A stretch of 64,000 nucleotides of DNA, from contig NZ_CAMTTF010000010.1 of NCBI RefSeq assembly GCF_947077765.1, positions 1 through 64,000 of the forward strand, in the 5' to 3' direction. This DNA comes from Salinibacter grassmerensis. Lineage in GTDB: Bacteria; Bacteroidota; Rhodothermia; Rhodothermales; Salinibacteraceae. The notes below the pieces were generated by a model that worked only from the letters and a program-made list of their open reading frames with translations, did not search any database and was not told where the DNA came from. The position numbers were made by a program, and so were the translations under genes. The first letter of the stretch is position 1. Every line of letters starts with the position of its first letter. This document shows positions 1-64,000 of this stretch, piece by piece.

Positions 1-189
1 TGGATCGACGGGCCGAGTGAGGACCTGGAAGACTTCGAGGCCGAAAACATGGACAGCCTCTTCCGCGACGCCGATGGGGACCTGACGTACCTGGCCCTCA
101 GTGACTTTCGGCTCGAGCGCACCATGGAGAATTGGCCTCGCATCAGCTTCAACTCTACGAAGCAGCACACGGCGGAAGAAGATACCTGA
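1..189 (+). CDS. 3' end of an unidentified protein (partial)
   Basis: Frame 1 is open from the window edge to a TGA at 187-189 and gives 62 residues. The fragment is acidic and polar (it begins WIDGPSEDLEDFE and ends QHTAEEDT), and codon use fits the coding genes nearby. The upstream part lies outside the window, so neither start nor fold can be judged. I do not recognise a family. An open frame truncated at a window edge could be chance, but the composition favours a real gene end. Confidence 0.5.
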   Translation, partial: WIDGPSEDLEDFEAENMDSLFRDADGDLTYLALSDFRLERTMENWPRISFNSTKQHTAEEDT

Positions 190-609
190 CGCACATGGGC
201 ACAAATTGTATGTAGAGGAGGACGTGGGAGAGAGCAGGCAAGCTCATTGTCGGCCAGGGTTGGAGCACGTCTAGCATCTACAACTGGCTTCCATCGATCA
301 AGCGGTACAGGCGGCTTACTCGGTCTGGGCGGATCTCCCAGATGCTTCTGCGGAGACTCACCTCAGAGGTCGAGCAACTCCAGCCAGTCCCCGACGCCTT
401 GCTTCGTCCTGGAAGTAGCGAGGACTTTGGCAAGAAGGTGCTTTCTGTCCCATTTCGCCATGGACTTCTATCCCTTAGAGAGATCCTCTGAGACCGAGAG
501 AATCTCGGCGGGTTTTTCCTAACGTTCAGAGCCAGGCGTCCAGCGTCCGTTCTCCCACATGGACACCATCATGGACACCATCCCCTGGGGAACGTCGAGC
601 GGGCCAGCC

Positions 610-770
610 AACTGCTTTGACCCAAGAACTGCTTTTACCCAGAACTGCTTTTACCCAGAACTGCTTTTACCCAGAACTGCTTTTACCCAGAACTGCTTTT
701 GCCCAGAACTGCTTTTGCCCAGAACTGCTTTTGCCCAGAACTGCTTTTGCCCAGAACTGCTTTTGCCCAA
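610..770. repeat. 16-bp tandem array, about 10 units
   Basis: Units begin AACTGCTTTT and recur every 16 bp at 627, 643, 659, 675, 691, 707, 723, 739 and 755. A degenerate 17-bp unit starts at 610. The first four regular units carry TTTTACCCAG and the remaining five carry TTTTGCCCAG, so the array is a block of A-type followed by a block of G-type units. That pattern suggests stepwise duplication. Because 16 is not a multiple of 3, all three frames are open and repetitive, which argues against a protein. Confidence 0.95.
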
Positions 771-1254
771 GAGATATGCGGTTTCGAATCGTACAGAGAG
801 CCTCCCTATCGAGGTTTAGGGAAGAGATTGGGGGGCACCTGTACCCACGGTCAATCTAGAAACAGCCTTGCCTGGGGGCGTGGGGATGATCCTTCGTCTT
901 CTTCAGCATCCTCATTGGTGTTTTCTTGCCCAACCGCTTCTATACGACGAACATTCGCGTCTGATGGACTGGTCGTTCCTGCAGCGCCAACAGGCAGGGG
1001 CGGTCGGGGAAAAGCCCAGGACTCTCGCCCTTGACGAAGCGACTCAAGCGCAAGAAACTCTCCTTCAACCCAGTCCAGCGCGTCGTCCATAGCATGACGG
1101 CTCTTTACGTTAGAAGTATTTTTCCCCAGAAAGTCTTTACGAGAGAACTTTACCCAGAGTTCTTTCCTGACTGTGTCCCCCGGCCTGAGACGGCCTGAAT
1201 CCTTTCCGGGATTTCCCGCGCAAATGGAAAACCATTGTCAGCAGAGGCGATTGG

Positions 1255-1305
1255 CACAGCACTGCGAATTACACGGCACTGCGGTTTGCACGGCACTGCG
1301 GTTCC
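1255..1305. repeat. 17-bp tandem array, 3 units
   Basis: Three units at 1255-1271, 1272-1288 and 1289-1305 share the core CACGGCACTGCGGTT, with drift in the first copy. It ends about 40 bp before the GTG start of the MFS transporter, so it sits in that gene's likely upstream region. Confidence 0.85.
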
Positions 1306-1344
1306 CGCCCTGGTCGCTCCTCTGTCAATAATCTCGTAGCTGAA

Positions 1345-2685
1345 GTGTCCTCTGACGACCCTGTTGTCTCGTCTGCACTCGTAGACCGGAGTCCGGTGTA
1401 CTACGGGTGGGTCGTGCTCTCCGTATCGACGCTGGGCATGGCGGCGACCCTCCCTGGCCAAACGGCAGGTATCTCCTTGTTCATCGACGCATTTATTGAA
1501 GACCTGGGACTGTCCCGATCGGTCGTTTCGTGGCTTTACACGGTTGCGACGGTTCTCGGCTCGCTTGGGCTCCCGCTAGCGGGGCGCTTGGTCGACCGAT
1601 ATGGGCCGCGCCGCATGGCCGTAGCCATTGTTGCGCTGTTTGCGGTAAGCTGCGTAGGAATGAGCCGAGTGTCCAGTTGGATTGGCGTGTTTGTGGGATT
1701 TGTGTGCCTGCGAGGGTTTGGCCAGGGAGCACTCAGCCTTGTCAACAATCATGCAGTGAACCTGTGGTTTGAACGGCAGCGCGGGTTGGCCGTCGGCACC
1801 TTAGGCCTGGGGATGGCTGGGGCCACGGCTCTCTTCCCTCCACTTATGGAAGTGGGGCTTCAGGCTTACGGCTGGCAGACGACGTATCTGATCATGGGGG
1901 GACTGCTGGGGGCAGTCATGCTCCCGATCACCACGCTTTTTTACCGGGACGCGCCGGAGCACTACGGGCTCTCCCCCGATCCGACTAGATACGGCGCTGG
2001 TGAGGAGGTCAAGCCAATCACCAATTCATCAGACTCCGACTCATCGGCCGATAAGACTGTTGGGGGCATTGCTCCAGAGGTGGCATATAGGACCTGGACG
2101 TTCTGGCTCTTCACGGGTGCTGGCGTCTGCACCGCAGGTTTAGGAACGGGCCTTCTTTTTCACCACTTCTCGATTCTTGAAGAGGTAGGCGTGACGCGCG
2201 GCCTCGCTGCTCAATTCTTTGTCCCGCTTGGAGTCGTGACTGGTCTCTTCAACGTGGGCACCGGCTGGCTCATCGACCGCTACCCGCCTCGTCTTCTCCT
2301 TAGCGGACAGTTGCTTCTGTTCGGGGCCATGATGGGACTGTTGCCCGTTGTCGACACGGCCCCCGAGGTGTGGGCATATGGTGGCGTGTTTGGTGTCGCG
2401 CAAGGCATGCAAGGGGCACTTCTTGGTAGCGCCTACGCTCACTACTTCGGACGGGCGTACCATGGCACTATCCGTGGCCTGGCGAACACGATCTTTATTG
2501 GCGGCACGGCAATTGGCCCAGGATTGCTTGCGCTGGGGCCGGACTTCCTCGGTGGCTTTGCGACGGTCCTATGGATTTGCGCACCGATTCCGCTTGGACT
2601 TGCGGCGATGGCGTTAGTCGGATGGGCCGTAGGGTGGGATGCAGAGGTGCTCCCTGCGGAGCCTGTAGGCGAAGCAAAAGTGTAA
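1345..2685 (+). CDS. MFS transporter, OFA (oxalate/formate antiporter)-like
   Basis: A 446-residue, strongly hydrophobic protein with about 12 membrane segments, starting at GTG 1345. The N-terminus (YYGWVVLSVSTLGM) and the signature GRLVDRYGPRRM between TM2 and TM3 match MFS motif A. A charged central loop around residues 205-245 separates two six-helix halves. The YGW opening and overall pattern recall the OFA monocarboxylate group, but the substrate cannot be read from sequence. It stands alone, with tandem repeats upstream and recombinase debris downstream. An alternative is another MFS branch with a different anion substrate. Confidence 0.85.
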   Translation: MSSDDPVVSSALVDRSPVYYGWVVLSVSTLGMAATLPGQTAGISLFIDAFIEDLGLSRSVVSWLYTVATVLGSLGLPLAGRLVDRYGPRRMAVAIVALFAVSCVGMSRVSSWIGVFVGFVCLRGFGQGALSLVNNHAVNLWFERQRGLAVGTLGLGMAGATALFPPLMEVGLQAYGWQTTYLIMGGLLGAVMLPITTLFYRDAPEHYGLSPDPTRYGAGEEVKPITNSSDSDSSADKTVGGIAPEVAYRTWTFWLFTGAGVCTAGLGTGLLFHHFSILEEVGVTRGLAAQFFVPLGVVTGLFNVGTGWLIDRYPPRLLLSGQLLLFGAMMGLLPVVDTAPEVWAYGGVFGVAQGMQGALLGSAYAHYFGRAYHGTIRGLANTIFIGGTAIGPGLLALGPDFLGGFATVLWICAPIPLGLAAMALVGWAVGWDAEVLPAEPVGEAKV

Positions 2686-2688
2686 TGT

Positions 2689-2720
2689 GAATCAGGGGTT
2701 GAGCGCGAGGATCAACATCG
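2689..2720. repeat. 32-bp dispersed repeat, copy 1
   Basis: This segment matches 30603-30634 at 27 of 32 positions (shared core GAATCAGGGGTTGAG). The second copy lies beside transposase debris, so the pair may be ends of a lost insertion element. It begins immediately after the MFS stop codon. Confidence 0.6.
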
Positions 2721-2759
2721 TGGAAAACTAGGGGGCCAAAGTGCCTGGGGCCAAAGCGG

Positions 2760-2972
2760 ATGGCAAACCGATCGTTTTTGTTCGTTTGCTACTACTACTT
2801 CTACTCGGCCCACTCTCTTCGGGTGGGCTTTATCACACAGGCGATTCGGGCCGGGAAGGCCGAATGGAGCGTCAAGGAGCACTCCGGCCACGCCTCTTGG
2901 GAGACGTTCAATCAGTACGTCGAAGAAGCGGGGACCTTTCAGGACAATCCGGCTAAGGACATCGGGTTGTAG
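2760..2972 (+). pseudogene. Tyrosine recombinase C-terminal remnant, copy 1
   Basis: The readable frame ends with FITQAIRAGKAEWSVKEHSG, then HASWETFNQYVEEAG and FQDNPAKDIGL. This resembles the catalytic C-terminus of a phage-type integrase: a GHAS segment is followed by a tyrosine in NQYVEEAG at the place of the nucleophile. The R/H-rich catalytic core and N-terminal domain are missing. The same tail occurs again at 4078-4225, and the two copies bracket a toxin-antitoxin pair. The 5' third (2760-2830) is not clearly part of the integrase. Confidence 0.55.
2762..2792. repeat. 31-bp dispersed repeat, copy 1
   Basis: Matches 13010-13040 at 29 of 31 positions (core CGTTTTTGTTCGTTT). Both copies begin decayed mobile-element sequence. 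It may be part of an old integrase coding frame or an element end. Confidence 0.7.
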
Positions 2973-3039
2973 CTGCTAGCAGAACGCTTCCAACTACAAA
3001 GCCTTTCTCCGTGGAGTAGCCATCATATAGGCGACGTTC

Positions 3040-3540
3040 CTATTGCCCCTTGTCGAGCAGCCATCGGTACAGGTCGGCAGAGGCGCGAAACGTAGTTTCT
3101 CTCAGATCTTGTACCGCTTGAGCAGGGTCGATGAGACCCTTCTGAGCGGCCGCTCCGAGAACACCGATCGTTCCGGTGACGGATACGCCGCGCTTTCTGG
3201 CTACGGTGCGCCCGGCTCGCTCGTCGATGAGAAGAAGACCTGCTTCCTCCCGCACTGCCAGCAAGATGGCCTCGCGCTCACCGAGATCGAGGTCTTGCAG
3301 GTCTCCACCCTGTTCTTTGCCAGAATGTCGACTGTCAGTATCCGATTCAGCTGTTTCCACCTTCATCCAAGAGGGATAAGCAGAAATTCGCTCTTGAACC
3401 ACTTCTGGGGCTCTGGGATGAACCAGTTCTCGGTGGACCGTCTCCGAGATTATAATTTCCCCATACAGCTGGACGACCACCTCCTCCCTTCCGATAAGCA
3501 CCAGATAGCTGATCGGGGAGGTGTCACTTACGACGGTCAC
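3040..3540 (-). CDS. PIN-like toxin, DUF3368 family
   Basis: A 166-residue protein opening with VVSDTSPISYLVLIG. D6 and S8 are the usual DUF3368 start of a PIN nuclease. LGEREAILLA (86-95) and LLIDERAGRTVA (104-115) supply the further acidic residues, and GTIGVLGAA follows. Family knowledge: DUF3368 proteins are predicted RNases forming type II toxin-antitoxin pairs with UPF0175 partners. The UPF0175 gene lies 51 bp upstream on the same strand, which supports that pairing. A polar insert at about 62-82 (AESDTDSRHSGKEQGGD) lengthens the usual loop. The pair is flanked by recombinase remnants, which suggests mobility. Confidence 0.85.
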   Translation of the reverse strand: MTVVSDTSPISYLVLIGREEVVVQLYGEIIISETVHRELVHPRAPEVVQERISAYPSWMKVETAESDTDSRHSGKEQGGDLQDLDLGEREAILLAVREEAGLLLIDERAGRTVARKRGVSVTGTIGVLGAAAQKGLIDPAQAVQDLRETTFRASADLYRWLLDKGQ

Positions 3541-3591
3541 AGGTTGAAGTCTCTATGGCGACGTGGAAAGACTTGACCTCGGTATGTAGAG

Positions 3592-3858
3592 CTACCGATT
3601 CGACGCCTTTAGGGCCGCCTCCAGATCCTGCTCCAGCTCTTCTTCGGAGTAGTCTAAAAGCGCTCCCTGCTCTTTGAGAAACGCCTCCGTTTCCATGCGC
3701 GTCTCGTGGCCAAGGAGTCTCCGCACTTCTCCAAGCGTGAGCGAGTCTTCGCGGTAGGCCTGTGCGACGAGGGATTCGAGCGCACGCCGCGAGAGATCCC
3801 CCCATCGCTCTTGCAGCTTGCGAGCGAGATCTTCAGGAAGGGAGAAGGCCACGTCCAT
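3592..3858 (-). CDS. UPF0175 family antitoxin
   Basis: An 88-residue protein: FSLPEDLARKLQERWGDLSR, then ALESLVAQAYREDSLTLGEV and RRLLGHETRMETEAFLKEQG, ending in an acidic tail. The N-terminal helix pair, the Y-R-x-x-x-L-T-L-G-E-V segment and the final ETEAFLKE helix match UPF0175 proteins, which are predicted antitoxins of DUF3368 PIN toxins. It would be transcribed first, with the toxin 51 bp downstream. Leftward transcription would start in the region around 3860-3950. Confidence 0.85.
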   Translation of the reverse strand: MDVAFSLPEDLARKLQERWGDLSRRALESLVAQAYREDSLTLGEVRRLLGHETRMETEAFLKEQGALLDYSEEELEQDLEAALKASNR

Positions 3859-4364
3859 TGTAAGAGGAGAGACTGATGGATGATTGTCGATATAGTCAGA
3901 ACCGAGAGAAGCCTGCTATGGTTCTCTCAAACCTCTAGCCAGACTGAGCTGCTCCCAATTTCTGTGCCCGGGTGAATGTTAGACCGGTGTCAGGGTGAGA
4001 GTGGAATTCCTCACTTGCATGGCTGCAAATTCCGCCGGTGTTTGGTATTCGAATGAGCTATGGGTACCCTCCTGGCAGGCTTTACCGCGCAGGCGATACG
4101 CGCAGGCAAACCTGAGCGCCGCGTCAAGGAACACCAAGGCCACGCCTCGTGGGAGACGTTCAACCTCTGCGCCCGAGGAGGCGGAGACCTTTCAGGACAA
4201 TCCGGCTGAGGATATCGGGCTCTAATGAGAAGAACTCCACCGGCTTTCTCCTCCCTTCCTCGTCAGGGCAGTGGGCAGGCCGAAAGCTTCTAACTGCTAG
4301 GCTTAATTTTCCTACCGGATATGTTCTTTGATCTCATTCCGGAGCGGAACCATGTGCAGGCGGC
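3859..4364. other. Gap holding the second recombinase remnant
   Basis: About 500 bp. The 3' half (4078-4225) holds the remnant described separately. The remainder shows no gene or clear repeat; it should contain the promoter of the leftward toxin-antitoxin pair. Confidence 0.5.
4078..4225 (+). pseudogene. Tyrosine recombinase C-terminal remnant, copy 2
   Basis: In one frame it reads GFTAQAIRAGKPERRVKEHQ then GHASWETFN. After a frame change it ends EEAETFQDNPAEDIGL and a TAA at 4223-4225. It is clearly homologous to the remnant at 2760-2972 in the same orientation, but carries an additional frameshift near 4170. Both copies lack the main catalytic residues and cannot be functional. Confidence 0.6.
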
Positions 4365-5336
4365 TTATAACACCCAGTTGAAAAGGTAGCCGAGGGCGAC
4401 GATCGAGACACCGACCGTCCCAAAAAAGGTCGCCAAAAGGCGCGTCTGCATCGCCTTTTTCAGCATCATTGCCTCCGGCAGCGACAGGCCTACCACCGCC
4501 ATCATGAACGCCATGGCCGTCCCCAGCGGAATCCCCTTCGCCACCAGCGCCTGCACAACCGGGATGATTCCCGACGCGTTTGCGTACATGGGCACGGCAA
4601 GGACCACCGACAGTGGGACCGCCAACGGGTTGCCCCCTGACAGATACTGTTCAAAGAACCCGGTGGGCACGAATCCGTGGATGCCGGCCCCGATGGCGAG
4701 GCCCGCCAGCACGTAGGGCGCAATGTCGGTCACAATGCCCATCGCCTCTCGCGAGACCGACGGCAGGCGCTCCCACAGCGAACGTGTATCGGACTCCGCC
4801 TCTTCGGTCTTGTTCTCGGCGATCTCCCACACCCAGTCCTCCACGAAGCGCCCCAGGCCCATACGGCCCAGAGCCCATCCCAGTACGGTGCCCAGGACAA
4901 TGCCGCTAGCGGCATAGAGGAGCGTCACCTGCCGCCCAAACAGGCCGATGAAGAGAGCCAGGGCCACCTCGTTCACCAGCGGGGATGTGATCAGGAACGA
5001 GAGCGTTACGCCCAGCGGGATGCCCCCCTGCAGAAACCCGATAAAGAGCGGGATCGACGAGCAGGAGCAGAACGGGGTGACCGCCCCAAAGCCTGAGGCC
5101 ACCAGGTGCTCGCTGCCCCGTAGCCGCCCGGAAGCGATCCACTCCCGCACCCGCTCGACCGGCAGGTACGCATTGATGAGGCCCATCAGGTGCGTCACCG
5201 CAACGAGGAGCAGCCCAATCTTCGCTGTCTCGTAGACAAAGAAGTGGAGGGACTCCCCCCAGTGGGACGACTCGGACAGTCCGACGAGGCCGTAGATGAG
5301 ACCATCGGCGAAAGACTCAAGCATAACGGATCGCAA
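4365..5336 (-). CDS. ArsP/COG0701-type permease
   Basis: A 323-residue membrane protein with about 8-9 hydrophobic segments. TPFCSCSSIPLFIGFLQGG (residues ~88-106) is the hallmark cysteine-rich segment of the COG0701/DUF318 permease family, and a second conserved block (MYANASGIIPVVQAL) lies in the C-terminal half. Known members include ArsP, which exports trivalent organoarsenicals, and other metal permeases. A central polar loop (ENKTEEAESDTRSLWERL) separates two halves. It lies 49 bp downstream of a small thioredoxin gene and shares its strand with arsR1, so it is probably ArsR-regulated. Because an arsM gene lies in the same cluster, export of methylated arsenic is attractive but unproven. 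Confidence 0.85.
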   Translation of the reverse strand: MRSVMLESFADGLIYGLVGLSESSHWGESLHFFVYETAKIGLLLVAVTHLMGLINAYLPVERVREWIASGRLRGSEHLVASGFGAVTPFCSCSSIPLFIGFLQGGIPLGVTLSFLITSPLVNEVALALFIGLFGRQVTLLYAASGIVLGTVLGWALGRMGLGRFVEDWVWEIAENKTEEAESDTRSLWERLPSVSREAMGIVTDIAPYVLAGLAIGAGIHGFVPTGFFEQYLSGGNPLAVPLSVVLAVPMYANASGIIPVVQALVAKGIPLGTAMAFMMAVVGLSLPEAMMLKKAMQTRLLATFFGTVGVSIVALGYLFNWVL

Positions 5337-5385
5337 GGGATCGTCTGGTCAAGCGCAACTTGGGAAGTAGGCTCCGGCGCGGTCC

Positions 5386-5619
5386 TCACGCCGACAGGAG
5401 ATCGGTCAGTTCGTTGACCGACGGGGCCTGCCCGGCCACCTCCACCTCCCCGTCAATGACGAGGGCCGGCATGCTCATCACGTTGTACTGCATGATCTCC
5501 TGCATGTCCTCGATTTTTTCGACGGACGCATCGCTCCCTGCCTGCTCGACCGCCTCGTGGACGCGGCGTTCAAGGGTCTGACAGGAAGCGCATCCGGTGC
5601 CGAGTACTTTGATGTCCAT
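5386..5619 (-). CDS. Small thioredoxin-fold protein (redox-active disulfide type)
   Basis: A 77-residue protein with beta-strand DIKVLGTGC followed by CASC (residues 10-13), a two-cysteine redox pair at the start of a helix. MSMPALVIDGEVEVAGQAPS supplies the cis-Pro segment and closing strands. It matches the minimal thioredoxin_3 family, often found beside COG0701 permeases and ArsR regulators. Possible roles are handing reducing equivalents or a bound metal to the neighbouring permease. It lies between arsR1 and the permease on the same strand, and a 7-bp inverted repeat just upstream (5632-5657) is a candidate operator. Confidence 0.85.
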   Translation of the reverse strand: MDIKVLGTGCASCQTLERRVHEAVEQAGSDASVEKIEDMQEIMQYNVMSMPALVIDGEVEVAGQAPSVNELTDLLSA

Positions 5620-5631
5620 AGTTCTGCGTAG

Positions 5632-5657
5632 ACTATATTGAAAAATATCGATATAGT
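5632..5657. promoter_or_regulatory. Candidate ArsR-type operator upstream of the thioredoxin gene
   Basis: ACTATAT at 5632-5638 and ATATAGT at 5651-5657 form an inverted repeat with a 12-bp spacer, 13 bp upstream of the thioredoxin start. The half site also occurs in the palindrome upstream of arsR1 (6104-6138), suggesting one regulator binds both. Confidence 0.45.
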
Positions 5658-5703
5658 GTGGTAAAAAAGAGAGCAGGTGCTCTCACCTGCGCTTGCAGGG
5701 GCT

Positions 5704-6063
5704 TCAGGCAAGTGCTTCTGCCTCCTCCCCCACGTCGCGAATCGTGCGGAGCCGGTCCATGAGAGCCGCCAGTCCAGTAAATGCCTCCGCGTTCACGCGA
5801 TGGTACACGAAAGTTCCTTCCTGGCGACTCTGGATGAGCCCAGCCTCCCGAAGCACCTTCAGGTGGTGGGAAATCGTTGGCTGGCTGAGATCAAACTCGT
5901 CCTGCAGTTCGCAGACGCAGACTTCCCCTCCTCCGTGGTAGATCAGGTCCACCATGCGAAGACGCACCTCACTCGAAAGCGCCTTAAGGCGCGTGGTGTG
6001 CCGATCGATCTCCGCGTCCGGAAGGATCTCGTGCGGCGTTCCCCCGCAGTGACACTGGGCCAT
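5704..6063 (-). CDS. ArsR-family repressor 1
   Basis: A winged-helix protein of 119 residues if started at the ATG 6061-6063 (MAQCHCGG); an upstream ATG at 6090 would add nine residues. The recognition helix is DLSQPTISHHLKVLREAGLI. It is preceded by GEVCVCELQDEF, the CxC metal-sensing segment typical of ArsR/SmtB repressors. The N-terminal CHC is an extra possible ligand. The gene stands upstream of the thioredoxin and ArsP-like permease on the same strand and probably represses both itself and them. A near-palindrome lies about 40 bp upstream (6104-6138). Confidence 0.9.
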   Translation of the reverse strand: MAQCHCGGTPHEILPDAEIDRHTTRLKALSSEVRLRMVDLIYHGGGEVCVCELQDEFDLSQPTISHHLKVLREAGLIQSRQEGTFVYHRVNAEAFTGLAALMDRLRTIRDVGEEAEALA

Positions 6064-6103
6064 GGGACGAATCCGTTGGAATGAAGGCAACTTGGTGTAA
6101 TTT

Positions 6104-6138
6104 CGATACTATATAGACAACCGTCTATACAGTATTCG
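6104..6138. promoter_or_regulatory. Palindromic operator candidate of arsR1
   Basis: ATACTATATAGAC (6106-6118) and the inverted arm GTCTATACAGTAT (6123-6135) match at 12 of 13 positions around a 4-bp centre. This size and AT-rich symmetry are typical of ArsR/SmtB operators. It lies just upstream of arsR1. Confidence 0.6.
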
Positions 6139-6204
6139 TCCCCTCAATGGATATTCACCTCTCCTGTCCGGGAACCGGTCGCGTCCGGTCAATGCCCTCA
6201 CCCT

Positions 6205-6235
6205 TTTGATCGTTTATCGTCGATAGACGATCAAA
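6205..6235. promoter_or_regulatory. 31-bp near-perfect palindrome, orphan ArsR2-type operator
   Basis: Arms at 6205-6219 and 6221-6235 match at 14 of 15 positions around a single base. It shares CGTTTATCGTCGAT with the site upstream of arsM-arsD (11808-11821). No intact gene starts beside it: the short frame at 6245 ends after 9 codons and the dinB-like pseudogene points the other way. It may be a leftover promoter or an extra repressor site. Confidence 0.6.
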
Positions 6236-6389
6236 TTCACAGGAATGGACCATGTAGTGATCCCGGCTTCGTGACCGTTTGACATTCCGGCTCCGGCCAT
6301 TACGCGTCGCTGTCGGTCCCGAACGGCTCGGGTATCCAGTGGATCACTCGCCCTAGATCCAGCGAGGGGCTCGGTTCTTCATGACGGAA

Positions 6390-6887
6390 TCAGGTATCGC
6401 CGTACTCTCGCGTCAGTTGGGCCTGCCCGGCGTGGTAGGCCGTGTGCGTGAGGATGCGGGCGAGCGCCTCCTGCAGAGGGAGCGTGCCGAAATCGGCCGT
6501 CACTTCGCGGGTCCACGCCGCCTCGTCTTGCCCCGCAATGGCCTCGCCCAGCTCGCGGCCGCTGCGATCAAGAAGCGCCCGCAGGTCGTCGGCCGACCCA
6601 AAGTCCTAGCGCCGGCCTGCGTTGGGGCCGATCGTGTAGGCTTTCACGTCGAGGAAGCGTCCGAAGACGTTCTTGGCGAAGAGCAGCTCCACCTCCCCGA
6701 CGTGCCGGAGAAGCCACGCGAGCGTGTTGGCCTACGGATGCAGGCGACCCGGCAGGTCGTCATCGGTTACCTCGTCGAGCCACCCCGTCAGGCGCGTGCG
6801 ACCCTGCTCGAAAAGGGCCACGTACCGGTCGGTTACGGATTGAGACACGGAGACAAACGCATTGGTGAGTAAATCGATTAGCAGCAC
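6390..6887 (-). pseudogene. DinB-family protein with two in-frame amber codons
   Basis: From a possible GTG (6885-6887) the frame reads LLIDLLTNAFVSVSQSVTDR and continues as a DinB-like four-helix protein to a TGA at 6390-6392. It is interrupted by TAG at 6732-6734 and again at 6606-6608. Between and after the stops the sequence remains family-like (TLAWLLRHVGEVELLF; ILTHTAYHAGQAQLTREYG with the metal-binding His pair). No frameshift is needed. DinB/YfiT-like proteins are metal-dependent thiol transferases or related enzymes. The start overlaps the end of the upstream FmdB-type gene. The simplest reading is a recently inactivated last gene of the ars operon. Confidence 0.75.
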
Positions 6888-7090
6888 CCGCTCCCCGGTG
6901 TACAGCACCCGCCTTTCCGTGCAGGGTCGGAACTCCCTGTTGAAATCACCACGGAGCCGAGGCGGCGCGTCGTCTCCGAGGAGCCGCACTCGGGACAATC
7001 TGCACCCAGTCCCTCCTCATATTCGGCAACGGACGCTTCGAGGGCGAAGTCATGCTCGCAGTCCGTACAGCGGTATTCGTAGGTCGGCAT
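6878..7090 (-). CDS. FmdB-type zinc-ribbon protein
   Basis: A 70-residue protein beginning MPTYEYRCTDCEHDFALE, with a second CPECGS at 40-45, giving the CxxC...CxxC zinc ribbon of the FmdB family. It ends in a cysteine-rich tail GGCCTPGSGCC, which could bind thiophilic metalloids. The ATG at 7088-7090 is chosen because family members start MPxYEYRC; an upstream ATG at 7120 would add unrelated residues. It lies downstream of the CC-motif protein and acr3 on the same strand, so it is probably the distal part of the arsenic operon. Function in the cluster is inferred from context only. Confidence 0.8.
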   Translation of the reverse strand: MPTYEYRCTDCEHDFALEASVAEYEEGLGADCPECGSSETTRRLGSVVISTGSSDPARKGGCCTPGSGCC

Positions 7091-7177
7091 GGAAGAAAAA
7101 GATGTTTTTGAGCGAAGCACGTGGGGGAGTAAAAACTCGTTCGTTCCTCGCGTCCGGGCTTATCGGTCGCCAACGGG

Positions 7178-7489
7178 TCACATCCGCGAGGCCGCCTTGA
7201 CGTAGAGCGACTGCCAGATCCACAACTGGTCCAGGCCGACTCGGATCGGCTCGCCGTCGAGGGAGGCGAAGCTGCGGTGCACGTACACTGTGACTCCGTC
7301 CTGCTCCGTCTGTACGTACGGCTCGGGATCGCCCGGCGGCTCGGTGCTTACCGTCGCCCGGTCGACCCGCCCGCCGCAGCACCCGTGCTGGGGGCGGGTG
7401 CGAATGGTGAGCACGCCGCCTTTCTCACAGGTATGGGTCGCCGCCTCGTCGTCGATGGTGAGGTCCAGTTGGATGTCCTTAGACGGCAT
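7178..7489 (-). CDS. CC/Se-motif family small protein in the ars operon
   Basis: A 103-residue protein with GGVLTIRTRPQHGCCGG (vicinal Cys37-Cys38) and VTVYVHRSFAS further on. The pattern resembles the CC/Se motif (seleno)protein family as I recall it, small proteins with a CC or C-selenocysteine pair. A lone C21 precedes. It follows acr3 by 23 bp on the same strand and precedes the FmdB-type gene. A role in binding or moving As(III) through the vicinal thiols is plausible but inferred. A generic HesB-like fold is an alternative. Confidence 0.6.
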   Translation of the reverse strand: MPSKDIQLDLTIDDEAATHTCEKGGVLTIRTRPQHGCCGGRVDRATVSTEPPGDPEPYVQTEQDGVTVYVHRSFASLDGEPIRVGLDQLWIWQSLYVKAASRM

Positions 7490-7512
7490 AGCAGAAAAGG
7501 GGATCGGTGCAG

Positions 7513-8694
7513 TTAGGCGGAGATCGTTGTGCGCGCCTCGAACTGCGGGCGCGTCGCGTTGGCAATGCGCACCAGCGCCAGCATCACCGGCACTTCCACG
7601 AGCACGCCCACCACGGCGGCCAGCGCTGCCCCCGAGGTGACGCCGAACATCGCTATTGCCGATGCCACGGCGAGCTCAAAGAAGTTACTGGCCCCAATCA
7701 TCGCGGCCGGGGCGGCCACGTCGTGCGGCACCCGCCAGCCGTAGGCCCAGCCGTAGGCGATGGCAAACACGAAGAAGGTCTGCACGACGAGCGGCACCGC
7801 AATCAGGGCGATGTGGAGCGGGTTCTGGAGGATCACCTCCCCCTGGAAGGAGAACAGGAGCACGAGCGTGAGCAGCAGGCCAATCATCGTCACCGGCCCG
7901 AGTCGCTCCAGGAAGACATCGTCGAACCACTCCTCTCCCTTTGCCCGAATGATCCAGCTGCGGGACAGCGCCCCCGCCGCCAGCGGAATCACGATGTAGA
8001 GCCCCACCGACAGGAGCAGCGTATCCCACGGCACAATCACGTCCGACAGGCCGAGCAAGAACGCCACAATCGGCGCAAAGGCCACCAGCATGATGAGATC
8101 GTTGATCGACACCTGCACGAGCGTGTACGCCGGGTCCCCGTCCGTGAGGTAGCTCCACACGAACACCATCGCCGTGCAGGGGGCCGCCCCCAGCAAAATC
8201 GCCCCGGCCACGTACTCGCTCGCCAGGCCCGGCTCGATGAGCGGGGCAAAGACGCCCTTCAGGAACAGCCACGCGAAGCCGAACATCGTGAACGGCTTGA
8301 TCAGCCAGTTCACCACGAGCGTCACGGTGAGGCCCTTCGGGTGGCGCCGCACGCCGAGAATGCTCTTGAAATCGACCTGCACCATCATCGGGTAGATCAT
8401 CGCCCAGATGAGGATGGCGATCGGCAGATTGACCTGCGCCACCTCCATCTCTCCCAGCACATTGGGCACAGCCGGAATCAGCTGGCCGATGGCCACGCCC
8501 GCGGCAATACAGAGGGCCACCCACAGGCTCAGGTAACGCTCGAAGAAGCCGAGGCCCTCCTGCGCCTTCTCGGCGGTGGCCTCCAAATCGTCGCCCGGGC
8601 CATTTTCGGAATGGCCGTTCTCGGGGTGTCCGTTGCTGGCGATCGAGGATGAAGAGGCAGAAGTCGGGTCGCCGGTCGTCGTCTGCTCGGACAT
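7513..8694 (-). CDS. acr3: ACR3-family arsenite efflux permease
   Basis: A 393-residue protein with ten membrane segments. The family-defining PCTAMVFVW motif places C173 in the conserved mid-membrane position essential in ACR3. A 45-residue polar, low-complexity N-terminal extension (SASSSSIASNGHPENGHSEN) precedes the first helix. ACR3 exports As(III) using the proton-motive force. In Salinibacter-like genomes it may pair with an ArsA ATPase, and arsA lies directly upstream on the same strand. The CC-motif gene follows 23 bp downstream. An antisense frame covering the same bases is a GC-rich shadow. Confidence 0.95.
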   Translation of the reverse strand: MSEQTTTGDPTSASSSSIASNGHPENGHSENGPGDDLEATAEKAQEGLGFFERYLSLWVALCIAAGVAIGQLIPAVPNVLGEMEVAQVNLPIAILIWAMIYPMMVQVDFKSILGVRRHPKGLTVTLVVNWLIKPFTMFGFAWLFLKGVFAPLIEPGLASEYVAGAILLGAAPCTAMVFVWSYLTDGDPAYTLVQVSINDLIMLVAFAPIVAFLLGLSDVIVPWDTLLLSVGLYIVIPLAAGALSRSWIIRAKGEEWFDDVFLERLGPVTMIGLLLTLVLLFSFQGEVILQNPLHIALIAVPLVVQTFFVFAIAYGWAYGWRVPHDVAAPAAMIGASNFFELAVASAIAMFGVTSGAALAAVVGVLVEVPVMLALVRIANATRPQFEARTTISA

Positions 8695-8742
8695 AGAGAG
8701 GGTATTTATTGAGGAGTGCTTCAGAATTCGGAAGGCTGGACG

Positions 8743-10542
8743 TTACACGTCGGCCAGCACCGGCTCGGCGGCACCGCGGGCCAGGGCCTGCAGGCGCTCG
8801 GGGCCGACCGGCTCCTCGGGCATCCAGGGCGCAAGAGCCGTGCGCTCGGCGTGCTGTTCTTGCACGAGCTCGATCTGCGATCCCTCGGCGTGGGCGCGCT
8901 CCACCAACAGCGGGTCCGACGGCCCGGCCGCCGCTAAGCTCTGGTTTACGACCCACGCGTAGGGCGCAATGCCGGCCCGCTCCAGGTCGTCCTGCAGCTG
9001 CTTTGCTTCGAGGACCGGCGTCGTCTCCGGCAGCGTCACCAGCAGCATCTTCGTGTAGTCGGGGTCCTGCAGTCGCATGAGCGGGGTGGTGATGCGGCCT
9101 GCCTCGATTTCGCTCGTGCGCATCACCTCGCGGTGGTAGGACCCGGTCGTGTCGAGAAGGAGGAGCGTGTGGCCCGTCGGCGCCGTGTCCATCACCACGA
9201 ACTGGCGCTGCGCCGTGCTAATCTCGCGAGCAAAAGCGCGGAAGACGGCCACCTCCTGGGTACAGGGCGAGCGCAGGTCTTCCTCCAAAAGCTCCCGCTC
9301 CTCGGGATCGAGGTCCTTGCCTTTCGTCTTGAGGACGCGCTCGCGGTACCGGCGCGTGGCCTCCTCGGGGTCGATGGCGCTTACCTCCAGGTTCGGGAGC
9401 GCGTCGCTGCCCACCGCGTCGGCGATGTGCGCGGCCGGGTCGGTGGTCGTGAGCAGCACCTCCTCGCCCCGCCGCGCTAGGTCGACGGCCACGGACGCGG
9501 CAATCGTCGTCTTGCCCACGCCCCCCTTCCCCATCACCATCACGAGCCCTTGCCCGTCGCCTGCGAAGCCGTCGACCAGCTCGTGGACGGTCGGCAGGTC
9601 GATGTCCGGAGCCTGTTCCGTGCCGTTCGTCCCCGTGTCGTTCGTCGCTGTCGCCGCCGGTTCATCGCTCAACAGCGCGCGGAGCGAATCGAGCCCCACG
9701 AGGTTATGGCCTTTCAGTGGCACCGTGTCGCGCGGAAGGTCCTTCAGCGTGTCCGGGATGCCCTCAAGGGCCTCCCCGGTGCGGCACTCCATGGCCGCGG
9801 CCAGGGGGTCGCCGGCATCCTGCGCGCGGAAAATGCCGTTTACGACGAGCCGCTGGTTCACGACGTCCAAGTCCCGCAGCTCGCGGCTCGACCGCGCGGC
9901 CTCCTTGAGGGCCGCCGCCTCCGGGCGGCTCACCAGCACGAGCGTCGTCCGGCCTGCGTCCTGCAAGGCCTCCACGGCGGCGGTGTAGCGCTCCTGCTGC
10001 GCCTCCAGCCCCGAGACGGGCCCAAGGCACGAGGCGCCGTCCGGATTCTCCTCGATGTAGTCGCTCCAGGCAGCAGGCAACTCCAACAGGCGCAACGTGT
10101 GGCCCGTGGGGGCCGTGTCGAAGACGACGTGATCGTAGGTCTCCCCCTCGTCCCCGGCCAGAAACTGAGTAAACTTGTCGAACGAGGCGATCTCGGTGGT
10201 GCAAGCGCCGGAGAGCTGCTCCTCGACCTGCTCGACCGTTTCGTCCGGCAAAACGCCCACCATCGGCTCGATCACGCGCTCGCGGTACTCGTCCGCCGCG
10301 GCCTCCGGATCGATGTTAACGGCCGAGAGGTTCGGCACCGAGTCGACGGAGCCGGCGGTATCGCCGACGGGCGCGCCCAAGACCTCTTTGAGGTTGGAGG
10401 CCGGATCGGTGCTTACCAGGAGCACCTCGCGCCCCTCGTCGGCCAGGCGAACGGCCGAGGCACAGGCGAGCGACGTCTTGCCCACCCCGCCCTTGCCGGT
10501 AAAGAAGAGGTAGCGCGGGGGAGCGTCGAGAAACGACAGCAT
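8743..10542 (-). CDS. arsA: ArsA arsenite-stimulated ATPase (duplicated)
   Basis: 599 residues from the ATG at 10540-10542, next to the first P-loop; an upstream ATG at 10704 would add 54 residues overlapping the previous gene. Two homologous halves each have a deviant Walker A, GKGGVGKT at 16-23 and 338-345, and a DTAPTGHTL signature. Three cysteines that form the allosteric As(III) site in E. coli ArsA are conserved: C114 (SGACTTEIA), C172 (ASCLGPV) and C427 (SPCTQEVA). The linker around 295-315 is polar and low-complexity. ArsA energises the efflux permease and receives As(III) from ArsD; here the ArsD domain is fused to the gene immediately upstream. Confidence 0.95.
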   Translation of the reverse strand: MLSFLDAPPRYLFFTGKGGVGKTSLACASAVRLADEGREVLLVSTDPASNLKEVLGAPVGDTAGSVDSVPNLSAVNIDPEAAADEYRERVIEPMVGVLPDETVEQVEEQLSGACTTEIASFDKFTQFLAGDEGETYDHVVFDTAPTGHTLRLLELPAAWSDYIEENPDGASCLGPVSGLEAQQERYTAAVEALQDAGRTTLVLVSRPEAAALKEAARSSRELRDLDVVNQRLVVNGIFRAQDAGDPLAAAMECRTGEALEGIPDTLKDLPRDTVPLKGHNLVGLDSLRALLSDEPAATATNDTGTNGTEQAPDIDLPTVHELVDGFAGDGQGLVMVMGKGGVGKTTIAASVAVDLARRGEEVLLTTTDPAAHIADAVGSDALPNLEVSAIDPEEATRRYRERVLKTKGKDLDPEERELLEEDLRSPCTQEVAVFRAFAREISTAQRQFVVMDTAPTGHTLLLLDTTGSYHREVMRTSEIEAGRITTPLMRLQDPDYTKMLLVTLPETTPVLEAKQLQDDLERAGIAPYAWVVNQSLAAAGPSDPLLVERAHAEGSQIELVQEQHAERTALAPWMPEEPVGPERLQALARGAAEPVLADV

Positions 10543-10579
10543 GGGGGCAGTCGGGCTGTGGGCAGAAAAAGGAAGGGAT

Positions 10580-11788
10580 TTACGCGGGCTCAAGGCCGGC
10601 CATCCGGACGAATTCGTCGCGCGAGGGGTACGTCCAGCGGGATTGGATCTCCCCGCCGACCAGCACGATGGGGAGCACGTCCTGTCCCTCACGCTGGAGG
10701 GCATCGTATACGACCGGCGTGTCGGTGAACCTCTCCGGATGGGAAGCCGGGTTATAGCGCTCGACGATAACGCCCTGCCGCTCCAGCCAGCGCAGTGCGC
10801 CGTTCACGGCGACGAGCGTGTCGTCGGGGTCGGGGCCACAAACGCCGGTCGAGCAGCACATCGGGGAATCGAAGACTTCGACTTTCGGAGTCGGCGCGGC
10901 GGACTCGGGACAAGAGGAGATCGGCTCGCTCTCGACTGACTCGTTCTCGACCGACGCAAAGTCTACCGGCCGGCGGCCCCGCACCGTGACGCTCCAGATC
11001 CCCCCCTCCTCCAGCGCCGCCCGGTCCGCGTCAGTCAGCGTATCGGGAAGCGCCTCCTCCGGCAGGTCGATGCGGCGACGGGACAGGACCTCGACCTCCT
11101 CGAATCCTACTGCGCCCAGCAGGTCCAGGTATTCGGACTCCTCGATTGCCCCCGCCACACAGCCCGCGTAGAGCTCGGCGGAGCGTCGGACCTCATCCGG
11201 GAGCGGGCCGCCCGCGACAACGTCCGACACGCAGAAATGCCCGCTGGGACGGAGGACCTTCTGCATCTCAGCAAAGGCCTGCACCTTATCGGGCACGAGG
11301 TTGAGCACGCAGTTCGAGAGGACGACGTCGGCCGTCTCATCGGTCAGCGGCAGATCCTCGATGTCTCCCTCCAGGAACTCGACGTTCTCTACACCCAGTT
11401 TTTGGGCATTCGTCCGGGCCTTTTCCACCATCTCGGGCGCGAAGTCGACCCCAATGACGCGACCGGTCTCCCCGACGACGCGCCGGGCGACGAAGGCGTC
11501 GAGCCCGGCCCCCGAGCCCAGATCGACCACCGTTTGCCCCGGCTCAAGCCCGGCGTAATCGGTCGGCACCCCGCAGCCGAGCTTCAGGTCCGCATCGGCT
11601 ACGTAGCCCTCAACCGTGTCGTAGGCCTCGCCGATCATGTTGACGGCAGCCTCTTCTTCGGCATCGTCGCAACACGATCCGGCGTCGGTCTCGCAACATC
11701 CCTCTTCCTCCTCCCGGGCAATGGCGGCGTACTTGGCCCGGACCGCCTCGCGAACCTCTCGGGCAGAAGAATCGAACGTGTCGGACAT
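10580..11788 (-). CDS. ArsM arsenite methyltransferase fused to ArsD metallochaperone
   Basis: 402 residues from the ATG at 11786-11788; starting at 11872 would translate across a probable operator. Residues 1-275 are an ArsM-type SAM methyltransferase: VDLGSGAGLDAF (motif I) and the three As(III)-binding cysteines C72 (LGCGVPT), C160 (SNCVLNL) and C210 (YAGCVAGA). A further CC...CC cluster lies at 31-40. After a polar linker, residues 301-402 are ArsD-like, with MCCSTGVCG giving C311, C312 and C317, the As(III) triad of ArsD. The frame is continuous. Neighbours are arsC upstream and arsA 37 bp downstream. The fusion may couple detection, methylation and delivery of As(III) to ArsA; that coupling is inference. 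Confidence 0.9.
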   Translation of the reverse strand: MSDTFDSSAREVREAVRAKYAAIAREEEEGCCETDAGSCCDDAEEEAAVNMIGEAYDTVEGYVADADLKLGCGVPTDYAGLEPGQTVVDLGSGAGLDAFVARRVVGETGRVIGVDFAPEMVEKARTNAQKLGVENVEFLEGDIEDLPLTDETADVVLSNCVLNLVPDKVQAFAEMQKVLRPSGHFCVSDVVAGGPLPDEVRRSAELYAGCVAGAIEESEYLDLLGAVGFEEVEVLSRRRIDLPEEALPDTLTDADRAALEEGGIWSVTVRGRRPVDFASVENESVESEPISSCPESAAPTPKVEVFDSPMCCSTGVCGPDPDDTLVAVNGALRWLERQGVIVERYNPASHPERFTDTPVVYDALQREGQDVLPIVLVGGEIQSRWTYPSRDEFVRMAGLEPA

Positions 11789-11807
11789 GGGATCAAAAGG
11801 GCTTATT

Positions 11808-11835
11808 CGTTTATCGTCGATGTTCGATACATCGA
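11808..11835. promoter_or_regulatory. Candidate ArsR2 operator upstream of arsM-arsD
   Basis: TCGATGT (11817-11823) and ACATCGA (11829-11835) form an inverted repeat, preceded by CGTTTATCGTCGAT, which is identical to half of the orphan palindrome at 6205-6235. It lies 20 bp upstream of the chosen start, which supports that start and suggests an internal promoter between arsC and arsM-arsD. Confidence 0.5.
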
Positions 11836-11915
11836 CCTCCGACCTGCGTTTCCGAACAATCCGTTCCTCCACCTCCCTTCACCGCAAATATACGATAAAA
11901 GAACAGGCTCGCTTC

Positions 11916-12347
11916 CTATTCGGCTTCTGTCGACTCCGAGGCAAACGCCTCGTCGATCCAGGCCGCGAGCTCGTCCCGCACCCGCCGGAAGACGGCCCGC
12001 CGTTCCTCTTCCGTTCCCTCGGCCGCAGAGGGGTCCTCGAACGACCGGTGCAGGTTCTCCTTCTCGGCCGGCAGGTACGGACAGGCCTCCCGTGCGGCGT
12101 CACAGACGGTCACCACCACGTCGAAGGTCCGATCGCCCAGGTCCTCGATCGTCTTGGACGTGTGGCCGGCCAGATCGACGCCGATCTCCTCCATTACGTC
12201 AAGGGCCAGTGGGCGGACGTGCGTTCGTTCGGTGCCAGCGCTGTGGGCGTCGTACCGGTCGCTGTAGCGGTCACGCAAAAGGCCTTCGGCCATCTGAGAG
12301 CGCGCTGAGTTGTGGGTGCAGACGAAGAGAACGGAGGTCTTTTTCAT
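11916..12347 (-). CDS. arsC: ArsC, thioredoxin-coupled arsenate reductase
   Basis: 143 residues of the low-molecular-weight phosphatase fold. The P-loop is CTHNSARS (C10 to S17), and a second pair, C82 and C89, lies in VTVCDAAREACPYLPA. This spacing of 10/82/89 matches the three redox cysteines of the well-studied Staphylococcus aureus enzyme, so electrons should come from thioredoxin. It reduces As(V) to As(III), feeding ArsM, ArsA and Acr3 downstream. It follows arsR2 on the same strand with a 16-bp tandem array in the 78-bp gap. No purine-rich ribosome-binding site is obvious just upstream. Confidence 0.95.
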   Translation of the reverse strand: MKKTSVLFVCTHNSARSQMAEGLLRDRYSDRYDAHSAGTERTHVRPLALDVMEEIGVDLAGHTSKTIEDLGDRTFDVVVTVCDAAREACPYLPAEKENLHRSFEDPSAAEGTEEERRAVFRRVRDELAAWIDEAFASESTEAE

Positions 12348-12362
12348 AACGAGCGGAGGAAC

Positions 12363-12435
12363 TAGCAGGAGGAGAAATTAGCAGGAGGAGAAATTAGCAG
12401 GAGAAGAAATTAGCAGGAGAAGAAATTAGCAGGAG
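12363..12435. repeat. 16-bp tandem array between arsR2 and arsC
   Basis: Four full units and a partial one share TAGCAGGAGRAGAAAT, with G-type units followed by A-type units. The rightmost copy includes the arsR2 stop codon. Read on the minus strand, each unit begins with the last arsR2 codons and a TAA, so the array appears to be a repeated copy of the gene's 3' end. Confidence 0.9.
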
Positions 12436-12758
12436 ATGGAATCGGCGGCCGTCGAGAGGCCGTCGAAGAACGTATCGAACTGATCACGCAGTGCCGCGAT
12501 GGGCTCCGGATCGAGGCAGTAGCAAACGCTTGGGCCGTCGACGGTGCCCTGGATAAGCCCCGCCTCTTTTAGCACCTTCAGGTGGCGGGACACGGTGGAT
12601 TGGGCAAGCGGCAGGTCTTCGACGATTTCCCCGCAGATGCACTCGGACCGTTCGGCCAGCACGCGCAGAATAGCCAGCCGGGCCGGATGGGAGAGCGCCT
12701 TGGCCTGCTCGGCTATCTCGGTTGTCTCGGCGTCGAACTGGTCAGCTTTCGTTTGCAT
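12426..12758 (-). CDS. arsR: ArsR-family repressor 2
   Basis: A 110-residue winged-helix protein. SECICGEIVEDLPLAQSTVS then RHLKVLKEAGLIQG gives the CxC sensing segment at the start of the DNA-binding region and a canonical recognition helix. The C-terminus ends DSISC, adding another cysteine. It heads the ars cluster arsR-arsC-arsM/D-arsA-acr3 and should repress it until As(III) binds. It differs clearly from repressor 1 at 5704-6063, fitting the two operator classes seen. TCG/CGA-rich candidate sites lie upstream (12776-12797) and before arsM-arsD. Confidence 0.92.
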   Translation of the reverse strand: MQTKADQFDAETTEIAEQAKALSHPARLAILRVLAERSECICGEIVEDLPLAQSTVSRHLKVLKEAGLIQGTVDGPSVCYCLDPEPIAALRDQFDTFFDGLSTAADSISC

Positions 12759-12775
12759 ATCGCAAGCGTCGATGA

Positions 12776-12797
12776 TTTATAATCGTCGATATTCGAT
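12776..12797. promoter_or_regulatory. Candidate ArsR2 operator at the ars operon head
   Basis: The segment contains ATCGTCGATATTCGAT, sharing ATCGTCGAT with the sites at 6205-6235 and 11808-11835, and lies about 20 bp upstream of the arsR2 start. Symmetry here is weaker than at the orphan palindrome. Confidence 0.4.
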
Positions 12798-12944
12798 GGG
12801 GTAAGACGGAAGGAGTTCCATCCACAGGCTGAGTTGTTCCTGCCACCCGTTTCGCGGCCATCAGCGGGTTGGTCACTCTACGCCCTAAGTTGACTCCTGG
12901 ACTGCTGATTCCTGGACTGCCCCACGAGTCGTGAGATGGTACTA

Positions 12945-13003
12945 CCCATCTTCCCCACCGGTGGGGGTGAGGAAGATGGGTCAGACCGCTCCGAGAGGTC
13001 TGA
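12945..13003. repeat. Two adjacent perfect hairpins
   Basis: CCCATCTTCC (12945-12954) pairs with GGAAGATGGG (12971-12980), followed at once by TCAGACC (12981-12987) pairing with GGTCTGA (12997-13003). No T-tract follows, so a standard terminator is unlikely. The 31-bp dispersed repeat starts 7 bp later. Confidence 0.75.
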
Positions 13004-13009
13004 CTGCCC

Positions 13010-13040
13010 GGCAAACCGTTCGTTTTTGTTCGTTTACTAC
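13010..13040. repeat. 31-bp dispersed repeat, copy 2
   Basis: Matches 2762-2792 at 29 of 31 positions. Here it stands next to a double hairpin and upstream of a decayed TrkA-C fragment, suggesting an old insertion scar. Confidence 0.7.
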
Positions 13041-13118
13041 GGAAAGGCCGAGTATCACGCATTTCCGTCTGAAGCCCAGTTTTCCCCAACGCTGATGCGG
13101 TACCGGGTTGCCTGATGG

Positions 13119-13405
13119 GGCGTGGAGACCGTAGGCAGCGCCGTCCTGAATGTACACCTCGACGCTACAGCGCCGACGGTCAACCGCCGCCTGGCTGATC
13201 TACTTCCCCCAACGACATCGTCGTGGCGGCTCTCTACCGCGACGCTGCCCTCATCGTCCCTCGCGGAAGCGTCATCTTCAATGCAGGTGACCACGTGTAT
13301 CTCATGAGCGAGGACACAGACAAAAGCCCCCTCCCATCGGTTTTTGTCCCGGATCCGGACGTCGAAGCAGGACGAAGTGCCTCTGCATCTGACGGATCCG
13401 CCTGA
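13119..13405 (+). pseudogene. TrkA-C (RCK_C) domain fragment of a cation antiporter
   Basis: One frame gives NVHLDATAPTVNRRLADL. After a one-base slip near 13205 another gives NDIVVAALYRDAALIVPRGS, then VIFNAGDHVYLMSEDTDKS. Together these form a TrkA_C domain, which normally ends potassium/proton antiporters and binds nucleotides. The membrane part is missing and the frame is broken, so this is debris. It fills much of the 12759-13448 gap. Confidence 0.6.
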
Positions 13406-13448
13406 GGTGGAGGCGTTCTTTCCCCCTTGAGCCGGAAAGGGCCCGAGA

Positions 13449-13979
13449 TTAGGGCGCATTGGAAGGAGCAGGCGGGCGGTCGAATGCCATTCGTTCGTCG
13501 GGCACGGCGGGACCGGTCACGACGATGCTGTCGTCGTAGACCATGACGTTGGTACGAGAGCTGGCCAGGGCTGAAGACATGTCCGGCTTCATCGTAATCG
13601 GCACCTCCAGCGTTCGCTTGTCTTCTCCCTCCGGATAGATGCGAAGCGTGCGCGTTTCTCCAACGGGGTGCTCCTTAAAGGCCCTCGTCGTCCCGCCGCC
13701 GTTTAAGGCACCTGGGGCCCAGTTCTCACCGCCAGGTGGTGCGACCAAGAAATTGTCGGTGAGGGGACGATTCTCGGTTTCATCCTCGATTCCAATGTTG
13801 AGGAGAATGGTGCGATCGGTGTTTGCCTCGGTGGTCTGGTCGGTTCCCGCTTCCGACGTCTCATCGGGTTCCGTACCGCAGCCGAGCGGCGCGAGTGAGA
13901 ACGCCGCGAGGACGAGGAAGAGGGCGGCGGGAACGGCGAGCGAGTGCAGGATGGAATGCTGCGTTTTGGCTTCAGTCAT
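13449..13979 (-). CDS. Hypothetical lipoprotein
   Basis: A 176-residue protein with an N-terminal hydrophobic segment and lipobox LAPLGC, followed by an acidic Thr/Glu-rich spacer (EPDETSEAGTDQTTEANTD). The rest has beta-like segments (TRTLRIYPEGEDKRTLEVPI; NVMVYDDSIVVTG). I do not recognise the family. It starts 50 bp downstream of the DUF3124 lipoprotein on the same strand, so the two may be co-transcribed and act together at the cell envelope. Confidence 0.75.
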   Translation of the reverse strand: MTEAKTQHSILHSLAVPAALFLVLAAFSLAPLGCGTEPDETSEAGTDQTTEANTDRTILLNIGIEDETENRPLTDNFLVAPPGGENWAPGALNGGGTTRAFKEHPVGETRTLRIYPEGEDKRTLEVPITMKPDMSSALASSRTNVMVYDDSIVVTGPAVPDERMAFDRPPAPSNAP

Positions 13980-14029
13980 CGGCGGCGAAATGGACGGTAG
14001 GAAAGCGAGGCGAAGAGGATCGGTGAGGG

Positions 14030-14644
14030 CTACGGGCGCGCAGTGGACTGTTGTCCGGCTGTGTCCGTGGAGACGCGTTCCTCACGGAGGACACGGGCGG
14101 GGGACCGAAACGAGATGCCCTGCGTGTTGGCGCCGGTGATCATGACCGTTTCCACGACCGGAGGTGAAACCGGTTGCTCTGCATGCCACTGCATGATGAA
14201 GTTTGCCCCTACGCCGCCTCGAATGTCGTCCATGTCCACCACGACGTACGTGGAGGCCAATGGCCCGAGGGTGCGGGCCGTGTCCACGTAGCTGCGTACA
14301 TGCTCCCCTTGGCTGTCGTAGTAGTCGATGGTTGAGAGCGTAATGGGGACGTCCCGACTCGTATTGCGGATACTCAAGGTAGTGGCCAGGTTCAGCGAGC
14401 GCCGGGCGTTTCGGATGTAGATGTGGGAGTACGAGGGGACGTACAGCGTCTGGCTCCGAACACGCTTTGTGGGGGCACCCCGGTCTGTCGGCGCGGAGGG
14501 AGCCACCGATAGGCTATCGAGGTGAGAAGAAGGCGGATCAGCGTTCGAGTCGGGACCGCTGGACGGCCCGCACGCGCTAAGCGTACCAGCCAGAAGAACA
14601 GCCAAGGAGAGGACCAGTCGGCACCTCAAGAGCGAAGAGCACAT
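14030..14644 (-). CDS. DUF3124 lipoprotein
   Basis: A 204-residue protein with signal peptide and lipobox (LAGTLSAC). The region YVPSYSHIYIRNARRSLNLA, followed by TTLSIRNTSRD, YYDSQGEHVRSY, and GGVGANFIMQWHA matches DUF3124, a beta-sandwich family of unknown function common in marine and photosynthetic bacteria. The spacer after the lipid site is long and Ser/Pro-rich (residues 27-55). It is the first of two lipoprotein genes on the minus strand. Confidence 0.85.
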   Translation of the reverse strand: MCSSLLRCRLVLSLAVLLAGTLSACGPSSGPDSNADPPSSHLDSLSVAPSAPTDRGAPTKRVRSQTLYVPSYSHIYIRNARRSLNLATTLSIRNTSRDVPITLSTIDYYDSQGEHVRSYVDTARTLGPLASTYVVVDMDDIRGGVGANFIMQWHAEQPVSPPVVETVMITGANTQGISFRSPARVLREERVSTDTAGQQSTARP

Positions 14645-15291
14645 GGTAACGAACTGAGATTCTGTAAGCCGGAGCAGGCGGGGCCAGTCCGTCGCCGACC
14701 AGAACGTCTCCGTAGCCCTCGTGGGTTCGTTCGCCGAAAAACTTCTCGCTGTGGGATTGGAGTGGTGTCTTTATCTCACGCCATCGCGAAATTAACGCAC
14801 GGTGACGTGAGGATAGAAATATTGCAGGCCGTCCCGAAATGGTCACCGATGGTGAAGACTAACCTCCCAGTGGCCCGGTCCTGAGGAGTATCTCTGGACG
14901 CCTCTGATCAAGGTGATCGTGCTCCCATCGTTCCTTCAGCGGCTTCGATGGCTTCGTCTACGCAGGGCATGGCGATAACGAGCCCACTTCTCAAACCCCA
15001 CGCGATTAGCCAATTCTAGCTGCTTCAGAAACGGTGGTTTTTGGAATTGTCTCAAAGTAAGCCTGCCCGCAGCACTAGACCCGCAAGGCCAGCTGCAGGC
15101 TGGGGTCTCGGTCAGGTCCGGCGGCTCCCCCGTGGTGATGGAGAGAATACACCTCAGGCCCAGGAGGAACCTCCACAGCGGACAAGTACTGCGTAGACCT
15201 CGGTAGTCACTCGGACCTCGGCATCTGGATGGAACCACAGAGCTACTCTGGCCGCCCCATCAGCCGGGTGACCCACACAGATTGAGAAGAG
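14645..15291. other. Gap with possible insertion-element debris
   Basis: About 650 bp without a supportable gene. A 16-base string GAAACGGTGGTTTTTG near 15029 recurs near 19987, where other recombination debris lies. No terminator or full repeat was recognised. Confidence 0.4.
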
Positions 15292-16770
15292 TTAGTTTCT
15301 GGGTCGGAACGCTGGCCGCGGGGCCATGAGCGTACGCGGCTCAGCTGGCGCACCGGCAAAGAACTCGGCAATCATCGGCACGACCTGCGGGTGGCTGAAA
15401 AACAGGTTGTGCCCGGCGTTTTCAATTGTCACGATGGCGCCGTTGGGCAGATGTCGGGCAATCTCGCGGTGGGCAGCAGGGAACGTTCGGCCGTCGAGCG
15501 TGCCGGAGAGCAAGAGGGTCGGGCGGTCCGACCGGACCGGGGCGCGAAAGCCCGTGCCCAGGTCGATGCCCGAAATGGACTCGCGGAGGTGGGGCATCGG
15601 AAAGTTCATTGCGTCGCCGGCCAGAGCGGTGTCGGCCTGGGCTTGGACCTGGGCGAGGCGCGACGACGAGATCCCGGAGGCGATGTCCATTGCCTCACTC
15701 ATCCCCGACATCTCGACCGTCGGATCGCCGAACCAGCCGAGGAGGCGCTCGAAGCCACTGTAGTTGCCCTCGGCGGCGCGTGCATATACGCTGAGCATAT
15801 ACCGCGCACCACCGGGGTCGCTCATCATGTACCCGGTCATGAGCTGCGCCTCGAAGCGGCCGAGCGTGCGGGTAAACGTCGTGTCATTGTCGGTGATGGC
15901 AAACTGCGGCGGGTCCGCCTCGATCTGATCGAGGACGCCCCGGATCAGGCCGCGCACGTCGGGGTACCGGGCGTTGGCGACCGAGTCGGCATTGATGGCC
16001 TCCTGCACGCGCCCGAGGAACGCGTCGTGCCGGGCCGGTAGCTTCACCGTCTGGCCCAGGCCCTCCGGACTGGCGAGGACGAGGCGGTCGACGTGGCCTG
16101 GGTAACGCTTGAGGGCCGCCAGGGCGAGGTGCGTGCCGTAGCTGATGCCCAGAAGGCTCACCTGCTCGGCGCCGACGGCCTTCCGCACCGCCTCGATGTC
16201 GGCGGCGCTTTCCCACGTCGTGTAGCCGCGGATGTCCACGCCTTCGTTCTCCCAGTACGAGAGGCATTGGCGTAGGGCCTTCCGGTGGATGCGCGTGTAG
16301 ACGGCGCGGGTCGTGGCTGAATCCGGAGGCATCCCGTACGTGGACTCGCAGCCGGGGACCCTGTCCGAGAGGCCGGTGCCGCGCTGGTCGAGGGCAATGA
16401 TGTTGGCGAGGTCGCGCAGGCGGTCGAACAGGGCCCACCGCTCCCCGCGGGCCGCCCTCGTGCCGGACCCGCCGGGCCCTCCGGCAAGGTAAATGATCGG
16501 CGGGCCGGGCTTCTCGGCACGGCTTTCGAAACGGACGAACCGGAGGGGGACCGCACGGCTGCTGTCGGCCGAGCGGTTGTCCGGCACCTGGAGGGTCCAT
16601 TTTTCGGCAGCGACTGTCGAGTCGTTTCGGAGTTCAAAGTCGATCTGTTCGACGGTCTGGCCCTGCGCAGCAACGGGGAGAAGTCCACACAGGGCGAGAA
16701 GCCCAATCAGGAGAGGCGCAGCGGAACGTTGCGCGAGGTCATAAGCGGGAGCGAGGCCTTGAAGCGGCAT
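15292..16770 (-). CDS. Secreted alpha/beta hydrolase, S33 (prolyl aminopeptidase/TAP-like)
   Basis: 492 residues with an N-terminal signal (LLIGLLALCGLLPVAAQGQ). YLAGGPGGSG (94-103) is the oxyanion-hole motif of S33 peptidases and ALDQRGTGLSD follows. The nucleophile is S210 in LLGISYGTH; the acid is the Asp of SGTLDGRTFP and the base is in ENAGHNLFF. A TAP-like C-terminal domain fits the family. It probably trims short peptides or hydrolyses amides/esters in the periplasm. It is divergent from the LytS-type kinase, with ~180 bp between starts. Confidence 0.88.
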   Translation of the reverse strand: MPLQGLAPAYDLAQRSAAPLLIGLLALCGLLPVAAQGQTVEQIDFELRNDSTVAAEKWTLQVPDNRSADSSRAVPLRFVRFESRAEKPGPPIIYLAGGPGGSGTRAARGERWALFDRLRDLANIIALDQRGTGLSDRVPGCESTYGMPPDSATTRAVYTRIHRKALRQCLSYWENEGVDIRGYTTWESAADIEAVRKAVGAEQVSLLGISYGTHLALAALKRYPGHVDRLVLASPEGLGQTVKLPARHDAFLGRVQEAINADSVANARYPDVRGLIRGVLDQIEADPPQFAITDNDTTFTRTLGRFEAQLMTGYMMSDPGGARYMLSVYARAAEGNYSGFERLLGWFGDPTVEMSGMSEAMDIASGISSSRLAQVQAQADTALAGDAMNFPMPHLRESISGIDLGTGFRAPVRSDRPTLLLSGTLDGRTFPAAHREIARHLPNGAIVTIENAGHNLFFSHPQVVPMIAEFFAGAPAEPRTLMAPRPAFRPRN

Positions 16771-16951
16771 GGCGGGGGAGAACAGGTTTTGAAGAGTATG
16801 GACCCTTTATTCGCTGGTCTCCCACACGACGCCCCCCGGACGAAAGATGCGCCCTCAATGCCGAACCGCTCTGCGAGATCGTGAACTGCTCATCCTCTTG
16901 GCTCCAAAGGCGTATGAGAGCGCCACACGGTCTTCACCTTCCCCCTTCTTT

Positions 16952-18688
16952 ATGCCTCGCCTCTCTCTTCTCGTCCTTATCGCGGCGTGCGGACTGGTAT
17001 CGTGCGCAGGACCCGCTTCCGCCTGGGGACAGTCGACTGACCCGCAGGCTTTCTGGGAGGGCAAAGTGCGCTTCGGTGACGACCCGCGCTGGTCCGATCC
17101 GGCCTACGACGATAGCGACTGGCCAACCCGGCGTCTCCACCCGGCGCCCGATATGCAGGGCGTCCACTGGGTTCGAGTGCCGGTGACGCTGGATTCTCTC
17201 CAGGCTGGGCCGGGGGCAATGGGCGTGAAGCTGTCCGTGCTGGCCGCCACGGAGGTATACTGGGACGGCGTGCGTCTCGGCCGGAACGGCCGGGTCGGGG
17301 CCTCGAGGGGCCAGGAGGAGCCCGGCCGCATCAACCGCGTCTTCCACGTGCCCGATTCGCTGCTCGCGCCTGACGAGCACCTCATCGCCGTGCGGCTGTC
17401 CAACCACTACATGCCGCCCGACTATGCGTACTACCTCTACACCTTTGAGGTTGGTGACTACGCCGCCCTGCTCGACGACAGGGATGCCTGGTCGCTCCTG
17501 CCCCTCCTGTTTCTGGGCGGGTTTTTCCTCGTGACGGTGTATTGTGCCGCGCTGTACGTGCTCGACCACCGCCGCGTGGCCCTCGGCTTGTTCAGCCTAC
17601 TCTACCTGTGCATCACCCTCCTGCTCGGCGCCGAGAGCTCGCGGTATGTCGTCGGCTACACGTACGACTGGCACCCCCTTCGGATGCAGGCCATCACGGC
17701 CCTCACCGGTGCCGTGGCGGGGCTCCTGCCGCTCTCGTTCCTGTATCAGTTCGACGTGCCGTGGAAGCGCCCGGTAATGGCCGGGCTCGGCGGGCTACTC
17801 GCCTTGTCAATCCTCCTCCCTGACGCGGCGGACTTTCGGCACTACTGGATGTTCTGGAGCGCACTCAGCGTGTCACTCGGCGTGGTTGGGTGGGCCGTCT
17901 ACCACCGGCGCCCGGGCGCCATGCTCGCCCTCGTCGGCGTGGGCACCGGCATCGCCGGACTCGTGGCGTCTGGGTGGTGGTTCATCGACACTTACTTCGT
18001 GCCGGCCTTTGCGGTCATTGTAGGAGCACTGCTGGGGACGCTGGCCCTGCGCTCCCAGGAGCAGGAACGACGGCGCCGGCAGGCCGAGCTGACGGCCGTC
18101 CGTCTCGAAAATGAGCTGCTTAAGAAACACCTTCAGCCCCACTTCCTGATGAACACGCTCACCGCCGCGATGGAGTGGCTGGAGGCCGAGCCAGAGGTGG
18201 GGGTTCGGTTCGTGGAGGCGCTGGCCGAGGAGCTGCGCCTGTTGGCCAGTATCTCGGACCAGGACACCATTCCGCTACGTCGAGAGATAGAGCTGTGCCG
18301 GCTGCACCTGGAGGTGATGGGCTACCGGCAGGACCACACCTACCGCCTGTGCGCCAACGGCATCGATCCGGAGGCGACGGTGCCCCCGGCACTCCTCCAC
18401 ACCCTCTTGGAAAACGCGCTTACCCACAATCGCTACGACGATCTCACAGTAACCTTTAACCTTCGAGGAGAGGCGCTGGACGGTGGGCGGCGCTACGTGC
18501 TCCACGCGCCGCGTGGGGCCAACTCGGATCTTTCCTCCGCGGAGACGGAGGAAGGCACCGGCCTCCGCTACGTGGAGGCACGGCTCCGCGAGCAGTACGG
18601 AGACGACTGGACCCTCCAGTCCGTCCCTACGTCCGGTGAGGACGGGCTGGCCTGGACCACCACCATCGAAATTTACGACCGGCCGTAG
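16952..18688 (+). CDS. LytS/YehU-type sensor histidine kinase
   Basis: 578 residues from the ATG 16952-16954, chosen because a signal-like segment (LSLLVLIAACGLVSC) follows; an ATG at 16847 would add 35 atypical residues. Residues 30-170 form a jelly-roll, sugar-binding-like module (DPAYDDSDWPTR; VHWVRVPVTL). About seven membrane segments span 182-365 (7TM-DISM-like), then a short coiled coil and a His_kinase domain with LKKHLQPHFLMNTLTA; H397 is the likely phosphoacceptor. HTLLENALTHN is the N-box. It pairs with the LytTR regulator starting 8 bp downstream. Confidence 0.9.
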   Translation: MPRLSLLVLIAACGLVSCAGPASAWGQSTDPQAFWEGKVRFGDDPRWSDPAYDDSDWPTRRLHPAPDMQGVHWVRVPVTLDSLQAGPGAMGVKLSVLAATEVYWDGVRLGRNGRVGASRGQEEPGRINRVFHVPDSLLAPDEHLIAVRLSNHYMPPDYAYYLYTFEVGDYAALLDDRDAWSLLPLLFLGGFFLVTVYCAALYVLDHRRVALGLFSLLYLCITLLLGAESSRYVVGYTYDWHPLRMQAITALTGAVAGLLPLSFLYQFDVPWKRPVMAGLGGLLALSILLPDAADFRHYWMFWSALSVSLGVVGWAVYHRRPGAMLALVGVGTGIAGLVASGWWFIDTYFVPAFAVIVGALLGTLALRSQEQERRRRQAELTAVRLENELLKKHLQPHFLMNTLTAAMEWLEAEPEVGVRFVEALAEELRLLASISDQDTIPLRREIELCRLHLEVMGYRQDHTYRLCANGIDPEATVPPALLHTLLENALTHNRYDDLTVTFNLRGEALDGGRRYVLHAPRGANSDLSSAETEEGTGLRYVEARLREQYGDDWTLQSVPTSGEDGLAWTTTIEIYDRP

Positions 18689-18696
18689 CCTATCCC

Positions 18697-19392
18697 ATGC
18701 ACGTCCTGATCGTCGAAGACGAACCGATGGTGGCGCGGCGCCTGAAGCGCCTTACGCGGTTGATTCTCGGGGACAACGCGCGGATCGACCACGCCGACCG
18801 GCTCACCGGCGCCCACGAGCGGCTGTTCGACGAGGGGATCGACATCCTGCTCCTCGACCTCAACCTGCGCGGCGAGGACGGCTTCGACCTGCTGAGGACA
18901 TCCGTTTCGGGGCGCTTCCACACCATCGTGGTGTCGGCGCACACCGACCGGGCGATCGAAGCGTTCGAGCTGGGTGTGCTCGACTTCGTCGGTAAACCGT
19001 TTGGACGGGAGCGGCTTGTGGAGGCCTTCCAGCGCGTCCGGACCCCATCGGAACGAAGTCATCCATCAGCCAAGTACCTCGCCGTACGTAAGCACGGAAA
19101 CACGGTGCTCATTGACATCGACCGCGTGCACTACCTGGAGGCCGCTGGTGCCTACACCGAACTCATCCTCCACGACGGCACTACAGAGCTTCACGACAAG
19201 TCGCTCGGCCGCCTCGTGACGCTTTTGCCGGAGGATTTTGTGCGCATCCACCGCTCGTACGTCGCCCGACTGAGCACGATTGCCTACCTGCGTGCCCACG
19301 AGGGCAGCCGTTACGACGTGCAGCTCGACGACGGCACAACACTGCCTACGGGACGGACACGGGTTCAGTCTCTCCGGGATCGGCTCTTGTAG
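18697..19392 (+). CDS. LytTR-family response regulator
   Basis: 231 residues. The receiver domain has the acidic pocket EDE (7-9), phosphoacceptor D54 in ILLLDLNLRGEDG and K100 in DFVGKPFG. The C-terminal LytTR DNA-binding domain includes VHYLEAAGAYTELILHDG and FVRIHRSYVARLSTI. It begins 8 bp after the kinase stop and is surely co-expressed. Targets cannot be read; LytTR regulators often control surface polymers or autolysis. No obvious direct-repeat LytTR site was found upstream of neighbouring genes. Confidence 0.93.
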   Translation: MHVLIVEDEPMVARRLKRLTRLILGDNARIDHADRLTGAHERLFDEGIDILLLDLNLRGEDGFDLLRTSVSGRFHTIVVSAHTDRAIEAFELGVLDFVGKPFGRERLVEAFQRVRTPSERSHPSAKYLAVRKHGNTVLIDIDRVHYLEAAGAYTELILHDGTTELHDKSLGRLVTLLPEDFVRIHRSYVARLSTIAYLRAHEGSRYDVQLDDGTTLPTGRTRVQSLRDRLL

Positions 19393-19428
19393 CCCACGTA
19401 GGCGAAGAAAGCGGATCGGTGCCAGTCG

Positions 19429-19480
19429 GCCTCAAACTTATGCAGACCGCCAAAACGTTCGTACCGAGAAAGACGCGCAT
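19429..19480 (-). pseudogene. PIN toxin N-terminal remnant
   Basis: From the ATG 19478-19480 the minus strand reads MRVFLGTNVLAVCIS. This recalls the start of VapC-type PIN toxins (MRVFLDTNVL), but the first catalytic Asp is Gly and similarity ends after about 15 residues. It lies 107 bp downstream of an RHH antitoxin gene. The fragment is short, so the call is tentative. Confidence 0.35.
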
Positions 19481-19586
19481 CTATTTGCCTTGCGCGACAT
19501 TTGCCTTGTGCGAATCGAAGTCGAAGGGACGGGTTTGCAGCGAAGGCGAACGTCGCCTGCGGGAGTTCTTCGAGAGCGCAAGACTC

Positions 19587-19805
19587 TCAGGATACGTCCT
19601 CGAAGACATCTTCGTCAGTGAGATACCCTCGCGCCTCAGCAAACGGCATGACCTGTTCTCCGAGCTCCTCGAAGCGGAGCACCGAGAGCTGCCGGCGGAG
19701 CGCATCGCGCACGATTTCGCTTCGGCTCTGCCCGATGGCCTCCGACACTTCAGTGAGCTCTCGGTCAAGGTCATCATCGAGTCGAACGGTCACAGTTGAT
19801 TTCAT
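19587..19805 (-). CDS. Ribbon-helix-helix antitoxin, orphaned
   Basis: 72 residues: STVTVRLDDDLDRELTEVSE, AIGQSRSEIVRDALRRQLSV and an acidic tail ending TDEDVFEDVS. The opening beta strand, two helices and SRSEIVRDALR are typical of CopG/RHH antitoxins. A PIN-like remnant downstream suggests the toxin partner was lost or truncated by recombination near the recombinase debris at 20151. It may survive as an autonomous repressor. Confidence 0.75.
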   Translation of the reverse strand: MKSTVTVRLDDDLDRELTEVSEAIGQSRSEIVRDALRRQLSVLRFEELGEQVMPFAEARGYLTDEDVFEDVS

Positions 19806-20150
19806 GAAGGCCGGGGTTTTGTGGGAAGGAGCTCCTGTGTCACAGTGTAATGCGCCACCTGTAGGACGAATCTTCTGTTCCCGACCTCACTGGTCGCAGG
19901 TCGCGAAGCAGACTTTACGGCCTATCTCTTTCTCATACAAATCCGCTTTCTACATGCACGGAGGGTTGCCGTAGGGGATGTCTCGGAAACGGTGGTTTTT
20001 GAAACGACGAGCGACAGCCCTACCCACCCCGCCTGAACGGCGACAAACGCAGGTGGAGTTGTTTCAGAAGTTGTTTCTAAACCGTTTGCTTCAATACTTA
20101 TCGAGCCGATCAACTTTTGAGACACCCGTTTTCAAGAGGCCTCTCCTGCC
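19806..20150. other. Gap with recombination debris
   Basis: No gene seen. GCACGGAGGGTTG near 19956 recurs in inverse orientation near 30560, and GAAACGGTGGTTTTTG near 19987 recurs near 15029. These shared strings look like scraps of element ends. Confidence 0.4.
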
Positions 20151-20222
20151 ATGCGCATCGGCTACGCCCGCGTTTCTACCACGGGTCAAAACCTCGACCC
20201 CCAACTCGATGAGCTCGAAGAG
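20151..20222 (+). pseudogene. Serine recombinase (resolvase/invertase) N-terminal fragment
   Basis: MRIGYARVSTTGQNLDPQLD then ELEE is the classic start of a resolvase, with the catalytic serine S9 in RVSTTGQN. Similarity stops after 24 residues, where the sequence runs into the end of the convergent heme-peroxidase gene. The rest of the catalytic domain and the DNA-binding part are absent. Confidence 0.8.
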
Positions 20223-20232
20223 GTGTCTGCTG

Positions 20233-21700
20233 CTACGGAATCGTGTCCGGCTGCCCGTAGGTCAGCATCTGGCCGAGCGTTCGAGGCCCGACCCCGTCGT
20301 CTTTTGGATCCCAGTTCCGATTCGTTGCCAAATAGGACCGGTCGTCTAGTTCGATCAGGCCGTAGAGGGTCTCGGCCACGATCTGCGCTCCGACCGGCCC
20401 AAGACCTTCCCCGTCTTCGAACTCCTCCGGCGCGTCCTCACGCCCGAGCTCCTCTGCCTCAGTCAGAACATAGAACCAGAGCGGAATCCCACCAGAGAGA
20501 TCCGCTGCCGGCTCGGCCGTGTCGCGGGCCTCGTCGGCCACCCGGTCGATCTCGCTGGCCGGTCGTCCCATCTGCTGGGCTACTTCCTCGCCGGAGGGCA
20601 AAAGAAAGGTTTGCCCGCGAAGCAGATTGCGTGTAGCGAGCGAGGACTCCCCCTCTCGGATAAACCGGAGGTCCAGGAGGTCCGTCGCGAGTTTCGTATC
20701 TAGCTCCTCGGCGTTTTGGACATGGCGATCCTCACCGGTCTCGGTCAGCTCGTGCCAGTCGACGACCGCGTTTTCGTCGTCCAGAGGCCGAAACCCGATG
20801 CCAAAGGTGCGGCCGAAGAGCTCGTAAGCGGTCCCGCCTTTCTGGACCTGAATGCGCTCCGGCATCATCGAGTGTCCAAATCGGTAGGCCGCCACCGAAA
20901 ACTCAATCGGGATGTACGGCTCCCCACCACTCGGGCAATAAAACTCCCGTCCCCGACCCTTAATTCGGTCGACGACGGCCTTCCCACAGATCTTCGGGAG
21001 GTAGTCCTCGATGATCACGTACTGGTAGTGCCAACGCACCAGGCGACGAGCCTCTTCAAACAACTCGGCGCCTTCGAGCTCTTCCCCCTCTAGGCCATTC
21101 TCGTAGAGATAGTCGACCGTCGCGTTGTGGAAACGGATCATCGCCAGTTGGAGCTGAGAGATAACCCGGTTTTCGTCGTTTCGCGGGTCACCGATTACGG
21201 CCGTCCCATCGGGGGAGCGCCATAGGTCGTGCTCCCGAAGCCCCCTGGGCTGGTCGACAGTGTCTCCATCCTCGCCGGTAATCTCGGCGGCGGTTCCGTT
21301 CTCGGCGGTTAAAAGCTTGATGTCGGCAAAGTCTCCGCGTCCGCCCCGGTAGAGGAACGGGGTCGCCTCCGGCCCCATCCCGTAAACATTGTCCAGGTCG
21401 AGGGTGGGAGTGCGCACGTTGGGAACTTCCTCTGCGCTTGCCACCGACGCTAAGCTCGTGGTCGATAAACTGGCCGAAGAAGATTTGCCCGGCGCTTACG
21501 GTATCAGTTCGATCGAAGTCCTCTCCCCCGTCCATCGGGCCGTCCTGAGCGCCGAGGGCCTCCAGTTCTTTTGATTGGGTATTGAGTGGCGGGAGCCCGT
21601 CGAATAGTCGGCCAAAACGGTCTTCATCTTCTGCTTCGTGACCATAGTGGCAGAAAGCGTCGATGCCTTCCAGATCGTTCATCCCGTGGTGCTTTGCCAT
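20233..21700 (-). pseudogene. Animal-type heme peroxidase split by a +1 frameshift
   Basis: The 5' frame from ATG 21700 reads MAKHHGMNDLEGIDAFCHYG and continues to IFFGQFIDHELS, the conserved distal-heme region. A +1 shift at 21451 is needed to enter the second frame: ASVASAEEVPNVRTPTLDLD, NVYG, then GRGDFADIKLL and FSVAAYRFGHSMM (proximal His). Combined length is about 489 residues, normal for bacterial An_peroxidase homologues, and both parts are well conserved. The shift point is CTT A GCG on the minus strand. This is either a recent mutation, a sequence error, or a frameshift event. Family members are halide- or phenol-oxidising peroxidases. Confidence 0.8.
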
Positions 21701-23009
21701 AGCTAATAGTCCCTTCTGGGCAAATTTTTGACAGGTCAGTCGAATCCGTCAAGTGCGCTCGGCCTCATCCTCCCGCAGTGACCGAAAAGCACATTCTGAT
21801 TCTGTAACAGGAGAAGGAGACTGCTCAGGACAAAAAGACTTTACAGAAACAACAAATATCTTATCTTTGAGAGTAAGAGCACGTAATAAATATACATTTT
21901 TCTTGTTAACTATATTCTGAGAGCATGTATACCAAAACTCAAGGCTTTGCCTGCTCCTCTTTTATATAATTGGAAACCGGCCAAGTAGAGACCGATACTG
22001 AAGGGCACTAAGGTATCCGAGATAAAGATGACCAGACCACAGGACCCAGTAGAAAGAAGACTTTCTCGCGCCCGGCAGGTCCGCTAGGCCAGTCGCCGAA
22101 GAAAAAGGGCTCTCTGGAAGTGGGCTGCCCGGGGCTTCTCGGGGAGAGCTCCTCCTCTGAAAGCAAGCCCCGAAAGCCAGTCTCGGACACTGGAAATCCA
22201 GGAGCGGGGTCTGAGGGCCGTGGGAAGACCTCCAGCCGCACGCGAGCCGACGGCCAGTAGGCTGCCTGCACCTGAGCCGCCTGCATCTGTGCCATTTGCC
22301 CGCGGGCCATTTGATCTGGGCCACCTGCCGGGCGGTTTCCAGCGTTCAGAAGCCGCCTCCCGGCAGACTTCCCCCAGGGCCTCTTGGCTGAAATGCGACC
22401 TGATGGGGCTTGGGACCATAGCAAGCCCGGCAGGCACGTGCCAATCGGGGCTGTGCCGGGCAGCTCTGTGCCGGCTATTCCACGCTGGCAACCCGCCCCG
22501 GCGTTGCCGGGGTGACCGCGCCGGCTGTACCGGCCATGCCGAAGGTGTCCATTTGCGCGAATTGAAGTCGTTTCGACTGCGTCTATATCCGGCAATGTTT
22601 ATTTTCCTTCGCTCTTAGCAGTGCAGCATCAACTGCGCGTCACCAATGGGGAGCCGTTGGTTTCGATTTTACCTCCTCAAGGCGCTAGGCGCGCCGGCAC
22701 ATGAGTGAAATTCTGCCTCAAACAGCGCCGCGATATCCAATTAAGCTGTTATCATGGGGTCCTTGACGCAAATACTGCTCCCGGGCTTCTTCTTCGTAAT
22801 TTACCGTCTACATAGCCTGAGACAAGAAGCTTGAAGTGGGAAACTGGACTAATCTTTGAGCAGGGTAGCACACATAGGAGCCGTGCGAGAGCTGTGCTCC
22901 CTCAGGAAGCGCTTTTTGCAAAGATGAGATTTTGCAGGGAAGTAGGCCTGAAAAGAAGAGACGCTTCTGCAAAGCTGTAGTCCCGCCTGTCAAAACGTTG
23001 AAGACACAC
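21701..23009. other. 1.3-kb non-coding gap: AT-rich island and GCCGG-rich segment
   Basis: Positions 21830-21965 are unusually AT-rich for this genome (AAATATACATTTTTC and similar) and could hold promoters. Positions 22060-22570 are rich in short GCCGG/CTGCC repeats and have open frames on both strands, a GC-skew effect rather than coding. A TTG at 22932 could extend the next gene by 26 residues. No RNA gene was recognised. Confidence 0.5.
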
Positions 23010-24146
23010 ATGGATGTCGAGCAGCGGCAATGGAAGAAGGAGACTGGATGGAAGACCCTTGGCAGCAAAGTCGATGGGGAGCCCGATGTCGTCTTTGTAT
23101 TTGGCAGCACCGCCCACATGGAAAGCTCCGATCGGCTTAAAGAAGTCCGGGCTATCTATCCCAACGCAACTCTCGTTGGAGGCTCTACAGGTGGGGAGAT
23201 TCAAGGCGAGCAAGTACTGGAAGACAGCGTGGTAACGGCCGGGATAACATTTGAAGCGACAGGCGTTGAGACCACGCGTGCAAAACTTGATAACAGCTCC
23301 AGTAGCTACGTCCGGGGAGAAGAAGTGGCCCAGTCGCTTTGCGCTCCGGACCTGTCTCACGTCTTTCTTTTGTCCGATGGGGTACGTGTCAATGGAAATG
23401 CTCTTGTCGATGGGGCGGCTCGTCACCTTCCAGAGAACGTAACGGTGACGGGGGGACTGGCCGCAGACGGAGATCGGTTCGAGCGCACACCCCTTTGGCT
23501 GGATCGCGTCTTAGAGACCCCAAGTGTCGTTGGCGTCGGCTTCTACGGGAACCGGCTCATGGTCGGTCACGGGTCGCTTGGAGGGTGGGACCCGTTCGGC
23601 CCGCGCCGCCGCATCGAAAAGTCAGATGGAGATGTCCTATATGAGTTTGACAATCATACTGCCCTGGAGCTCTATGAGCGCTACTTGGGGCCATACGCTG
23701 AGGACTTGCCTGCAAGCGGCCTACGGTTCCCTCTGGCGATTCAAGGCCCCGACCAATCTCATGAGATTGTGCGGACGGTCGTTGGCATGGATGAAGACGA
23801 CCAGAGCGTGACCTTTGCAGGCAGCGTTCCGGAGGGGTCGTACGCCCGCCTGATGAAGGCGAACAACGAGCGTCTCATCGATGGCGCGATTGGGGCGGCA
23901 GAGTCGAGCCGTGGAGACCTGGGAGACACGCCCGCCGACCTTGCCTTGCTCGTCAGCTGCATCGGCCGAAAGCAAGTGCTAAAGCAGCGGATCGAAGAAG
24001 AGGTCGAGCAAGCAACCAGAAAGCTTGGGCGAGGCACAAGCACAGTGGGCTTCTACGCGTACGGGGAGATTGCCCCAGCGCCGGAGACTCAAATGTGCGA
24101 GATGCACAACCAGACGATGACGATAACAACGTTCGCCGAGCGGTAA
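23010..24146 (+). CDS. FIST domain sensory protein
   Basis: 378 residues from the ATG 23010-23012. The N-terminal FIST_N region has DVVFVFGSTAHMESSDRLKE, TLVGGSTGGEI and GGLAADGDRFERT; the C-terminal FIST_C region has PLAIQGPDQSHEIVRTVVGM and LLVSCIGRKQVLKQRIEEE, plus FYAYGEIAP and CEMHNQTMT. FIST proteins are predicted small-ligand (probably amino acid) sensors linked to signal transduction. No membrane segment is seen, so it should be cytoplasmic. The kinase 53 bp downstream on the same strand is its likely partner. Confidence 0.9.
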   Translation: MDVEQRQWKKETGWKTLGSKVDGEPDVVFVFGSTAHMESSDRLKEVRAIYPNATLVGGSTGGEIQGEQVLEDSVVTAGITFEATGVETTRAKLDNSSSSYVRGEEVAQSLCAPDLSHVFLLSDGVRVNGNALVDGAARHLPENVTVTGGLAADGDRFERTPLWLDRVLETPSVVGVGFYGNRLMVGHGSLGGWDPFGPRRRIEKSDGDVLYEFDNHTALELYERYLGPYAEDLPASGLRFPLAIQGPDQSHEIVRTVVGMDEDDQSVTFAGSVPEGSYARLMKANNERLIDGAIGAAESSRGDLGDTPADLALLVSCIGRKQVLKQRIEEEVEQATRKLGRGTSTVGFYAYGEIAPAPETQMCEMHNQTMTITTFAER

Positions 24147-24199
24147 ATACAAAGCCACAGATACAGAACTAGAGCGCCCCCAAAAGCATTCTCGCCCAG

Positions 24200-25228
24200 A
24201 TGCACAACCTTTTGGAGCGACAGCTTGAGAAGCACCTAGGCAGCCCGGATGACATTCCCCGAGAGCTGGAAGACTTTATTCAGGCGGTAGACAAGTCCTA
24301 CACCCAAGCCGACGAAGACCGAGAATTGCTCGAACGGTCGCTGGAGCTGACCTCCGAGGAGCTTGTCGAGCGCAACGAGCGTCTCCGTGATGAACTTGCC
24401 CGCCGCCGGGAGTCGGAGAAAAAGCTTCTGGAGGCTAAAAAGCAGGCTGAAGAAGCGAAGGAACAGGCCGAGGAGGCCAAAGAGCGAGCCGAGAAAATGG
24501 TACAGCTCAAAAACGCGTTTCTAGCAAACATGAGTCATGAGATCCGCACGCCTCTGACCTCGATCCTCGGGTTCGCCGGAGCAATCGGGGACGAGGTCGA
24601 GGCGCTCAAGAAGCAGTTTGGCGAGGCTGACTTTTCGCAACTAACCTATTTTTCCCGGCTGATCGAGAAGGGCGGGACGCGCCTCCTTGAGACCCTGGAG
24701 GGGGTGCTCAACCTGTCAAAGTTGGAGTCGGGCCAAATGGAGCTTTCCTCCGCGCCTGTTGATCTGTCGGGGCAAGCCTCTCAGGTAGCCCAGGAGTTCC
24801 GCGCAAAGGCCAACGAAAAAGAGCTTGAGCTAAAGATCCAGAAAGACAAGACGCCCCTTGAGGCTTGGGCCGATGAAGGCGGAGTCCAAATCGTTTTGCA
24901 GAACCTTATTTCCAATGCGATCAAGTACACCGAGCCTGGCGGGGAGGTATGTGTTCGGTCCTACCGCCAAAACGGGTCGGCGGTAATAGAAGTCGAAGAT
25001 ACCGGCATTGGCATGAAGCCGGAGGCCGCCGAAGATCTGTTCGAGCCGTTCCGGCAGGCCTCCAAGGGAATGAGCCGGAAGTACGAGGGAACTGGCGTAG
25101 GACTGGCAGTGACGCAAAAGGCCATAGAGCAGATGGACGGGAGCATTGAGGTAGAGACCCAAAAAGGAGAAGGGAGCTGCTTTGCTCTGCGCCTGCCTTT
25201 GACTGAAGAAAAACCTGCGCCTGCGTAG
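24200..25228 (+). CDS. Soluble histidine kinase with coiled coil
   Basis: 342 residues without membrane segments. A long charged coiled coil (about 40-105, with EAKKQAEEAKEQAEEAKERA) leads into HisKA with H113 in NMSHEIRTPLTSILGFAGAI. The HATPase domain has NLISNAIKYTEP (N box), VEDTGIGM (G1) and YEGTGVGLAVTQKAIEQMDG (G2). No receiver or PAS domain is present, so input probably comes from the FIST protein encoded upstream. No response regulator lies next to it; the cognate may be elsewhere. Confidence 0.93.
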   Translation: MHNLLERQLEKHLGSPDDIPRELEDFIQAVDKSYTQADEDRELLERSLELTSEELVERNERLRDELARRRESEKKLLEAKKQAEEAKEQAEEAKERAEKMVQLKNAFLANMSHEIRTPLTSILGFAGAIGDEVEALKKQFGEADFSQLTYFSRLIEKGGTRLLETLEGVLNLSKLESGQMELSSAPVDLSGQASQVAQEFRAKANEKELELKIQKDKTPLEAWADEGGVQIVLQNLISNAIKYTEPGGEVCVRSYRQNGSAVIEVEDTGIGMKPEAAEDLFEPFRQASKGMSRKYEGTGVGLAVTQKAIEQMDGSIEVETQKGEGSCFALRLPLTEEKPAPA

Positions 25229-25371
25229 GCCCTAGGGCTTGGCGGAGGATCACCTGGAAACGCTACGGGAAACCGTCACGGAGGAACGCCACGGGAAACT
25301 CCCACGGGGAAACGTCACCTGCGCTAGCGCTGAGGACTTCGGTGGCGGCAGAAGCGCCCAAATGCCCCCTT

Positions 25372-25630
25372 CCCCGAAGGCATCTGCGTTTCTCTAAGCA
25401 TCCCTCCGAAGACACTTGCGCCCTTGGCGCCCTCGCGACCAGGCACACGCGGCTCAATCACAACTCAATGATGCCTCCAAGGGCGACACCTCCAAGAGGG
25501 GTACGTTCCAAAGGAGATACACCCCAAGCAAGGGGAATATCTTCAGGCAACGGCTCTGAGGGCGTCTCCAACGTGGGAGCGCCTCTCACCTGCAGAGCCG
25601 ATGCTTGCAGAGATGGTGACCCCGGCAAGC
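25372..25630. repeat. ~260-bp direct repeat, copy 1
   Basis: Closely similar to 26739-27010 in the same orientation, from CCCCGAAGGCATCTGCGTTT through CGCCTCTCACCTGCAGAGCC. Both copies contain small internal repeats (ACACCTCCAAGAGGG; ACGTGGGAGC). The pair brackets the Doc toxin-antitoxin module. The preceding bases (25255-25320) hold irregular short repeats of ACGGGAAAC. Confidence 0.85.
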
Positions 25631-25727
25631 TTCACGTTCCGCCGGAACCGCTGCCTTCGATCCAGGCTGGAAACGTCTGATTCACTGAGCGTTGAAGAAG
25701 TGACCAATCATCCACCCTTCTGAAGCT

Positions 25728-25925
25728 ATGAAAACACTCACAATCCAGCTCTCCGACGACACCGCGGGCCGCCTGGAGGCTCTCGCTGATCAGCTCGGAA
25801 TGTCCACAGAAGAGGTCGCGCAGGTAAGCATCGACGATCAACTCAAACGCTTGGGCCGCGGATACGAGGAGGCCGCCGAAGAGGTCTTGTCGAAGAATGC
25901 TGAACTCTACCAACGTCTTTCGTAA
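25728..25925 (+). CDS. Antitoxin of the Doc module, RHH-like
   Basis: 65 residues: KTLTIQLSDDTAGRLEALAD, QLGMSTEEVAQVSIDDQL, then an acidic C-terminal helix ending ELYQRLS. The opening strand and helix-turn-helix resemble small MetJ/Arc antitoxins, and the C-terminus would dock on the toxin. It precedes the Doc toxin gene by 131 bp on the same strand. The pair lies between two direct repeats. Confidence 0.8.
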   Translation: MKTLTIQLSDDTAGRLEALADQLGMSTEEVAQVSIDDQLKRLGRGYEEAAEEVLSKNAELYQRLS

Positions 25926-26056
25926 TCGAGGTCTTTCATAATCGAGGTCTCTCCCCGGCAGGAGTCTCTCAGGAGTCTCTCGTCGTTGGACCCCGACACA
26001 GCTGGCCATTCATAGGTGGCTATTCCCGTCAGCTCCACTATACTCGTCGAGCAATT

Positions 26057-26452
26057 GTGCGGTACCTGAGCGTCACTGAAGTTCTTGATCTCCATCGCCG
26101 CCTAATCGAAACGTCGGGAGGGAGTCCGGGACTTCGAGACCGGGGCGCTCTCGTCTCGGCCGTCCGCCAACCCCAAATGCAATTCGGCGGAGAAGAGCTA
26201 CACTCCTCGATTGCTGAGAAAGCAGCGGCGATCGGGTTTACCCTGGTCCAGAACCACCCGTTTGTGGATGGAAACAAGCGGGTGGGCCACGCTTCGATGG
26301 AAGTATTCCTTAGGCTAAACGGCTGGGAGACCGTCGCTTCCGTGGATGAGCAGGAACGTCTTATCCTCGACGTAGCGGGGGGAACGGTCAGTCGGGACGA
26401 ACTGACGGAGTGGCTTTCTGCTCACGTTGAACGCCTACAGTCTCCGGAGTAA
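26057..26452 (+). CDS. Doc (death-on-curing) Fic-family toxin
   Basis: 131 residues from GTG 26057. YLSVTEVLDLHRRLIETSGG and RDRGALVSAVRQPQ match Doc N-terminal helices. The active-site motif is HPFVDGNKR (67-75), the Fic/Doc loop in which the His and phosphate-binding residues act; Doc phosphorylates EF-Tu. RLNGW and the final acidic helix follow. The catalytic loop is intact, so the toxin should be active when the upstream antitoxin is lost. Confidence 0.9.
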   Translation: MRYLSVTEVLDLHRRLIETSGGSPGLRDRGALVSAVRQPQMQFGGEELHSSIAEKAAAIGFTLVQNHPFVDGNKRVGHASMEVFLRLNGWETVASVDEQERLILDVAGGTVSRDELTEWLSAHVERLQSPE

Positions 26453-26498
26453 GCTTTTTCCCAGAGGCAACCCCCGAGCACACAGCCCCGGCCTGACC

Positions 26499-26602
26499 GT
26501 GAATGCACCCGCGGAATTGTGCCGATTTGCCGGAGGTGGTGCCTGAGGCCGCGCAGTGACGAGCATGCGTTACGCAGAAGTGAGGAGCGTAATGATCGGG
26601 GC
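26499..26602. repeat. ~100-bp dispersed repeat, copy A (att-like)
   Basis: Aligns over about 100 bp with 31115-31214, including GAATGC at the left, TGCCGAT-TTGCCGG in the middle and GCATGCGTTACGCA at 26564-26576. The other copy lies just upstream of a tyrosine recombinase gene. Identity is roughly 70 percent by eye. Confidence 0.55.
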
Positions 26603-26738
26603 TTTGTCAACGGGAAAATTTGATACCCGATTTCGGGTCATGAGTTGCTATCGGGCCCGAGATCGGCGGCGAGTAGCCGTTTCAGAACGCCTCTGCAGGG
26701 ATGACCCGTCGGCTTCGTCGCGAGGGGCCTTTGCCTTG

Positions 26739-27010
26739 CCCCGAAGGCATCTGCGTTTCTCCGGCCATCTCTCCGAAGACACTTCCGCCCTTGGTGCCCT
26801 TGCGACCAGGCACATGCGGCTCAATCATAACTCAATCGTGCTCCCGAGTGCGACACCTCCAAGAGGGATGCATTTCAAGGGAGATACATCCTAGGGGGGA
26901 TATTTTCAGCCAACAGCTCCGAGGGCGCCCCCGACGTGGGAGCATCTCCGACGTGGGAGCGCCTCTCACCTGCAGAGCCGATGCCTGCAGAGATAGTCGT
27001 ACCGAACAAG
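26739..27010. repeat. ~270-bp direct repeat, copy 2
   Basis: Partner of 25372-25630. It is slightly longer because the ACGTGGGAGC motif is duplicated at 26930-26960. Divergence is moderate, so the duplication is not recent. Confidence 0.85.
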
Positions 27011-27166
27011 CGGCCGGAGGCTCAGCCGGCTGAAGCTTAAGCAGCTGAGATCCGGCTAGCTAAGGTCCAGAAGGTCCGGCCAGACAAGGTCCGGCTGGGG
27101 GCCCAGCCGGGGTCCAGTCGGCCACAGGCCAACTGGCTATAGACAGTTCAGCTGCAGACCAACCAG

Positions 27167-29557
27167 CTACAGAGAGCCAGCGGTGGAGGAGTGCCCGTCG
27201 CCTCCGTATTCCCCTGGCGCCGGCTTGGGAGACCCCGGCTCGGGAGCCCCCGGATTGGGAGCCCCTTCCCGGTGGGAGCGGGCTTCTGCTCCCAGATCGA
27301 ACGCCTCGACCCCCTCTCGCAGCCGCCGAACCGTCCCCTCCAGGTCCTCCGACGCCCCGGCAACCTCCGTCACTCCCTGGGCGGACTCCTGGGCCGCCGC
27401 CGAGATCGACTGGACGCTCTGGGCTATCTCCTCGCTGGTGGTGGACTGCTCCTCGGAGGCCGCCGCAATCTCGTCGGCCTGCTTCTCGACCTTCCCGATC
27501 GAGCCGACCACCTCCTCGATCGCCTCCCCGGCCTGCCCGGCCAGCTCCAGCCCCTCCTCCGCCTTCCGGCTGCTCCGGCGGGCCGACTCGACCGCCTCGC
27601 TGGTCTCGGACTGGACCTGCTCGATCATCTCGGCGATCTCGGTCGTGGCCCGGTCGGCCTCCTCCGCAAGCTCCCGGACCTCCTCGGCCACCACCGCAAA
27701 GCCCTGGCCGGTCTGGCTCCCGGACTCCCCGCCAGCCCGAGCCGCCTCAATCGCCGCGTTCAGGGCGAGCAGGTTGGTCTGCTGGGCAATCTCGTCGATC
27801 TGCTCGATGACCTTGCCGATCTTCTCGCTGGACTGGCCGAGCCGCTCGATCGTGTCGGCGGTCTCCCCGACCGCTCCTGCAATCTCTTCCATCTTCTCGG
27901 TGGTCTGGCCGACGACCTCCCCGCCGCGCTCGGCCTGCCGGCTGCCGGACTCCGCCGCCTCGGCCGCCGAGTGGACGCTCTTGGCGTTCTCGCTGATCGT
28001 CTGGTTCAGCTCCTCGACCGCCGCGGCCACCTCCTCGGCCTGGGCGGACTGCTCCTCGGCGCTGGCGGCCATCTGGTCCGACGACGCAGAGATCTGGCTC
28101 GACGCGGAGGCGGTCTCGTCTGCCGCCTCTTTCACATCTGAGAGAAGCCGGCGAATGCTCCTTACCGCCTGGTTGAATTCCTCGAAGAGGCGGTCCATCA
28201 TGGCCTTTTGGTCACTGAGATCGCCGTCGGCGTCCTCAAGGCGTGCCTGCACCGTCAGGTCCCCGTCGGCGAACCGGTTCATCGCGTCCAGCATCGTCTC
28301 GATGTTCTCGCTGAGATAGGCACGCTGCTCATTCGCTTTGGCCTTGGCGGCCTTCGCCTCACGGGCCGCCTCACGGGCCGCCTCACTTTTCTCTTCCATC
28401 TGGGTCATTGCCTCCTGGATTTGGCGCACCATCGTGTTGAATGAAGCGGCCAGTCGCCCCACCTCATCCTGCGTGTCGCGCTCCACGTGCACGCTGTAAT
28501 CCCCGTCCGCGGCAGCATCTGCAGCGGCGGCCAACTCCTGTATCGGGCCAATAACCGTCCGCCGCGCCGCCACGTACAGGATGCCGGCGATGATGACGAG
28601 GAGGGCACTGCCGAAGAGAAAAATCATCCTCCGTGCGCCAGTGAGCTGGGCATTGATGTCACGATCCGGATAGGCGGCGACAATTGTGAATCCCCACGCT
28701 TCGAAGGTTGACCGCCGCACGTTCCACGCCTTTCCTTTACTGCTCCCCTTCTTACTGGACCCGCCCTCGTTGGCAAGTGCAGACTGTAGCTTGTTGGGAC
28801 TGATGTGCTTTGAGTTGAACATAACCTCTCCTTCCCCGTCCAGCACGGCCAAGAACCCGTTCTCCAAGATGCGGGTCTCCTGGACGGATGCTTCAAGCGC
28901 CTTCATTCCACTCAGCTCATACCCTACGTACCAGATGCCCACCACGTCGCCCTGGGCATCCCGCATCGGTTCGTATCCCGTCAGGTATTTGTCTCCCAAG
29001 ATGTCGACAATTCCGTAGTAGGACTCCCCGTCGGTGATGGCCGCGTAGGCGTTGCCGTCCGGATTCAGAACAGTTCCCACGGCTCGGCTGCCGTCGTCTT
29101 TTGTCACGTTGGTGCTAACGCGAACGAACGTGTCGCCGTCGCGCACAAACAGCGTGGCCGTCCCCCCAAGTTGCTCGGTAACCTGATCCGGCAGTTGATA
29201 GCGGCCCACCTGGCTGACACGGCCAAACTGCAGGTCCGGCACCGCTTTCCCCTCAAGCGACGTTCGTCCTCGCAGAGCAGGGGTGCCGAGTTGCCGGGCC
29301 TCGTCTTTCAGGGCCCGTATTCCACTGCGTACCATCTGCAGGCGGAGCCGGTTGATGGCTTGCATCCGCTCTGTGAAGCGCGCCGCACTGCTTTCGGCTT
29401 TCTCCTGGGCGGCTTGCCGGACATCGTCGCCAATTCGCATCGAGACGACAACCCCCGCTGCCACCACGCCCAGTCCGACCACGAGAATAATCGGAATCAT
29501 AAACTTGGCGGCAATACGGGTGGTAGCGGCCGACCAAAGAGCAGTTAGGTATTTCAC
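27167..29557 (-). CDS. Methyl-accepting chemotaxis transducer
   Basis: 796 residues. TM1 ([19 protein letters not shown]) is followed by a large Cache-type periplasmic sensor (about 42-300: [47 protein letters not shown]). TM2 ([19 protein letters not shown]) leads to a HAMP domain, a charged coiled coil, a second HAMP-like segment and a signalling domain whose hairpin tip reads [20 protein letters not shown]. The C-terminus ends in a Pro/Gly tail without a pentapeptide tether. It senses a small ligand outside and signals to CheA; no other che gene is in the window. Confidence 0.95.
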
Positions 29558-29713
29558 AACAGAATCTCAGTCCTATGTCGAATCTTGCATCGAGAGAGAA
29601 GCTTCAGCAGACCGTCTGGGGAACCGATCGAACTAACGCGAGGGGCCAACACGTCGGGCCAGCATCATGTCGGGCCAGCATGGCGGGCATGCGCACGTGA
29701 AAATACCGTAGGT

Positions 29714-29760
29714 ACAACCGGTCACGTACAACCGGTCACGCACGACCGGTCACGTACAAC
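29714..29760. repeat. 14-bp tandem array
   Basis: Three units of ACAACCGGTCACGT (one with C/G changes) at 29714, 29728 and 29742, then a partial unit. ACCGGT in each unit is itself a palindrome. Confidence 0.85.
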
Positions 29761-30055
29761 AGACCCGCCAAGTGACTCTGCCCTTGAGTTCATCTCAGTC
29801 GCGGGTTGAGTTGGCAAATTTCGACGCGAGGTCGGCACGTCCCAGATTGCAGTGAAGGATCTTCACCAGAAGGCTTCTCCGGCAACAGCAGGCTCGTCCA
29901 GAGGCCATGCCAGAACCGGGCCTGCACCTGGTTCATGAACTGGCACCGGAGGCCAGAAAAGCTCTTTTCGACTTGCTGCCTGGACCGACTGACGGTCGAG
30001 TGGCCTTCACCCGGATCGTTCGATGGCGCCGGCGCGAGGGGTTTGAGCATGGCCG

Positions 30056-30099
30056 TCAAGCCAGTCGATTCGTCAAGCCAGTCGATTCGTCAAGCTAGT
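30056..30099. repeat. 17-bp tandem array
   Basis: TCAAGCCAGTCGATTCG repeats at 30056 and 30073, with a partial third copy from 30090. Confidence 0.85.
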
Positions 30100-30180
30100 C
30101 AGAGAGCGCGCGGCCCCGATGCCCTCATCGGCCAAAAGGACGCGCCCTGGAGCCGGAGCATCTGCGATCGCCTCGGCGTC

Positions 30181-30225
30181 GCTAAAGCCGGGACTGCTAA
30201 AGCCGGGACTGCTAAAGCCGAGATC
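30181..30225. repeat. 15-bp tandem array
   Basis: GCTAAAGCCGGGACT at 30181 and 30196, with a diverged third copy at 30211. Confidence 0.85.
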
Positions 30226-30258
30226 ACCGCTTACGGACCGATGCTAGCCAGCTCCCTT

Positions 30259-30303
30259 CAGATGGGACCGCATCGGATGAGGCCGCAACGGATGGGACCG
30301 CAG
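30259..30303. repeat. 15-bp tandem array
   Basis: Three units (30259, 30274, 30289) around CGGATGGGACCGCA, with the middle copy reading GGATGAGGCCGCA. Confidence 0.8.
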
Positions 30304-30602
30304 TTAGTCGTCAACGAATAGGTAGTATTCGGTCAGATGAGTTTTGAGGTCACGAGTTTTCTCACCGTCCATAAGCCATCGGGGCGAAACGGTCCAAGGA
30401 TCGAGCAACTGCTCAATATTGTGAGCCAGTCGCTTCGACGGTTATCTCTGCTTTCCAACCCGCAATTCGATTTGAGTTATCGGTGCATATCCAAAACCTT
30501 TAAGAGACCATTAAGAGAACATCTTGACTTCAACCTTAGTTAACAGACGTTTCCAAAAACAACCCTCCGTGCAAGTAGGGAGTGGACTTGCGTGAGAAGT
30601 GC

Positions 30603-30634
30603 GAATCAGGGGTTGAGAGCAAGGAGGAGCATCG
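30603..30634. repeat. 32-bp dispersed repeat, copy 2
   Basis: Partner of 2689-2720 (27 of 32 identical). It lies about 100 bp from a transposase remnant, supporting origin as an insertion-element end. Confidence 0.6.
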
Positions 30635-30735
30635 CGGCGGCGAGCCGACCGAAGCAAGACGATCGGAAGCAACCTCCGCCCCGGAGGCCCGCTGCCATTT
30701 CGCCACACGGGTCGGCATCGAATCGGCGATGCGAA

Positions 30736-31011
30736 TCATCTCGCTAGGGGGCTTTTACAGCCAACTTCTGAGAGGGCTTCTTGGGCCAGTGGAGCAAAAA
30801 CGGCGCTCAGGCGACCCGGACGGCGGTTGTAGCTCTCCTGCGTGGGCAGATCCGGAAACCACTCCAAAAAGTGCTCTTCAACCCGGAGGTGAATCTCGCT
30901 GATAGTCGTCCGCTTTTTGATGAGCTTAAGCACGTAAGAAGCTATCGCTGTTTTCAGCACCTCCTCGTCGGTAACATCCGGCTGGTCATTGTTGCTCTGC
31001 CGCTGGGCCAC
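30736..31011 (-). pseudogene. DDE transposase N-terminal remnant
   Basis: About 91 residues: NDQPDVTDEEVL, then KKRTTISEIHLRVEEHFLEW and FPDLPTQESYNRRPGRL. This resembles N-termini of IS4/IS982-like transposases, which carry a V-T-D-E-E-V-L start and a WFPDLPS-Y-x-x-YNRR-L segment. The catalytic DDE part is absent and the stretch KTAIASYVLKL looks frameshift-altered. Family assignment is tentative; it is decayed in any case. Confidence 0.5.
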
Positions 31012-31114
31012 TGCGCCGAGCCGGCCTCGGTAGCGCTGTCAGCACCCTGACTATCAGAACCCGTTTTACCGCCGGTGTCTGTCGGCCGAAGGGATGCCTG
31101 GCCGGATGGCCGAT

Positions 31115-31214
31115 TTTCGTGAATGCGTTACGCAATTCCGCCGATATGCCGGATTGCCGCGTAGCGGCGCGCATCCGTTACGCAAAGAGGCGGATGCGTA
31201 ACAATCGGGTGCGG
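31115..31214. promoter_or_regulatory. Candidate recombination site upstream of the tyrosine recombinase
   Basis: GTTACGCA occurs at 31127-31134 and 31177-31184, and inverted at 31195-31202. CGCATCCG (31170-31177) and CGGATGCG (31191-31198) form an inverted repeat with a 13-bp spacer. A diverged copy of the whole segment lies at 26499-26602. The gene for a recombinase begins 80 bp further on. Confidence 0.5.
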
Positions 31215-31294
31215 CAAGGGTTTTTGGAAACAAGAGGGGTTTTGCCCCGACTCTGACCCGCTTCCGACCTGCTTTCCGGCTCGCCTTTCGGCTC

Positions 31295-31870
31295 ATGGCT
31301 CGCCCCGACAAGCTCCCGAAGATCCTAACTCAGGAGGAGACGTCCTCGCTCTTAGGTCAGCCGAACCGGCGATACTTCGGCCCCCATCGCGACTACCTCT
31401 ACATGAGGTTGATGCTCAAGGCAGGACTTCGGGCGTCGGAAGCGACGGCACTGCGGCCCGAGCATGTTGACCTCATAAGCGGAAAACTGACGGTCCGGGA
31501 AGGCAAGGGCGCGAAGGACCGGACGCTTTGGGTTGGAGAAGACCTCCTGGAGGAGCTCCGAGAATGGATGGACCGGCGGCAGGAAACCACCGGAGGTTCG
31601 GGCTACCTGCTCTCAACTTCGAAGGGAACGCAGGTGGCCACCTCTCACCTGCGCCGGTCGGTGAAGCGCTATGCCCGGAAGGCTAAGATCGAAGAGGTCG
31701 GGCGCGTGTCTCCGCACACCTTGAGACATACCTTCGCCACGCGGCTCTACCGGGAAACGGGAAACATCCGGCTCGTGCAAAAGGCCCTCGGGCACTCCGA
31801 CTTGTCCACAACGATGATCTACACCCACGTCGTCGACGAGGAACTGGAGGGCGCGATGAAGGGCCTGTAG
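31295..31870 (+). CDS. Tyrosine recombinase, catalytic domain only
   Basis: 191 residues. The catalytic set is visible: Arg in AGLRASEATALRPEHVDL, Lys in VREGKGAKDR, HTLRHTFATRL, His in KALGHSDLSTTMIYTHV, and the nucleophile Tyr of IYTHV. The N-terminal SAM-like core-binding domain of XerC/XerD/IntI is missing; only about 12 residues precede the first helix. The frame is intact with start ATG 31295. It may act on the repeats at 31115-31214. It could be a genuine minimal recombinase or a truncated Xer homologue. Confidence 0.85.
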   Translation: MARPDKLPKILTQEETSSLLGQPNRRYFGPHRDYLYMRLMLKAGLRASEATALRPEHVDLISGKLTVREGKGAKDRTLWVGEDLLEELREWMDRRQETTGGSGYLLSTSKGTQVATSHLRRSVKRYARKAKIEEVGRVSPHTLRHTFATRLYRETGNIRLVQKALGHSDLSTTMIYTHVVDEELEGAMKGL

Positions 31871-31895
31871 CTGGCGGAAAAGTCTCACATGTGTC

Positions 31896-32345
31896 CTACG
31901 GCCGGTCGGGTGGGCCGGAGAAGGGCGTCTTCTCGACCTCATCGGACGGGTCGCTCTCGGAGCTCTCTCCACTTTCCTCGGCCACGCTGGTCACGACGTA
32001 GTAGTACGTCGTCCTGTTCTCAGCAGTCCCGTCGGTGTAGCTTGTCTGACCGATGCCGGTCTCCAGCGGTCCGGAAGAGGCGTCTACGCCCGAGGAGGTG
32101 CTCCGGTAGACGCGGTAGGTATCTGCTCCGTCCACGGCGTCCCAGCTCAGACCGATCGCCCCGTCTTGCGAGGAAGCGCTCAAGCCCGACGGCGTAGCGG
32201 GAGGCGCTGGCCCGTTCCCGCCATTGGAGCCGCCTCCGCTGCAGGCAGGAAGCGTTAAGGCAAGGATCACCGTAAGGAAAAGTACGGGAAGACGACCTGC
32301 ATCAGTCCTGCTCTCAAGAAGCAACCAGCCGGATGGTGAAGTCAT
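31896..32345 (-). CDS. Lipoprotein with one fibronectin type III domain
   Basis: 149 residues. Signal peptide LPVLFLTVILALTLPAC ends in a lipobox, followed by a Gly/Asn/Pro linker and one FnIII domain (TPSGLSASSQDGAIGLSWDA, YRVYRSTSSG, YYYVVTSVAEES). The domain is related in sequence to the FnIII domain of the large secreted protease encoded next on the same strand. Their starts are far apart but both may act on the cell surface. Function is unknown. Confidence 0.8.
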   Translation of the reverse strand: MTSPSGWLLLESRTDAGRLPVLFLTVILALTLPACSGGGSNGGNGPAPPATPSGLSASSQDGAIGLSWDAVDGADTYRVYRSTSSGVDASSGPLETGIGQTSYTDGTAENRTTYYYVVTSVAEESGESSESDPSDEVEKTPFSGPPDRP

Positions 32346-32406
32346 AGTCTGTGAGACAAATTCGTCAGTAAGACGAGCCGGTCGAGAGAGTGAAGCGAAA
32401 AGCGCC

Positions 32407-35400
32407 TCAGCGCACGACGGTGATCTTCTGGGTGCGGGTCTTGCCGCCAGCCTTGAGCCGTCCGAAGTAGACCCCGCTGGAGAGCTGGCTGGCTCGGAGG
32501 TCTACCCGGTGACGCCCGGCCTCTTTCTGGCCGCTTTCCAAAGTGGCGACCCGCCGGCCGAGCACGTCGTAGACCTGCAGGCTGACTTCCTCGGCCTCCG
32601 GCAGGGCGTACTCGACGGTCGCCTGCCTCCGGGCCGGGTTCGGGTAGGACGTTAGACTCACCTCATCGGGAAGGACCTTATCCGTCTCACCCTCGACGTA
32701 GCCGTCGGTGCCGACCGCAAGCTTGAGCTGAGCAGTCTTGCCTTCCAACTTGACCTTGGCGGCTTCTTCCTTCCGCAAGTCGTAGGTTTTTCCGGCCGCA
32801 GGGTGGAGGAGGGCTACCGACCGCCCCTCGACCGCGCCGAGGTGCCCCGCGGCAAGCGTGATCGGGCCGCCAGCCTGGCTTGACAGGCGCAAGGCAAAGG
32901 TCTCCCCATCGCCCTCCACCGGCCGGCGCTCGGCCATGAGGACGCGTGCACGCTTCAACTCGGCCTTGCCCGAGGCCCCCTCGGAGGTTTCCCCAAGGTC
33001 TTCCTCGGAGGCCCTGATCCGTAGGCTCGTTTTTGCAAATCGGCTCGGCGGGGCGATCAAGTCCTCCGGACCGATCCCCGGCTCTGCGCCCTCGCGAAGT
33101 CCCACCTGTACGGTCGAGCCTGCACCTTCCGCGCGGGCCGGCGTCGCCGTGAGGGACAGCATCGCCGACTCCCCCTCCTTCTCCTTCGACATCTCGGATG
33201 AGGCCGCGCTTCCCGGCGCGCCGGGGTAGGGAATCACCAGTGAGTCCCGTTCGCTCTCGCCGTTGAAGAAGTAGTAGGCCTCGCCGGTGGCCGCCGAGGC
33301 GAAGGTGGCCGTCGAGTCGAATGTCCCGCCAAACGACCAGATCGGCTGCAGATCCCCGCTGGTCGCATCTTCGACGGCGGCCCAACTCACGTCCTTGCCG
33401 AAGGGATTGGACACGACGTTCCAACCTTCCCGCAGCCCAATCGCCGTGGCGGAGTCTCCCCGCAGGTCCACCGTCGGGATCGGCTCCTCGAAGGTCCACT
33501 CGCTGGTGGCGGTCAGCCAAAAGCCGTTGCCCGCCTGGAAGGTGAAGCTGCCGGACCCGTCGTACTTCTGCAGAAAGTCCCCCTCGGTCCCATCATCGTA
33601 GTAGGCCTGCCACTGGCTGCCGGCCTCCCCGCTCACGGCGTCGGCCAAGGGGCGATCAGCTTGACCCGGAAGGGCCACCAGCCGGTAGCTGGTCGAGTCG
33701 GTGGCCCCGCCAAACGTGCGGCTGGCGGAAGCGGTGACCTCCTGCGGGTAGAGGAAGGCGTTGACCTCGCTCGAAAGGGCGCTCTCACTACCGGACGCGT
33801 CGACGGCGGTCACCCCATAGCGGTACGTGCGGTTTTCGGTGGCGGTGGTGTCGGTGAAGTCTGTCTCCGAGATCAGGCCCTCAGTGAGCCCCGCGCCGCT
33901 TGTGTCCGGCGCCTGGCCCGCGGAGCGGTACAGGCGGTAGCCGGCCAGATCATCAGTCATGACTGAGTTCCAGGAGAGGAGTACCTGCTGGCTCTCCACG
34001 GTGGCTGTCAGCCCACTCGGCGCTGATGGTGATACCCGTTCAGTAAGACCTCCGTCGTTGATCGTCCAGCCCTCTTTCTCGATGATCGACTGGCGGGCCG
34101 ATTCCGCGCCTGAGGTATATTGGCTCTGGCCGGCGTCAAATGTCAGGCCGTCGGTTAGGTCCAACTGGGCCCACCCGGTCAGAAGTGCGTCGTAGTTTGA
34201 CGGGGAGAGCTTTGCCCCCCCGCCCAGGAAGTTCTCGAAGGAATTGGCAAAGTCCCTGGAGTCATCAACACTTGAGACATCCCATTCAGCAAGACTCTGA
34301 TCGAAGGCGGTAGCGCCGTTAAACATTCGATCCATGTTTGTCACACTGGAGACATCCCAGTCGCCGATGTCCTGGTTGAAGCTGGTGGCCCTGGCGAACA
34401 TGCCAGACATGTTAGTCACGCTAGAGACATCCCAAGAGCCGATTGGCTGGTTGAAGCTGCTAGCGCCGCTGAACATGGCGAGCATGTTGTTCACATTGGA
34501 GACATTCCAGTCGTTGAGCGGCTGGTTGAAACTGCTGGCATTGGCGAACATGACGAACATTCTGGTTGCGCTGGAGACGTCCCAGGAGCCGACCGGCTGG
34601 TTGAAGCTGCTGGCACCTCTAAACATGAGGCCCATGTTGGTGACGTTGGAGACATCCCAGTTGCCGATGTCCTGGTTGAAGCTGGTGGCGCCGGCGAACA
34701 TGCCGTACATATCAGTCACGTTGGAGACATCCCAGTCGCCGATGTCCCCGTTAAAGCTGGTGGCGCCATTGAACATGTAGGCCATATCGGTCACCCCAGA
34801 CAAGTCCGGGGTGTCGGCCGCATTATAAATCATGTTCTCTGCTCCTGAGAAAGCCCTTCCCATACTCTCCCACTGGATGTCTCCCCATTGTTCAATCGAC
34901 TGGAGCCGTCGGGCGTTGGCCTGGTCCTCGCCACCAGAGTTCGCGTTGAGGTAGATCCGCGGAAATGTGCCGCTGATCTCGACCGTATATCTCCCAGCCT
35001 CCTTGTAGGAATGGCTGGGATCCGGGTCCGCTCCGGAGTAGGTCTCGGTCGTCCCGTCTCCCCACTTGATCTGAAAGTCGTAGTCGGAGGCGCTTTGCGC
35101 AGTGGGAATCGTGACCGATGAGTCTGGAGAGGTCGTCTTCCAGGTCGTGACGAACACATTTGAGCCCGTGACTTCAAGATCCACCTCAAGCGGACTTTTC
35201 TCGTTTGAGGCATTGTGTACGATCTCGAGAGTGGCTTCATGCCCGCCAGGCGTCTCCGGGTCGTACTGGACCCGGGTAGAGTCCTTCTCGCCGGGAGGCA
35301 CTTCGATTTGTCCAGAAGAGAGCACCTCAAAGTGCTCGGCGCCTGGCCCCTTGAGATCCACCTGGGCCGTGAGTGCCGCATTTCCGGTGCTACGGAGCGG

Positions 35401-36861
35401 GAGCACCAAAGTATCTGCAGGTGGATTTCCTACAACCGCGCCGGGGAGCGCTACGTCGGGCGTGACGTACGGCGAGGTACCTTGCGAAGTGAGAGGGGCC
35501 ATGACCTCTTGCAGGCTTGTGCGGTTGTCGGCAGGGCCGAATTTTTCATGGACCGAGACGCCCCAGGATGCGTCTCCGGTCTCTCCATCGGAGCCTACTG
35601 GCACCTCCTCCCTGTAGAGCAGTTCAGGACTGGAAAAAGTCGGGACTCTAGTGGCGTAAACCTCTTCGAAGCGATTGTAGGACATGACCGATACATACGG
35701 GTCGTCGTTGTAGATCCACCGCCAGCCGGCCGCATACTCGGTGCGTCCTCCATCTTCACCTGCCGCATTAGCGTCCTGCATGCGACTGTGAGCCATCCCC
35801 GTGTTGTGACCAAGCTCGTGGATGAACGTGTGCGTAGAAAGAAAAATGGAGCGGACACTTGTGACAGAGAACCCAAGTCTAGCGTTACCAGACCGATCCC
35901 AGTTGGGGGGGGACCAGGCTATTCCACCGCCGTAATCGATGAGCAAGGCCACCAAGTCTGCCTGGTACTCATGTCGCCACTGGTGCACCTCACTCATATA
36001 CTCGCCGTTCACAAAATCCTGCGTGTGCGAGTCGGTCAGGCGTCTCAGGTCGGCAGCTTTATCTCCAGACCCCTCGTACTGAACCTCCTGGTGATGGACC
36101 AGATTGAGCTTTAATTCCACTTCCGTGTTTTCAATCGTCTCACGAGCGTTTCCCACCGCCTGCGAAATTGCAAAATCGATGTCTGCGCCCCGCTCTTCAG
36201 CCTCTGCTGCTGCAACAGGGGTATATACGACCATCACGTCAAGCTCGGAAGAGTCCTTCGAGGCACGTGCTGAGGAGGAATTATAGGACTCGCGAGGCCC
36301 TGCCCCCCCAATCTCTTCTTCCTTACCCCTCCCCGAGTCCGACTCAGGGGGAAGGATCGCGTCGTCCTGGAGACCCTGCTCGTAGACTTCCGGCCCGTGC
36401 TCAACCAGCATGTGGGTGTCTCGGGCAGAGTTGTAGTGGACCTCGAAGGCTCCACGGTGCTGGCCGATGGGGCGTGCTAAAAGGCGCGTGCGCCCTTCCC
36501 GGTAGGACAGGACGAAGTATCCCCACTTTCCGCTATCGAGATTACCACGCACCTGCGTGACGCCGGGCACATCCTCAGTCACGTCCGTGACGGTGCCAGT
36601 GTATTGGTCTTGAAATAACGACAACTGAACTTGGTCTCCTTCTCGAACGGAGCCGCTTTCTAAAGGACGCATGTCAAGCGCAGCTTGGCCTCGCCTCCGC
36701 TCGTGGCCTTTCTGCTCTACCCAAGATTTTTGAGTCGGGCCGTCGGCGCGGACTAGTTCCCATTCCGCGTCAGTTTGTCCGAGGGCCGGTGTTGCGGAGA
36801 CAGCAAGGCTACAAATTACCGCGGTGAGGAAAAGGGCGCAGAGGCGCGGAAAGCGCGTCAT
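32407..36861 (-). CDS. T9SS-secreted metalloprotease with BspA/DUF285 repeats
   Basis: 1484 residues from ATG 36859-36861, followed by a signal peptide ([19 protein letters not shown]). A reprolysin-like metallopeptidase domain has the zinc motif [12 protein letters not shown] near residues 348-359. Then comes a choice-of-anchor-D-like beta domain (~475-565), a PKD-like segment ([11 protein letters not shown]), six full 25-residue DUF285 repeats plus partial ones (~684-877), an FnIII domain (~950-1040), further beta domains, and a type A T9SS sorting domain (last ~80 residues: [35 protein letters not shown]). It should be exported across the outer membrane. Substrates are unknown; the repeats may mediate adhesion. 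Confidence 0.9.
34230..34810 (-). repeat. 75-bp coding repeats (DUF285/BspA type)
   Basis: Six in-frame 75-bp units encode [19 protein letters not shown]-like repeats with alternating D/N/S at variable positions. The central copies differ by several synonymous and amino-acid changes, so the block is old but still in register. Confidence 0.9.
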
Positions 36862-37581
36862 AGATGCTAAAGTTGTGCAGTCGAAGCTACGCGAAGCAAG
36901 AGGTGACGATATACGCACTCGCCTACATCGGATGTCGGAATTCGTGAAACGCCTGCACTCTGCATAGCCCTTGAGGTCACTTTTTTACGGCCATTAATTA
37001 CTTCAGCACAGGTATAGTCAGAGAATTGCGTCAATCCGGACTTGCATTATATCCAAAAGATTGCCGAAATAAAAAATCTCCACTAAAGGATTTGGGCAGC
37101 GGTGCTCAATCTGCCCCTACGCTTGCTCAAACTGCAGATCTAGCAAAACGCAAGTATACAGTTTTCGGGCCCTGATGCAACTCCGATCTTGAGGGTCTCT
37201 CCGAAGCGACAGGTTGAAGAGAAGCGACAAGTTAAATACTTACTCGAAGCGGGCACAGAAGCTCTCACAGAGGGTTTTCATCCGCTGAAGGGTGATCGAC
37301 TGCCCCGTGGACTTCGACTGGTTTGGGACCTCCTGCTCAGCCTGCTTGGCGGCCCGCTTGTGAAGCTTATCCAACCGCTCTTGGCTCAAGGCGTCGATCT
37401 GCTCCTGGGTCAGGCCTGAGAGAAAAACGTCCATCACGTCGATGTTGAGCGCCTCCGTCCGGTCCTCCATCTTCGGCTTCTCGGGCCGCTCCTGGCCGCT
37501 CTGGGCGCGGAAGCTCGTCTCTTCAGGACACTACCCTTTTTGAGTTAGGCCCGCGAAGTGCCTGACGGGACCAAGCACCGA
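36862..37581. other. Gap with one doubtful small frame
   Basis: Positions 36980-37180 are AT-rich and may contain the promoter of the large protease gene. One small minus-strand frame (37240-37470) is listed separately. A stretch of short GAAGCGACA repeats lies at 37200-37255. Nothing else seen. Confidence 0.45.
37240..37470 (-). CDS. Small hypothetical protein, possibly a remnant
   Basis: 76 residues from ATG 37470: MEDRTEALNIDVMDVFLSGL then TQEQIDALSQERLDKLHKRA. It is charged and helical and the frame stays open upstream to about 37535, so the true start is uncertain. I recognise no family. It may be the end of a decayed gene; composition is compatible with coding. Confidence 0.3.
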   Translation of the reverse strand: MEDRTEALNIDVMDVFLSGLTQEQIDALSQERLDKLHKRAAKQAEQEVPNQSKSTGQSITLQRMKTLCESFCARFE

Positions 37582-38757
37582 TTAGCTTCCGCCGGTGCTC
37601 ACTTCGAGCCCACCGTGGAGCGGAATGCCTGGGTCCTGAAACGAGTCTTGAAACGTTCCCGCGCTCCGGCCTCGGTTAATCAGAAAGCCCTTCGGCTCGG
37701 GCATCCTGTTTCCTGCACACCCGGTGCCTGGCGTGCCGACATGCGAGGAGTTGTCGCTGTTTCCAGTGACCGTCCAGTTTTTCACGCCGTCTACCACGAA
37801 CCCGTATCCCATGCGGCTGCCCTCCAAGACGTTGTTTTTCACCGTGGCTCCCCGGTTGCGGTCGCCGGCGTGATGACACCAGTTCCAGGCGGAAGGTCCC
37901 ATTCCCAAGGCAATTTTGATCAGAGCTCCCCGCGCGTCGATGGTATTTCCTTCAACCACCGTCCCGCTGTAATCACTGTGGACGGCATTCCCATCGTTGC
38001 CGTAGTCCACCATGTTGATGCCTCCGAGAAGCGTCCTGTTCTCGGCAATGATCGTGTTGTCCTTCACCGCTGAGCCGGCTGCCCCGAAGATGACGATCCC
38101 GCCATCAGTAGCGTCGACAATTCGGTTCCCTACTATTTCGGAATCCTCGCAAGAAAGAGAAATGCCGTCCGCCCACCTCCCATCAGCTGTCCCGGCAGGC
38201 CCGAACGTGCTGCTTCTGACGGTGATATTCCGGCAGCTTCCACCCCACTCCGGAAGTTGAAGCGTAGACCAGCTCCTCGTGTTTTTCGCCTTCACGTTCT
38301 TGACCACTGCGCCCCGGGCATCACGCCCAAAAATCAGGAGGGCCTCCCCATCTTTGTATCCATACTCCGGCCGATTCCCATCTACGATCACGCTTTCGAT
38401 CGCCACATCGGTCTGATCGGTTTCTCTGATCACACTCGTTAGATCAGACGAACTGATTTTCAGTACCGCTCGCTCTTCACCCGATGGCCGACCCTCCGTG
38501 TAGATGCTTTGCCCATCGCTGGTGTAGTCCAGCTGCTGACTGACCTCGAACTCCGCGCCTTTGCAAAGCACGGCATCCCCGCCGCCATTGAGCGCAGACT
38601 GAATGGCACCGCCTGTCCCAGAGGTGATGCAACTGCTCGTGGCCGGCTCCTCATCTGCAGGCTGATCGGAGCTTCCGCCTGGAGATTGGTCACATCCGGT
38701 CAGCATTCCGACCAGCAAGACTGCAGCGAAAGGGAGGATGGCTGTGGCTCGGGTCAT
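37582..38757 (-). CDS. Parallel beta-helix lipoprotein (pectate-lyase-like fold)
   Basis: 391 residues from ATG 38755-38757, placed so that the signal peptide and lipobox (VLLVGMLTGC) are near the N-terminus. After an acidic spacer, the body has irregular right-handed helix repeats (VVKNVKAKNTRSWSTLQL, ITVRSSTFGPAG, SEIVGNRIVDATDGGIVIFG, VEGNTIDARGALIKI, NITVTGN-like turns). Such proteins bind or cleave polysaccharides. Catalytic residues cannot be fixed from sequence alone, so lyase activity is only possible. It stands alone among cell-surface genes. Confidence 0.8.
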   Translation of the reverse strand: MTRATAILPFAAVLLVGMLTGCDQSPGGSSDQPADEEPATSSCITSGTGGAIQSALNGGGDAVLCKGAEFEVSQQLDYTSDGQSIYTEGRPSGEERAVLKISSSDLTSVIRETDQTDVAIESVIVDGNRPEYGYKDGEALLIFGRDARGAVVKNVKAKNTRSWSTLQLPEWGGSCRNITVRSSTFGPAGTADGRWADGISLSCEDSEIVGNRIVDATDGGIVIFGAAGSAVKDNTIIAENRTLLGGINMVDYGNDGNAVHSDYSGTVVEGNTIDARGALIKIALGMGPSAWNWCHHAGDRNRGATVKNNVLEGSRMGYGFVVDGVKNWTVTGNSDNSSHVGTPGTGCAGNRMPEPKGFLINRGRSAGTFQDSFQDPGIPLHGGLEVSTGGS

Positions 38758-39089
38758 CTCTGGCTCCGTCCTTGGCTTTTGGACACTTTTTGTGCTCCAT
38801 GCTGGGCATTCGGCACAATACAAAGACTAGGCTTGGGAATGATTCGATCAGGGAGCCGGAGTCTTCCCGCCAGCCGACTGCCGGGGCTGCACTGGCCGCG
38901 CGCCGCCGCCGGGTCTGATACAATCGGTTTTGGCAAATCTTCTGAAGCCACTCCACCGTCCTTCAGCATCCTTGGAGAGAGACAGCAAGAAGAGGCAGCA
39001 AGAGCTGGGCCTGAATCTCTCTGGAGCGATCGCTGGCGGCGTTGACGGGAAGATGGTAGCGTGTCAGAAGTGGCCAGTAAAAGTGGTGG
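38758..39089. other. Gap, nothing recognised
   Basis: About 330 bp between two leftward genes, without repeats or coding signal. It should contain the promoter of the beta-helix gene. Confidence 0.4.
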
Positions 39090-39824
39090 TTAGAGGGAAA
39101 ATGAGTACCCGACCCCCACGGTAATTGCCTCATTCTCAAGCTCTATGCTCTGGTTGACGTCTGATGCGCTGTCGGAATTGAATGCGGTGAAGCTAGGGTT
39201 GTAGCGCACGTCCAGAAAGAGCGAGTCCCCAGAGTCGAGGACGTATGAGGCGCCTCCTCCGATAACGGCCCCGACGTCTGTGGTCTCGATGTCTGGGCTC
39301 TCCGGCTCGTCGGCTCCGGCGTTTATCTCTTGCTCCTGTCCGAACCGGTTGAATGCTGTGGTCGTGATCTCCGAATCGAGGTTCGAGCTAAGGGCAAAGC
39401 CGATCGATGGCCCCGCAAAGACTTGCGGTCGAACCCGGCTGCCTGTCTTGAAACTGTATTCCGCCAGCACTGGAACGTCCAGGTAGTCGTATCTGAGGCT
39501 GAAGTCAGAGGTAACGCGAACGAACTGACCATTCGCTGTTCGTCCTTCCGTCTCAAGATCGAGATCGCTTCCCTTTTGAGAATACCCGACCTCTGTGCGG
39601 ACAGAAAAGGATTCGCTTACGCTGAAGCGGAGAAAACCTCCAACTCGAACCCCAAAAACGCGGCTGTATTCGCCAGATGCACCCTCCTGTTGGTTAATCG
39701 CGCCGGTGTCTCCCTTGAAAGTGGAGTAGTTGGTGCCTCCCCGGAGGCCCACCTCTACGTCTTGTGCATGGGAGAGCCCCACCGAAAGGAGAAGTATGGT
39801 GAGCGTCGCGGTTAACGTTCGCAT
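39090..39824 (-). CDS. Outer-membrane beta-barrel protein (OMP_b-brl family)
   Basis: 244 residues from ATG 39822-39824, with signal peptide (TATLTILLLSVGLSHA). VEVGLRGGTNYSTFKGD, alternating hydrophobic strands and the C-terminal ITVGVGYSFSL, with the last residues aromatic/hydrophobic, are typical of porin-family outer-membrane proteins of Bacteroidota (8 strands or so). The loop NAGADEPESPDIETTDV is acidic, as expected in a halophile. Ligand or channel function is unknown. Upstream ATG at 39875 is unlikely because it would displace the signal peptide. Confidence 0.85.
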   Translation of the reverse strand: MRTLTATLTILLLSVGLSHAQDVEVGLRGGTNYSTFKGDTGAINQQEGASGEYSRVFGVRVGGFLRFSVSESFSVRTEVGYSQKGSDLDLETEGRTANGQFVRVTSDFSLRYDYLDVPVLAEYSFKTGSRVRPQVFAGPSIGFALSSNLDSEITTTAFNRFGQEQEINAGADEPESPDIETTDVGAVIGGGASYVLDSGDSLFLDVRYNPSFTAFNSDSASDVNQSIELENEAITVGVGYSFSL

Positions 39825-40846
39825 AAAACGATGCTTGTCAAGGAGTAAGGGGAGAGAGATGCAATTTTGGGTCATCCAGAAGATACCCTATTCTTTTTCC
39901 TACGTTGGGCTTGCATGGTTTCGAAAAAAACTGTTCGATCGGCACCACGTCCTTCTCCACGGCTCACGCCAGGAGCCTGTTCGAGGCCACTATGCTACCC
40001 AAATAAGAGCCGTCAAATAAGAGCCAGAGCAATAAGAACCGGGGCGGTCACAGAAAGCCATGCTCTACCAGTGTCCGACGGGCTGTCTGCAGTTCGACGC
40101 ACGCGCCCGAGGTGCCAGCATCTCCTTCCCGTGACGCAGGCCCAAGCGACCGAAGAGGCGGTGATGGCCGGAGTTCTACACGACCTCGTCGAGAATACCC
40201 GCTTACGCTTCGACGATTTGCGGGAACGGGGCTACCCGGGCGAGGTCATCGAGGAGCCTCGCCACGTCACCAAACAGGACGGGGAGCATTACCGAGAGTT
40301 TGCCAGGCGCGCCGGCCAGCATCCCATTGCCCGGCAGGTCAAAACCCGTGGACTTGGAGGACAATACGGACGTGACGCGCCTGAAGATAGTCACAGCGGA
40401 AGACACCGAGCGCCTTGCGAAGTACCGGGGGGGCTCACTGCCGACTGACCAGTTGACGCTTCGACAGTTGATGCTTCACCAGTTGAAACTTCCCGGATGA
40501 GAGGCCCCCGTCCGTGAAACTGCTCAGGGTGATTTCACAGTCTGCAGAGAGAGCGAAATAGATAGGCTATTTCTAATGCCTATCGAAGTCAAATTCTCTA
40601 ACAGACAAGATTTCTTCGTGCTCAGTCTATTTTCCCGAAATTAGGATGGCTCCTCTTCATATGCCTTCGACCACACCGGTCTGAGTTTTGCTTCATATAT
40701 CTTGATATACAAGAATAGAAAGTCTCAAGATTGAGCAGGTCGTGCGAGTCTCAGTATCCCTCGTAGGCTATATTCAATCGCCGAACGCTTGGGTATCGGT
40801 CCAGGGCACCACCTGTAACAGCTGTAGGAACAGAGCCGTCGCGCCA
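39825..40846. other. 1-kb gap with an HD-domain pseudogene
   Basis: Contains the HD remnant (40130-40428) and a 7-bp hairpin, GATAGGC (40561-40567) with GCCTATC (40578-40584). From 40590 to 40740 it is AT-rich with ATATC/GATAT motifs. This is downstream of the leftward SMC-like gene and may hold its terminator. Confidence 0.45.
40130..40428 (+). pseudogene. HD-domain phosphohydrolase remnant
   Basis: AVMAGVLHDLVENTRLRFDD, then LRERGYPGEVIEEPRHVTKQ and EFARRAGQHPIARQVK is one frame. A slip near 40345 leads to VDLEDNTDVTRLKIVTAEDT then ERLAKY. HD hydrolases with HDLVEDT and the DLEDN motif cleave nucleotides (SpoT-like small hydrolases). The N-terminal His and surrounding residues are absent, so this is a dead copy. 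Confidence 0.65.
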
Positions 40847-43009
40847 TCAAGCGGGCACAAGGCGCACAGGAGATTTCTCGCGCTCAATTTGAGACTCGCG
40901 GATAATCGGTCCTTTGCGCGTCCAGTCACGGAAATGGAAAACACTAGTGGTGTGGTGTGGCTTGACAGGACGAAGCTTGCGCTTAAGGAGATTGGCGAGA
41001 CGGCTATCGTGAGTTGACAAGATTATCTGTCTGTGCTCGCGGGAACGGCGAATCAGGTCCATGAGCCCGAGGAGGTTGATGTCGTCTAGGCTCTGCAGCG
41101 GGTCGTCGAGCATGAGTGCCTTCAGAGGAATGTTTTGCACCCCAAGGTTGAGAGCAAAAAAAATCGAGAGCGCGACGACGTTAATCTGCGAACTCGACAT
41201 GACGGAAAACGGATCGCGATCGTCAAAGTCACGATCGCGATCGGAGACATAGGGATTGAGGCGACCGCGATTGTATGCAAAGCTTGGCGTGAGGCGAATA
41301 TTGCGGAACGTAGGATGTGGACTGACTTTTGAGTAGATCTTTTGAAGTAGGGTACTCACGCTGTTGAGGCGCTGCTTTACAAATTCCTCGGTTGCTTTCT
41401 GGAGTTGATCGATATATTTGTTAGCAAGATCACGCGTCTCCATCATCGCATCGATCCCCGACTCGGTCTCGTCGACCTGTTCCTGGAGAGATTCAATTCG
41501 GCTTTCGATTTCTTCACGTCGAGACTCTTGGGCAATGGTTGCGAGTCGAAGTGAGAGTGACTCTCCGTTTTGGGCATGATCAGAAAGCGCTTCGACGCGT
41601 TCTTCCAGAGATTGGCGAGCACGGCGCAAACTATCACTGAGCGACTCGTCGTTGCGAACGGATACGTCGTTTTCATCCAGCCACTCTCGGATATCTCCTT
41701 CGATGCGCTCAGCTTTCCGGTGTTGGGCTTGCGCTTCGTCCAGCTTCTCTGCCGCTTCGGAGACAGCGTTTTCAGCTTGGTCAAGTTGGTTGATTGCAGC
41801 TTCGAGGAAGTCCGGGGTTTCATTTTCATCATCGGGCTCCCCGTTAATCTCCCGAGCTCTTTTGATAAGAGTCTCTAAGTGTTGTCGTGTCGTTTCTTGG
41901 TCGTGGGCTTGCTGACAAACCGGACAGCGTTCGTCAACATGTCGAAGAGCGATTTCGGCAAGCGTGGCGAGTTCCTGGGTTTCTTCCTGCTCTTTAATCT
42001 GCTGCTTACGTCGTTCAGCTGCAGCTTCTCGCGCCTCTTCGACGGCCGCTTCCGCTTCTTCCTTCTCAGCCTGAGCATCGGAAAGAGCATATTTCAGCGC
42101 CTTGAGGTCCGGAAGATTGTCCTCATCGGGGAGCTCTTTAGCATCTTCAATTCGGTTTGAAGCCTCCGAGAGCCGGCGATCTGACTGCCGGCGAAGAGTA
42201 CTTAGGGTTTTAATTGCCTCATCAATTGCCGAGGAGGCGTCCGAATCATCAACCGCCGGGGGATTCCGATCGACCCCGAGCTTTCCCGCAGTGGTCCACC
42301 ACTCAGACCACTTCTGTCGAAAGTCCTCTAAGTCTTCAGTCTCTGGTTCACCCAGATCGTCGCGGTCATTTTTCGCATCTTCGAGAGCGCGTCGTTTCTC
42401 TTTAAGGTTCTCCTTTCGTTGGTTGATTTCTTTCGACCAATTGGAGCGCTGGTTGTCTAGAGTCGTGTTGAGCTCTCCTATACGACCTGCTTCAACCAGT
42501 TCGCTAACAACTTTAAACCGTTGCTTTTCCGTATCGGCTTCGACAAACTGGCGAACGAGATCCTGCTGGAGATACACGCTTCGCGTGAAAGCACGGGAGA
42601 AAGCCTCGTGCGAGTCTTCAGCCAACTGAGCCTGCGGCCAAAGTCGGTCGCGCAGCCACGAAGTCGCATTTCTTCCTTCTGCGATCACATCGTCATCAGT
42701 GCGAATGGTTACCTGAGTTCCGTTAGAATCGTCACTCCGAACGATCTGAAAGGAGTCCTTGTCGTCGGAAAGCTGGAGTTCTACTCGTGCGAACTCGCTG
42801 CTCGAATACAGCGACGTTACGGGCACGTCGTCGCTCTTCGATTCCAAACGTGGAAGCGATCCAGTGAGAGCCCATAGCATGGCGTCGAAGACCGAAGTTT
42901 TCCCCCGTCCGTTCGCCCCAGTGAACAGAATAACGTCAGCGTCCAGATCGAACGAGTGGTCTTCGGTGAAGGCACGAAAGCCTTGAATGTCGAGCCCAGT
43001 GATTCTCAT
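40847..43009 (-). CDS. SMC/Rad50-like ABC ATPase of a predicted ABC-3C system
   Basis: 720 residues. N-terminal ITGLDIQGFRAFTEDHSFDL and P-loop GANGRGKTS (31-39); Q-loop region around YLQQD (146-150); long coiled coils (165-345 and 370-530) flanking a zinc-hook CPVC at 362-365; signature MSSSQINVVALSI (604-616), Walker B KALMLDDPLQSLDD (630-643) and H-loop STHDSR. This is a small Rad50-like architecture. The start codon overlaps the stop of the 193-aa gene (ATGA). With that gene and the SIR2 gene it resembles ABC-three-component conflict systems; an alternative is a stand-alone DNA-end sensor. Probable role: nucleic-acid sensing and activation of the SIR2 effector (inference). Confidence 0.85.
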   Translation of the reverse strand: MRITGLDIQGFRAFTEDHSFDLDADVILFTGANGRGKTSVFDAMLWALTGSLPRLESKSDDVPVTSLYSSSEFARVELQLSDDKDSFQIVRSDDSNGTQVTIRTDDDVIAEGRNATSWLRDRLWPQAQLAEDSHEAFSRAFTRSVYLQQDLVRQFVEADTEKQRFKVVSELVEAGRIGELNTTLDNQRSNWSKEINQRKENLKEKRRALEDAKNDRDDLGEPETEDLEDFRQKWSEWWTTAGKLGVDRNPPAVDDSDASSAIDEAIKTLSTLRRQSDRRLSEASNRIEDAKELPDEDNLPDLKALKYALSDAQAEKEEAEAAVEEAREAAAERRKQQIKEQEETQELATLAEIALRHVDERCPVCQQAHDQETTRQHLETLIKRAREINGEPDDENETPDFLEAAINQLDQAENAVSEAAEKLDEAQAQHRKAERIEGDIREWLDENDVSVRNDESLSDSLRRARQSLEERVEALSDHAQNGESLSLRLATIAQESRREEIESRIESLQEQVDETESGIDAMMETRDLANKYIDQLQKATEEFVKQRLNSVSTLLQKIYSKVSPHPTFRNIRLTPSFAYNRGRLNPYVSDRDRDFDDRDPFSVMSSSQINVVALSIFFALNLGVQNIPLKALMLDDPLQSLDDINLLGLMDLIRRSREHRQIILSTHDSRLANLLKRKLRPVKPHHTTSVFHFRDWTRKGPIIRESQIEREKSPVRLVPA

Positions 43010-43587
43010 CGGTTTTGGGTGTAGTCATGAAGTGCTTCAAGTAGAGGCGCTTGCTCTCGATATGCATCTATCAGCACTCGGGTCGCTTCTTCAGGAAGGT
43101 CGAGTAGAGACGGTAGTTCGTCGAGTCCGGAAGAAGGAACGTCGTCGCTGCCACCAATCTCAAGAGGAAGGACGGGTAGTAGTAGTTTTGCAATATCATT
43201 TTTATGCGACAGGTCTTCACCCGTGGCGACGAGTTTTCGAAGGCGAGAGGTGTCGTAGCGGATACGAGTTAGGGCTTCACGCTGCTCGTCTTCGGGGAGT
43301 CCACTGGTCATAAGCACGAGGTATCCATCCGAAGATTTTGCTTCACCACGGCCAAAGTGCTCGGAAATTTTGCTGCTCAGTGCATCCTGATCGTGGGGCC
43401 AATCGTGGATGAGTTCGTCGCAAGTGGAGTACAGTACGGCACCGACAATGCTATACTCGTCCTCAAAGACAAACGCAGAGCGGTCTTTCGTCCCCCACTC
43501 GCTCGGGGTTTCGCCGCGTTCAAAGCCGTTCTCGTGGAGCACTTCACGGACGCCGGCCAAAACCTGAGTGTCTTTAAGGGAAGTCAT
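43006..43587 (-). CDS. Putative middle component of the ABC-3C-like system
   Basis: 193 residues, no known catalytic motif. Features are a beta-rich region (SAFVFEDEYSIVGAVLYSTC, DGYLVLMTSGLPEDEQREAL), then ALTRIRYDTSRLRKLVATGE and a helical C-terminus (PEEATRVLIDAYREQAPLLE). The YDT-R-x-R-K pattern after a strand recalls middle components of ABC-3C systems, as predicted by comparative genomics. It is placed between SIR2 and SMC genes and overlaps the ATPase start by 4 bp, so it is translated with it. I infer an adaptor role; no function can be read directly. Confidence 0.65.
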   Translation of the reverse strand: MTSLKDTQVLAGVREVLHENGFERGETPSEWGTKDRSAFVFEDEYSIVGAVLYSTCDELIHDWPHDQDALSSKISEHFGRGEAKSSDGYLVLMTSGLPEDEQREALTRIRYDTSRLRKLVATGEDLSHKNDIAKLLLPVLPLEIGGSDDVPSSGLDELPSLLDLPEEATRVLIDAYREQAPLLEALHDYTQNR

Positions 43588-43649
43588 GATAAAGGTAAGC
43601 CATAGGTAAGAGTGGATCGCTGAATGTATAGCTTTAACGTATCAGACCA

Positions 43650-45128
43650 TCAGGAATCGATCTCGAATACAGAATCGAGTTCATCTGTTTTCTCTTGAAG
43701 GTTGTGCGTGTCGACTCGTGTGGGGTACGGAGTGGAATCTGAGATGCTCTGTCTATCTTTTGAGGCATCAGGGTTGGTCAGATCAGAAGGGGGCGCAATA
43801 TTCTGCGGATCTCCGTCTAATCCCCGCCCAAGCACGCAAGTAGCCTGGTTTACTGATTCAATCGCTGAGGTCGAGGTAGAAGTGAGTTTGGAATCCACGT
43901 GCGACCATCCCCTATCCCCGCGACCGTGAAACAGACGAGCGACGACGGACCGAGGATTGCCAGATCTACTGAATTCTACAGACCCATCTGATGGACGAAA
44001 GACTACCTGATCAAAATCGTATCGTCGTGCGACGAAGTCCACGGCCAGGAGGAGCCGTCCGACCCAGCGAGCAACCAAGTTCTGGTTGTGAGGTGTGTAT
44101 TTCTCCGACATCAGGAACCAGTGAGCACGTAATCTTCCTAGATCAAGAAAAGAGGTTGAACCTGAATGGAGGTACGACTTGATTCTTTCCTCGAGGTCGG
44201 TTTGCTCCTCAGGATCCATAGCGTCGAAGAGTGCTCTCTCATCATTCCAAGCCATGTCTGCGCACTCGTTACATAGATCGCGAACTTGTCGGATCAGGGC
44301 ACGCTTTCCCGCCTTCCTCATGAACGCGTTCCATCCACACGAAACGTACTGGCCCTCTTGAATGCCTATCGCATCCGCTAACGGGGCTTTTTCCAATTCG
44401 CCATCCTCATTCTCCTGCTCGTATGGGCTGGGATCGACCTGGTAAAACGTCGAAGCGGAGCTGAACGTGTTGTGTAACTTCTTTGCCGTCTCAGTAAGCA
44501 CCTTCACAGGAGTGCCTAATCCAGCAAACACGGTTGACGAACGGATCAGTTGAGACTGGACAATAGCCTCTCCCCACGTTTCTTGCCAATTATTGAGCTG
44601 ACCGGTCCGCATGACCAAGTCGTTGGGATTGTCCGCGTCTGCCTTTCCGTGGAGGTACACGAGGTTGATATCCCCAAAGTCGGACTGCGTACTCACACTG
44701 CGAATCTCACTTACTTCCTGACCACTGACGTCACCGAGTGCCTGTGACATCGCATCATCGTAATTGAGGGTGATGACACAAGAGATAATGCCTTCCCGCA
44801 TCATTGCTGCAGCAATCTGATGCCCTTCGTTGGCATCGACGTGCAAAAACCGTTGACGGATGTGCCCAACAATCGGCTCCAGACCCCCCGTTACTTGAGA
44901 TACAGCTTCTGCCACCTCAGAAAGATCTGAAGGGTCATCGCAGAAGTCTTCTTCCAAGTAACCATCATCCACCAACTCTTGGTAGACACGCTGTGATACT
45001 GCTTTCGACAGGGGAAGGTCAGTTCGGCCATCGAAAGAACACCCCGCTCCCAAGATGAGAGTGATAGAGTGACCACCGTGGTCAGCGAAGTCTTGATTTA
45101 AGGGGGGAGGAAGGGAAACGTCGTTCAT
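43650..45128 (-). CDS. SIR2-like NADase, probable effector
   Basis: 492 residues. SITLILGAGCSFDGR carries the GAG NAD-binding loop (27-31), VITLNYDDAM (118-127) the TxNYD motif and LVYLHGKAD (157-165) the catalytic His; these mark the SIR2 fold used as an NAD-depleting effector in many antiphage systems. The remaining ~260 residues are helical with acidic linkers and could be a system-specific C-terminal domain (for example an ABC-3C CTD). It is the first gene of the three-gene module, 233 bp downstream of hsdM on the same strand. No deacetylase zinc site (CxxC pair) is visible, which favours NADase over deacetylase. Confidence 0.85.
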   Translation of the reverse strand: MNDVSLPPPLNQDFADHGGHSITLILGAGCSFDGRTDLPLSKAVSQRVYQELVDDGYLEEDFCDDPSDLSEVAEAVSQVTGGLEPIVGHIRQRFLHVDANEGHQIAAAMMREGIISCVITLNYDDAMSQALGDVSGQEVSEIRSVSTQSDFGDINLVYLHGKADADNPNDLVMRTGQLNNWQETWGEAIVQSQLIRSSTVFAGLGTPVKVLTETAKKLHNTFSSASTFYQVDPSPYEQENEDGELEKAPLADAIGIQEGQYVSCGWNAFMRKAGKRALIRQVRDLCNECADMAWNDERALFDAMDPEEQTDLEERIKSYLHSGSTSFLDLGRLRAHWFLMSEKYTPHNQNLVARWVGRLLLAVDFVARRYDFDQVVFRPSDGSVEFSRSGNPRSVVARLFHGRGDRGWSHVDSKLTSTSTSAIESVNQATCVLGRGLDGDPQNIAPPSDLTNPDASKDRQSISDSTPYPTRVDTHNLQEKTDELDSVFEIDS

Positions 45129-45361
45129 GAAGGTAGTCTGAGTTGAGCTTACCAGTTAGTATCAGATGGAAGGGGGCCTGCTCTGATGGAAGAAGAACTC
45201 ATCATCGATCGTCAAAAAATCGGCCCTGTGAGCCGCGACTAAGTCCTAACTGTTATCCGGTCAGGCCTCGACTCCCCCTAGATTTGCCTTTACCTATCGG
45301 TGGAAGAGCGTTTGGAGACCTCCTACCTTCGCACGACCAGAAACTACCTAGGCTCGTCAAA

Positions 45362-46867
45362 TCAAATCTCTGATCCGACGGTGGACTCTTCCAGTTCTTC
45401 CTGGACCCCTCGAAACTGCTCTAGCGCCGCCCCGAGGTTCTCGACGATGTCGCTGGCCAGCACATCGGGCTCCGGGAGGTTCTCGGTGTCCTCCAGGCTA
45501 TCGTCCTTAAGCCAGAAGATGTCAAGGTTCGTCTTGTCCCGCTCGATGAGTTCGTCGTACTCGTAGGCCTTGAACCGTTCGGTCTCTTCCCGGTCACGGC
45601 GGTTCTCCGGGTTGTAGCACTCCAGAAAGTCGGTCAGGTCCTCATACGTCATCGGGTCCCGCTTCAGGGTAAAGTGCTTGTTGGTCCGGAGGTCGTAGAT
45701 CCAGAGCGTCTCCGTCCAAGGGGTCGTGCTGGCGGGTTTCCGGTCGAAGAAAAGGACGTTGGCCTTCACCCCCTGGGCGTAGAAGATGCCCGTGGGCAGC
45801 CGCAGGAGCGTGTGCACGTCGTACTGGTTCAGAAGCCGCTTTCGGACCGTTTCTCCAGCCCCGCCTTCAAACAGCACGTTGTCCGGGACCACGATGGCGG
45901 CGGTCCCCCCGATGGACAGCATGTTGGCGACGTGCTGGAGGAAGTTGAGCTGCTTGTTGGACGTGCTCGTCCAGAAGTCATCTCGCTCGTAGGTTAGGGT
46001 CTGCTTCTGGCTTTCCCCCTCCTCGTTGAGGACCGTGAAGCTGGCCTTCTTGCCAAACGGTGGATTCGTGAGCACAAGGTCATACCGATCGTCCGGCTGG
46101 CTCACAAGGGAATCTTCCACGACCACGGGTGGATCCTCGCTGTCGCTGATCTCCGTTGGCCCAATGCCGTGGAGGTACAGGTTCATCGTGCAGAGCCGAG
46201 CGGTGTTGTCGACGATTTCTCGGCCCTGGAAGGTTTCCTCCCGCAGGTCCTCCTTCTGATCGCGGGTGAGACTGTGGCCATCGGTGATGTGATCTTTTGC
46301 GGCCAAGAAGAACCCACCGGTTCCAGCCGCAGGGTCAGCAATCGTCTGGTCGGGCCCAGGGTCGACGGCATCGACCATCGCCTTGATCAGTGGGCGCGGA
46401 GTGAAGTACTGCCCAGCTCCGCTCTTGGTGTCCTGAGCGTTCTTCTCCAGAAGGCCCTCGTAGATGTCGCCCTTCACGTCTACGTCGAGGCCCATCCACG
46501 TCTCTTCGTCGATGTAGTCGATGAGACGGCGCAGACGGGCAGGGTTTTGAATTCGGTTCTGGGCCTTGCCGAAGATGATCCCAATCATTCCGCCCTGCGT
46601 CTGGAGCTCCTGTAGGGTACGGCGGTACTGGCTCTGCAGGGCCTCGCCCTTGAGTTTATTGCCGTCCTCATCCTTCAGAAGGCGCTCCCACCGGTATTCG
46701 TCGGGGATAGACGACTCTTTGCCGAGCTCCCGGCGCTCTTGGTCCATCTTGAGGAACAGGAGGTACGTCAATTGCTCGACGTAGTCGCCGTAGCTGACGC
46801 CATCGTCCCGAAGGACATCGCAAAAATTCCAGAGGCGTTGGACGATTTGTGGACTGTCGGCAGGCAT
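45362..46867 (-). CDS. hsdM: Type I restriction-modification methyltransferase HsdM
   Basis: 501 residues. HsdM_N helical domain (to ~140), then the AdoMet motif ADPAAGTGGFF (177-187) after the hallmark GAGQYFTPRPL (150-160), and the catalytic NPPFG (268-272) of N6-adenine methyltransferases. It ends QEELEESTVGSEI. It pairs with HsdS (specificity) and HsdR in a type I complex. Unusually it is the last hsd gene here, separated from hsdS by a 316-aa gene and a PIN gene. Confidence 0.95.
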   Translation of the reverse strand: MPADSPQIVQRLWNFCDVLRDDGVSYGDYVEQLTYLLFLKMDQERRELGKESSIPDEYRWERLLKDEDGNKLKGEALQSQYRRTLQELQTQGGMIGIIFGKAQNRIQNPARLRRLIDYIDEETWMGLDVDVKGDIYEGLLEKNAQDTKSGAGQYFTPRPLIKAMVDAVDPGPDQTIADPAAGTGGFFLAAKDHITDGHSLTRDQKEDLREETFQGREIVDNTARLCTMNLYLHGIGPTEISDSEDPPVVVEDSLVSQPDDRYDLVLTNPPFGKKASFTVLNEEGESQKQTLTYERDDFWTSTSNKQLNFLQHVANMLSIGGTAAIVVPDNVLFEGGAGETVRKRLLNQYDVHTLLRLPTGIFYAQGVKANVLFFDRKPASTTPWTETLWIYDLRTNKHFTLKRDPMTYEDLTDFLECYNPENRRDREETERFKAYEYDELIERDKTNLDIFWLKDDSLEDTENLPEPDVLASDIVENLGAALEQFRGVQEELEESTVGSEI

Positions 46868-46888
46868 CCTATGGGGGTTCCTGGTGAA

Positions 46889-47365
46889 TTAAAGATCGTA
46901 CTCAGCGTCAGGATCGACGTAAATTCGGTTGAGGAATTCGCCATCCAGGTGATCGAAGTCGTCATCAGTTGTTATCAGTGTCGCGCCCACAACGGACGCT
47001 GTTGCCGCAATCCAGACATCATTCTTTCCCATATTACGGTCGGATTCGTCCATCTCTCGACCTGGCAGTGCGTTCTGGCTATAGGCGTCAATCTCAGCGT
47101 AATGGCCAATCAGGTCGCCTGACTGGAGAGGGACAACGCTCACGCTGTCCAGTTTGTATTGGAGCTCTTCCTTCTTACGGGTCCCCCAATCGAACTGGTA
47201 CGCAAGGGAATGCAGCTCACCTTTCGTGACCGCTGAGACGAGCGCAATATTGTTGCGTTCAAGGGGAGCGTGCTGCTGGTCGATATGCCGACTATAGGAA
47301 GTGTCTCGAACGTAGCCGACAAAGACGTTGGTATCGAGGACATAGGTGTCCGAACCAGTAGACAT
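46889..47365 (-). CDS. PIN-domain protein inside the hsd operon
   Basis: 158 residues. PIN catalytic positions are present: D11 in YVLDTNVFVGYVRD, E50 in TKGELHSL, D116 in MGKNDVWIAATA and D134-136 in ITTDDDFDHL. Such proteins are Mg-dependent RNases, usually toxins. It starts 9 bp after the stop of the 316-aa gene and ends 21 bp before hsdM, so all are co-transcribed. It may be the toxin of a pair with the 316-aa protein, guarding the type I system. Alternatively it degrades transcripts upon restriction alleviation. Confidence 0.88.
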   Translation of the reverse strand: MSTGSDTYVLDTNVFVGYVRDTSYSRHIDQQHAPLERNNIALVSAVTKGELHSLAYQFDWGTRKKEELQYKLDSVSVVPLQSGDLIGHYAEIDAYSQNALPGREMDESDRNMGKNDVWIAATASVVGATLITTDDDFDHLDGEFLNRIYVDPDAEYDL

Positions 47366-47374
47366 GTAGAGGCA

Positions 47375-48325
47375 TCAGTCAAGCGCGCTGAGAATATCGT
47401 CGATGGACTCATCCCCAGGCCAAGTCCCGCGGATCTTTTTTATATCGGCTCCAGCATCGAACTGTGATAAATCGCGTTCGCTAAGCGGCTGCTTTTCGGA
47501 TGCCTCTTCCTCAATTTCAGTCCTCGATTGCTTGAAAAAATCGTCTCCGGTCTGAGCAGATCGGAGAGCACGGGCATCCACAAAACGGAGCGACCCAGCA
47601 GGAGTGAAGTGGGCTTGGCCTTGAACCGTGACTTCCTTACCCCAAAGATCACCAAGCTTTTCGGCGCCTATTTCGGTGGACTGGACCACGCCTTGGATAG
47701 TGTCACCTGTTTCCGTTTTGAGCTTGAACGAGCGTTGGCTGTATTCAATCACATCCAGTCTCCCAGAGAGCACGACAGAAAATGGAGGTGGGGTCTTCTG
47801 TTTGAGCCTTTGAGCTTGCTGGATGTGGGTGCGATTTACATCGAAGGCAACTTCCCCTGTATTTTTGTTGCGGAGTCTAAGAGTCTCACCGTTTTCGATC
47901 ACGCGTTGAAAGGACTCGATCGCAGACAGCACGCCGCTATCGTACCGGGGACTTTCACGGTCATCAGCAAATACGTCGTCCAAAGCATCCCCCAACAGGG
48001 TAAGCGCTGTCCACTCGCCGTTGGGCTTGGATCGCCAAAAGTCCTGTTGCTGTACGGCCTCCTCTGCCGTCTCTTTCAGAAGCGGGGCCCGAATTGGAAA
48101 GACGGTCGATCCTTCCTGCAGTCCTGTAACCAGGAACTGCGTGGACTCGGTCATCCAGTCCGGTTTCCGTCCCCGACGTGTACTTCTCCCCTCGACGGAT
48201 AGGCGGAGCACCCGTCCGGAAGCATCAATGATTGCGTCAAGCAGGTCACGCAGAGCCATCGCGTCGATGGTCCCTGGTTCGGCGTCCAGCCCGCGCATCT
48301 CAATGTCGTATGGGACGTGGTCCAC
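47375..48325 (-). CDS. 316-aa protein, probable antitoxin/partner of the PIN protein
   Basis: No domain recognised with certainty. The N-terminal half is helical (MALRDLLDAIIDASGRVLRL, TALTLLGDALDDVF). The middle has beta-like segments (FSVVLSGRLDVIEYSQRSFK, TIQGVVQSTEIGAEKL, GKEVTVQGQAHFTPAGSLRF). The C-terminus ends IRGTWPGDESIDDILSALD, a short motif of a kind found at the ends of toxin-binding antitoxins. With the PIN gene 9 bp downstream it suggests a toxin-antitoxin-like pair of unusual size. It could instead be a nucleic-acid binding sensor. Start ATG 48325 lies 72 bp downstream of hsdS. Confidence 0.75.
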   Translation of the reverse strand: MDHVPYDIEMRGLDAEPGTIDAMALRDLLDAIIDASGRVLRLSVEGRSTRRGRKPDWMTESTQFLVTGLQEGSTVFPIRAPLLKETAEEAVQQQDFWRSKPNGEWTALTLLGDALDDVFADDRESPRYDSGVLSAIESFQRVIENGETLRLRNKNTGEVAFDVNRTHIQQAQRLKQKTPPPFSVVLSGRLDVIEYSQRSFKLKTETGDTIQGVVQSTEIGAEKLGDLWGKEVTVQGQAHFTPAGSLRFVDARALRSAQTGDDFFKQSRTEIEEEASEKQPLSERDLSQFDAGADIKKIRGTWPGDESIDDILSALD

Positions 48326-48397
48326 GGCGACACGGGACAGAAGTGTGAGTAAAAGTGGATCTGGTCGTACCGTTGGGACAGCGGTGAGATTCGCTTT

Positions 48398-49978
48398 CTA
48401 CAAGTCCATCTCAATTTGCTTGCTTGGGTCTGCGGAGCCCATCAGATCCTCAACGTCCGAATCTCCGTCGTTTCTGGATGTATCTGACTCCTCCGACGTC
48501 GTACCGTAGACCGAAGGAGGCAGGGCACCGTCCTCATGCGGCACCAGCTGGCCGCTGAAGGCTTGCTTGAGAATACTTTGCCGGAGCCGTTCACCTCGAA
48601 CGTTTTCTCGTTCAGCGGTATCTGCGACGTCGTCAGCAACGGACAGCAGGCGCTCTGCTTCCTGTACTATCTCACGTTGCTCAGCCAGTGGAGGAAGTGG
48701 AAACGGCATCTTGCTGAATCGTCTGGAGCCAAGGTGGGCAACACTGGTTGTTTGATTAGCCACATCCGCAAAACGCCCAGTATGCATGTAACCTTGGAAA
48801 ATGAGGAGTGCGTACTGGCGGTCTAAAGATTCATATCCCCGAAATCGGATCAGTGTGTTTTGAAAACAGCAGTCAGGGGGGGTCCCTTGATACATTGCCG
48901 GGCGACCAACTAATTCAAGACTCTGTCCCTCGTTGAGGAGGATATCGCCCTCCTCAAGCTTATACTTCTTGTATGCTCGCTCGGAGAAGTGCATCTCTTT
49001 AACATCACTAGTATCGATACGCTCTTCAAAAACGTTCGCGACCCGCAGGTAGGGTACCATGTTTTCTCCGTCGTGGTATTCTGGAGCTCGTTGACGGCCC
49101 AATTGGACTTGACCCACCTGCTGCACTTGAACCCATCCCCAAGTTGAGGGGACATCGGGCAGCTCTGCTGAATCAGGCTGATCGTATGTCTTGAAGCGGC
49201 TTTTCCACCCACTTGGAGGCTCTTTACCTTTTGACTCGTATTTTTCCCATCGATACCAACTTTCCCAAAATTGTCTCCGCTCCTCCGTTATCCGCTCTAG
49301 CAACTGATCGGCAGGCTCGGAGTCGTGGGTGCGGCGCCAGTCGGCGGTAAGACGACCCTCGACGGCAGCCTGAAGGACGCTCAAGCGGTAGCGCTCCAGC
49401 TGCCGATCGGCGGTCTGGAGATCGCTCATCCCCGCGTCGAGGTTGGAGAACAGCTCTTCGATTTTATCAATGATGCGGCGTTGCTCGGAGAGAGGTGGAA
49501 TGGGGACGTCCACTTTGCCTTCTAGAAAGCCCACTCCAATGCTTGCCTGATTGACATGGTTACGGCAGTGCATTCTGAAATACCCGTCCCGAAACAGGAA
49601 CTGAAGCCAATGGGCGACCCATTTTGAGTGAACTCCGTCTGCGAGATCCCGAATCCGAGTCATGTGGTTTGAGTGCGCCCAGTCCCTATCCAAGTCAATG
49701 TGCGCTGTCTTCCCAACCAGCTTAGGACTATTGGTATTGTTGAATAGGACATCCCCAGCTCTCAAAGGAGTATACTCCTCTTCGACGTATTTTACCTTCG
49801 ACAAGTCGATCTCGCCATCCTCGGAGATGTTCATCGGACGCAGGTGGGGCACTCCCTCCCCCTCCTGATTATGATCACCGCAGGGGAAGCCCGGACTGAT
49901 TATACCTGCTATCTTCCCAAGCTTCTTTGAGGGCCAGTAATCTGGGAAGTCAAAAAGGTCTTCAGTGGTTTGACTCAT
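48398..49978 (-). CDS. hsdS: Type I specificity subunit HsdS
   Basis: 526 residues with two target-recognition domains and two conserved coiled spacers. First TRD 1-165 (YWPSKKLGKIAGIISPGF...), first spacer IPPLSEQRRIIDKIEELFSN (~165-220), second TRD ~270-440, second spacer LPPLAEQREIVQEAERLLS and QSILKQAFSGQLVPHEDGA. The C-terminus is acidic (SEESDTSRNDGDSDVEDLMG). It specifies the bipartite DNA site. Its ATG overlaps the hsdR stop by 4 bp, so translation is coupled. Confidence 0.95.
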   Translation of the reverse strand: MSQTTEDLFDFPDYWPSKKLGKIAGIISPGFPCGDHNQEGEGVPHLRPMNISEDGEIDLSKVKYVEEEYTPLRAGDVLFNNTNSPKLVGKTAHIDLDRDWAHSNHMTRIRDLADGVHSKWVAHWLQFLFRDGYFRMHCRNHVNQASIGVGFLEGKVDVPIPPLSEQRRIIDKIEELFSNLDAGMSDLQTADRQLERYRLSVLQAAVEGRLTADWRRTHDSEPADQLLERITEERRQFWESWYRWEKYESKGKEPPSGWKSRFKTYDQPDSAELPDVPSTWGWVQVQQVGQVQLGRQRAPEYHDGENMVPYLRVANVFEERIDTSDVKEMHFSERAYKKYKLEEGDILLNEGQSLELVGRPAMYQGTPPDCCFQNTLIRFRGYESLDRQYALLIFQGYMHTGRFADVANQTTSVAHLGSRRFSKMPFPLPPLAEQREIVQEAERLLSVADDVADTAERENVRGERLRQSILKQAFSGQLVPHEDGALPPSVYGTTSEESDTSRNDGDSDVEDLMGSADPSKQIEMDL

Positions 49979-52758
49979 GCCGCAACAGCGTCGTTAAGTT
50001 CGTTGAGAATGTCGTCTAGCTCATCGTCGTCGAAGAGGGCGTAGGCCTTGTAGATCCCGCCCTTGTCCTCAAACGGGGAGTACTCAAAGTCGTCCTCCTC
50101 GATGGTCAGGTTCGCCGCGAGGTGCTCCTTAATCATCTCCAGCCACTCCAGCTGCTCGGCGGTGAACTTCTGCTGTCGGTCTTGGTGGCCCAGCCAGGCG
50201 TAGAAGCGCTCTTCAACCTCCTCGCGGAACGGCTCCAGCTCCTCCTCTTCCCCCATCGCGTGGCGGACTAGAGAGATGATATCGGTGAGGAGGCGGTCCT
50301 CTCCGGCGCCCTTGACCTTGCCCTCCTCCAGCCGGGCGTAGGCCTTCCACAGCTCCTCCGGCGTTGTCTCCAGGGGCGGCTGCTTGATCGCCTCCGCCAG
50401 CTCCTGGATCTGCTCCAAGGTGAGGTGACGGTCCCCATGAGGCTGGTCGTAGAAGATCTCCAGCGCCGTGATCTCGTCCTTGTTTTCCTCGATGAACTGC
50501 TCGAAGGACTCGATCCGGTCGTGGGCCCAGTTCGCGCTGGCCGGCGTCTCGTGTTCAACCTCAAGTACTTCATCCCGGCTCACGTCATCAATCGTGACGT
50601 AGCTTCGCTCCCGCACCCGTTGAATCGTGTCTCGTACCTCCGGATCCTCGATCGGCTTGCAGGCCTCATCGATCAGCTCCTCAGTCGCCTCGTCGATCTG
50701 CTTCTCCGTCGGGTCCTCCGTGCCGAACTTCTCTTGGGCTCGCCGCAGCTGCTCGTCGTAGTCGGCGGCGGTGACGAATCCCTCTGTGAGACCGGTCATC
50801 GTCTCTGTGTCGTGGCCGCGCTCCTCCGCGCTGCGGGCCAGTTCCTCCTCGATCTCCTCCCGGTCTTTCGGCTGCAGGGATCGGTTCATGCGGGCAAAGC
50901 GGTCTCCCAATGAGGACATTGTGTCCTCGTCCCGGGCGCTTCCCTCCACGGCCCCGCGGACCAGTTGGTCGAAGGAAGCCGAGGGCTCGCGGTCCAAGGG
51001 GTTTGCGTCGGTCTTCTTGTTTTCGGTGACGCCCACCGCGTCGACGAGGACGAAGTGGGTCTTCGACAAGGCTTCCTCTCCGGACACCGCCTGGAGGTCC
51101 GAGGAATCGATGGTGCGGGTGCCACGCCCCAGCATCTGCTCGAAGTAGACACTGGACTGGACGTTGCGCATAAACAGCAGCAGCTCCAGGGGCTTCACGT
51201 CGGTCCCCGTCGAGATCATGTCTACCGATACCACGACCCGCGGGTACACCGAGTTGCGGAACTGCTGAATCACGTCCTCCGGGTCCTGCACCGTGTAGGT
51301 GACCTTCTTCGCAAACCGGTTGCCCTTTTCGAACTCCTCCCGCAGGATGCGGAGGACATCATCGGCGTGGTTGTCGTCTTTGGTGAACACCAGCGTCTTC
51401 GGAAACATCGACCGGTCGGGGAAAAGCCGGTTTCTTGCTTCGTCCCGGAAGGTAGAGAGCACCGTCTGAATCTGGCTGGGAGCGACCACGTCACGGTCCA
51501 GCTCCGATCCTTCGTACTCCAGCTCCTCGTCCAGCTCCTGCATCCGGGTCTGCCGCGTCTTCTTTTCCCGCTGCTCGACGGTGTATCCGGCGTCGACGGA
51601 GCTGCCCTCTTCGGTGATCTCCGTGCGGATCTTGAACACCTCGTAGGGGACGTTGACGTCGTGGGCCACCGACTTCTCGTATGGGTACTCGCTCACGAGT
51701 TGCTGCTGGAAAAAGCCCAGCGTCTGCTTCGAGGGGGTGGCCGTGAGCCCCACCAAAAACGCATCGAAGTACTCCAGGACCTGCCGCCAGACGTTGTAAA
51801 TCGAGCGGTGGCACTCGTCGACGATGATAAAGTCGAACGTTTCCGGCGGCACCTCCGCGTTGTACATCACGTCCCGGATCACGCCGGTGGGCGTTGTCTC
51901 AAAGGCGGAGGTGTCTTCGTCGAGGTCGTCGGGGTCCCCGCCCTTCAGCATCGAGTAGACGCGCTGAATGGTCGTGATGCACACGTCCGACACGTCGTCA
52001 ATCGTGCTGGACTGAAGGTGCTGGACGTTGTACTCCTGGGTGAAGGCGCGCCCGGTGTCCGGGATCGTGTACTGCTGAAACTCCTTCTCCGTCTGCTTTC
52101 CGAGGTTGGTGCGGTCGACAAGAAAGAGGACCCGGCGGGCCTTTGCGTGCTTGAGCAGGCGGTAGCACTCCGTCACGGCCATGAACGTCTTGCCGCTTCC
52201 GGTGGCCATCTGCACGAGGGACCGTGGGTGGTTTCCCGCGAAGGACGTCTCCAGCTCCTCGATGGCCTCATACTGGCAGTCCCGCAGGGTCCCGTGCTGG
52301 AGGGGCGGCATCCGTTGGAGCCGCCTGCGGAGCGTCTCTGCCTGCCCAATCCAGTCGGCCAGCGTCTCCGGCTGGTGGAAGTGGAAAACCTCTCGGGCCC
52401 TCGGATTCGGGTCTCGGAGGTCCCGGAAGTTGGTCTCCACCCCCGTCGATTCGTACACAAACGGGAGGGGCTCTTCGGCAGCCGGAATCTTCTTTGGGTC
52501 ACTTGTGGCGTAATCTTCAGACTGCTCGGCCACGCCGCCCAGCGGAGTCCCTTCAGGCTTGGCCTCGATGACGCCGACCGCCTCTCGATCCACTACAAGC
52601 AGGTAATCGGCCGGCCCAGTCTCAAAAGGATATTCCCGAATGGCAATTCCGTGGGCGGCTCCTGGATCATAGTCGTCTCGGTGCTGCACTGCCCACCCGG
52701 CCTGGCGGAGCATGCTGTCGATCTGGTCACGGGCATCGTCTTCAAGACCGTGCGGCAT
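49975..52758 (-). CDS. hsdR: Type I restriction endonuclease HsdR
   Basis: 927 residues. N-terminal nuclease signature D51...E65-A-K67 (DYLLVVDREAVGVIEAK), then helicase motifs: P-loop MATGSGKT (184-191), Walker B DECH (314-317), LTATPSK (338-344), and motifs V-VI (SVDMISTGTDVKPLELL; QMLGRGTRT). It cuts DNA far from the HsdS site after ATP-driven translocation. First gene of the hsd operon. Antisense frames across it are shadows. Confidence 0.96.
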   Translation of the reverse strand: MPHGLEDDARDQIDSMLRQAGWAVQHRDDYDPGAAHGIAIREYPFETGPADYLLVVDREAVGVIEAKPEGTPLGGVAEQSEDYATSDPKKIPAAEEPLPFVYESTGVETNFRDLRDPNPRAREVFHFHQPETLADWIGQAETLRRRLQRMPPLQHGTLRDCQYEAIEELETSFAGNHPRSLVQMATGSGKTFMAVTECYRLLKHAKARRVLFLVDRTNLGKQTEKEFQQYTIPDTGRAFTQEYNVQHLQSSTIDDVSDVCITTIQRVYSMLKGGDPDDLDEDTSAFETTPTGVIRDVMYNAEVPPETFDFIIVDECHRSIYNVWRQVLEYFDAFLVGLTATPSKQTLGFFQQQLVSEYPYEKSVAHDVNVPYEVFKIRTEITEEGSSVDAGYTVEQREKKTRQTRMQELDEELEYEGSELDRDVVAPSQIQTVLSTFRDEARNRLFPDRSMFPKTLVFTKDDNHADDVLRILREEFEKGNRFAKKVTYTVQDPEDVIQQFRNSVYPRVVVSVDMISTGTDVKPLELLLFMRNVQSSVYFEQMLGRGTRTIDSSDLQAVSGEEALSKTHFVLVDAVGVTENKKTDANPLDREPSASFDQLVRGAVEGSARDEDTMSSLGDRFARMNRSLQPKDREEIEEELARSAEERGHDTETMTGLTEGFVTAADYDEQLRRAQEKFGTEDPTEKQIDEATEELIDEACKPIEDPEVRDTIQRVRERSYVTIDDVSRDEVLEVEHETPASANWAHDRIESFEQFIEENKDEITALEIFYDQPHGDRHLTLEQIQELAEAIKQPPLETTPEELWKAYARLEEGKVKGAGEDRLLTDIISLVRHAMGEEEELEPFREEVEERFYAWLGHQDRQQKFTAEQLEWLEMIKEHLAANLTIEEDDFEYSPFEDKGGIYKAYALFDDDELDDILNELNDAVAA

Positions 52759-52946
52759 GAAAAGTCGATGCTATAGCGAAAAAGCTTCGAGGGGAGTAAG
52801 CTTCCAGGCTTGAAGGGGCTGACTTTCGGAGCGTTACCGAACGTGCTGTAAATATTTGCGATCACAAAAACGAGACTGCGGTAGAGAATTGCGAGCCCAC
52901 GTCCGAGACAGAATGGGGTTGTCTTACCAATGTTGTACCTTAAAAC

Positions 52947-52977
52947 CCGTAAACCTTTGAAAAACGAAGGTTTACGG
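52947..52977 (-). terminator. Hairpin between the PLD-helicase gene and hsdR
   Basis: CCGTAAACCTT (52947-52957) and AAGGTTTACGG (52967-52977) are perfectly complementary around a 9-nt loop. Read leftward, the stem ends in GGTTTTAAG, a short T-tract. It lies ~50 bp after the helicase gene stop, suggesting a weak intrinsic terminator there. Confidence 0.5.
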
Positions 52978-53027
52978 AGTAAAAGAGTAGGCGGTGCCGG
53001 GTTTCTCAAAAATAGTGCGTCTGACTT

Positions 53028-56000
53028 TTACATCGGGAGAGCGATAATTGCAGCCGCCAGCCGCCGCTCGACCGGCTCCTGCCGCTGGGTGTTCTCGGCC
53101 AGGCGCAAAAGCTCCCCGGTCTCGATTGGCTCGTGAAGGAGGTAATTGGTAAACCCCTCGTCTTTGAGGCGGGTCGCCTCAGCATTTCGCCGCCCCCGCT
53201 TCCACTCCACGTACCGAGGTTGGACGAGGCCAAGCCAGCGGTCGGCCAGGTCCTGAATGTCGCAAGGCGCATCCAGATCTTTAGATAGAGCCTTCGACAG
53301 GAACTGGCACGCCTGCCTCCGCTCCTCGGAGCTCGCTCTTGCCCCGTACTCTGCGGCCAGCTTCTGCAGCAGGCCAAGCGCGTGCCGGGCCTTATTGGAG
53401 AGGAGATCCCGCTCGCCTTTCCCGATGGCCCCGAGCATCTTCGCCAGCGGCCCTTCTGCCTCCTTGAAGAGAGCCGGGTCGCTTTGGCTTTCGGTTGGCT
53501 CGATCCTTCCGGCGAGAGCGCGCAGGCGCCGGGAGATCGGGCCAAGCCGCGTGAGGGTTGTCCATCCCTCCTCCCCGAACGGAAGCGTTCCTTCGGCCTT
53601 GCCGTGGCCAGGCGGCCCGAGCTCTCCTCTCGGGAGACCTCCCTCGGGATTTCCCTCAGGACCCCCCGTGGAGGAGGCCCCTTCCTCCACGAGGATCCAG
53701 CGCGGGGCCCGGCCCTGCTGGCCGCGGAGACAGAAAAACCCCCACCTTCCAGGAGGATCGCCGGAGAATTCTCCCGGCGTCTTCTCCTCCGGGTTCCTCT
53801 CCTCCGGGTTCCTCTCCTCTGGGTTCTTCTCCCCTGAGGCCCTCACAACCGAGACCCGGCTCCAGACCGTCGCGTCTGCCCGGGCCACCTGCTCATAGGT
53901 GTCCTCCGGGACGATCGGGGGGCTTTCCTGCTCGCCCGGACTCGCGATGCCAACCAGCTCCCGCACCGGCCGAAACGCGTCGTCCAGGCGGCGCTCCGGG
54001 CCCGTCTCCTGGTGGGCCTCGTACTGCTGGATAAGCGCCGTCGCGCTGGCCCGCCGCCGTCCCTCCTCGGAAAAGATCTCGCTTTCCCCGCCGATCGTGT
54101 CGGGAAGGTCGATGTTGTTGCCCAGAAGCCGCTCGTTTGCGTTGTAACGCTCGATCAGGAGGCCTCTCCGGGCGGACTGAAACGGGGGGCTGTCGGCGGG
54201 CCACCAGACGTCGATCTCCTCGTGGGGGCTGTCCATCCGGTCGATGCGGCCGACCCGCTGCTCAGCGATTCGGATCACGCTGGGGGTGTCCAGAAGAACC
54301 ACCGAGGAGGCGCGCTGCAGGTTAAGCCCCTCGCTCATCGCGTCACTGCAAAGCGCAATGAGGCCCGCTTTGCCTTCCCCGCCCGGGCCAACGCTAGTTT
54401 GCTCGCTTCCGCCGAGCCCGAGCTTTTCCTTGACCGACCGGCGGCGGCTCGCCGACATGCTTCCATCAGCCACCACAACCTCGCGCCAAAAATTGCCCGC
54501 GGCCTCGCCCTCTCGTTCGCTTTTTCCCGAAGGACCATTTTCTGAGGAGCCACTTTCTGAAGAGCCGTTTTTTACGGTACCGTTCTTCCCGGAACCGTTC
54601 TCCCCTGGGCCGTTCTCCCCCGGGCCGCTCTGGAGGCAGTCTCGAAGCGCGTGCAGCGTCAGCGGCTTCGCGCCGAAGGCCAAAACGAGAGGCTCCTCCC
54701 GGGCGATCTCGCGGATTTTCTCCGCTCGCGCTTGGGTCCGGGCCTCAGAGAGCCGTTTTGCCTTCTGGCCGATCCCTCGAAGCGCCTTGCGCTCCGCCTC
54801 GACCGTCTCTTCGAGACCGCCAGTCAGCCAGTTGGGGAGTCTTTCCTTCCCTAAATTGCTTTTTTCCTTCGGGGGGTCTTCCAGAAGCTCCCCCGCGGCG
54901 GCCAGGTAGTCTCCGCTTTCGGCCTTGAGCCCTTCCCTCAGCCCGATCATCTCTGCTGCCTTTGCCGTCCCGTAGACCACCTCCAGAAGGGCAGCCTTCG
55001 AGGACTGAAGCGCCCTGCGAATCACATGCGTCGAGAGCCCCCCTGCTCCTTTCACCCGCCGCTCGACAAACGCCTCCTCTTTTTTCCTGTCGCCAAGCTT
55101 CCAGGGGGGCGCCTTAAACTCTCGGAGCCACAAAAGCCCCCGCAAGTCCTCGGCCAGCCCACCGATCTCTTCGGCAAGGCGTTTGTCCGTGTCGGTTTCG
55201 CCGGTGCGGTAGGTCCGGCAGTTGTGCTCCGGAAACCGGTAGACGGTCCCGTCCTCTCCAGTGTAGCCCTCCGGGCGGCGCCCCACGATCTCGTTTAGGT
55301 CCTGCTTCGTGCGCCGGATCGTGCACTGGCGCACGATCTGCCGCAACCGGCCTTCATCCTCGGTGGTGAGGCTCGCTTTCCCCTGAAGCTCCTTGTAGAC
55401 CCGGAATTCCCGGTCTGAGAGATTGTCCAGCCCCAGAAGCTCGATCATCCGGAGGAGGTCCCCGCTTCCCTTGTTGATCGGCGTGGCGGTAAGGAGGGCC
55501 GAGTAATCCGACGCGCTGGTGGTGATTGCCTTGCTTCGCTTCGACGTCCGAGAGAGGTAGTTGTGCGCCTCATCGAGAAACAGGACGTTTGCCTGGCGGA
55601 CCTCCTCTCGCTCGGTCTCGGCGTTTCGGCCCTGGGAGAGCATGCCGTGAGAGATGGCACTTACCTCCGCGGCCTCCGACCGGCGGATCTCCCGCTCCCA
55701 CTCCTCGGTCACCTGCGGCGGGCAGACGACCGTCGCGTCGGTCCGGTGGACCTGGCCCTGAGCCCAAAGCCGGTTAAGGAGGCCGTACAGGAGATGCGTC
55801 CCGATCCGGGTTTTTCCCGAACCGGTGGCGTCGGCGACGAGCACGCTTCCGCGGGTGTCTAAAATCCAGAGGCCCTGCGCGATCGCCTGCTCCTGGTGGG
55901 GCCAGAGGTCCTCCTCCTGCAAAAGCCGAAAGGCCTCCGGGTACCGGTCGGTCCAGTCCCCTTCCAGGATTTCGGCGGCCCCGCGGGCCAGGGCCTCCTG

Positions 56001-56816
56001 CCAGGTCACCGGCCGGAGGAGGTCCCGCAGGAGACCCGCGATCTCTTCCGTGCGGTCGTCTGCATCCTCCAGATACCCCTCCGCGATTTGCCTTGCCTCC
56101 CGGTGCCGGCCCGACCCGGCTTCAAACCGGGCGTTTGCCTCCCGCTGGCTCTCCATCCCCTGGCCGGAGAAGTTGCTGGAGCCGAGCACGGAGGCCTCCT
56201 CCCCGACGTAGATCTTGGCGTGGAGGTTACCGGCGGCGTGAAAGCGAACCCGTCCCTCCTCCACCGCTCGGAGCAGGCGAAGCGCCCCGCCCCCGCTCAA
56301 GACCGATACGCCCCGCCGGAGCCAGTAGTCCCGGGCCTGCTGGGCAACAGGGCGGGTGCCCTCGTAAAGCCCGCCCGTTGCCGGGCTCGGCTCGCTTCCC
56401 AGCACGATGTCGATCTGTCGCCCTTCGGTCGGGTTTTCCCCAAAGAAGGAGAGCAGATGCTCCAGGGACGTAAACGCGGTTACCGCCAAAAACTCCTCCG
56501 AGCTCCGGTAGATCTTCCTGACTGTATCCCCGACAGACCGCTCCTCTCCACCGGGCGCATTCTCCCCACCAGGCGCGCTCTCTAGGTTTAGCGGAAAGCG
56601 CTCCTGAGGCGGCCACTGGTGCCTCTCCTCGCCGACATTGCCTTCATCGTCATTGCTTTCATCGTCATTGGCTTCATCGCCATTGCCTTCGTTGGCATCG
56701 CCCTCGCCGGGATGACCTTCGCTGGAACCTTCCTCGGGGCGAGAACTGCCTGCTGGTTGGTCAAAAAGGCTCGGCTCGTCTCGCTTACAGTTGGAGTCTC
56801 CGTCGGAGTCGGCCAT
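53028..56816 (-). CDS. PLD-nuclease/SNF2-helicase defence protein
   Basis: 1262 residues. An acidic repeat-rich N-terminus (41-60, about 5-residue units) leads to a phospholipase D-like region with HAK (H199, K201) and GSSNFS (212-217). The SF2 helicase core follows: ATGSGKT (330-336), VLFLDEAHNY (411-420), ALLTATPINKG, and the C-terminal lobe SDAMSEGLNLQRASS and QRVGRIDRMD. Two low-complexity inserts interrupt it: repeats of NGSGEN type at about 730-758 and NPEER repeats at about 995-1013. Single PLD plus SNF2-type helicase resembles predicted restriction-like or DISARM-related proteins. The gene neighbours the type I system but has its own probable terminator, so it may be an independent system. 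Confidence 0.85.
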   Translation of the reverse strand: MADSDGDSNCKRDEPSLFDQPAGSSRPEEGSSEGHPGEGDANEGNGDEANDDESNDDEGNVGEERHQWPPQERFPLNLESAPGGENAPGGEERSVGDTVRKIYRSSEEFLAVTAFTSLEHLLSFFGENPTEGRQIDIVLGSEPSPATGGLYEGTRPVAQQARDYWLRRGVSVLSGGGALRLLRAVEEGRVRFHAAGNLHAKIYVGEEASVLGSSNFSGQGMESQREANARFEAGSGRHREARQIAEGYLEDADDRTEEIAGLLRDLLRPVTWQEALARGAAEILEGDWTDRYPEAFRLLQEEDLWPHQEQAIAQGLWILDTRGSVLVADATGSGKTRIGTHLLYGLLNRLWAQGQVHRTDATVVCPPQVTEEWEREIRRSEAAEVSAISHGMLSQGRNAETEREEVRQANVLFLDEAHNYLSRTSKRSKAITTSASDYSALLTATPINKGSGDLLRMIELLGLDNLSDREFRVYKELQGKASLTTEDEGRLRQIVRQCTIRRTKQDLNEIVGRRPEGYTGEDGTVYRFPEHNCRTYRTGETDTDKRLAEEIGGLAEDLRGLLWLREFKAPPWKLGDRKKEEAFVERRVKGAGGLSTHVIRRALQSSKAALLEVVYGTAKAAEMIGLREGLKAESGDYLAAAGELLEDPPKEKSNLGKERLPNWLTGGLEETVEAERKALRGIGQKAKRLSEARTQARAEKIREIAREEPLVLAFGAKPLTLHALRDCLQSGPGENGPGENGSGKNGTVKNGSSESGSSENGPSGKSEREGEAAGNFWREVVVADGSMSASRRRSVKEKLGLGGSEQTSVGPGGEGKAGLIALCSDAMSEGLNLQRASSVVLLDTPSVIRIAEQRVGRIDRMDSPHEEIDVWWPADSPPFQSARRGLLIERYNANERLLGNNIDLPDTIGGESEIFSEEGRRRASATALIQQYEAHQETGPERRLDDAFRPVRELVGIASPGEQESPPIVPEDTYEQVARADATVWSRVSVVRASGEKNPEERNPEERNPEEKTPGEFSGDPPGRWGFFCLRGQQGRAPRWILVEEGASSTGGPEGNPEGGLPRGELGPPGHGKAEGTLPFGEEGWTTLTRLGPISRRLRALAGRIEPTESQSDPALFKEAEGPLAKMLGAIGKGERDLLSNKARHALGLLQKLAAEYGARASSEERRQACQFLSKALSKDLDAPCDIQDLADRWLGLVQPRYVEWKRGRRNAEATRLKDEGFTNYLLHEPIETGELLRLAENTQRQEPVERRLAAAIIALPM

Positions 56817-57099
56817 GGCTCAGCACAAGCACAGGGAAATAGAGGAGTACTACCCAGAGGCAATCTTCAAGTGCAGGAGGCAGTGTCAAACAGGAGCCAG
56901 AAGGCATACTTTCAGCATACCTCCCTCTGAGACGACAGGCCGCCTCAAAATCTACGACTGCCTTGGCCTGCACGATGGGGAGATGAGATCCGCCGACTGG
57001 TTCGCCGTCCAAACCGAAGCAATATGGAGTTTCTGACTGATGATATCCTTTTGTAGTCCCTTGCCGAAAGGCAGGCTGGCCGAACGCCGTCTTCTCTGA

Positions 57100-58479
57100 T
57101 CAGAAGTCTGGACTGGAAGGGGTGTTCGGATTGTTGCGCTGCTCCTGGTCTGGATATGGGTAGAAGTTGCGGTTTCGCTCGAACATCCCCGGGGCTTCCC
57201 GATCGCTCACTTCTCCCCCCAGCCGCCGGCTATCGGCCAGGCTCGTGCCCTGCAGGTACAGCTCTGCGCGGCGCTGCCGGAGAATTTCTGTCTGCAGCGC
57301 TGCTTCCGTTGTCGGGCGGCCAGTCTCCTCGTACGAAGGGAGATCCGCCGCAATGCCGAAGGGAGAGGGAATGTCGTCGCCACTGCCGTCCGTGCGCACC
57401 GAGTCAATCTCCTCAACGACCTGCGCAAGCGGAGCCCCACTGTTTAGCTTCGCCTCGGCTCGAATGAGAGGCATCTCCCCGGGCACAAACAGAGGCACCG
57501 GCGTGGACGCTGTCGCGTAGAAGCCAGCGGGCGCCTCAATGGGGAGTCCGTTGGGGGTGCTTGTCTCATCGACGGGATCGGCGAAAAACTCGATGCGGCC
57601 ATCTCCTGGCTCGGTGAGGTTCGACCCAAGACTGTCGCGAAGCGCGAGGTCTTCGGACTGGACAAGCTCCTGCCAGAATGGATTCTGGCTCTGATCGTCG
57701 TAGCTGAACGTGGAGGTGATCGCAGGATCTACCTGATTCACCGCGGTGATGGCAGCGGTATTGTTACCAATGACTCCGTTGAACCGAGCCCGGTAGGCGT
57801 GAATGACGTTCCGGAGCCCTTCAGCGGAGGTACCTCCCGACACGGAGATCGACAGGACGCTGTTGCTGAACTCGTCTGATGGGGCCGTATCGTCGAGGGC
57901 CGACAGGGCTTCGTTCAGCAGCGCCACGGCCTCTTGAAGAACCTGCTCGTTAGGCACAAACTCGGCTGTTCCATCTCGGCGGGTTGTCGTGGGGGCCTGC
58001 TCGAAGGACAGGCCAATGTTTCCAAGTGCCATGGCTTTAAACAGGCGTGCCGTGGCAACAATGCCACTTTCGGTCGACGCGCTCAGGTTCACCTGAGGAG
58101 CGTTCTCTAAGATGTCTTCGGCCGCGCCCACAACGCGGTAGTTTGCGCTCCAGATTGCCTCAACATTGGAATTGCTGGTGGAGAGGTCCCTCCCTCCCCT
58201 CTCCATCTCGATGAGATTACTGAACGTGTTGTTGACCGCAATCTCCCGGCTGGTAATTCCGATCCCCCGGGGAATAGTCGCGTTCAGGGCATCGGTCGCG
58301 TACAGCTCCTGCATTCCCACAGTAAGTGTGCGGATGCCCTGTGCCGTAGAGAGCGTCTGATCCTCCGTGGGGTTGTTCTCATTTGTTGGGTCGAGATCAC
58401 AGCTCACCGCTACGGACAGCACACCGAGTGCAGCGATCCCTAAAACAAAGAGATTAGGAACGGATCGTGGTCGGTTCAT
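57100..58479 (-). CDS. SusD/RagB-like outer-membrane lipoprotein
   Basis: 459 residues from ATG 58477-58479, with lipobox SVAVSC. After CDLDPTNENNPTEDQ come helical repeats (TSREIAVNNTFSNLIEMERG, IWSANYRVVGAAEDILENAP, YRARFNGVIG), and the C-terminal PLIRAEAKLN and ILRQRRAELYLQGTSLAD typical of the SusD/RagB fold. It captures a substrate for the TonB-dependent porin encoded 62 bp upstream. No glycosidase gene is nearby, so the substrate could be a peptide or glycan of unknown type. Confidence 0.88.
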   Translation of the reverse strand: MNRPRSVPNLFVLGIAALGVLSVAVSCDLDPTNENNPTEDQTLSTAQGIRTLTVGMQELYATDALNATIPRGIGITSREIAVNNTFSNLIEMERGGRDLSTSNSNVEAIWSANYRVVGAAEDILENAPQVNLSASTESGIVATARLFKAMALGNIGLSFEQAPTTTRRDGTAEFVPNEQVLQEAVALLNEALSALDDTAPSDEFSNSVLSISVSGGTSAEGLRNVIHAYRARFNGVIGNNTAAITAVNQVDPAITSTFSYDDQSQNPFWQELVQSEDLALRDSLGSNLTEPGDGRIEFFADPVDETSTPNGLPIEAPAGFYATASTPVPLFVPGEMPLIRAEAKLNSGAPLAQVVEEIDSVRTDGSGDDIPSPFGIAADLPSYEETGRPTTEAALQTEILRQRRAELYLQGTSLADSRRLGGEVSDREAPGMFERNRNFYPYPDQEQRNNPNTPSSPDF

Positions 58480-58541
58480 GGAGACGGAAATATCGTTGTC
58501 GGAAGGAGAAGGGCTGCAGGACACAATCGAGGAGTGGAAGA

Positions 58542-61500
58542 TCAGAAAGTGATCGTGGCACCAAGGGAGAAGGTGCGCGGGACGGGCGGCACGACAAAGT
58601 CAAATCCGCGGACGCCTGTCCGTTGCCCCCCGATATTCACCTCCGGGTCGTATCCGCTGTAGTCGTCGATCGAGAAAAGATTTCGGCCCGCCGCGTTGAA
58701 ACGAACGCTTTCGACGGGAAGCCCCCCTGGCCGGATCGTGTAGTTGACGGCAATCTCGCGGAGCTTAACGTACGTGCCATCCTCGACCCAATTCTCGAAA
58801 ATGTTGAACACACCAGACCCGTATCCGCTCGGTAGGTCTCCTTCAAGCTCGCGCTCGTAATCCTCAAGCGTCCCGAAAGAAGGGAATGCCCCGATTCGGC
58901 GCGTGAAGTTGAACACGTCTTGCCCAAACTCCCCGTCGACCTGGAAGCGAATGCTCAAGTTGTCTCCTACCTTGACCTGATTGGCAAAAGCAAGGGTAAA
59001 GTCCGGCTGCGGATTTCCGATGATCTGGTCCTGCTCCGCCCGCGCTGGAATCCCGCTGCAGCCACTCTCGCTTATGTCGCAGTTCTGGGGCCTCCAGTAC
59101 CCGTCGTCGTCTTCGCGCATGGGATTTCCTTCCGTGTCAATCACTTCCCCGTTTTCGTTGCGCGCAAAGGCGCCGCCAAAGTAGGACCCGATGGGCTCTC
59201 CATTCTGCGCGGCCGACACCCTAAAGCTACTGGGGATGACCACACGGCCGGTCTCTCCTGGGATGCCGGTAACCTCGTTTCGGTTTCGGGAATAAGTGAC
59301 GGTCGACACCCACCGCACGTCGCTTCGGTTCAGAGCAACACCGCGGGCACGAAGCTCAATCCCATTGTTCTCGACCGTCCCGATGTTTGCAAGTTCGGTG
59401 TTGAAGCCGGTGGTGGGCGCAAGTGACTTTGTGAGGAGAAGGTCCTCGGTTCTCTGATTGTAGTAGGTAAACTCAACCGAGAGGCGATCACTGATCAGAC
59501 TGAAGTCAGCCCCGACCTCAATCTCACGCTGCCGCTCCGGCCGTACCCCTTGAGCACCGAGTTGCGAGGCTGGCTGCAGACCAGGATTACCATCGAAGGA
59601 CTGCGCGTTGTACACAGTGAACCGGTCAAACGCCCCGATGGAGGTGAGACCACCTGACCATCCTACGGACCCGCGGAGCTTGAAGCTCGGCAAAACGCTT
59701 CCGATGGCACCGCGCCAGAAGTCCTGCTCAGAGATGACATACGAGGTGCTAATTTTCGGATACAGCTGCCACCGGTCGCCCTCACCGAATGAGGAGGAAG
59801 CGTCAAGCCGAAGCGCCCCGGTCACGAAGAGACGGTCGGCCAGCCCAAACGACTGCTGACCAAAAACCCCATACACCGTGAGAGGTGACCGGAATTCGCC
59901 AAACTCCCTGGATGACGTCCCACCACCGACCGTCTCCGCAATAGGAGGTAAGTCTTGGGACTGAGCATTGAAGGACTCCTCTGATTCGTATTGAAGCGTT
60001 CCTCCAACAAGAGACGTAGAGGTCAGACCGTCCCGGATGGAGGCTTCGTATCGGACGTTCAAATCGCTATTGAGCTGAAGGTTACTCAGCTCGGCTCGCC
60101 GCGAGAAGCCCGTCTCAAATCCAGGGGTCGAGACTCCGCGAGGGATAAAGGCAGTGCCAGTCTGGTCGTAGGTATCTAGACCCAGCGTGTAGTCGATGCT
60201 AAGTCCATCGAGAGGCGTCAGGTCAAGCTGAATGTCCCCGATGAAGCGATCTGTGGTCTGCCCGAAGTCGAACCGGGACTGCACCTCTAGTGGATTTGAG
60301 AAGGCCGCGTCATCGGGAAACTCTCCCGCTTCATTGGGCCGCGGATCAAAGGTGTTTGGCCCAAAAATGAACCCTGTCAGTGCTCCGTACAGGGTGTTGA
60401 GCCCTCCGTTGGGAACGTCGTTGCTTTCGCTGAAAGCGTAACGGGCCCCAGCGGAAACGTTAACCCAGTCATTCACGGTGTGCTGCAGGCGAGCTGTTCC
60501 GTTGAAGCGCTGAAAACCGCTCTCATCGACAACGCCCTGTGACCCAAAATACCCCCCTGACGTGAAGAATTGCGTGTCTTCCGACGACCCGGAGACAGAA
60601 AGGTACTGTTCCGTTCCGTAAGCCCTGTCGAAGATGAAGTTCTGAAAGTCAAACCGGCGCTGCCCATCCGGAAGCGGGTCGCCGGAATTGTCCAGAAACT
60701 GGCCTTGCTCGTTCTGGGCCATGTTTACATCCAAGGTATTTCGGACCGCTTGCGTCTTCACCCGAGTGCTGTACGTCACTCTCGTCTCTCCCTCCCGCCC
60801 GCTCTTCGTGAAAATCTGTACCACGCCGTTGTTGGCTCGGGATCCGTAAAGGGCCGCTGCGGCCGCTCCCTTTACCACTTCCACCCGCTCGATGTCATTT
60901 GGATTGATATCAATCAGGCGATTCTGCGTGGTCCCGCCAACTTGAATCAGTTCTGGGGAGTCATTGCTGATAATCACTCCATCGACCACGATCAGTGGGC
61001 TGGCCGCTCCCAGCACCGTTCCCGTCCCTCGCAGGCGGATGTCGGTCCCGCCGGCAGGATCCCCGGAGCTCTGCTGGACGCGAACACCTGCCAGTTTTCC
61101 CTGAAGCGACTGAAGGGTCGAGCTTTTGGGCGTGTCCTGAAGCTCTGCCGCTTCGATCGAAGAGATCGCGTTCCCCAATTCTTTTCGCTCTGTGGGGCCA
61201 GCCTGACCCGTCACGATGACTTCATCGACCCGTGCGGCAGAAATCCCCAGCTGAAATGGATCGAGGGTTACTGCCTCCTGATCCGCAAGCTGAACCACCC
61301 GGGTTATCGTCTCATAGCCCACAAAAGATACTCGAACCCGGTACTCTCCTGGTTGAAGCCGGGCCGTGAACGAAAACTCCCCATCCGTTCCGGTTGCCGT
61401 CCCGAAATTCGTTCCCTCAACCTGAACATTGGCTCCAGGCAGCACCTCACTAGTTGACTCGTCGATGACCTGCCCCTCGATGGTATAGTCAGTCTGCGCC

Positions 61501-61577
61501 GCGGCAGGCCTCGCGCCGACGAGAACAAACAGCCCCACAAACAGGAAAGCAAAAACGGACCCGTATCGATCAGTCAT
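58542..61577 (-). CDS. SusC/RagA-type TonB-dependent receptor
   Basis: 1011 residues from ATG 61575-61577, chosen for the signal peptide FAFLFVGLFVLVGARPAAA. A CarboxypepD_reg-like domain follows (TIEGQVIDESTSEVLPGANV), then the plug with VTGQAGPTERKELGNAISSI and LRGTGTVLGAASPLIVVDGV, and a 22-strand barrel ending FVVPPVPRTFSLGATITF. It imports a large substrate through the outer membrane using TonB, with the SusD partner downstream. No anti-sigma or CarboxypepD signalling extension is visible beyond the usual domain. Confidence 0.94.
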   Translation of the reverse strand: MTDRYGSVFAFLFVGLFVLVGARPAAAQTDYTIEGQVIDESTSEVLPGANVQVEGTNFGTATGTDGEFSFTARLQPGEYRVRVSFVGYETITRVVQLADQEAVTLDPFQLGISAARVDEVIVTGQAGPTERKELGNAISSIEAAELQDTPKSSTLQSLQGKLAGVRVQQSSGDPAGGTDIRLRGTGTVLGAASPLIVVDGVIISNDSPELIQVGGTTQNRLIDINPNDIERVEVVKGAAAAALYGSRANNGVVQIFTKSGREGETRVTYSTRVKTQAVRNTLDVNMAQNEQGQFLDNSGDPLPDGQRRFDFQNFIFDRAYGTEQYLSVSGSSEDTQFFTSGGYFGSQGVVDESGFQRFNGTARLQHTVNDWVNVSAGARYAFSESNDVPNGGLNTLYGALTGFIFGPNTFDPRPNEAGEFPDDAAFSNPLEVQSRFDFGQTTDRFIGDIQLDLTPLDGLSIDYTLGLDTYDQTGTAFIPRGVSTPGFETGFSRRAELSNLQLNSDLNVRYEASIRDGLTSTSLVGGTLQYESEESFNAQSQDLPPIAETVGGGTSSREFGEFRSPLTVYGVFGQQSFGLADRLFVTGALRLDASSSFGEGDRWQLYPKISTSYVISEQDFWRGAIGSVLPSFKLRGSVGWSGGLTSIGAFDRFTVYNAQSFDGNPGLQPASQLGAQGVRPERQREIEVGADFSLISDRLSVEFTYYNQRTEDLLLTKSLAPTTGFNTELANIGTVENNGIELRARGVALNRSDVRWVSTVTYSRNRNEVTGIPGETGRVVIPSSFRVSAAQNGEPIGSYFGGAFARNENGEVIDTEGNPMREDDDGYWRPQNCDISESGCSGIPARAEQDQIIGNPQPDFTLAFANQVKVGDNLSIRFQVDGEFGQDVFNFTRRIGAFPSFGTLEDYERELEGDLPSGYGSGVFNIFENWVEDGTYVKLREIAVNYTIRPGGLPVESVRFNAAGRNLFSIDDYSGYDPEVNIGGQRTGVRGFDFVVPPVPRTFSLGATITF

Positions 61578-62190
61578 GGATGTTGGGAAAAGTGTATTAC
61601 AGGCAAGACGGAATTGACCAAACCCTAGGCAGCAAGGTCGTATGGTAAAGTGTTTTTTTGGAAGCGGTTTCAACTCTCCTCATTTCCTCAAGGGTTACTT
61701 GGGCCGTATGTCTTGAGCCGTATGTATTACGAGTGAGAGACGCCTTTGGCTCGCTCGACATGCGCAGAAAACAATAAGGAAATATCGCCTCCCGGTCAAC
61801 ACTTTGCTCACAGAGGTAACCTTGCTTTTCATTCAGAGATGCTCTCAGCCTGTTTTCGTTTTCGACTGACCCTCAAGATCTCTCAAGACGTGCTTCTGCA
61901 TTCCTCAAAACTAATTTCGCTTAGGAGTCCTGCGCTAATTCGAGACTGAGGAGCCGTTCACCGGTGAAGTCTGAAAACGCAACATAACGGGCCTTCGATT
62001 GCCTTCCCCTGGCACGCACTTTTTCGCCCCCAAGTTGAACCGTTTCGTCGGCTGAAAACGGCTCCAGTAGGCTCTGACTACAATTAGCTCCGCGCGGTCG
62101 GTCCGACAGGTGCAACCGGGCCGATAAGCAACTGGGCCGACAGGCAGCTGGCCTGATACGAAACCGGCCTAACGTGCAGCCAGCTCTGCT

Positions 62191-62247
62191 GGGAGACGCC
62201 ACCGGTTCCGGGAGGCGCCACCAGTTCCGAGAGACGCCACCAGATCT
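62191..62247. repeat. 19-bp tandem array
   Basis: Three units at 62191, 62210 and 62229 share GGGAGACGCCACCAGTTCC with drift. Confidence 0.85.
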
Positions 62248-62334
62248 GCTGGGCGCGTGCTGCTGGACGTGAGGGCCACGGCGGGCCCTGCATGTGGGGC
62301 CGTGGGCCTGTCTCGACGCGACCCCCACTCGCTT

Positions 62335-62362
62335 GGCCAGTACAACTCGGCCAGTACAACTC
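62335..62362. repeat. 14-bp tandem duplication
   Basis: GGCCAGTACAACTC occurs at 62335 and 62349, with a partial GGCCA following. Confidence 0.8.
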
Positions 62363-62582
62363 GGCCAAAACCATGCGGGGGGCCAATCTCCCCACTTTTG
62401 AACTCAAAGCGGGTTTGCCGACGCCAGATAAAGCTCCCTCAGGATGCGCTGGGGCCTCCGGGCCAGGCGGCACAGCCGCCCGCGCGCTCTCCCCAGGCCC
62501 TGAACCGATGAATCCTGCTCGCGTTGCTCTCGTGTAGTTTTACGGCCTTGCTCCAAGCCAGCAGTTTTAGAGCTTTGGGGCA

Positions 62583-62635
62583 GAGGGCCCTCCGGCCGTA
62601 GCTGTCGCTTTTCTACCCACTGCCGGAGGGCCCTC
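62583..62635. repeat. 14-bp perfect inverted repeat
   Basis: GAGGGCCCTCCGGC (62583-62596) pairs with GCCGGAGGGCCCTC (62622-62635); the 25-nt loop contains CTTTTC. No T-tract follows on either side. GGGCCC inside each arm adds local symmetry. Confidence 0.8.
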
Positions 62636-62700
62636 GGTGAGAGTTCCTCAGCGGGTTCGATGCAGCTTTCCACGCTAGCTGCACGGCGCTGGCCGTATGG

Positions 62701-62780
62701 CGCCGACTACGTGACGCTGACCGTGTGACGCCAACTACGTGACGCCGGCCGTGTGACGCCGGCCGTGTGGCGCTGGCCTG
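62701..62780. repeat. Irregular 14-15-bp tandem array
   Basis: Five loose units built on CGTGTGACGCCGGC, alternating with CTACGTGACGC. The spacing varies between 14 and 16. Confidence 0.75.
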
Positions 62781-63207
62781 CGTGTAGGTGCACTGGCGCC
62801 ACGTGCAGGTGCACCAGCGCCAGGAGCGTGGGCAGGGCCACGCGCCGCAAGGAGAGGACCCCGCGGCCTTGCTCCTCTACAGCGGCCTTCTTGCAGCGGC
62901 CCTCCGCCGCCGCTGATACTGCCGCAGACATCGCTACTGCCGCAGACGTCGCCCGGTAGATGGCGATCGACATGGGGCCGGGCCGCCGACACGGGGCCAG
63001 GCTAGGTGGGCGCGCAAGTAGCTTTTGCTGCGCGCCGCTCGGGCACATTCCTTCCCCGGGCCCTCCCTTTCAGGACTGTCCCTTCTCAGGCCGTCTCTTC
63101 TGAGACCAGCCTGGCCTGCGCCCCGCGACCCGCAATCATCGAATCGGGCTTTGCTTTCATCGAGCTTGGCTTTCATAAAACTTGGCTTTCAGAGATCTCC
63201 CGCATCC

Positions 63208-64000
63208 ATGGAAGAAACAACAGCAGACAAGGCAACAGCAGACGAGACAGCAACAGAAGAAACGGCAGCCAAAACGACCGAGGCAGGCGCCGGGTCTCCT
63301 GCAGGCACTGAGTCTCCTGCGGGCGCCGGGTCTTCTGCAGATGCTGGATCCCTTTCTGGCGCTGGGTCCCTTTCTGGCGCTGGGCCTCTTGCGGGCGCCC
63401 GGTCCCTGCTGGCAACATTCTTCGACCGGTTTGGGCTCGGCTTCGTGATGGTCGCCAGCTACTTCGGCTCCGGCTCCGTGTTTATCATGAGCAGTGCAGG
63501 GGTCCGGTTCGGGTACACGCTGGTTTGGCTGGTCGGGCTGGCGGTCCTCATCGGGGTCATGGCGCAGGACATGAGCGCGCGAGTGGGCATCTTCGGCCAC
63601 TCGCTGGGCCAGTTTACTCGGCGCAAGTTTGGGAAAGCGGGGGCGACGGCCCTGCTCGGGTTCATTTCCATCGGGTGCGTGCTGTGGGGCCTCGAACTGA
63701 CGGCGGCCGTGGGGCTCGGCGCTCAAATCCTCCTCGAAAGCGCGCTGGGCATCTCCGTCAGTTGGATGCCCCTCGCGGTCCTTACCGGAGCGCTCGCGGC
63801 GGGAACGGGCGTGTTGCAGTACCGCCTCATCGAGTACCTGATGACAGCCATGATGCTGGTGCTGTTCGTGGCGTTCGGCGTCGTTGCAGTTGCAAGCGAC
63901 CCGGACCCGCTGGCGGTGCTGGCCGGGGCAGTGCCGAGCGCGAGCGTCTTGGACACAGGAGGGCTGACCTTGGCCGCAGCGATCCTCGGGACGACGGCGC
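63208..64000 (+). CDS. Nramp-family transporter (5' part, runs off the window)
   Basis: 264 codons from ATG 63208-63210 with no stop before the edge. Residues 26-67 are seven hexapeptide repeats of AGAGSP type, preceded by an ATADET-rich segment; then FGLGFVMVASYFGSGSVFIM (TM1) and further membrane helices with QDMSARVGIFGHSLGQFTRR, TLAAAILGTTA at the end. The order matches Nramp metal transporters. At the place where DPGN lies in classical Mn/Fe transporters, GSGS is found, so metal choice or mechanism may differ. The second half of the metal site (TM6) is outside the window. Confidence 0.8.
   Translation, partial: MEETTADKATADETATEETAAKTTEAGAGSPAGTESPAGAGSSADAGSLSGAGSLSGAGPLAGARSLLATFFDRFGLGFVMVASYFGSGSVFIMSSAGVRFGYTLVWLVGLAVLIGVMAQDMSARVGIFGHSLGQFTRRKFGKAGATALLGFISIGCVLWGLELTAAVGLGAQILLESALGISVSWMPLAVLTGALAAGTGVLQYRLIEYLMTAMMLVLFVAFGVVAVASDPDPLAVLAGAVPSASVLDTGGLTLAAAILGTTA

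Follow-up and report, generated by a model that had tools for sequence, protein, structure and literature searches.

Organization of the locus

The window, by which we mean the whole 64,000-nucleotide stretch of Salinibacter grassmerensis DNA that was analysed, carries an arsenic operon read from the minus strand in the order arsR, an ArsC-type homologue, a fused arsM-arsD gene, arsA, acr3, a CC/Se-motif family protein and an FmdB-type zinc ribbon, with a second arsR later on (Table 1). The fused gene is present as a single copy in the genome and lies exactly where the first-pass annotation had placed it; the minus strand holds the uninterrupted frame, and the plus-strand translation of the same interval holds a stop. 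That annotation had also named arsA as the next gene, which agrees with a TIGR04291 score well above the cut-off of 650 bits. The ArsC-type protein reached 124 bits against TIGR02691, below the cut-off of 174. A CC/Se-motif protein (NF041239) also follows acr3 in the related fusion operons L047 and L048.

A 16-base motif, ATCGTCGATRTTCGAT, occurs at only two sites in the 3.78-Mb genome when up to one mismatch is allowed, one before arsR and the other before the fused gene, and at up to two mismatches there were three occurrences in the window against 0.08 expected. A similar motif (TATCGNAYATCGACGATAA, coding strand) lies ahead of the gene in the relatives L009, L010, L015 and L018. We read this element as a putative ArsR operator. 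A copy with two mismatches was seen by the second arsR, and a 16-bp tandem repeat, in 4.6 copies, occupies the spacer that separates arsR from the ArsC-type gene.

Table 1. Positions of the genes, protein domains and sequence elements discussed in the text; positions are those of the window unless another locus is named.
Feature	Position	Strand	Details
second arsR	5704-6090	minus	
copy of operator-like motif	6216-6231		2 mismatches; by second arsR
FmdB-type zinc ribbon	6878-7120	minus	
CC/Se-motif family protein	7178-7489	minus	NF041239, 72 bits
acr3, arsenite efflux permease	7513-8694	minus	TIGR00832, 414 bits
arsA, As(III)-pump ATPase	8743-10542	minus	TIGR04291, 802 bits; 37 bp past the stop of the fusion
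arsM-arsD fused gene	10580-11788	minus	single frame, 402 aa plus stop
ArsD metallochaperone domain	10583-10885	minus	residues 302-402; C311-C312-C317
linker	10886-10963	minus	residues 276-301, about 26 aa, disordered
ArsM arsenite methyltransferase domain	10964-11767	minus	residues 8-275; As(III) cysteines C72, C160, C210
operator-like motif	11813-11828	plus	ATCGTCGATGTTCGAT; upstream of fused gene
ArsC-type arsenate reductase homologue	11916-12347	minus	low-molecular-weight phosphatase fold, PF01451
16-bp tandem repeat	12363-12436		TAGCAGGAGAAGAAAT, 4.6 copies
arsR repressor	12426-12758	minus	NF033788, 78 bits
operator-like motif, second copy	12782-12797	plus	upstream of arsR
222-bp repeat, Longimonas halophila	L051:5796-6017 (G014:C15)		between arsM and arsD; ends TAACG...CGTTA
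ArsM-ArsD-AhpD triple fusions, Acidobacteriota	L078:2213-3673 (also L157); L170:1234-2697		arsA next

The fused protein

Both domains that had been proposed from the letters of the sequence scored above curated profile cut-offs in the one frame, and the six cysteines named with them are all where they were said to be. The N-terminal half matches NCBIfam NF008823 with 322 bits (cut-off 263), and its three As(III) cysteines align to C72, C174 and C224 of C. merolae ArsM (4kw7). Residues 302-400 match the ArsD profiles PF06953 (118 bits; cut-off 27) and NF033727 (109.6 bits; cut-off 90). By sequence, the closest PDB chains to the fusion are ArsM proteins, and those matching its ArsD domain are 3ktb, 3mwh and 3kgk. 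The ArsD cysteines lie within CCSTGVC, a CC-x4-C arrangement that is the counterpart of the Cys12-13-18 site described for ArsD (PMC12607644). Inspection of the sequence found none of the C-terminal vicinal cysteine pairs in the window ArsD; Cys12-Cys13 alone is conserved in all ArsD, and the C-terminal pairs are not defining (PMC12607644). Among the relatives, two such pairs are found in L038 and L039 and one in L016. Further cysteines in the fusion are C31/C32, C39/C40, C186 and C293.

The predicted structure of the whole protein (mean pLDDT 72.8, pTM 0.56) shows two confidently modelled domains and, between them, a disordered linker, of which residues 277-297 have pLDDT below 50. The N-terminal domain model superimposes on CrArsM 5evj (Z 24.0, rmsd 2.1, 197 aligned) and CmArsM 6cx6 (Z 23.2, rmsd 2.2, 199 aligned); these structural matches concern the methyltransferase domain, while the ArsD assignment comes from sequence matches. 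The model gives the two domains no fixed orientation, and so does not indicate a direct cysteine-to-cysteine transfer path. Downstream of ArsM, the linker has no in-frame ATG, GTG or TTG ahead of M310, which indicates that free ArsD is not initiated there.

Distribution and conservation

A search of related genomes for the same fusion, which the first-pass annotation had put forward as a check, found it, full-length and without a stop, in nine species of the class besides that of the window, making ten species in two families in a survey of 244 genomes: six in the genus of the window (window included), one in a second genus of that family and three in family f13. Named records carrying it, among the matches listed, are Salinibacter altiplanensis AN15, a Salinivenus MAG and a Rubrivirga MAG. 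Restriction of the fusion to the species of the window is thereby ruled out. Seven cysteines (C32, C72, C160, C210, C311, C312 and C317) are invariant across the ten fusions. Nei-Gojobori dN/dS values were 0.17-0.25 for ArsM, 0.07-0.16 for ArsD and 0.45-1.5 for the linker, indicating that both halves are maintained as protein and that the linker alone drifts. All six ArsD genes of the Salinibacter-like genus are fused; across the class, 10 of the 54 genomes with ArsD have the ArsM fusion and the majority lack it, a proportion that we count against a coupling role.

Outside the class, ArsM-ArsD-AhpD triple fusions of 487-488 aa, belonging to a distant ArsM lineage and located upstream of arsA, were found in two of 347 Acidobacteriota genomes, 21 of which have ArsD over the cut-off. 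Further candidates from that phylum, with frames of 295-473 aa, were rejected, as they hold only ArsD or ArsD-AhpD after an unrelated open frame. Among 398 Pseudomonadota genomes no ArsD genome had an ArsD frame longer than 268 aa, in a 395-genome sample of Bacteroidota long ArsD frames occurred nowhere outside the Salinibacter-like (f1) and Rubrivirga-like (f13) families, and among 2586 plasmid records with a match none covered 80% of the query. Most ArsD frames in families f16, f17 and f20 measure 190-240 aa (L040:1135-1824, L127-L156), and the ones examined, L040 and L132, have a C-terminal AhpD-like stretch, making them fusions of the ArsD-AhpD type.

A probably split relative in Longimonas

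In Longimonas halophila (G014, L018, L051), arsM, arsD and arsA are separate frames in the same order, and in a congener (G021) the gene is fused. Between arsM and arsD of L. halophila lies a 222-bp repeat, flanked on both sides by CCTACC and present in at least 20 copies or pieces in G014; both flanks of the spacer align to the linker of G021. A TAA codon ends arsM immediately ahead of the repeat, whose far end provides AGGAGG and, ten bases on, an ATG that is in register with the ArsD remnant (MPLPTFSASLNRTKAT...). Most simply, the repeat broke up a gene that had been fused, which we think quite probable; the alternative is that the repeat was inserted between genes that had never been fused and that fusion took place in G021 only. 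Every copy of the repeat that was read has an ATG pointing outward at its right end, and the arsM/arsD copy has AGGAGG as well, so that insertions of this element could create new gene starts. The first-pass annotation had held that separate arsM and arsD genes with a stop in the linker would imply a local error in the window. Such a pair was found once, in L. halophila, but it does not carry that implication, because the linker there holds a multicopy repeat.

Probable repeated joining of ArsM to ArsD

The two halves of the fusion have different groupings within the genus. By ArsD, and likewise by ArsA, the window sequence (L001), L011 and L014 stand apart from L009, L012 and L013, whereas by ArsM, L001 and L009 stand apart from L011-L014, the latter group adjoining the stand-alone ArsM proteins L031 and L032. 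Between the window and L011, identity is 56% for ArsM (dS 1.64) and 93% for ArsD (dS 0.41). A single fusion lineage in the genus was ruled out, since one ArsM clade for the six fusions was rejected (AU p 4e-6), and imposing the ArsM grouping on ArsD was rejected as well (AU p 2e-5). One ArsD clade for the f1 and f13 fusions was not rejected (AU p 0.29). The upstream operon layout changes with ArsM type: type A has arsR-arsC-[motif]-arsMD (window, L047) and type B has arsR-arsMD (L048, and the upstream sequence of L011, L012 and L014).

These conflicting groupings indicate that a single ArsD lineage acquired more than one kind of ArsM gene, and suggest that the two distinct ArsM lineages came to sit on it either through recombination at the linker or through fusion in parallel. 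Judged from these sequences, the ArsM-ArsD junction appears to have been made or swapped more than once.

Association of ArsD with ArsA

Among the 244 genomes of the class, ArsD was found in 54 and ArsA in 58, with both in 53 (Fisher p 1e-46), and ArsD showed no association with ArsM (p 0.22); both p-values overstate independence because the genomes are related. The sole genome with ArsD only, G113, is 64% complete and its ArsD is cut off, and in the five ArsA-only genomes the ArsA matches are partial or interrupted. At every fused locus looked at, including those of Acidobacteriota, arsA is the next gene. The locus L049 has the same arsR-arsC-arsM start and no ArsD, and within its 9.8 kb a piece of ACR3 is present while ArsA has no match. 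From this co-occurrence, the adjacency of arsA and the content of L049, we conclude that ArsA most likely remains the partner that the fused ArsD supplies. A partial ArsA with two in-frame TGA codons (G009:C5:256916-257716), in a same-genus relative without ArsD, is probably what is left of a decayed ars operon.

Proposed function and alternatives

The single frame, the intact sites, selection on both halves, recurrence, linkage to ArsA and the operator-like motif lead us to favor, at a probability of about 0.6, a single bifunctional ArsM-ArsD polypeptide whose tether places the methylase at the ArsA/ACR3 pump. The ArsM domain would bind As(III) on C72, C160 and C210 and methylate it with SAM, and the ArsD domain, on its flexible linker, would bind As(III) on C311, C312 and C317 and pass it to ArsA, which would drive ACR3. 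ArsR would repress the operon and arsenite would induce it. The tether would hold methylase and chaperone at 1:1 and seat the methylase at the entry of the pump, where free As(III) would be either expelled or methylated beside ArsA. Catalysis, As(III) transfer and control by ArsR are what we infer from knowledge of these families, and it is the architecture that suggests that the tether couples the two fates of As(III). The first-pass annotation had proposed that methylation and delivery to the pump share, or compete for, one supply of arsenic; the genome comparisons speak to a narrower point, a lasting tie of the ArsD half to ArsA and an ArsM join that was retained and apparently re-formed. 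Two observations besides the minority of fused genomes and the lack of a fixed domain orientation in the model count against such coupling: the window ArsD is without C-terminal vicinal cysteine pairs, and Longimonas apparently lives with the split form.

In a more ambitious version of this reading, which we regard as tentative, the fusion would be a selected and repeatedly re-made branch-point device, with an ArsD half locked to ArsA and interchangeable methylase halves, and the protein would decide between expulsion and methylation at the mouth of the pump.

It is rather unlikely, in our judgment, that the fusion is passive, with independent domains made from one promoter in a single ribosome run and a tether that does nothing beyond setting a 1:1 dose. 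A disordered, drifting linker, the occurrence of ArsM and ArsD apart in relatives and the Longimonas split are all compatible with this, as is the fact that the ArsM half differs in lineage and the ArsD half does not, which speaks against tight co-evolution of the domains. Against it, the join was apparently made or swapped more than once and persists under strong selection on both halves, and the Salinibacter-like genus has no unfused ArsD among its six.

Less likely again is feeding in cis, in which the ArsD domain would chiefly supply As(III) to the active site of ArsM, with ArsA in a secondary role. Short ArsM proteins do bear other C-terminal thiol modules (the NCBIfam ArsM/AhpD and ArsM/DUF2284 selenoproteins), and the Acidobacteriota proteins combine ArsM, ArsD and AhpD, but the presence of ArsD follows ArsA rather than ArsM, and L049 keeps its ArsM where ArsD is missing and no ArsA match is found.

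An assembly frameshift or lost stop joining two separate genes has almost no probability left, even with separate frames in Longimonas: those are interrupted by a repeat, linker lengths vary among the fusions with the frame kept, and nine further species of the class, S. altiplanensis AN15 among them, share the fused frame, which rules out sequencing error or a chance frame.

Returning to the bifunctional ArsM-ArsD polypeptide, several known systems are comparable. ArsRM of Brevundimonas sp. M20 (PMC10190100) is also an As(III) methyltransferase fused to an ars protein and reported to be bifunctional, but there the methyltransferase is joined to a repressor domain, As(III) is bound at a site other than the three-cysteine one of ArsM, and the protein binds its own promoter, which precedes a met operon, and has no tie to a pump. 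In ArsSM of a sulfate reducer, as cited in PMC12124457 (Yang et al., 2024), ArsM is likewise fused to a second arsenic protein, which that citation gives as ArsS rather than an ArsD chaperone. The reviewed ars fusions ArsN-ArsD, ArsR-ArsC, Acr3-ArsC and AqpS-ArsC (PMC6205960) show that ars proteins, ArsD included, are known in fusion with others encoded in their operon; ArsD is paired in that set with the putative acetyltransferase ArsN, and none of these fusions joins a methyltransferase to ArsD. The R773 ArsD shares with the window ArsD the CC-x4-C site, an ArsD family score and a gene adjoining arsA, but it is free-standing, at about 120 aa, has extra C-terminal cysteine pairs and feeds ArsAB, whereas the window ArsD is fused to ArsM and adjoins ArsA-ACR3. 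The ArsM/AhpD and ArsM/DUF2284 selenoproteins (NF041537 and NF041536) have a related ArsM and a C-terminal thiol module, but they differ in the module and in having selenocysteine; against these profiles the fusion reaches 169 and 150 bits, below their cut-offs of 510 and 575. An ArsM-ArsD fusion was not found in the open-licence literature searched, which makes its novelty provisional; domain databases may already display this architecture.

Methylation and ATP-driven efflux are usually treated as separate, possibly competing routes, and this fusion physically joins them. The fused and split genomes within the genus Longimonas are natural material on the effect of tethering on metalloid fate, and the different methylase halves carried by one chaperone lineage form a natural series for the same question.

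Follow-up and report, generated by a model that had tools for sequence, protein, structure and literature searches.

A catalytic-domain-only tyrosine recombinase and its adjoining three-box site: a putative resolution module of Salinibacter plasmids and of phages

In a 64,000-nucleotide stretch of Salinibacter grassmerensis DNA (hereafter the window), a tyrosine recombinase that retains only the catalytic domain is encoded downstream of a DNA site composed of three boxes, A, B and C (Table 1). The recombinase most likely acts on this adjoining site. Judged from the sequence, site and gene probably constitute a self-contained Xer/Cre-like system, encoded by plasmids and phages, which resolves multimers and circularises genomes and in which box A has an accessory and regulatory role.

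Table 1. Position of the features discussed, numbered within the window
Feature	Position	Strand	Remarks
Decayed A-B-C site without recombinase gene	26495-26602	+	nine-site model, 27.4 bits, E 9e-7
Three-box segment A-B-C	31116-31202		upstream of recombinase gene
Box A, putative accessory half-site, TTCGTGAATGCGTTACGCAATTCC	31116-31139	+	GTTACGCA at 31127-31134, 50 bp upstream of B
Shared module, box A through recombinase gene end	31117-31870	+	about 750 bp, homologous on plasmids, flanks mostly unrelated
Box B, left arm of putative core, GTTACGCA	31177-31184	+	exact pattern matches
Core spacer	31185-31194	.	10 bp; dyad centre between 31189 and 31190
Box C, right arm of putative core, inverted GTTACGCA	31195-31202	-	10 bp after B
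Catalytic-domain-only tyrosine recombinase, 191 aa	31295-31870	+	ORF, Pfam, residues, structure model
Plasmid replication initiator, C-terminal remnant	37258-37512	-	82% to residues 223-307 of pSR76 Rep

The recombinase and its three-box site

The only Pfam match of the 191-residue protein is Phage_integrase, at residues 10-182, which bears out the initial annotation of a recombinase without the core-binding domain. R46, K71, H141, R144, H167 and Y176 occupy the positions that are catalytic in this family. Together with the Phage_integrase domain and the fold, this R-K-H-R-H-Y set places the protein in the tyrosine recombinase superfamily. All six positions are invariant in nine of nine relatives. 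Among 38 relatives, K71 and H141 are conserved in at least 90%, and the other four positions do not vary. The structure model is weak around the tyrosine (residues 169-176, pLDDT <50).

By sequence profile, the nearest solved relatives are XerA, an XerC-like protein, XerD and XerH, and the fold search also places XerA and XerH among the nearest; the 'minimal-Xer' manner of action suggested in the initial annotation fits these results. Structural matches further include the catalytic fold of P1 Cre (12-14% identity in the fold alignments) and the recombinase-fold phage proteins SroF (a repressor according to its entry title) and YopR. The structural search, in which only Foldseek-ranked chains were aligned, reveals the catalytic domain and says nothing on function. 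Models of several described types score below their cut-offs. The four best Xer-type models, representing the two-domain XerC/XerD/XerA proteins, score 137-154 bits against cut-offs of 220-335, with matches starting at profile positions 90-107. The integron integrase model TIGR02249 reaches 123.6 bits against a cut-off of 265, and the two FimB/FimE DNA invertase models give 44.4 and 43.4 bits (cut-offs 221 and 222).

Four occurrences of GTTACGCA are present in the window (26569+, 31127+, 31177+ and 31195-), compared with 0.85 expected; this number was reached in 2 of 100 shuffles. The last three form the arrangement described in the initial annotation, with a direct pair 50 bp apart and an inverted copy 10 bp further on. 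The additional 8-bp dyad mentioned there is present (31170-31177/31191-31198) but, as judged by eye, the aligned sites do not share it, and it looks incidental. In each exact pattern match, the core spans 26 bp including box C, with 8-bp arms and N10. Dif-like cores have two inverted arms around a 6-8 bp centre within 28-30 bp. Box A aligns with eight other sites and is altered in pSR118.

Copies in Salinibacter plasmids and genomes

The module recurs on Salinibacter plasmids. Homology among the recombinase-bearing copies usually starts at the left edge of box A and ends at the gene end, and all nine aligned Salinibacter-type sites lie upstream of a recombinase gene. In the G008 copy (74% identical), A, B and C carry an identical base change. 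GTTACG is retained in boxes A and B of pSR76, whereas box C has CGTGAC; we count this against our reading. Four of the seven replicons (pSR35, pSR61, G010:C2 and C12) bear a single match to the site model, next to the gene; pSR76 and pSR118 each bear an extra incomplete site and pSR116 has no site.

The contig containing the window is a mosaic of pSR116-, pSR76- and C12-like pieces, and the replication initiator remnant falls in a stretch related to C12. Two exact cores in direct orientation are found on this contig, 55 kb apart (31177 and 86466), so that 'one core per replicon' is not strictly true. The second adjoins a TAG-bearing copy of the recombinase gene. The spacers of the two cores differ, and differing spacers may block recombination between cores.

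A diverged second copy of the segment near 26.5 kb, as initially annotated, is real (Table 1). Against C12 and pSR118 it aligns only in part. With a core shorter by one base and CGTAAT as the right arm, it looks like a relic. The adjacent RHH/Doc module was considered as a cassette and rejected; its flanking 158-nt direct repeats are not the site and occur nowhere else in their own genome.

The initial annotation called for a search for more copies and held that a segment widespread without recombinase would refute recombinase action. Further copies are indeed present elsewhere in the genome and the genus, and the adverse outcome is found only in part. With at most 150 candidates scored per genome, the site model matches at 14 places in 5 of 13 genus genomes: five beside intact recombinase genes, two beside broken ones and seven orphan or decayed. 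The exact core pattern has six matches in the 13 genomes, while the reversed pattern used as control has 14 forward matches, so that the argument from exact cores rests on their location and not on their count. Five of the six adjoin recombinase genes; the sixth (G005:C39) has none within the 2.5 kb examined. Orphan copies are located on the S. ruber DSM 13855 chromosome, with no partner site in the 20 kb examined, and on G000:C6, G010:C1 and G006:C10, contigs which are not known as plasmids. On G000:C6, two weak decayed copies lie 2.8 kb apart without mutual homology.

Two orphans carry homology breakpoints next to the core centre. The inverted second site of pSR76 has 470 bp (85%) in common with the main site, ending 2 bp from the centre. 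When this orphan and the DSM 13855 chromosomal orphan are compared with seven full recombinase-bearing copies, 13 of the 14 comparisons place the end of homology 1-3 bp to the left of the centre (7/7 and 6/7, respectively). Both orphans join two left halves, which is not the normal product of direct-repeat resolution. Loss of the right half by other means would resemble these breakpoints, and we count this against our reading.

On the plasmids, the site model gave no match for a second core at the module's 3′ end. No matching attL/attR-like flanking pair was found on plasmids; at the other loci the search covered about 1.5 kb around the gene. Genes named Tn3 or TnpA are absent within 8 kb in the (incomplete) gene tables of four S. 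ruber plasmids; the transposases recorded in such tables are IS256 (pSR118) and an unnamed one (pSR35).

Relatives and their gene neighbourhood

Relatives of the recombinase are 40-74% identical, form one group in the tree and are found on plasmids, in prophages and on viral contigs from several phyla. In the last 200 nt upstream of their genes, searched at distances of 25-100, the best direct repeat lies at exactly 50, 51 or 60 bp in 35 of 53 regions (0-5 in 20 shuffled sets). An A/B match of at least 10/12 at these distances is found in 36 of 53, compared with 0-5 in 20 shuffled sets and 0-4 in seven control distance sets. Taken locus by locus, all of 40 shuffles are exceeded in only 15 of 53, so that the case for A and B rests on the distances common to the loci. 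These statistics rest on partly related loci with automatically chosen start codons and on shuffles that are first-order Markov resamplings; four of 47 loci had been left out beforehand (L070, on the contig of the G008 copy; L079, L095 and L096, with longer frames). Cores of the form B-N10-C, with varied letters, were picked automatically in 15 of 36 regions, a count for which box C has no shuffle control of its own; examples are CCACCTAT-N10-ATAGGTGG, GTATGTAT-N10-ATACATAC and GTACCGAT-N10-ATCGGTAC. Boxes A and B are alike within a locus and unlike between loci, and travel with the gene across distant bacteria. This matching and company of the gene lend indirect support to the earlier claim that the recombinase acts on these sites.

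The layout shows exceptions. In 13 of 53 relatives, including L151-L153 (60-67% identity), a convincing site is absent within 1.5 kb. In L073 an ORF separates site and gene. The site of L156 lies 3′ of the gene, which indicates that the site is not just a promoter operator. The distance of 51 in L098, a self-overlapping inverted pair, looks like a register artefact; two other scans give 60. A site is also present at L097, itself a short fragment. A sigma-70-like pair (≤3 mismatches) is present in the A-B stretch of 22 of 36 site-bearing upstream regions, compared with 20% in shuffles; it lies at A+21 and A+44 in eight loci (L084, L086, L089, L092, L157, L159, L161 and L162).

A terminase small-subunit gene directly precedes the recombinase gene in L084, L087, L089, L092 and L161. 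Two of these loci were checked singly for the large subunit: it lies downstream in L089, and in L084 it follows after one more ORF. Since the alignment scans only tally families over pooled neighbours (87 upstream, 76 of 123 downstream), 21 upstream neighbours, chosen and not random, were scanned singly; 11 of them received no packaging or lysis assignment. Another, longer tyrosine recombinase is encoded 17-33 kb away in three of four Clostridium genomes. In seven of nine viral records, which may be fragments, the short protein is the sole tyrosine recombinase found and could be their integrase.

Proposed function and competing interpretations

In the proposed process, a pair of recombinase molecules would bind arms B and C, the 26-bp palindromic core, of which 8 bp per arm are recognisable around a 10-bp spacer; the real dimensions are probably arms of about 10 bp and an overlap of 6-8 bp. 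Box A, 50 bp upstream, would be a third half-site also bound by the recombinase. A single core on a replicon would not react. A second, matching and directly repeated core could arise via plasmid dimerisation, cointegration or the terminal redundancy of headful-packaged phage DNA. The two cores would then pair and, after cleavage, swap strands at the core centre (putatively 31189/31190), which would resolve the multimer or close the linear genome. Box A may act as an accessory site which favours intramolecular resolution, and as part of an autoregulation operator where the promoter falls between A and B. We also put forward, as a plausible yet tentative extension, a previously unrecognised Cre/lox-like class which spans phyla and would have lost the core-binding domain once. 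Its private three-box sites (A at 50/51 or 60 bp from the 26-bp core) would restrict recombination to intramolecular resolution and control the promoter of the recombinase gene. Such systems would serve against multimers on plasmids; in headful phages, between terS and terL and inside the first-packaged terminal redundancy, they would close genomes without host RecA.

Known systems share parts of this design. In P1 Cre/loxP, too, the replicon encodes a tyrosine recombinase and carries one palindromic site next to its gene; Cre/loxP separates dimers of the plasmid and closes phage DNA with terminal redundancy into a circle, and lox lies near pac. In contrast to the module, Cre has a core-binding domain, loxP is 13-8-13 and, to our knowledge, a third box is absent. 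At the internal resolution site of Tn4430, the tyrosine resolvase TnpI binds both an inverted-repeat core and direct accessory motifs, but TnpI is a full-length protein of a Tn3-family transposon and uses two accessory boxes. FimB and FimE are similar in size (about 200 aa) and also without core-binding domain, whereas they invert a promoter by recombining two inverted repeats, and their models score the window recombinase far below cut-off. XerS, XerH and XerA are longer proteins serving the chromosome, while the module here resides on plasmids and phages; we know of no third direct box in XerS/difSL, XerH/difH or XerA/dif. XerS is encoded beside its site difSL as one module (PMC5357621), like the system here.

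According to a classification of 1,309 such recombinases published in 2012, the families resolving plasmid multimers could not be identified, and the members of <200 aa in one plasmid family are most likely defective (PMC3414803). By its conserved residues, the short family described here does not appear defective. We recognised no description of it among titles and abstract beginnings in a literature search. With a short family and a predicted site, the plasmid-multimer question becomes directly testable. In addition, the position beside terminase genes leads us to predict that headful phages circularise in a step independent of RecA, and a recombinase of about 190 aa with naturally varied sites could serve as an unusually small Cre-like tool.

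Other interpretations must be weighed against this resolution system. That the boxes are mainly an operator, and the protein a recombinase-derived regulator of its own promoter with recombination secondary or lost, is unlikely: the sigma-70-like pairs in the A-B stretch and the matches to SroF and YopR would suit it, whereas the retained catalytic positions, the arrangements in L156 and L073 and the two orphans broken at the core centre argue against it. We consider it rather improbable that the protein is an integrase which inserts plasmids, phages or elements at chromosomal core copies. This would account for the orphans on the DSM 13855 chromosome and the three other contigs, for the viral records with a sole recombinase and for the reported integration of S. 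ruber plasmid regions in chromosomal islands (PMC6060240). However, five of the six exact cores adjoin recombinase genes, the chromosomal orphan lacks a partner in the 20 kb examined, the G000:C6 copies are decayed and unrelated to each other, and three of the four Clostridium genomes encode the longer recombinase.

That the module is itself a very small mobile element, or a point at which plasmid halves are swapped in modular plasmid evolution, is improbable as well. The inter-plasmid homology usually confined to the module, the mosaic contig and the new left/right combinations displayed by the orphans point to it, but an integrated circle would leave a second core at the 3′ end, where none was found on plasmids, and the usual left border is box A rather than the core. 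Lastly, the initial annotation suggested that the recombinase may move the intervening or adjacent DNA, in an integron-like or minimal-Xer manner. With two site copies 4.6 kb apart, integron-like or invertase-like switching of the stretch from 26.5 to 31.2 kb could be imagined; it is very improbable given the integron and invertase scores, far below their cut-offs, and the decay and direct orientation of the 26.5-kb copy. Nor is integron-like movement of cassettes supported, in searches that covered copies of this site itself. A FimB/FimE layout, with two inverted sites around a promoter, was likewise rejected, as the window contains one intact and one decayed site in direct orientation.

A short recombinase and its three-box site

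The three-box site and the tyrosine recombinase downstream of it form a real module which is conserved across several phyla. In the window, two direct boxes (A and B) and an inverted one (C) precede the gene, and several kilobases upstream there is a second, decayed site copy (see table). Two-domain Xer models align to the 191-aa protein only from model positions ~90–107 onwards, with scores far under the cut-off. The AlphaFold model (mean pLDDT 88.5, residues 169–176 under 50) superposes on the catalytic part of the archaeal Xer 4a8e (Z 22.0, rmsd 2.7, 169 aligned) and on those of XerA, XerH, IntI4, lambda integrase and Cre.

Features of the module and of related site copies
Feature	Location	Description
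Boxes A, B, C	window 31116-31202	GTTACGCA twice direct (50 bp apart), then an inverted copy 10 bp on
Recombinase gene	window 31295-31870	191 aa; Phage_integrase domain at residues 10-182
Site relic	window 26495-26602	decayed copy of the three-box site
Rep remnant	window 37258-37512	
S. ruber DSM 13855 chromosomal orphan	L058:9642-9788 = G003:C1:349641-349787	two-sided, A-50-B|B'-50-A'
Weak direct copy, G000:C6	99995-100068 (L254:1996-2069)	A-B only
Weak direct copy, G000:C6	102808-102890 (L254:4809-4891)	B broken

Nine sites of the Salinibacter type can be aligned, each upstream of its recombinase gene; eight come from Salinibacter or its near relatives and the ninth from a viral contig (L150). 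The arms vary in some of them: all three boxes of the genus genome G008 carry a T to C change, which on the S. ruber plasmid pSR76 is confined to box C. The exact pattern GTTACG-N12-16-CGTAAC has six matches in the 13 genus genomes, and in every one the hexamers are separated by 14 bases. A recombinase gene follows directly in five cases, including that of the TAG-bearing second copy on the window contig; around the sixth (G005:C39), the recombinase is absent from the 2.5 kb examined. Of the 14 places that a whole-site sequence model finds, spread over five of the 13 genomes, five adjoin intact genes, one adjoins the TAG-bearing copy and one a split copy; the other seven are orphan (no recombinase gene adjacent) or decayed.

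Relatives were sampled at 80 of 167 genome loci and 80 of 211 viral loci. Those with at least 40% identity are mostly stand-alone proteins of 185–221 aa. A tree that also included 26 outside rows places the 52 family rows, together with L099 (a contig-edge fragment) and L174 (a frame of 219 aa), in a single group (support 98/88). A relative on a Staphylococcus xylosus plasmid (46%) has the identical box layout in different letters. The best direct repeat at distances of 25–100 bp was determined for 53 upstream regions (nine Salinibacter, one Staphylococcus, 43 loci); in 35 it is spaced exactly 60 (21 regions), 50 (10) or 51 bp (4), against 0–5 regions in 20 shuffled sets. A 10/12 A/B match at these distances occurs in 36 of the 53 (shuffles 0–5, control distances 0–4); when loci are taken individually and the distance is left free, no more than 15 of the 53 exceed all 40 shuffles. 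The 50 and 60 bp spacings would differ by about one helical turn. Fifteen of the 36 also yielded an inverted arm exactly 10 bp after B, and some others have the same dyad in another register. Furthermore, a promoter-like pair with at most three mismatches lies between A and B in 22 of the 36 (shuffles 20%), and therefore autoregulation is likely in addition to recombination.

The 17 regions without an A/B match include the copy C10b, which lacks the A-B interval, pSR118, with an altered box A, and L073 and L156, whose sites have shifted position, that of L156 lying 3′ of the gene. A convincing site was not found for 13 of the 53, among them three viral-contig relatives with 60–67% identity (L151, L152, L153), which have no convincing A-B-C site within 1.5 kb.

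Plasmid and phage surroundings

The 89,318-base contig whose first 64 kb make up the window contains plasmid-like pieces: 27282–30559 and 30645–31028 share 86% identity with S. ruber plasmids pSR116 and pSR76, respectively, and 31116–34785 matches C12, another contig of the same genome, at 80–81%. The ends of C12, once joined, correspond to one unbroken stretch of the window contig, and C12 encodes a replication initiator with 93% identity to its pSR76 counterpart; on these grounds it looks like a circular plasmid. Relatives of the recombinase are encoded on pSR35, pSR61, pSR76 and pSR118 (84–86%), on a 39.8-kb contig of G010 (84%) and in G008 (74%), and paralogs on C12 (90%) and at 86559 of the window contig (84%, one TAG).

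In several loci, the gene lies near packaging functions. Single-locus scans place it directly after the terminase small-subunit gene in Clostridium L084, L087, L089 and L092 and in viral contig L161; the terminase large subunit is downstream of it in L089 and one ORF further in L084. Upstream genes are terL in L164 and L165, head or portal in L086 and L159 and holin in L156; of the 21 upstream neighbours scanned singly, the remaining 11 have no packaging, head/portal or holin assignment. SPP1-type portal genes account for six of 76 downstream neighbours, and SPP1 uses headful packaging. Another, longer tyrosine recombinase lies 17–33 kb from the small one in three of four Clostridium genomes. 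In seven of nine viral records, which are possibly fragments, no tyrosine recombinase other than the small one was found.

Homology breakpoints and the resolution reading

When recombinase-bearing copies are aligned at the core (B plus C) centre, homology in most pairs extends from about −72 to −85 through about +650 or beyond, that is, from the left edge of A to the end of the gene, and the flanks are unrelated. This does not hold for pSR35/G010/pSR61 on the left or for window/C12, pSR61 and G010/pSR76 on the right. The homology of C10b to other copies begins at or after its own core.

Two orphans break inside the core. An inverted second site on pSR76 has 470 bp (85%) in common with the main site, ending at −2, and its homology to six other full copies ends at −1 or −3. 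At the S. ruber DSM 13855 chromosomal orphan, where a family recombinase was not found, homology to six of the seven full copies ends at −1 to −3, and that to the window copy at −44; its other side matches, among full copies, only the window copy, up to −30. Each carries a second left-type half on the opposite side. A crossover inside the core would explain the breakpoint of both, and the left-left junction suggests that the near-palindromic core was paired antiparallel. Alternatively, the right half may have been lost in another way. Weaker orphans with A and B only occur on pSR118 and G000:C6 (99995); the two G000:C6 copies are 2.8 kb apart, and the recombinase gene is absent from the 7.5 kb examined around them.

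The site model has one match each on pSR35, pSR61, G010:C2 and C12, two places on pSR76 and a second, weak one on pSR118. Beyond the intact site and the relic, the window contig has another exact core, which lies at 86466 next to the TAG-bearing gene. Its two exact cores are in direct orientation, 55 kb apart, and differ in their spacers. Resolution by tyrosine recombinases generally requires matching spacers; if this rule holds here, these cores could not recombine with each other.

The sequence evidence favours reading the module as a resolution system of Cre/Xer type in a new form; we infer catalysis, directionality and a phage role for the recombinase. The gene is next to its own core on plasmids and, in phages, within the packaging region, as would be expected of a resolution or circularisation system such as Cre/lox; in P1, lox lies near pac. 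Accessory boxes are an idea which the three-box site has in common with Tn4430 TnpI/IRS. XerS/difSL is also a gene-plus-site module but, unlike the plasmid- and phage-borne one, is chromosomal, according to the parts consulted (PMC5357621). Our literature search recognised no description of this short catalytic-domain family. In the portions consulted, a 2012 survey was unable to say which families are plasmid resolvases and judged members of one family under 200 aa most likely defective (PMC3414803), and the S. ruber genome paper notes plasmid-borne XerD-type genes and describes no site (PMC6060240).

Neighbouring genes and repeats

In the window (31896–36918) and on C12, two ORFs adjoin the recombinase, one lipoprotein-like and the other for a large surface protein; on pSR61 and pSR35, cellobiosidase, BspA-like or T9SS genes are annotated near it. 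On plasmid-like DNA at 25728–26452, a ribbon-helix-helix (RHH) ORF is followed by a Doc/Fic toxin gene, likely an addiction pair. This pair and the site relic are enclosed by a direct repeat (25367–25617 / 26734–26997; 158 nt with 85% identity and a further 61 nt with 90%), of which the genome has these two copies only. The ORF at 20151–20636 starts MRIGYARVSTTGQNLDPQLDELEEV and, by eye only, resembles the start of a serine resolvase before the frame is lost. A type I-E CRISPR-Cas operon is annotated on pSR118 (locus L246, which covers 59.8–70.1 kb).
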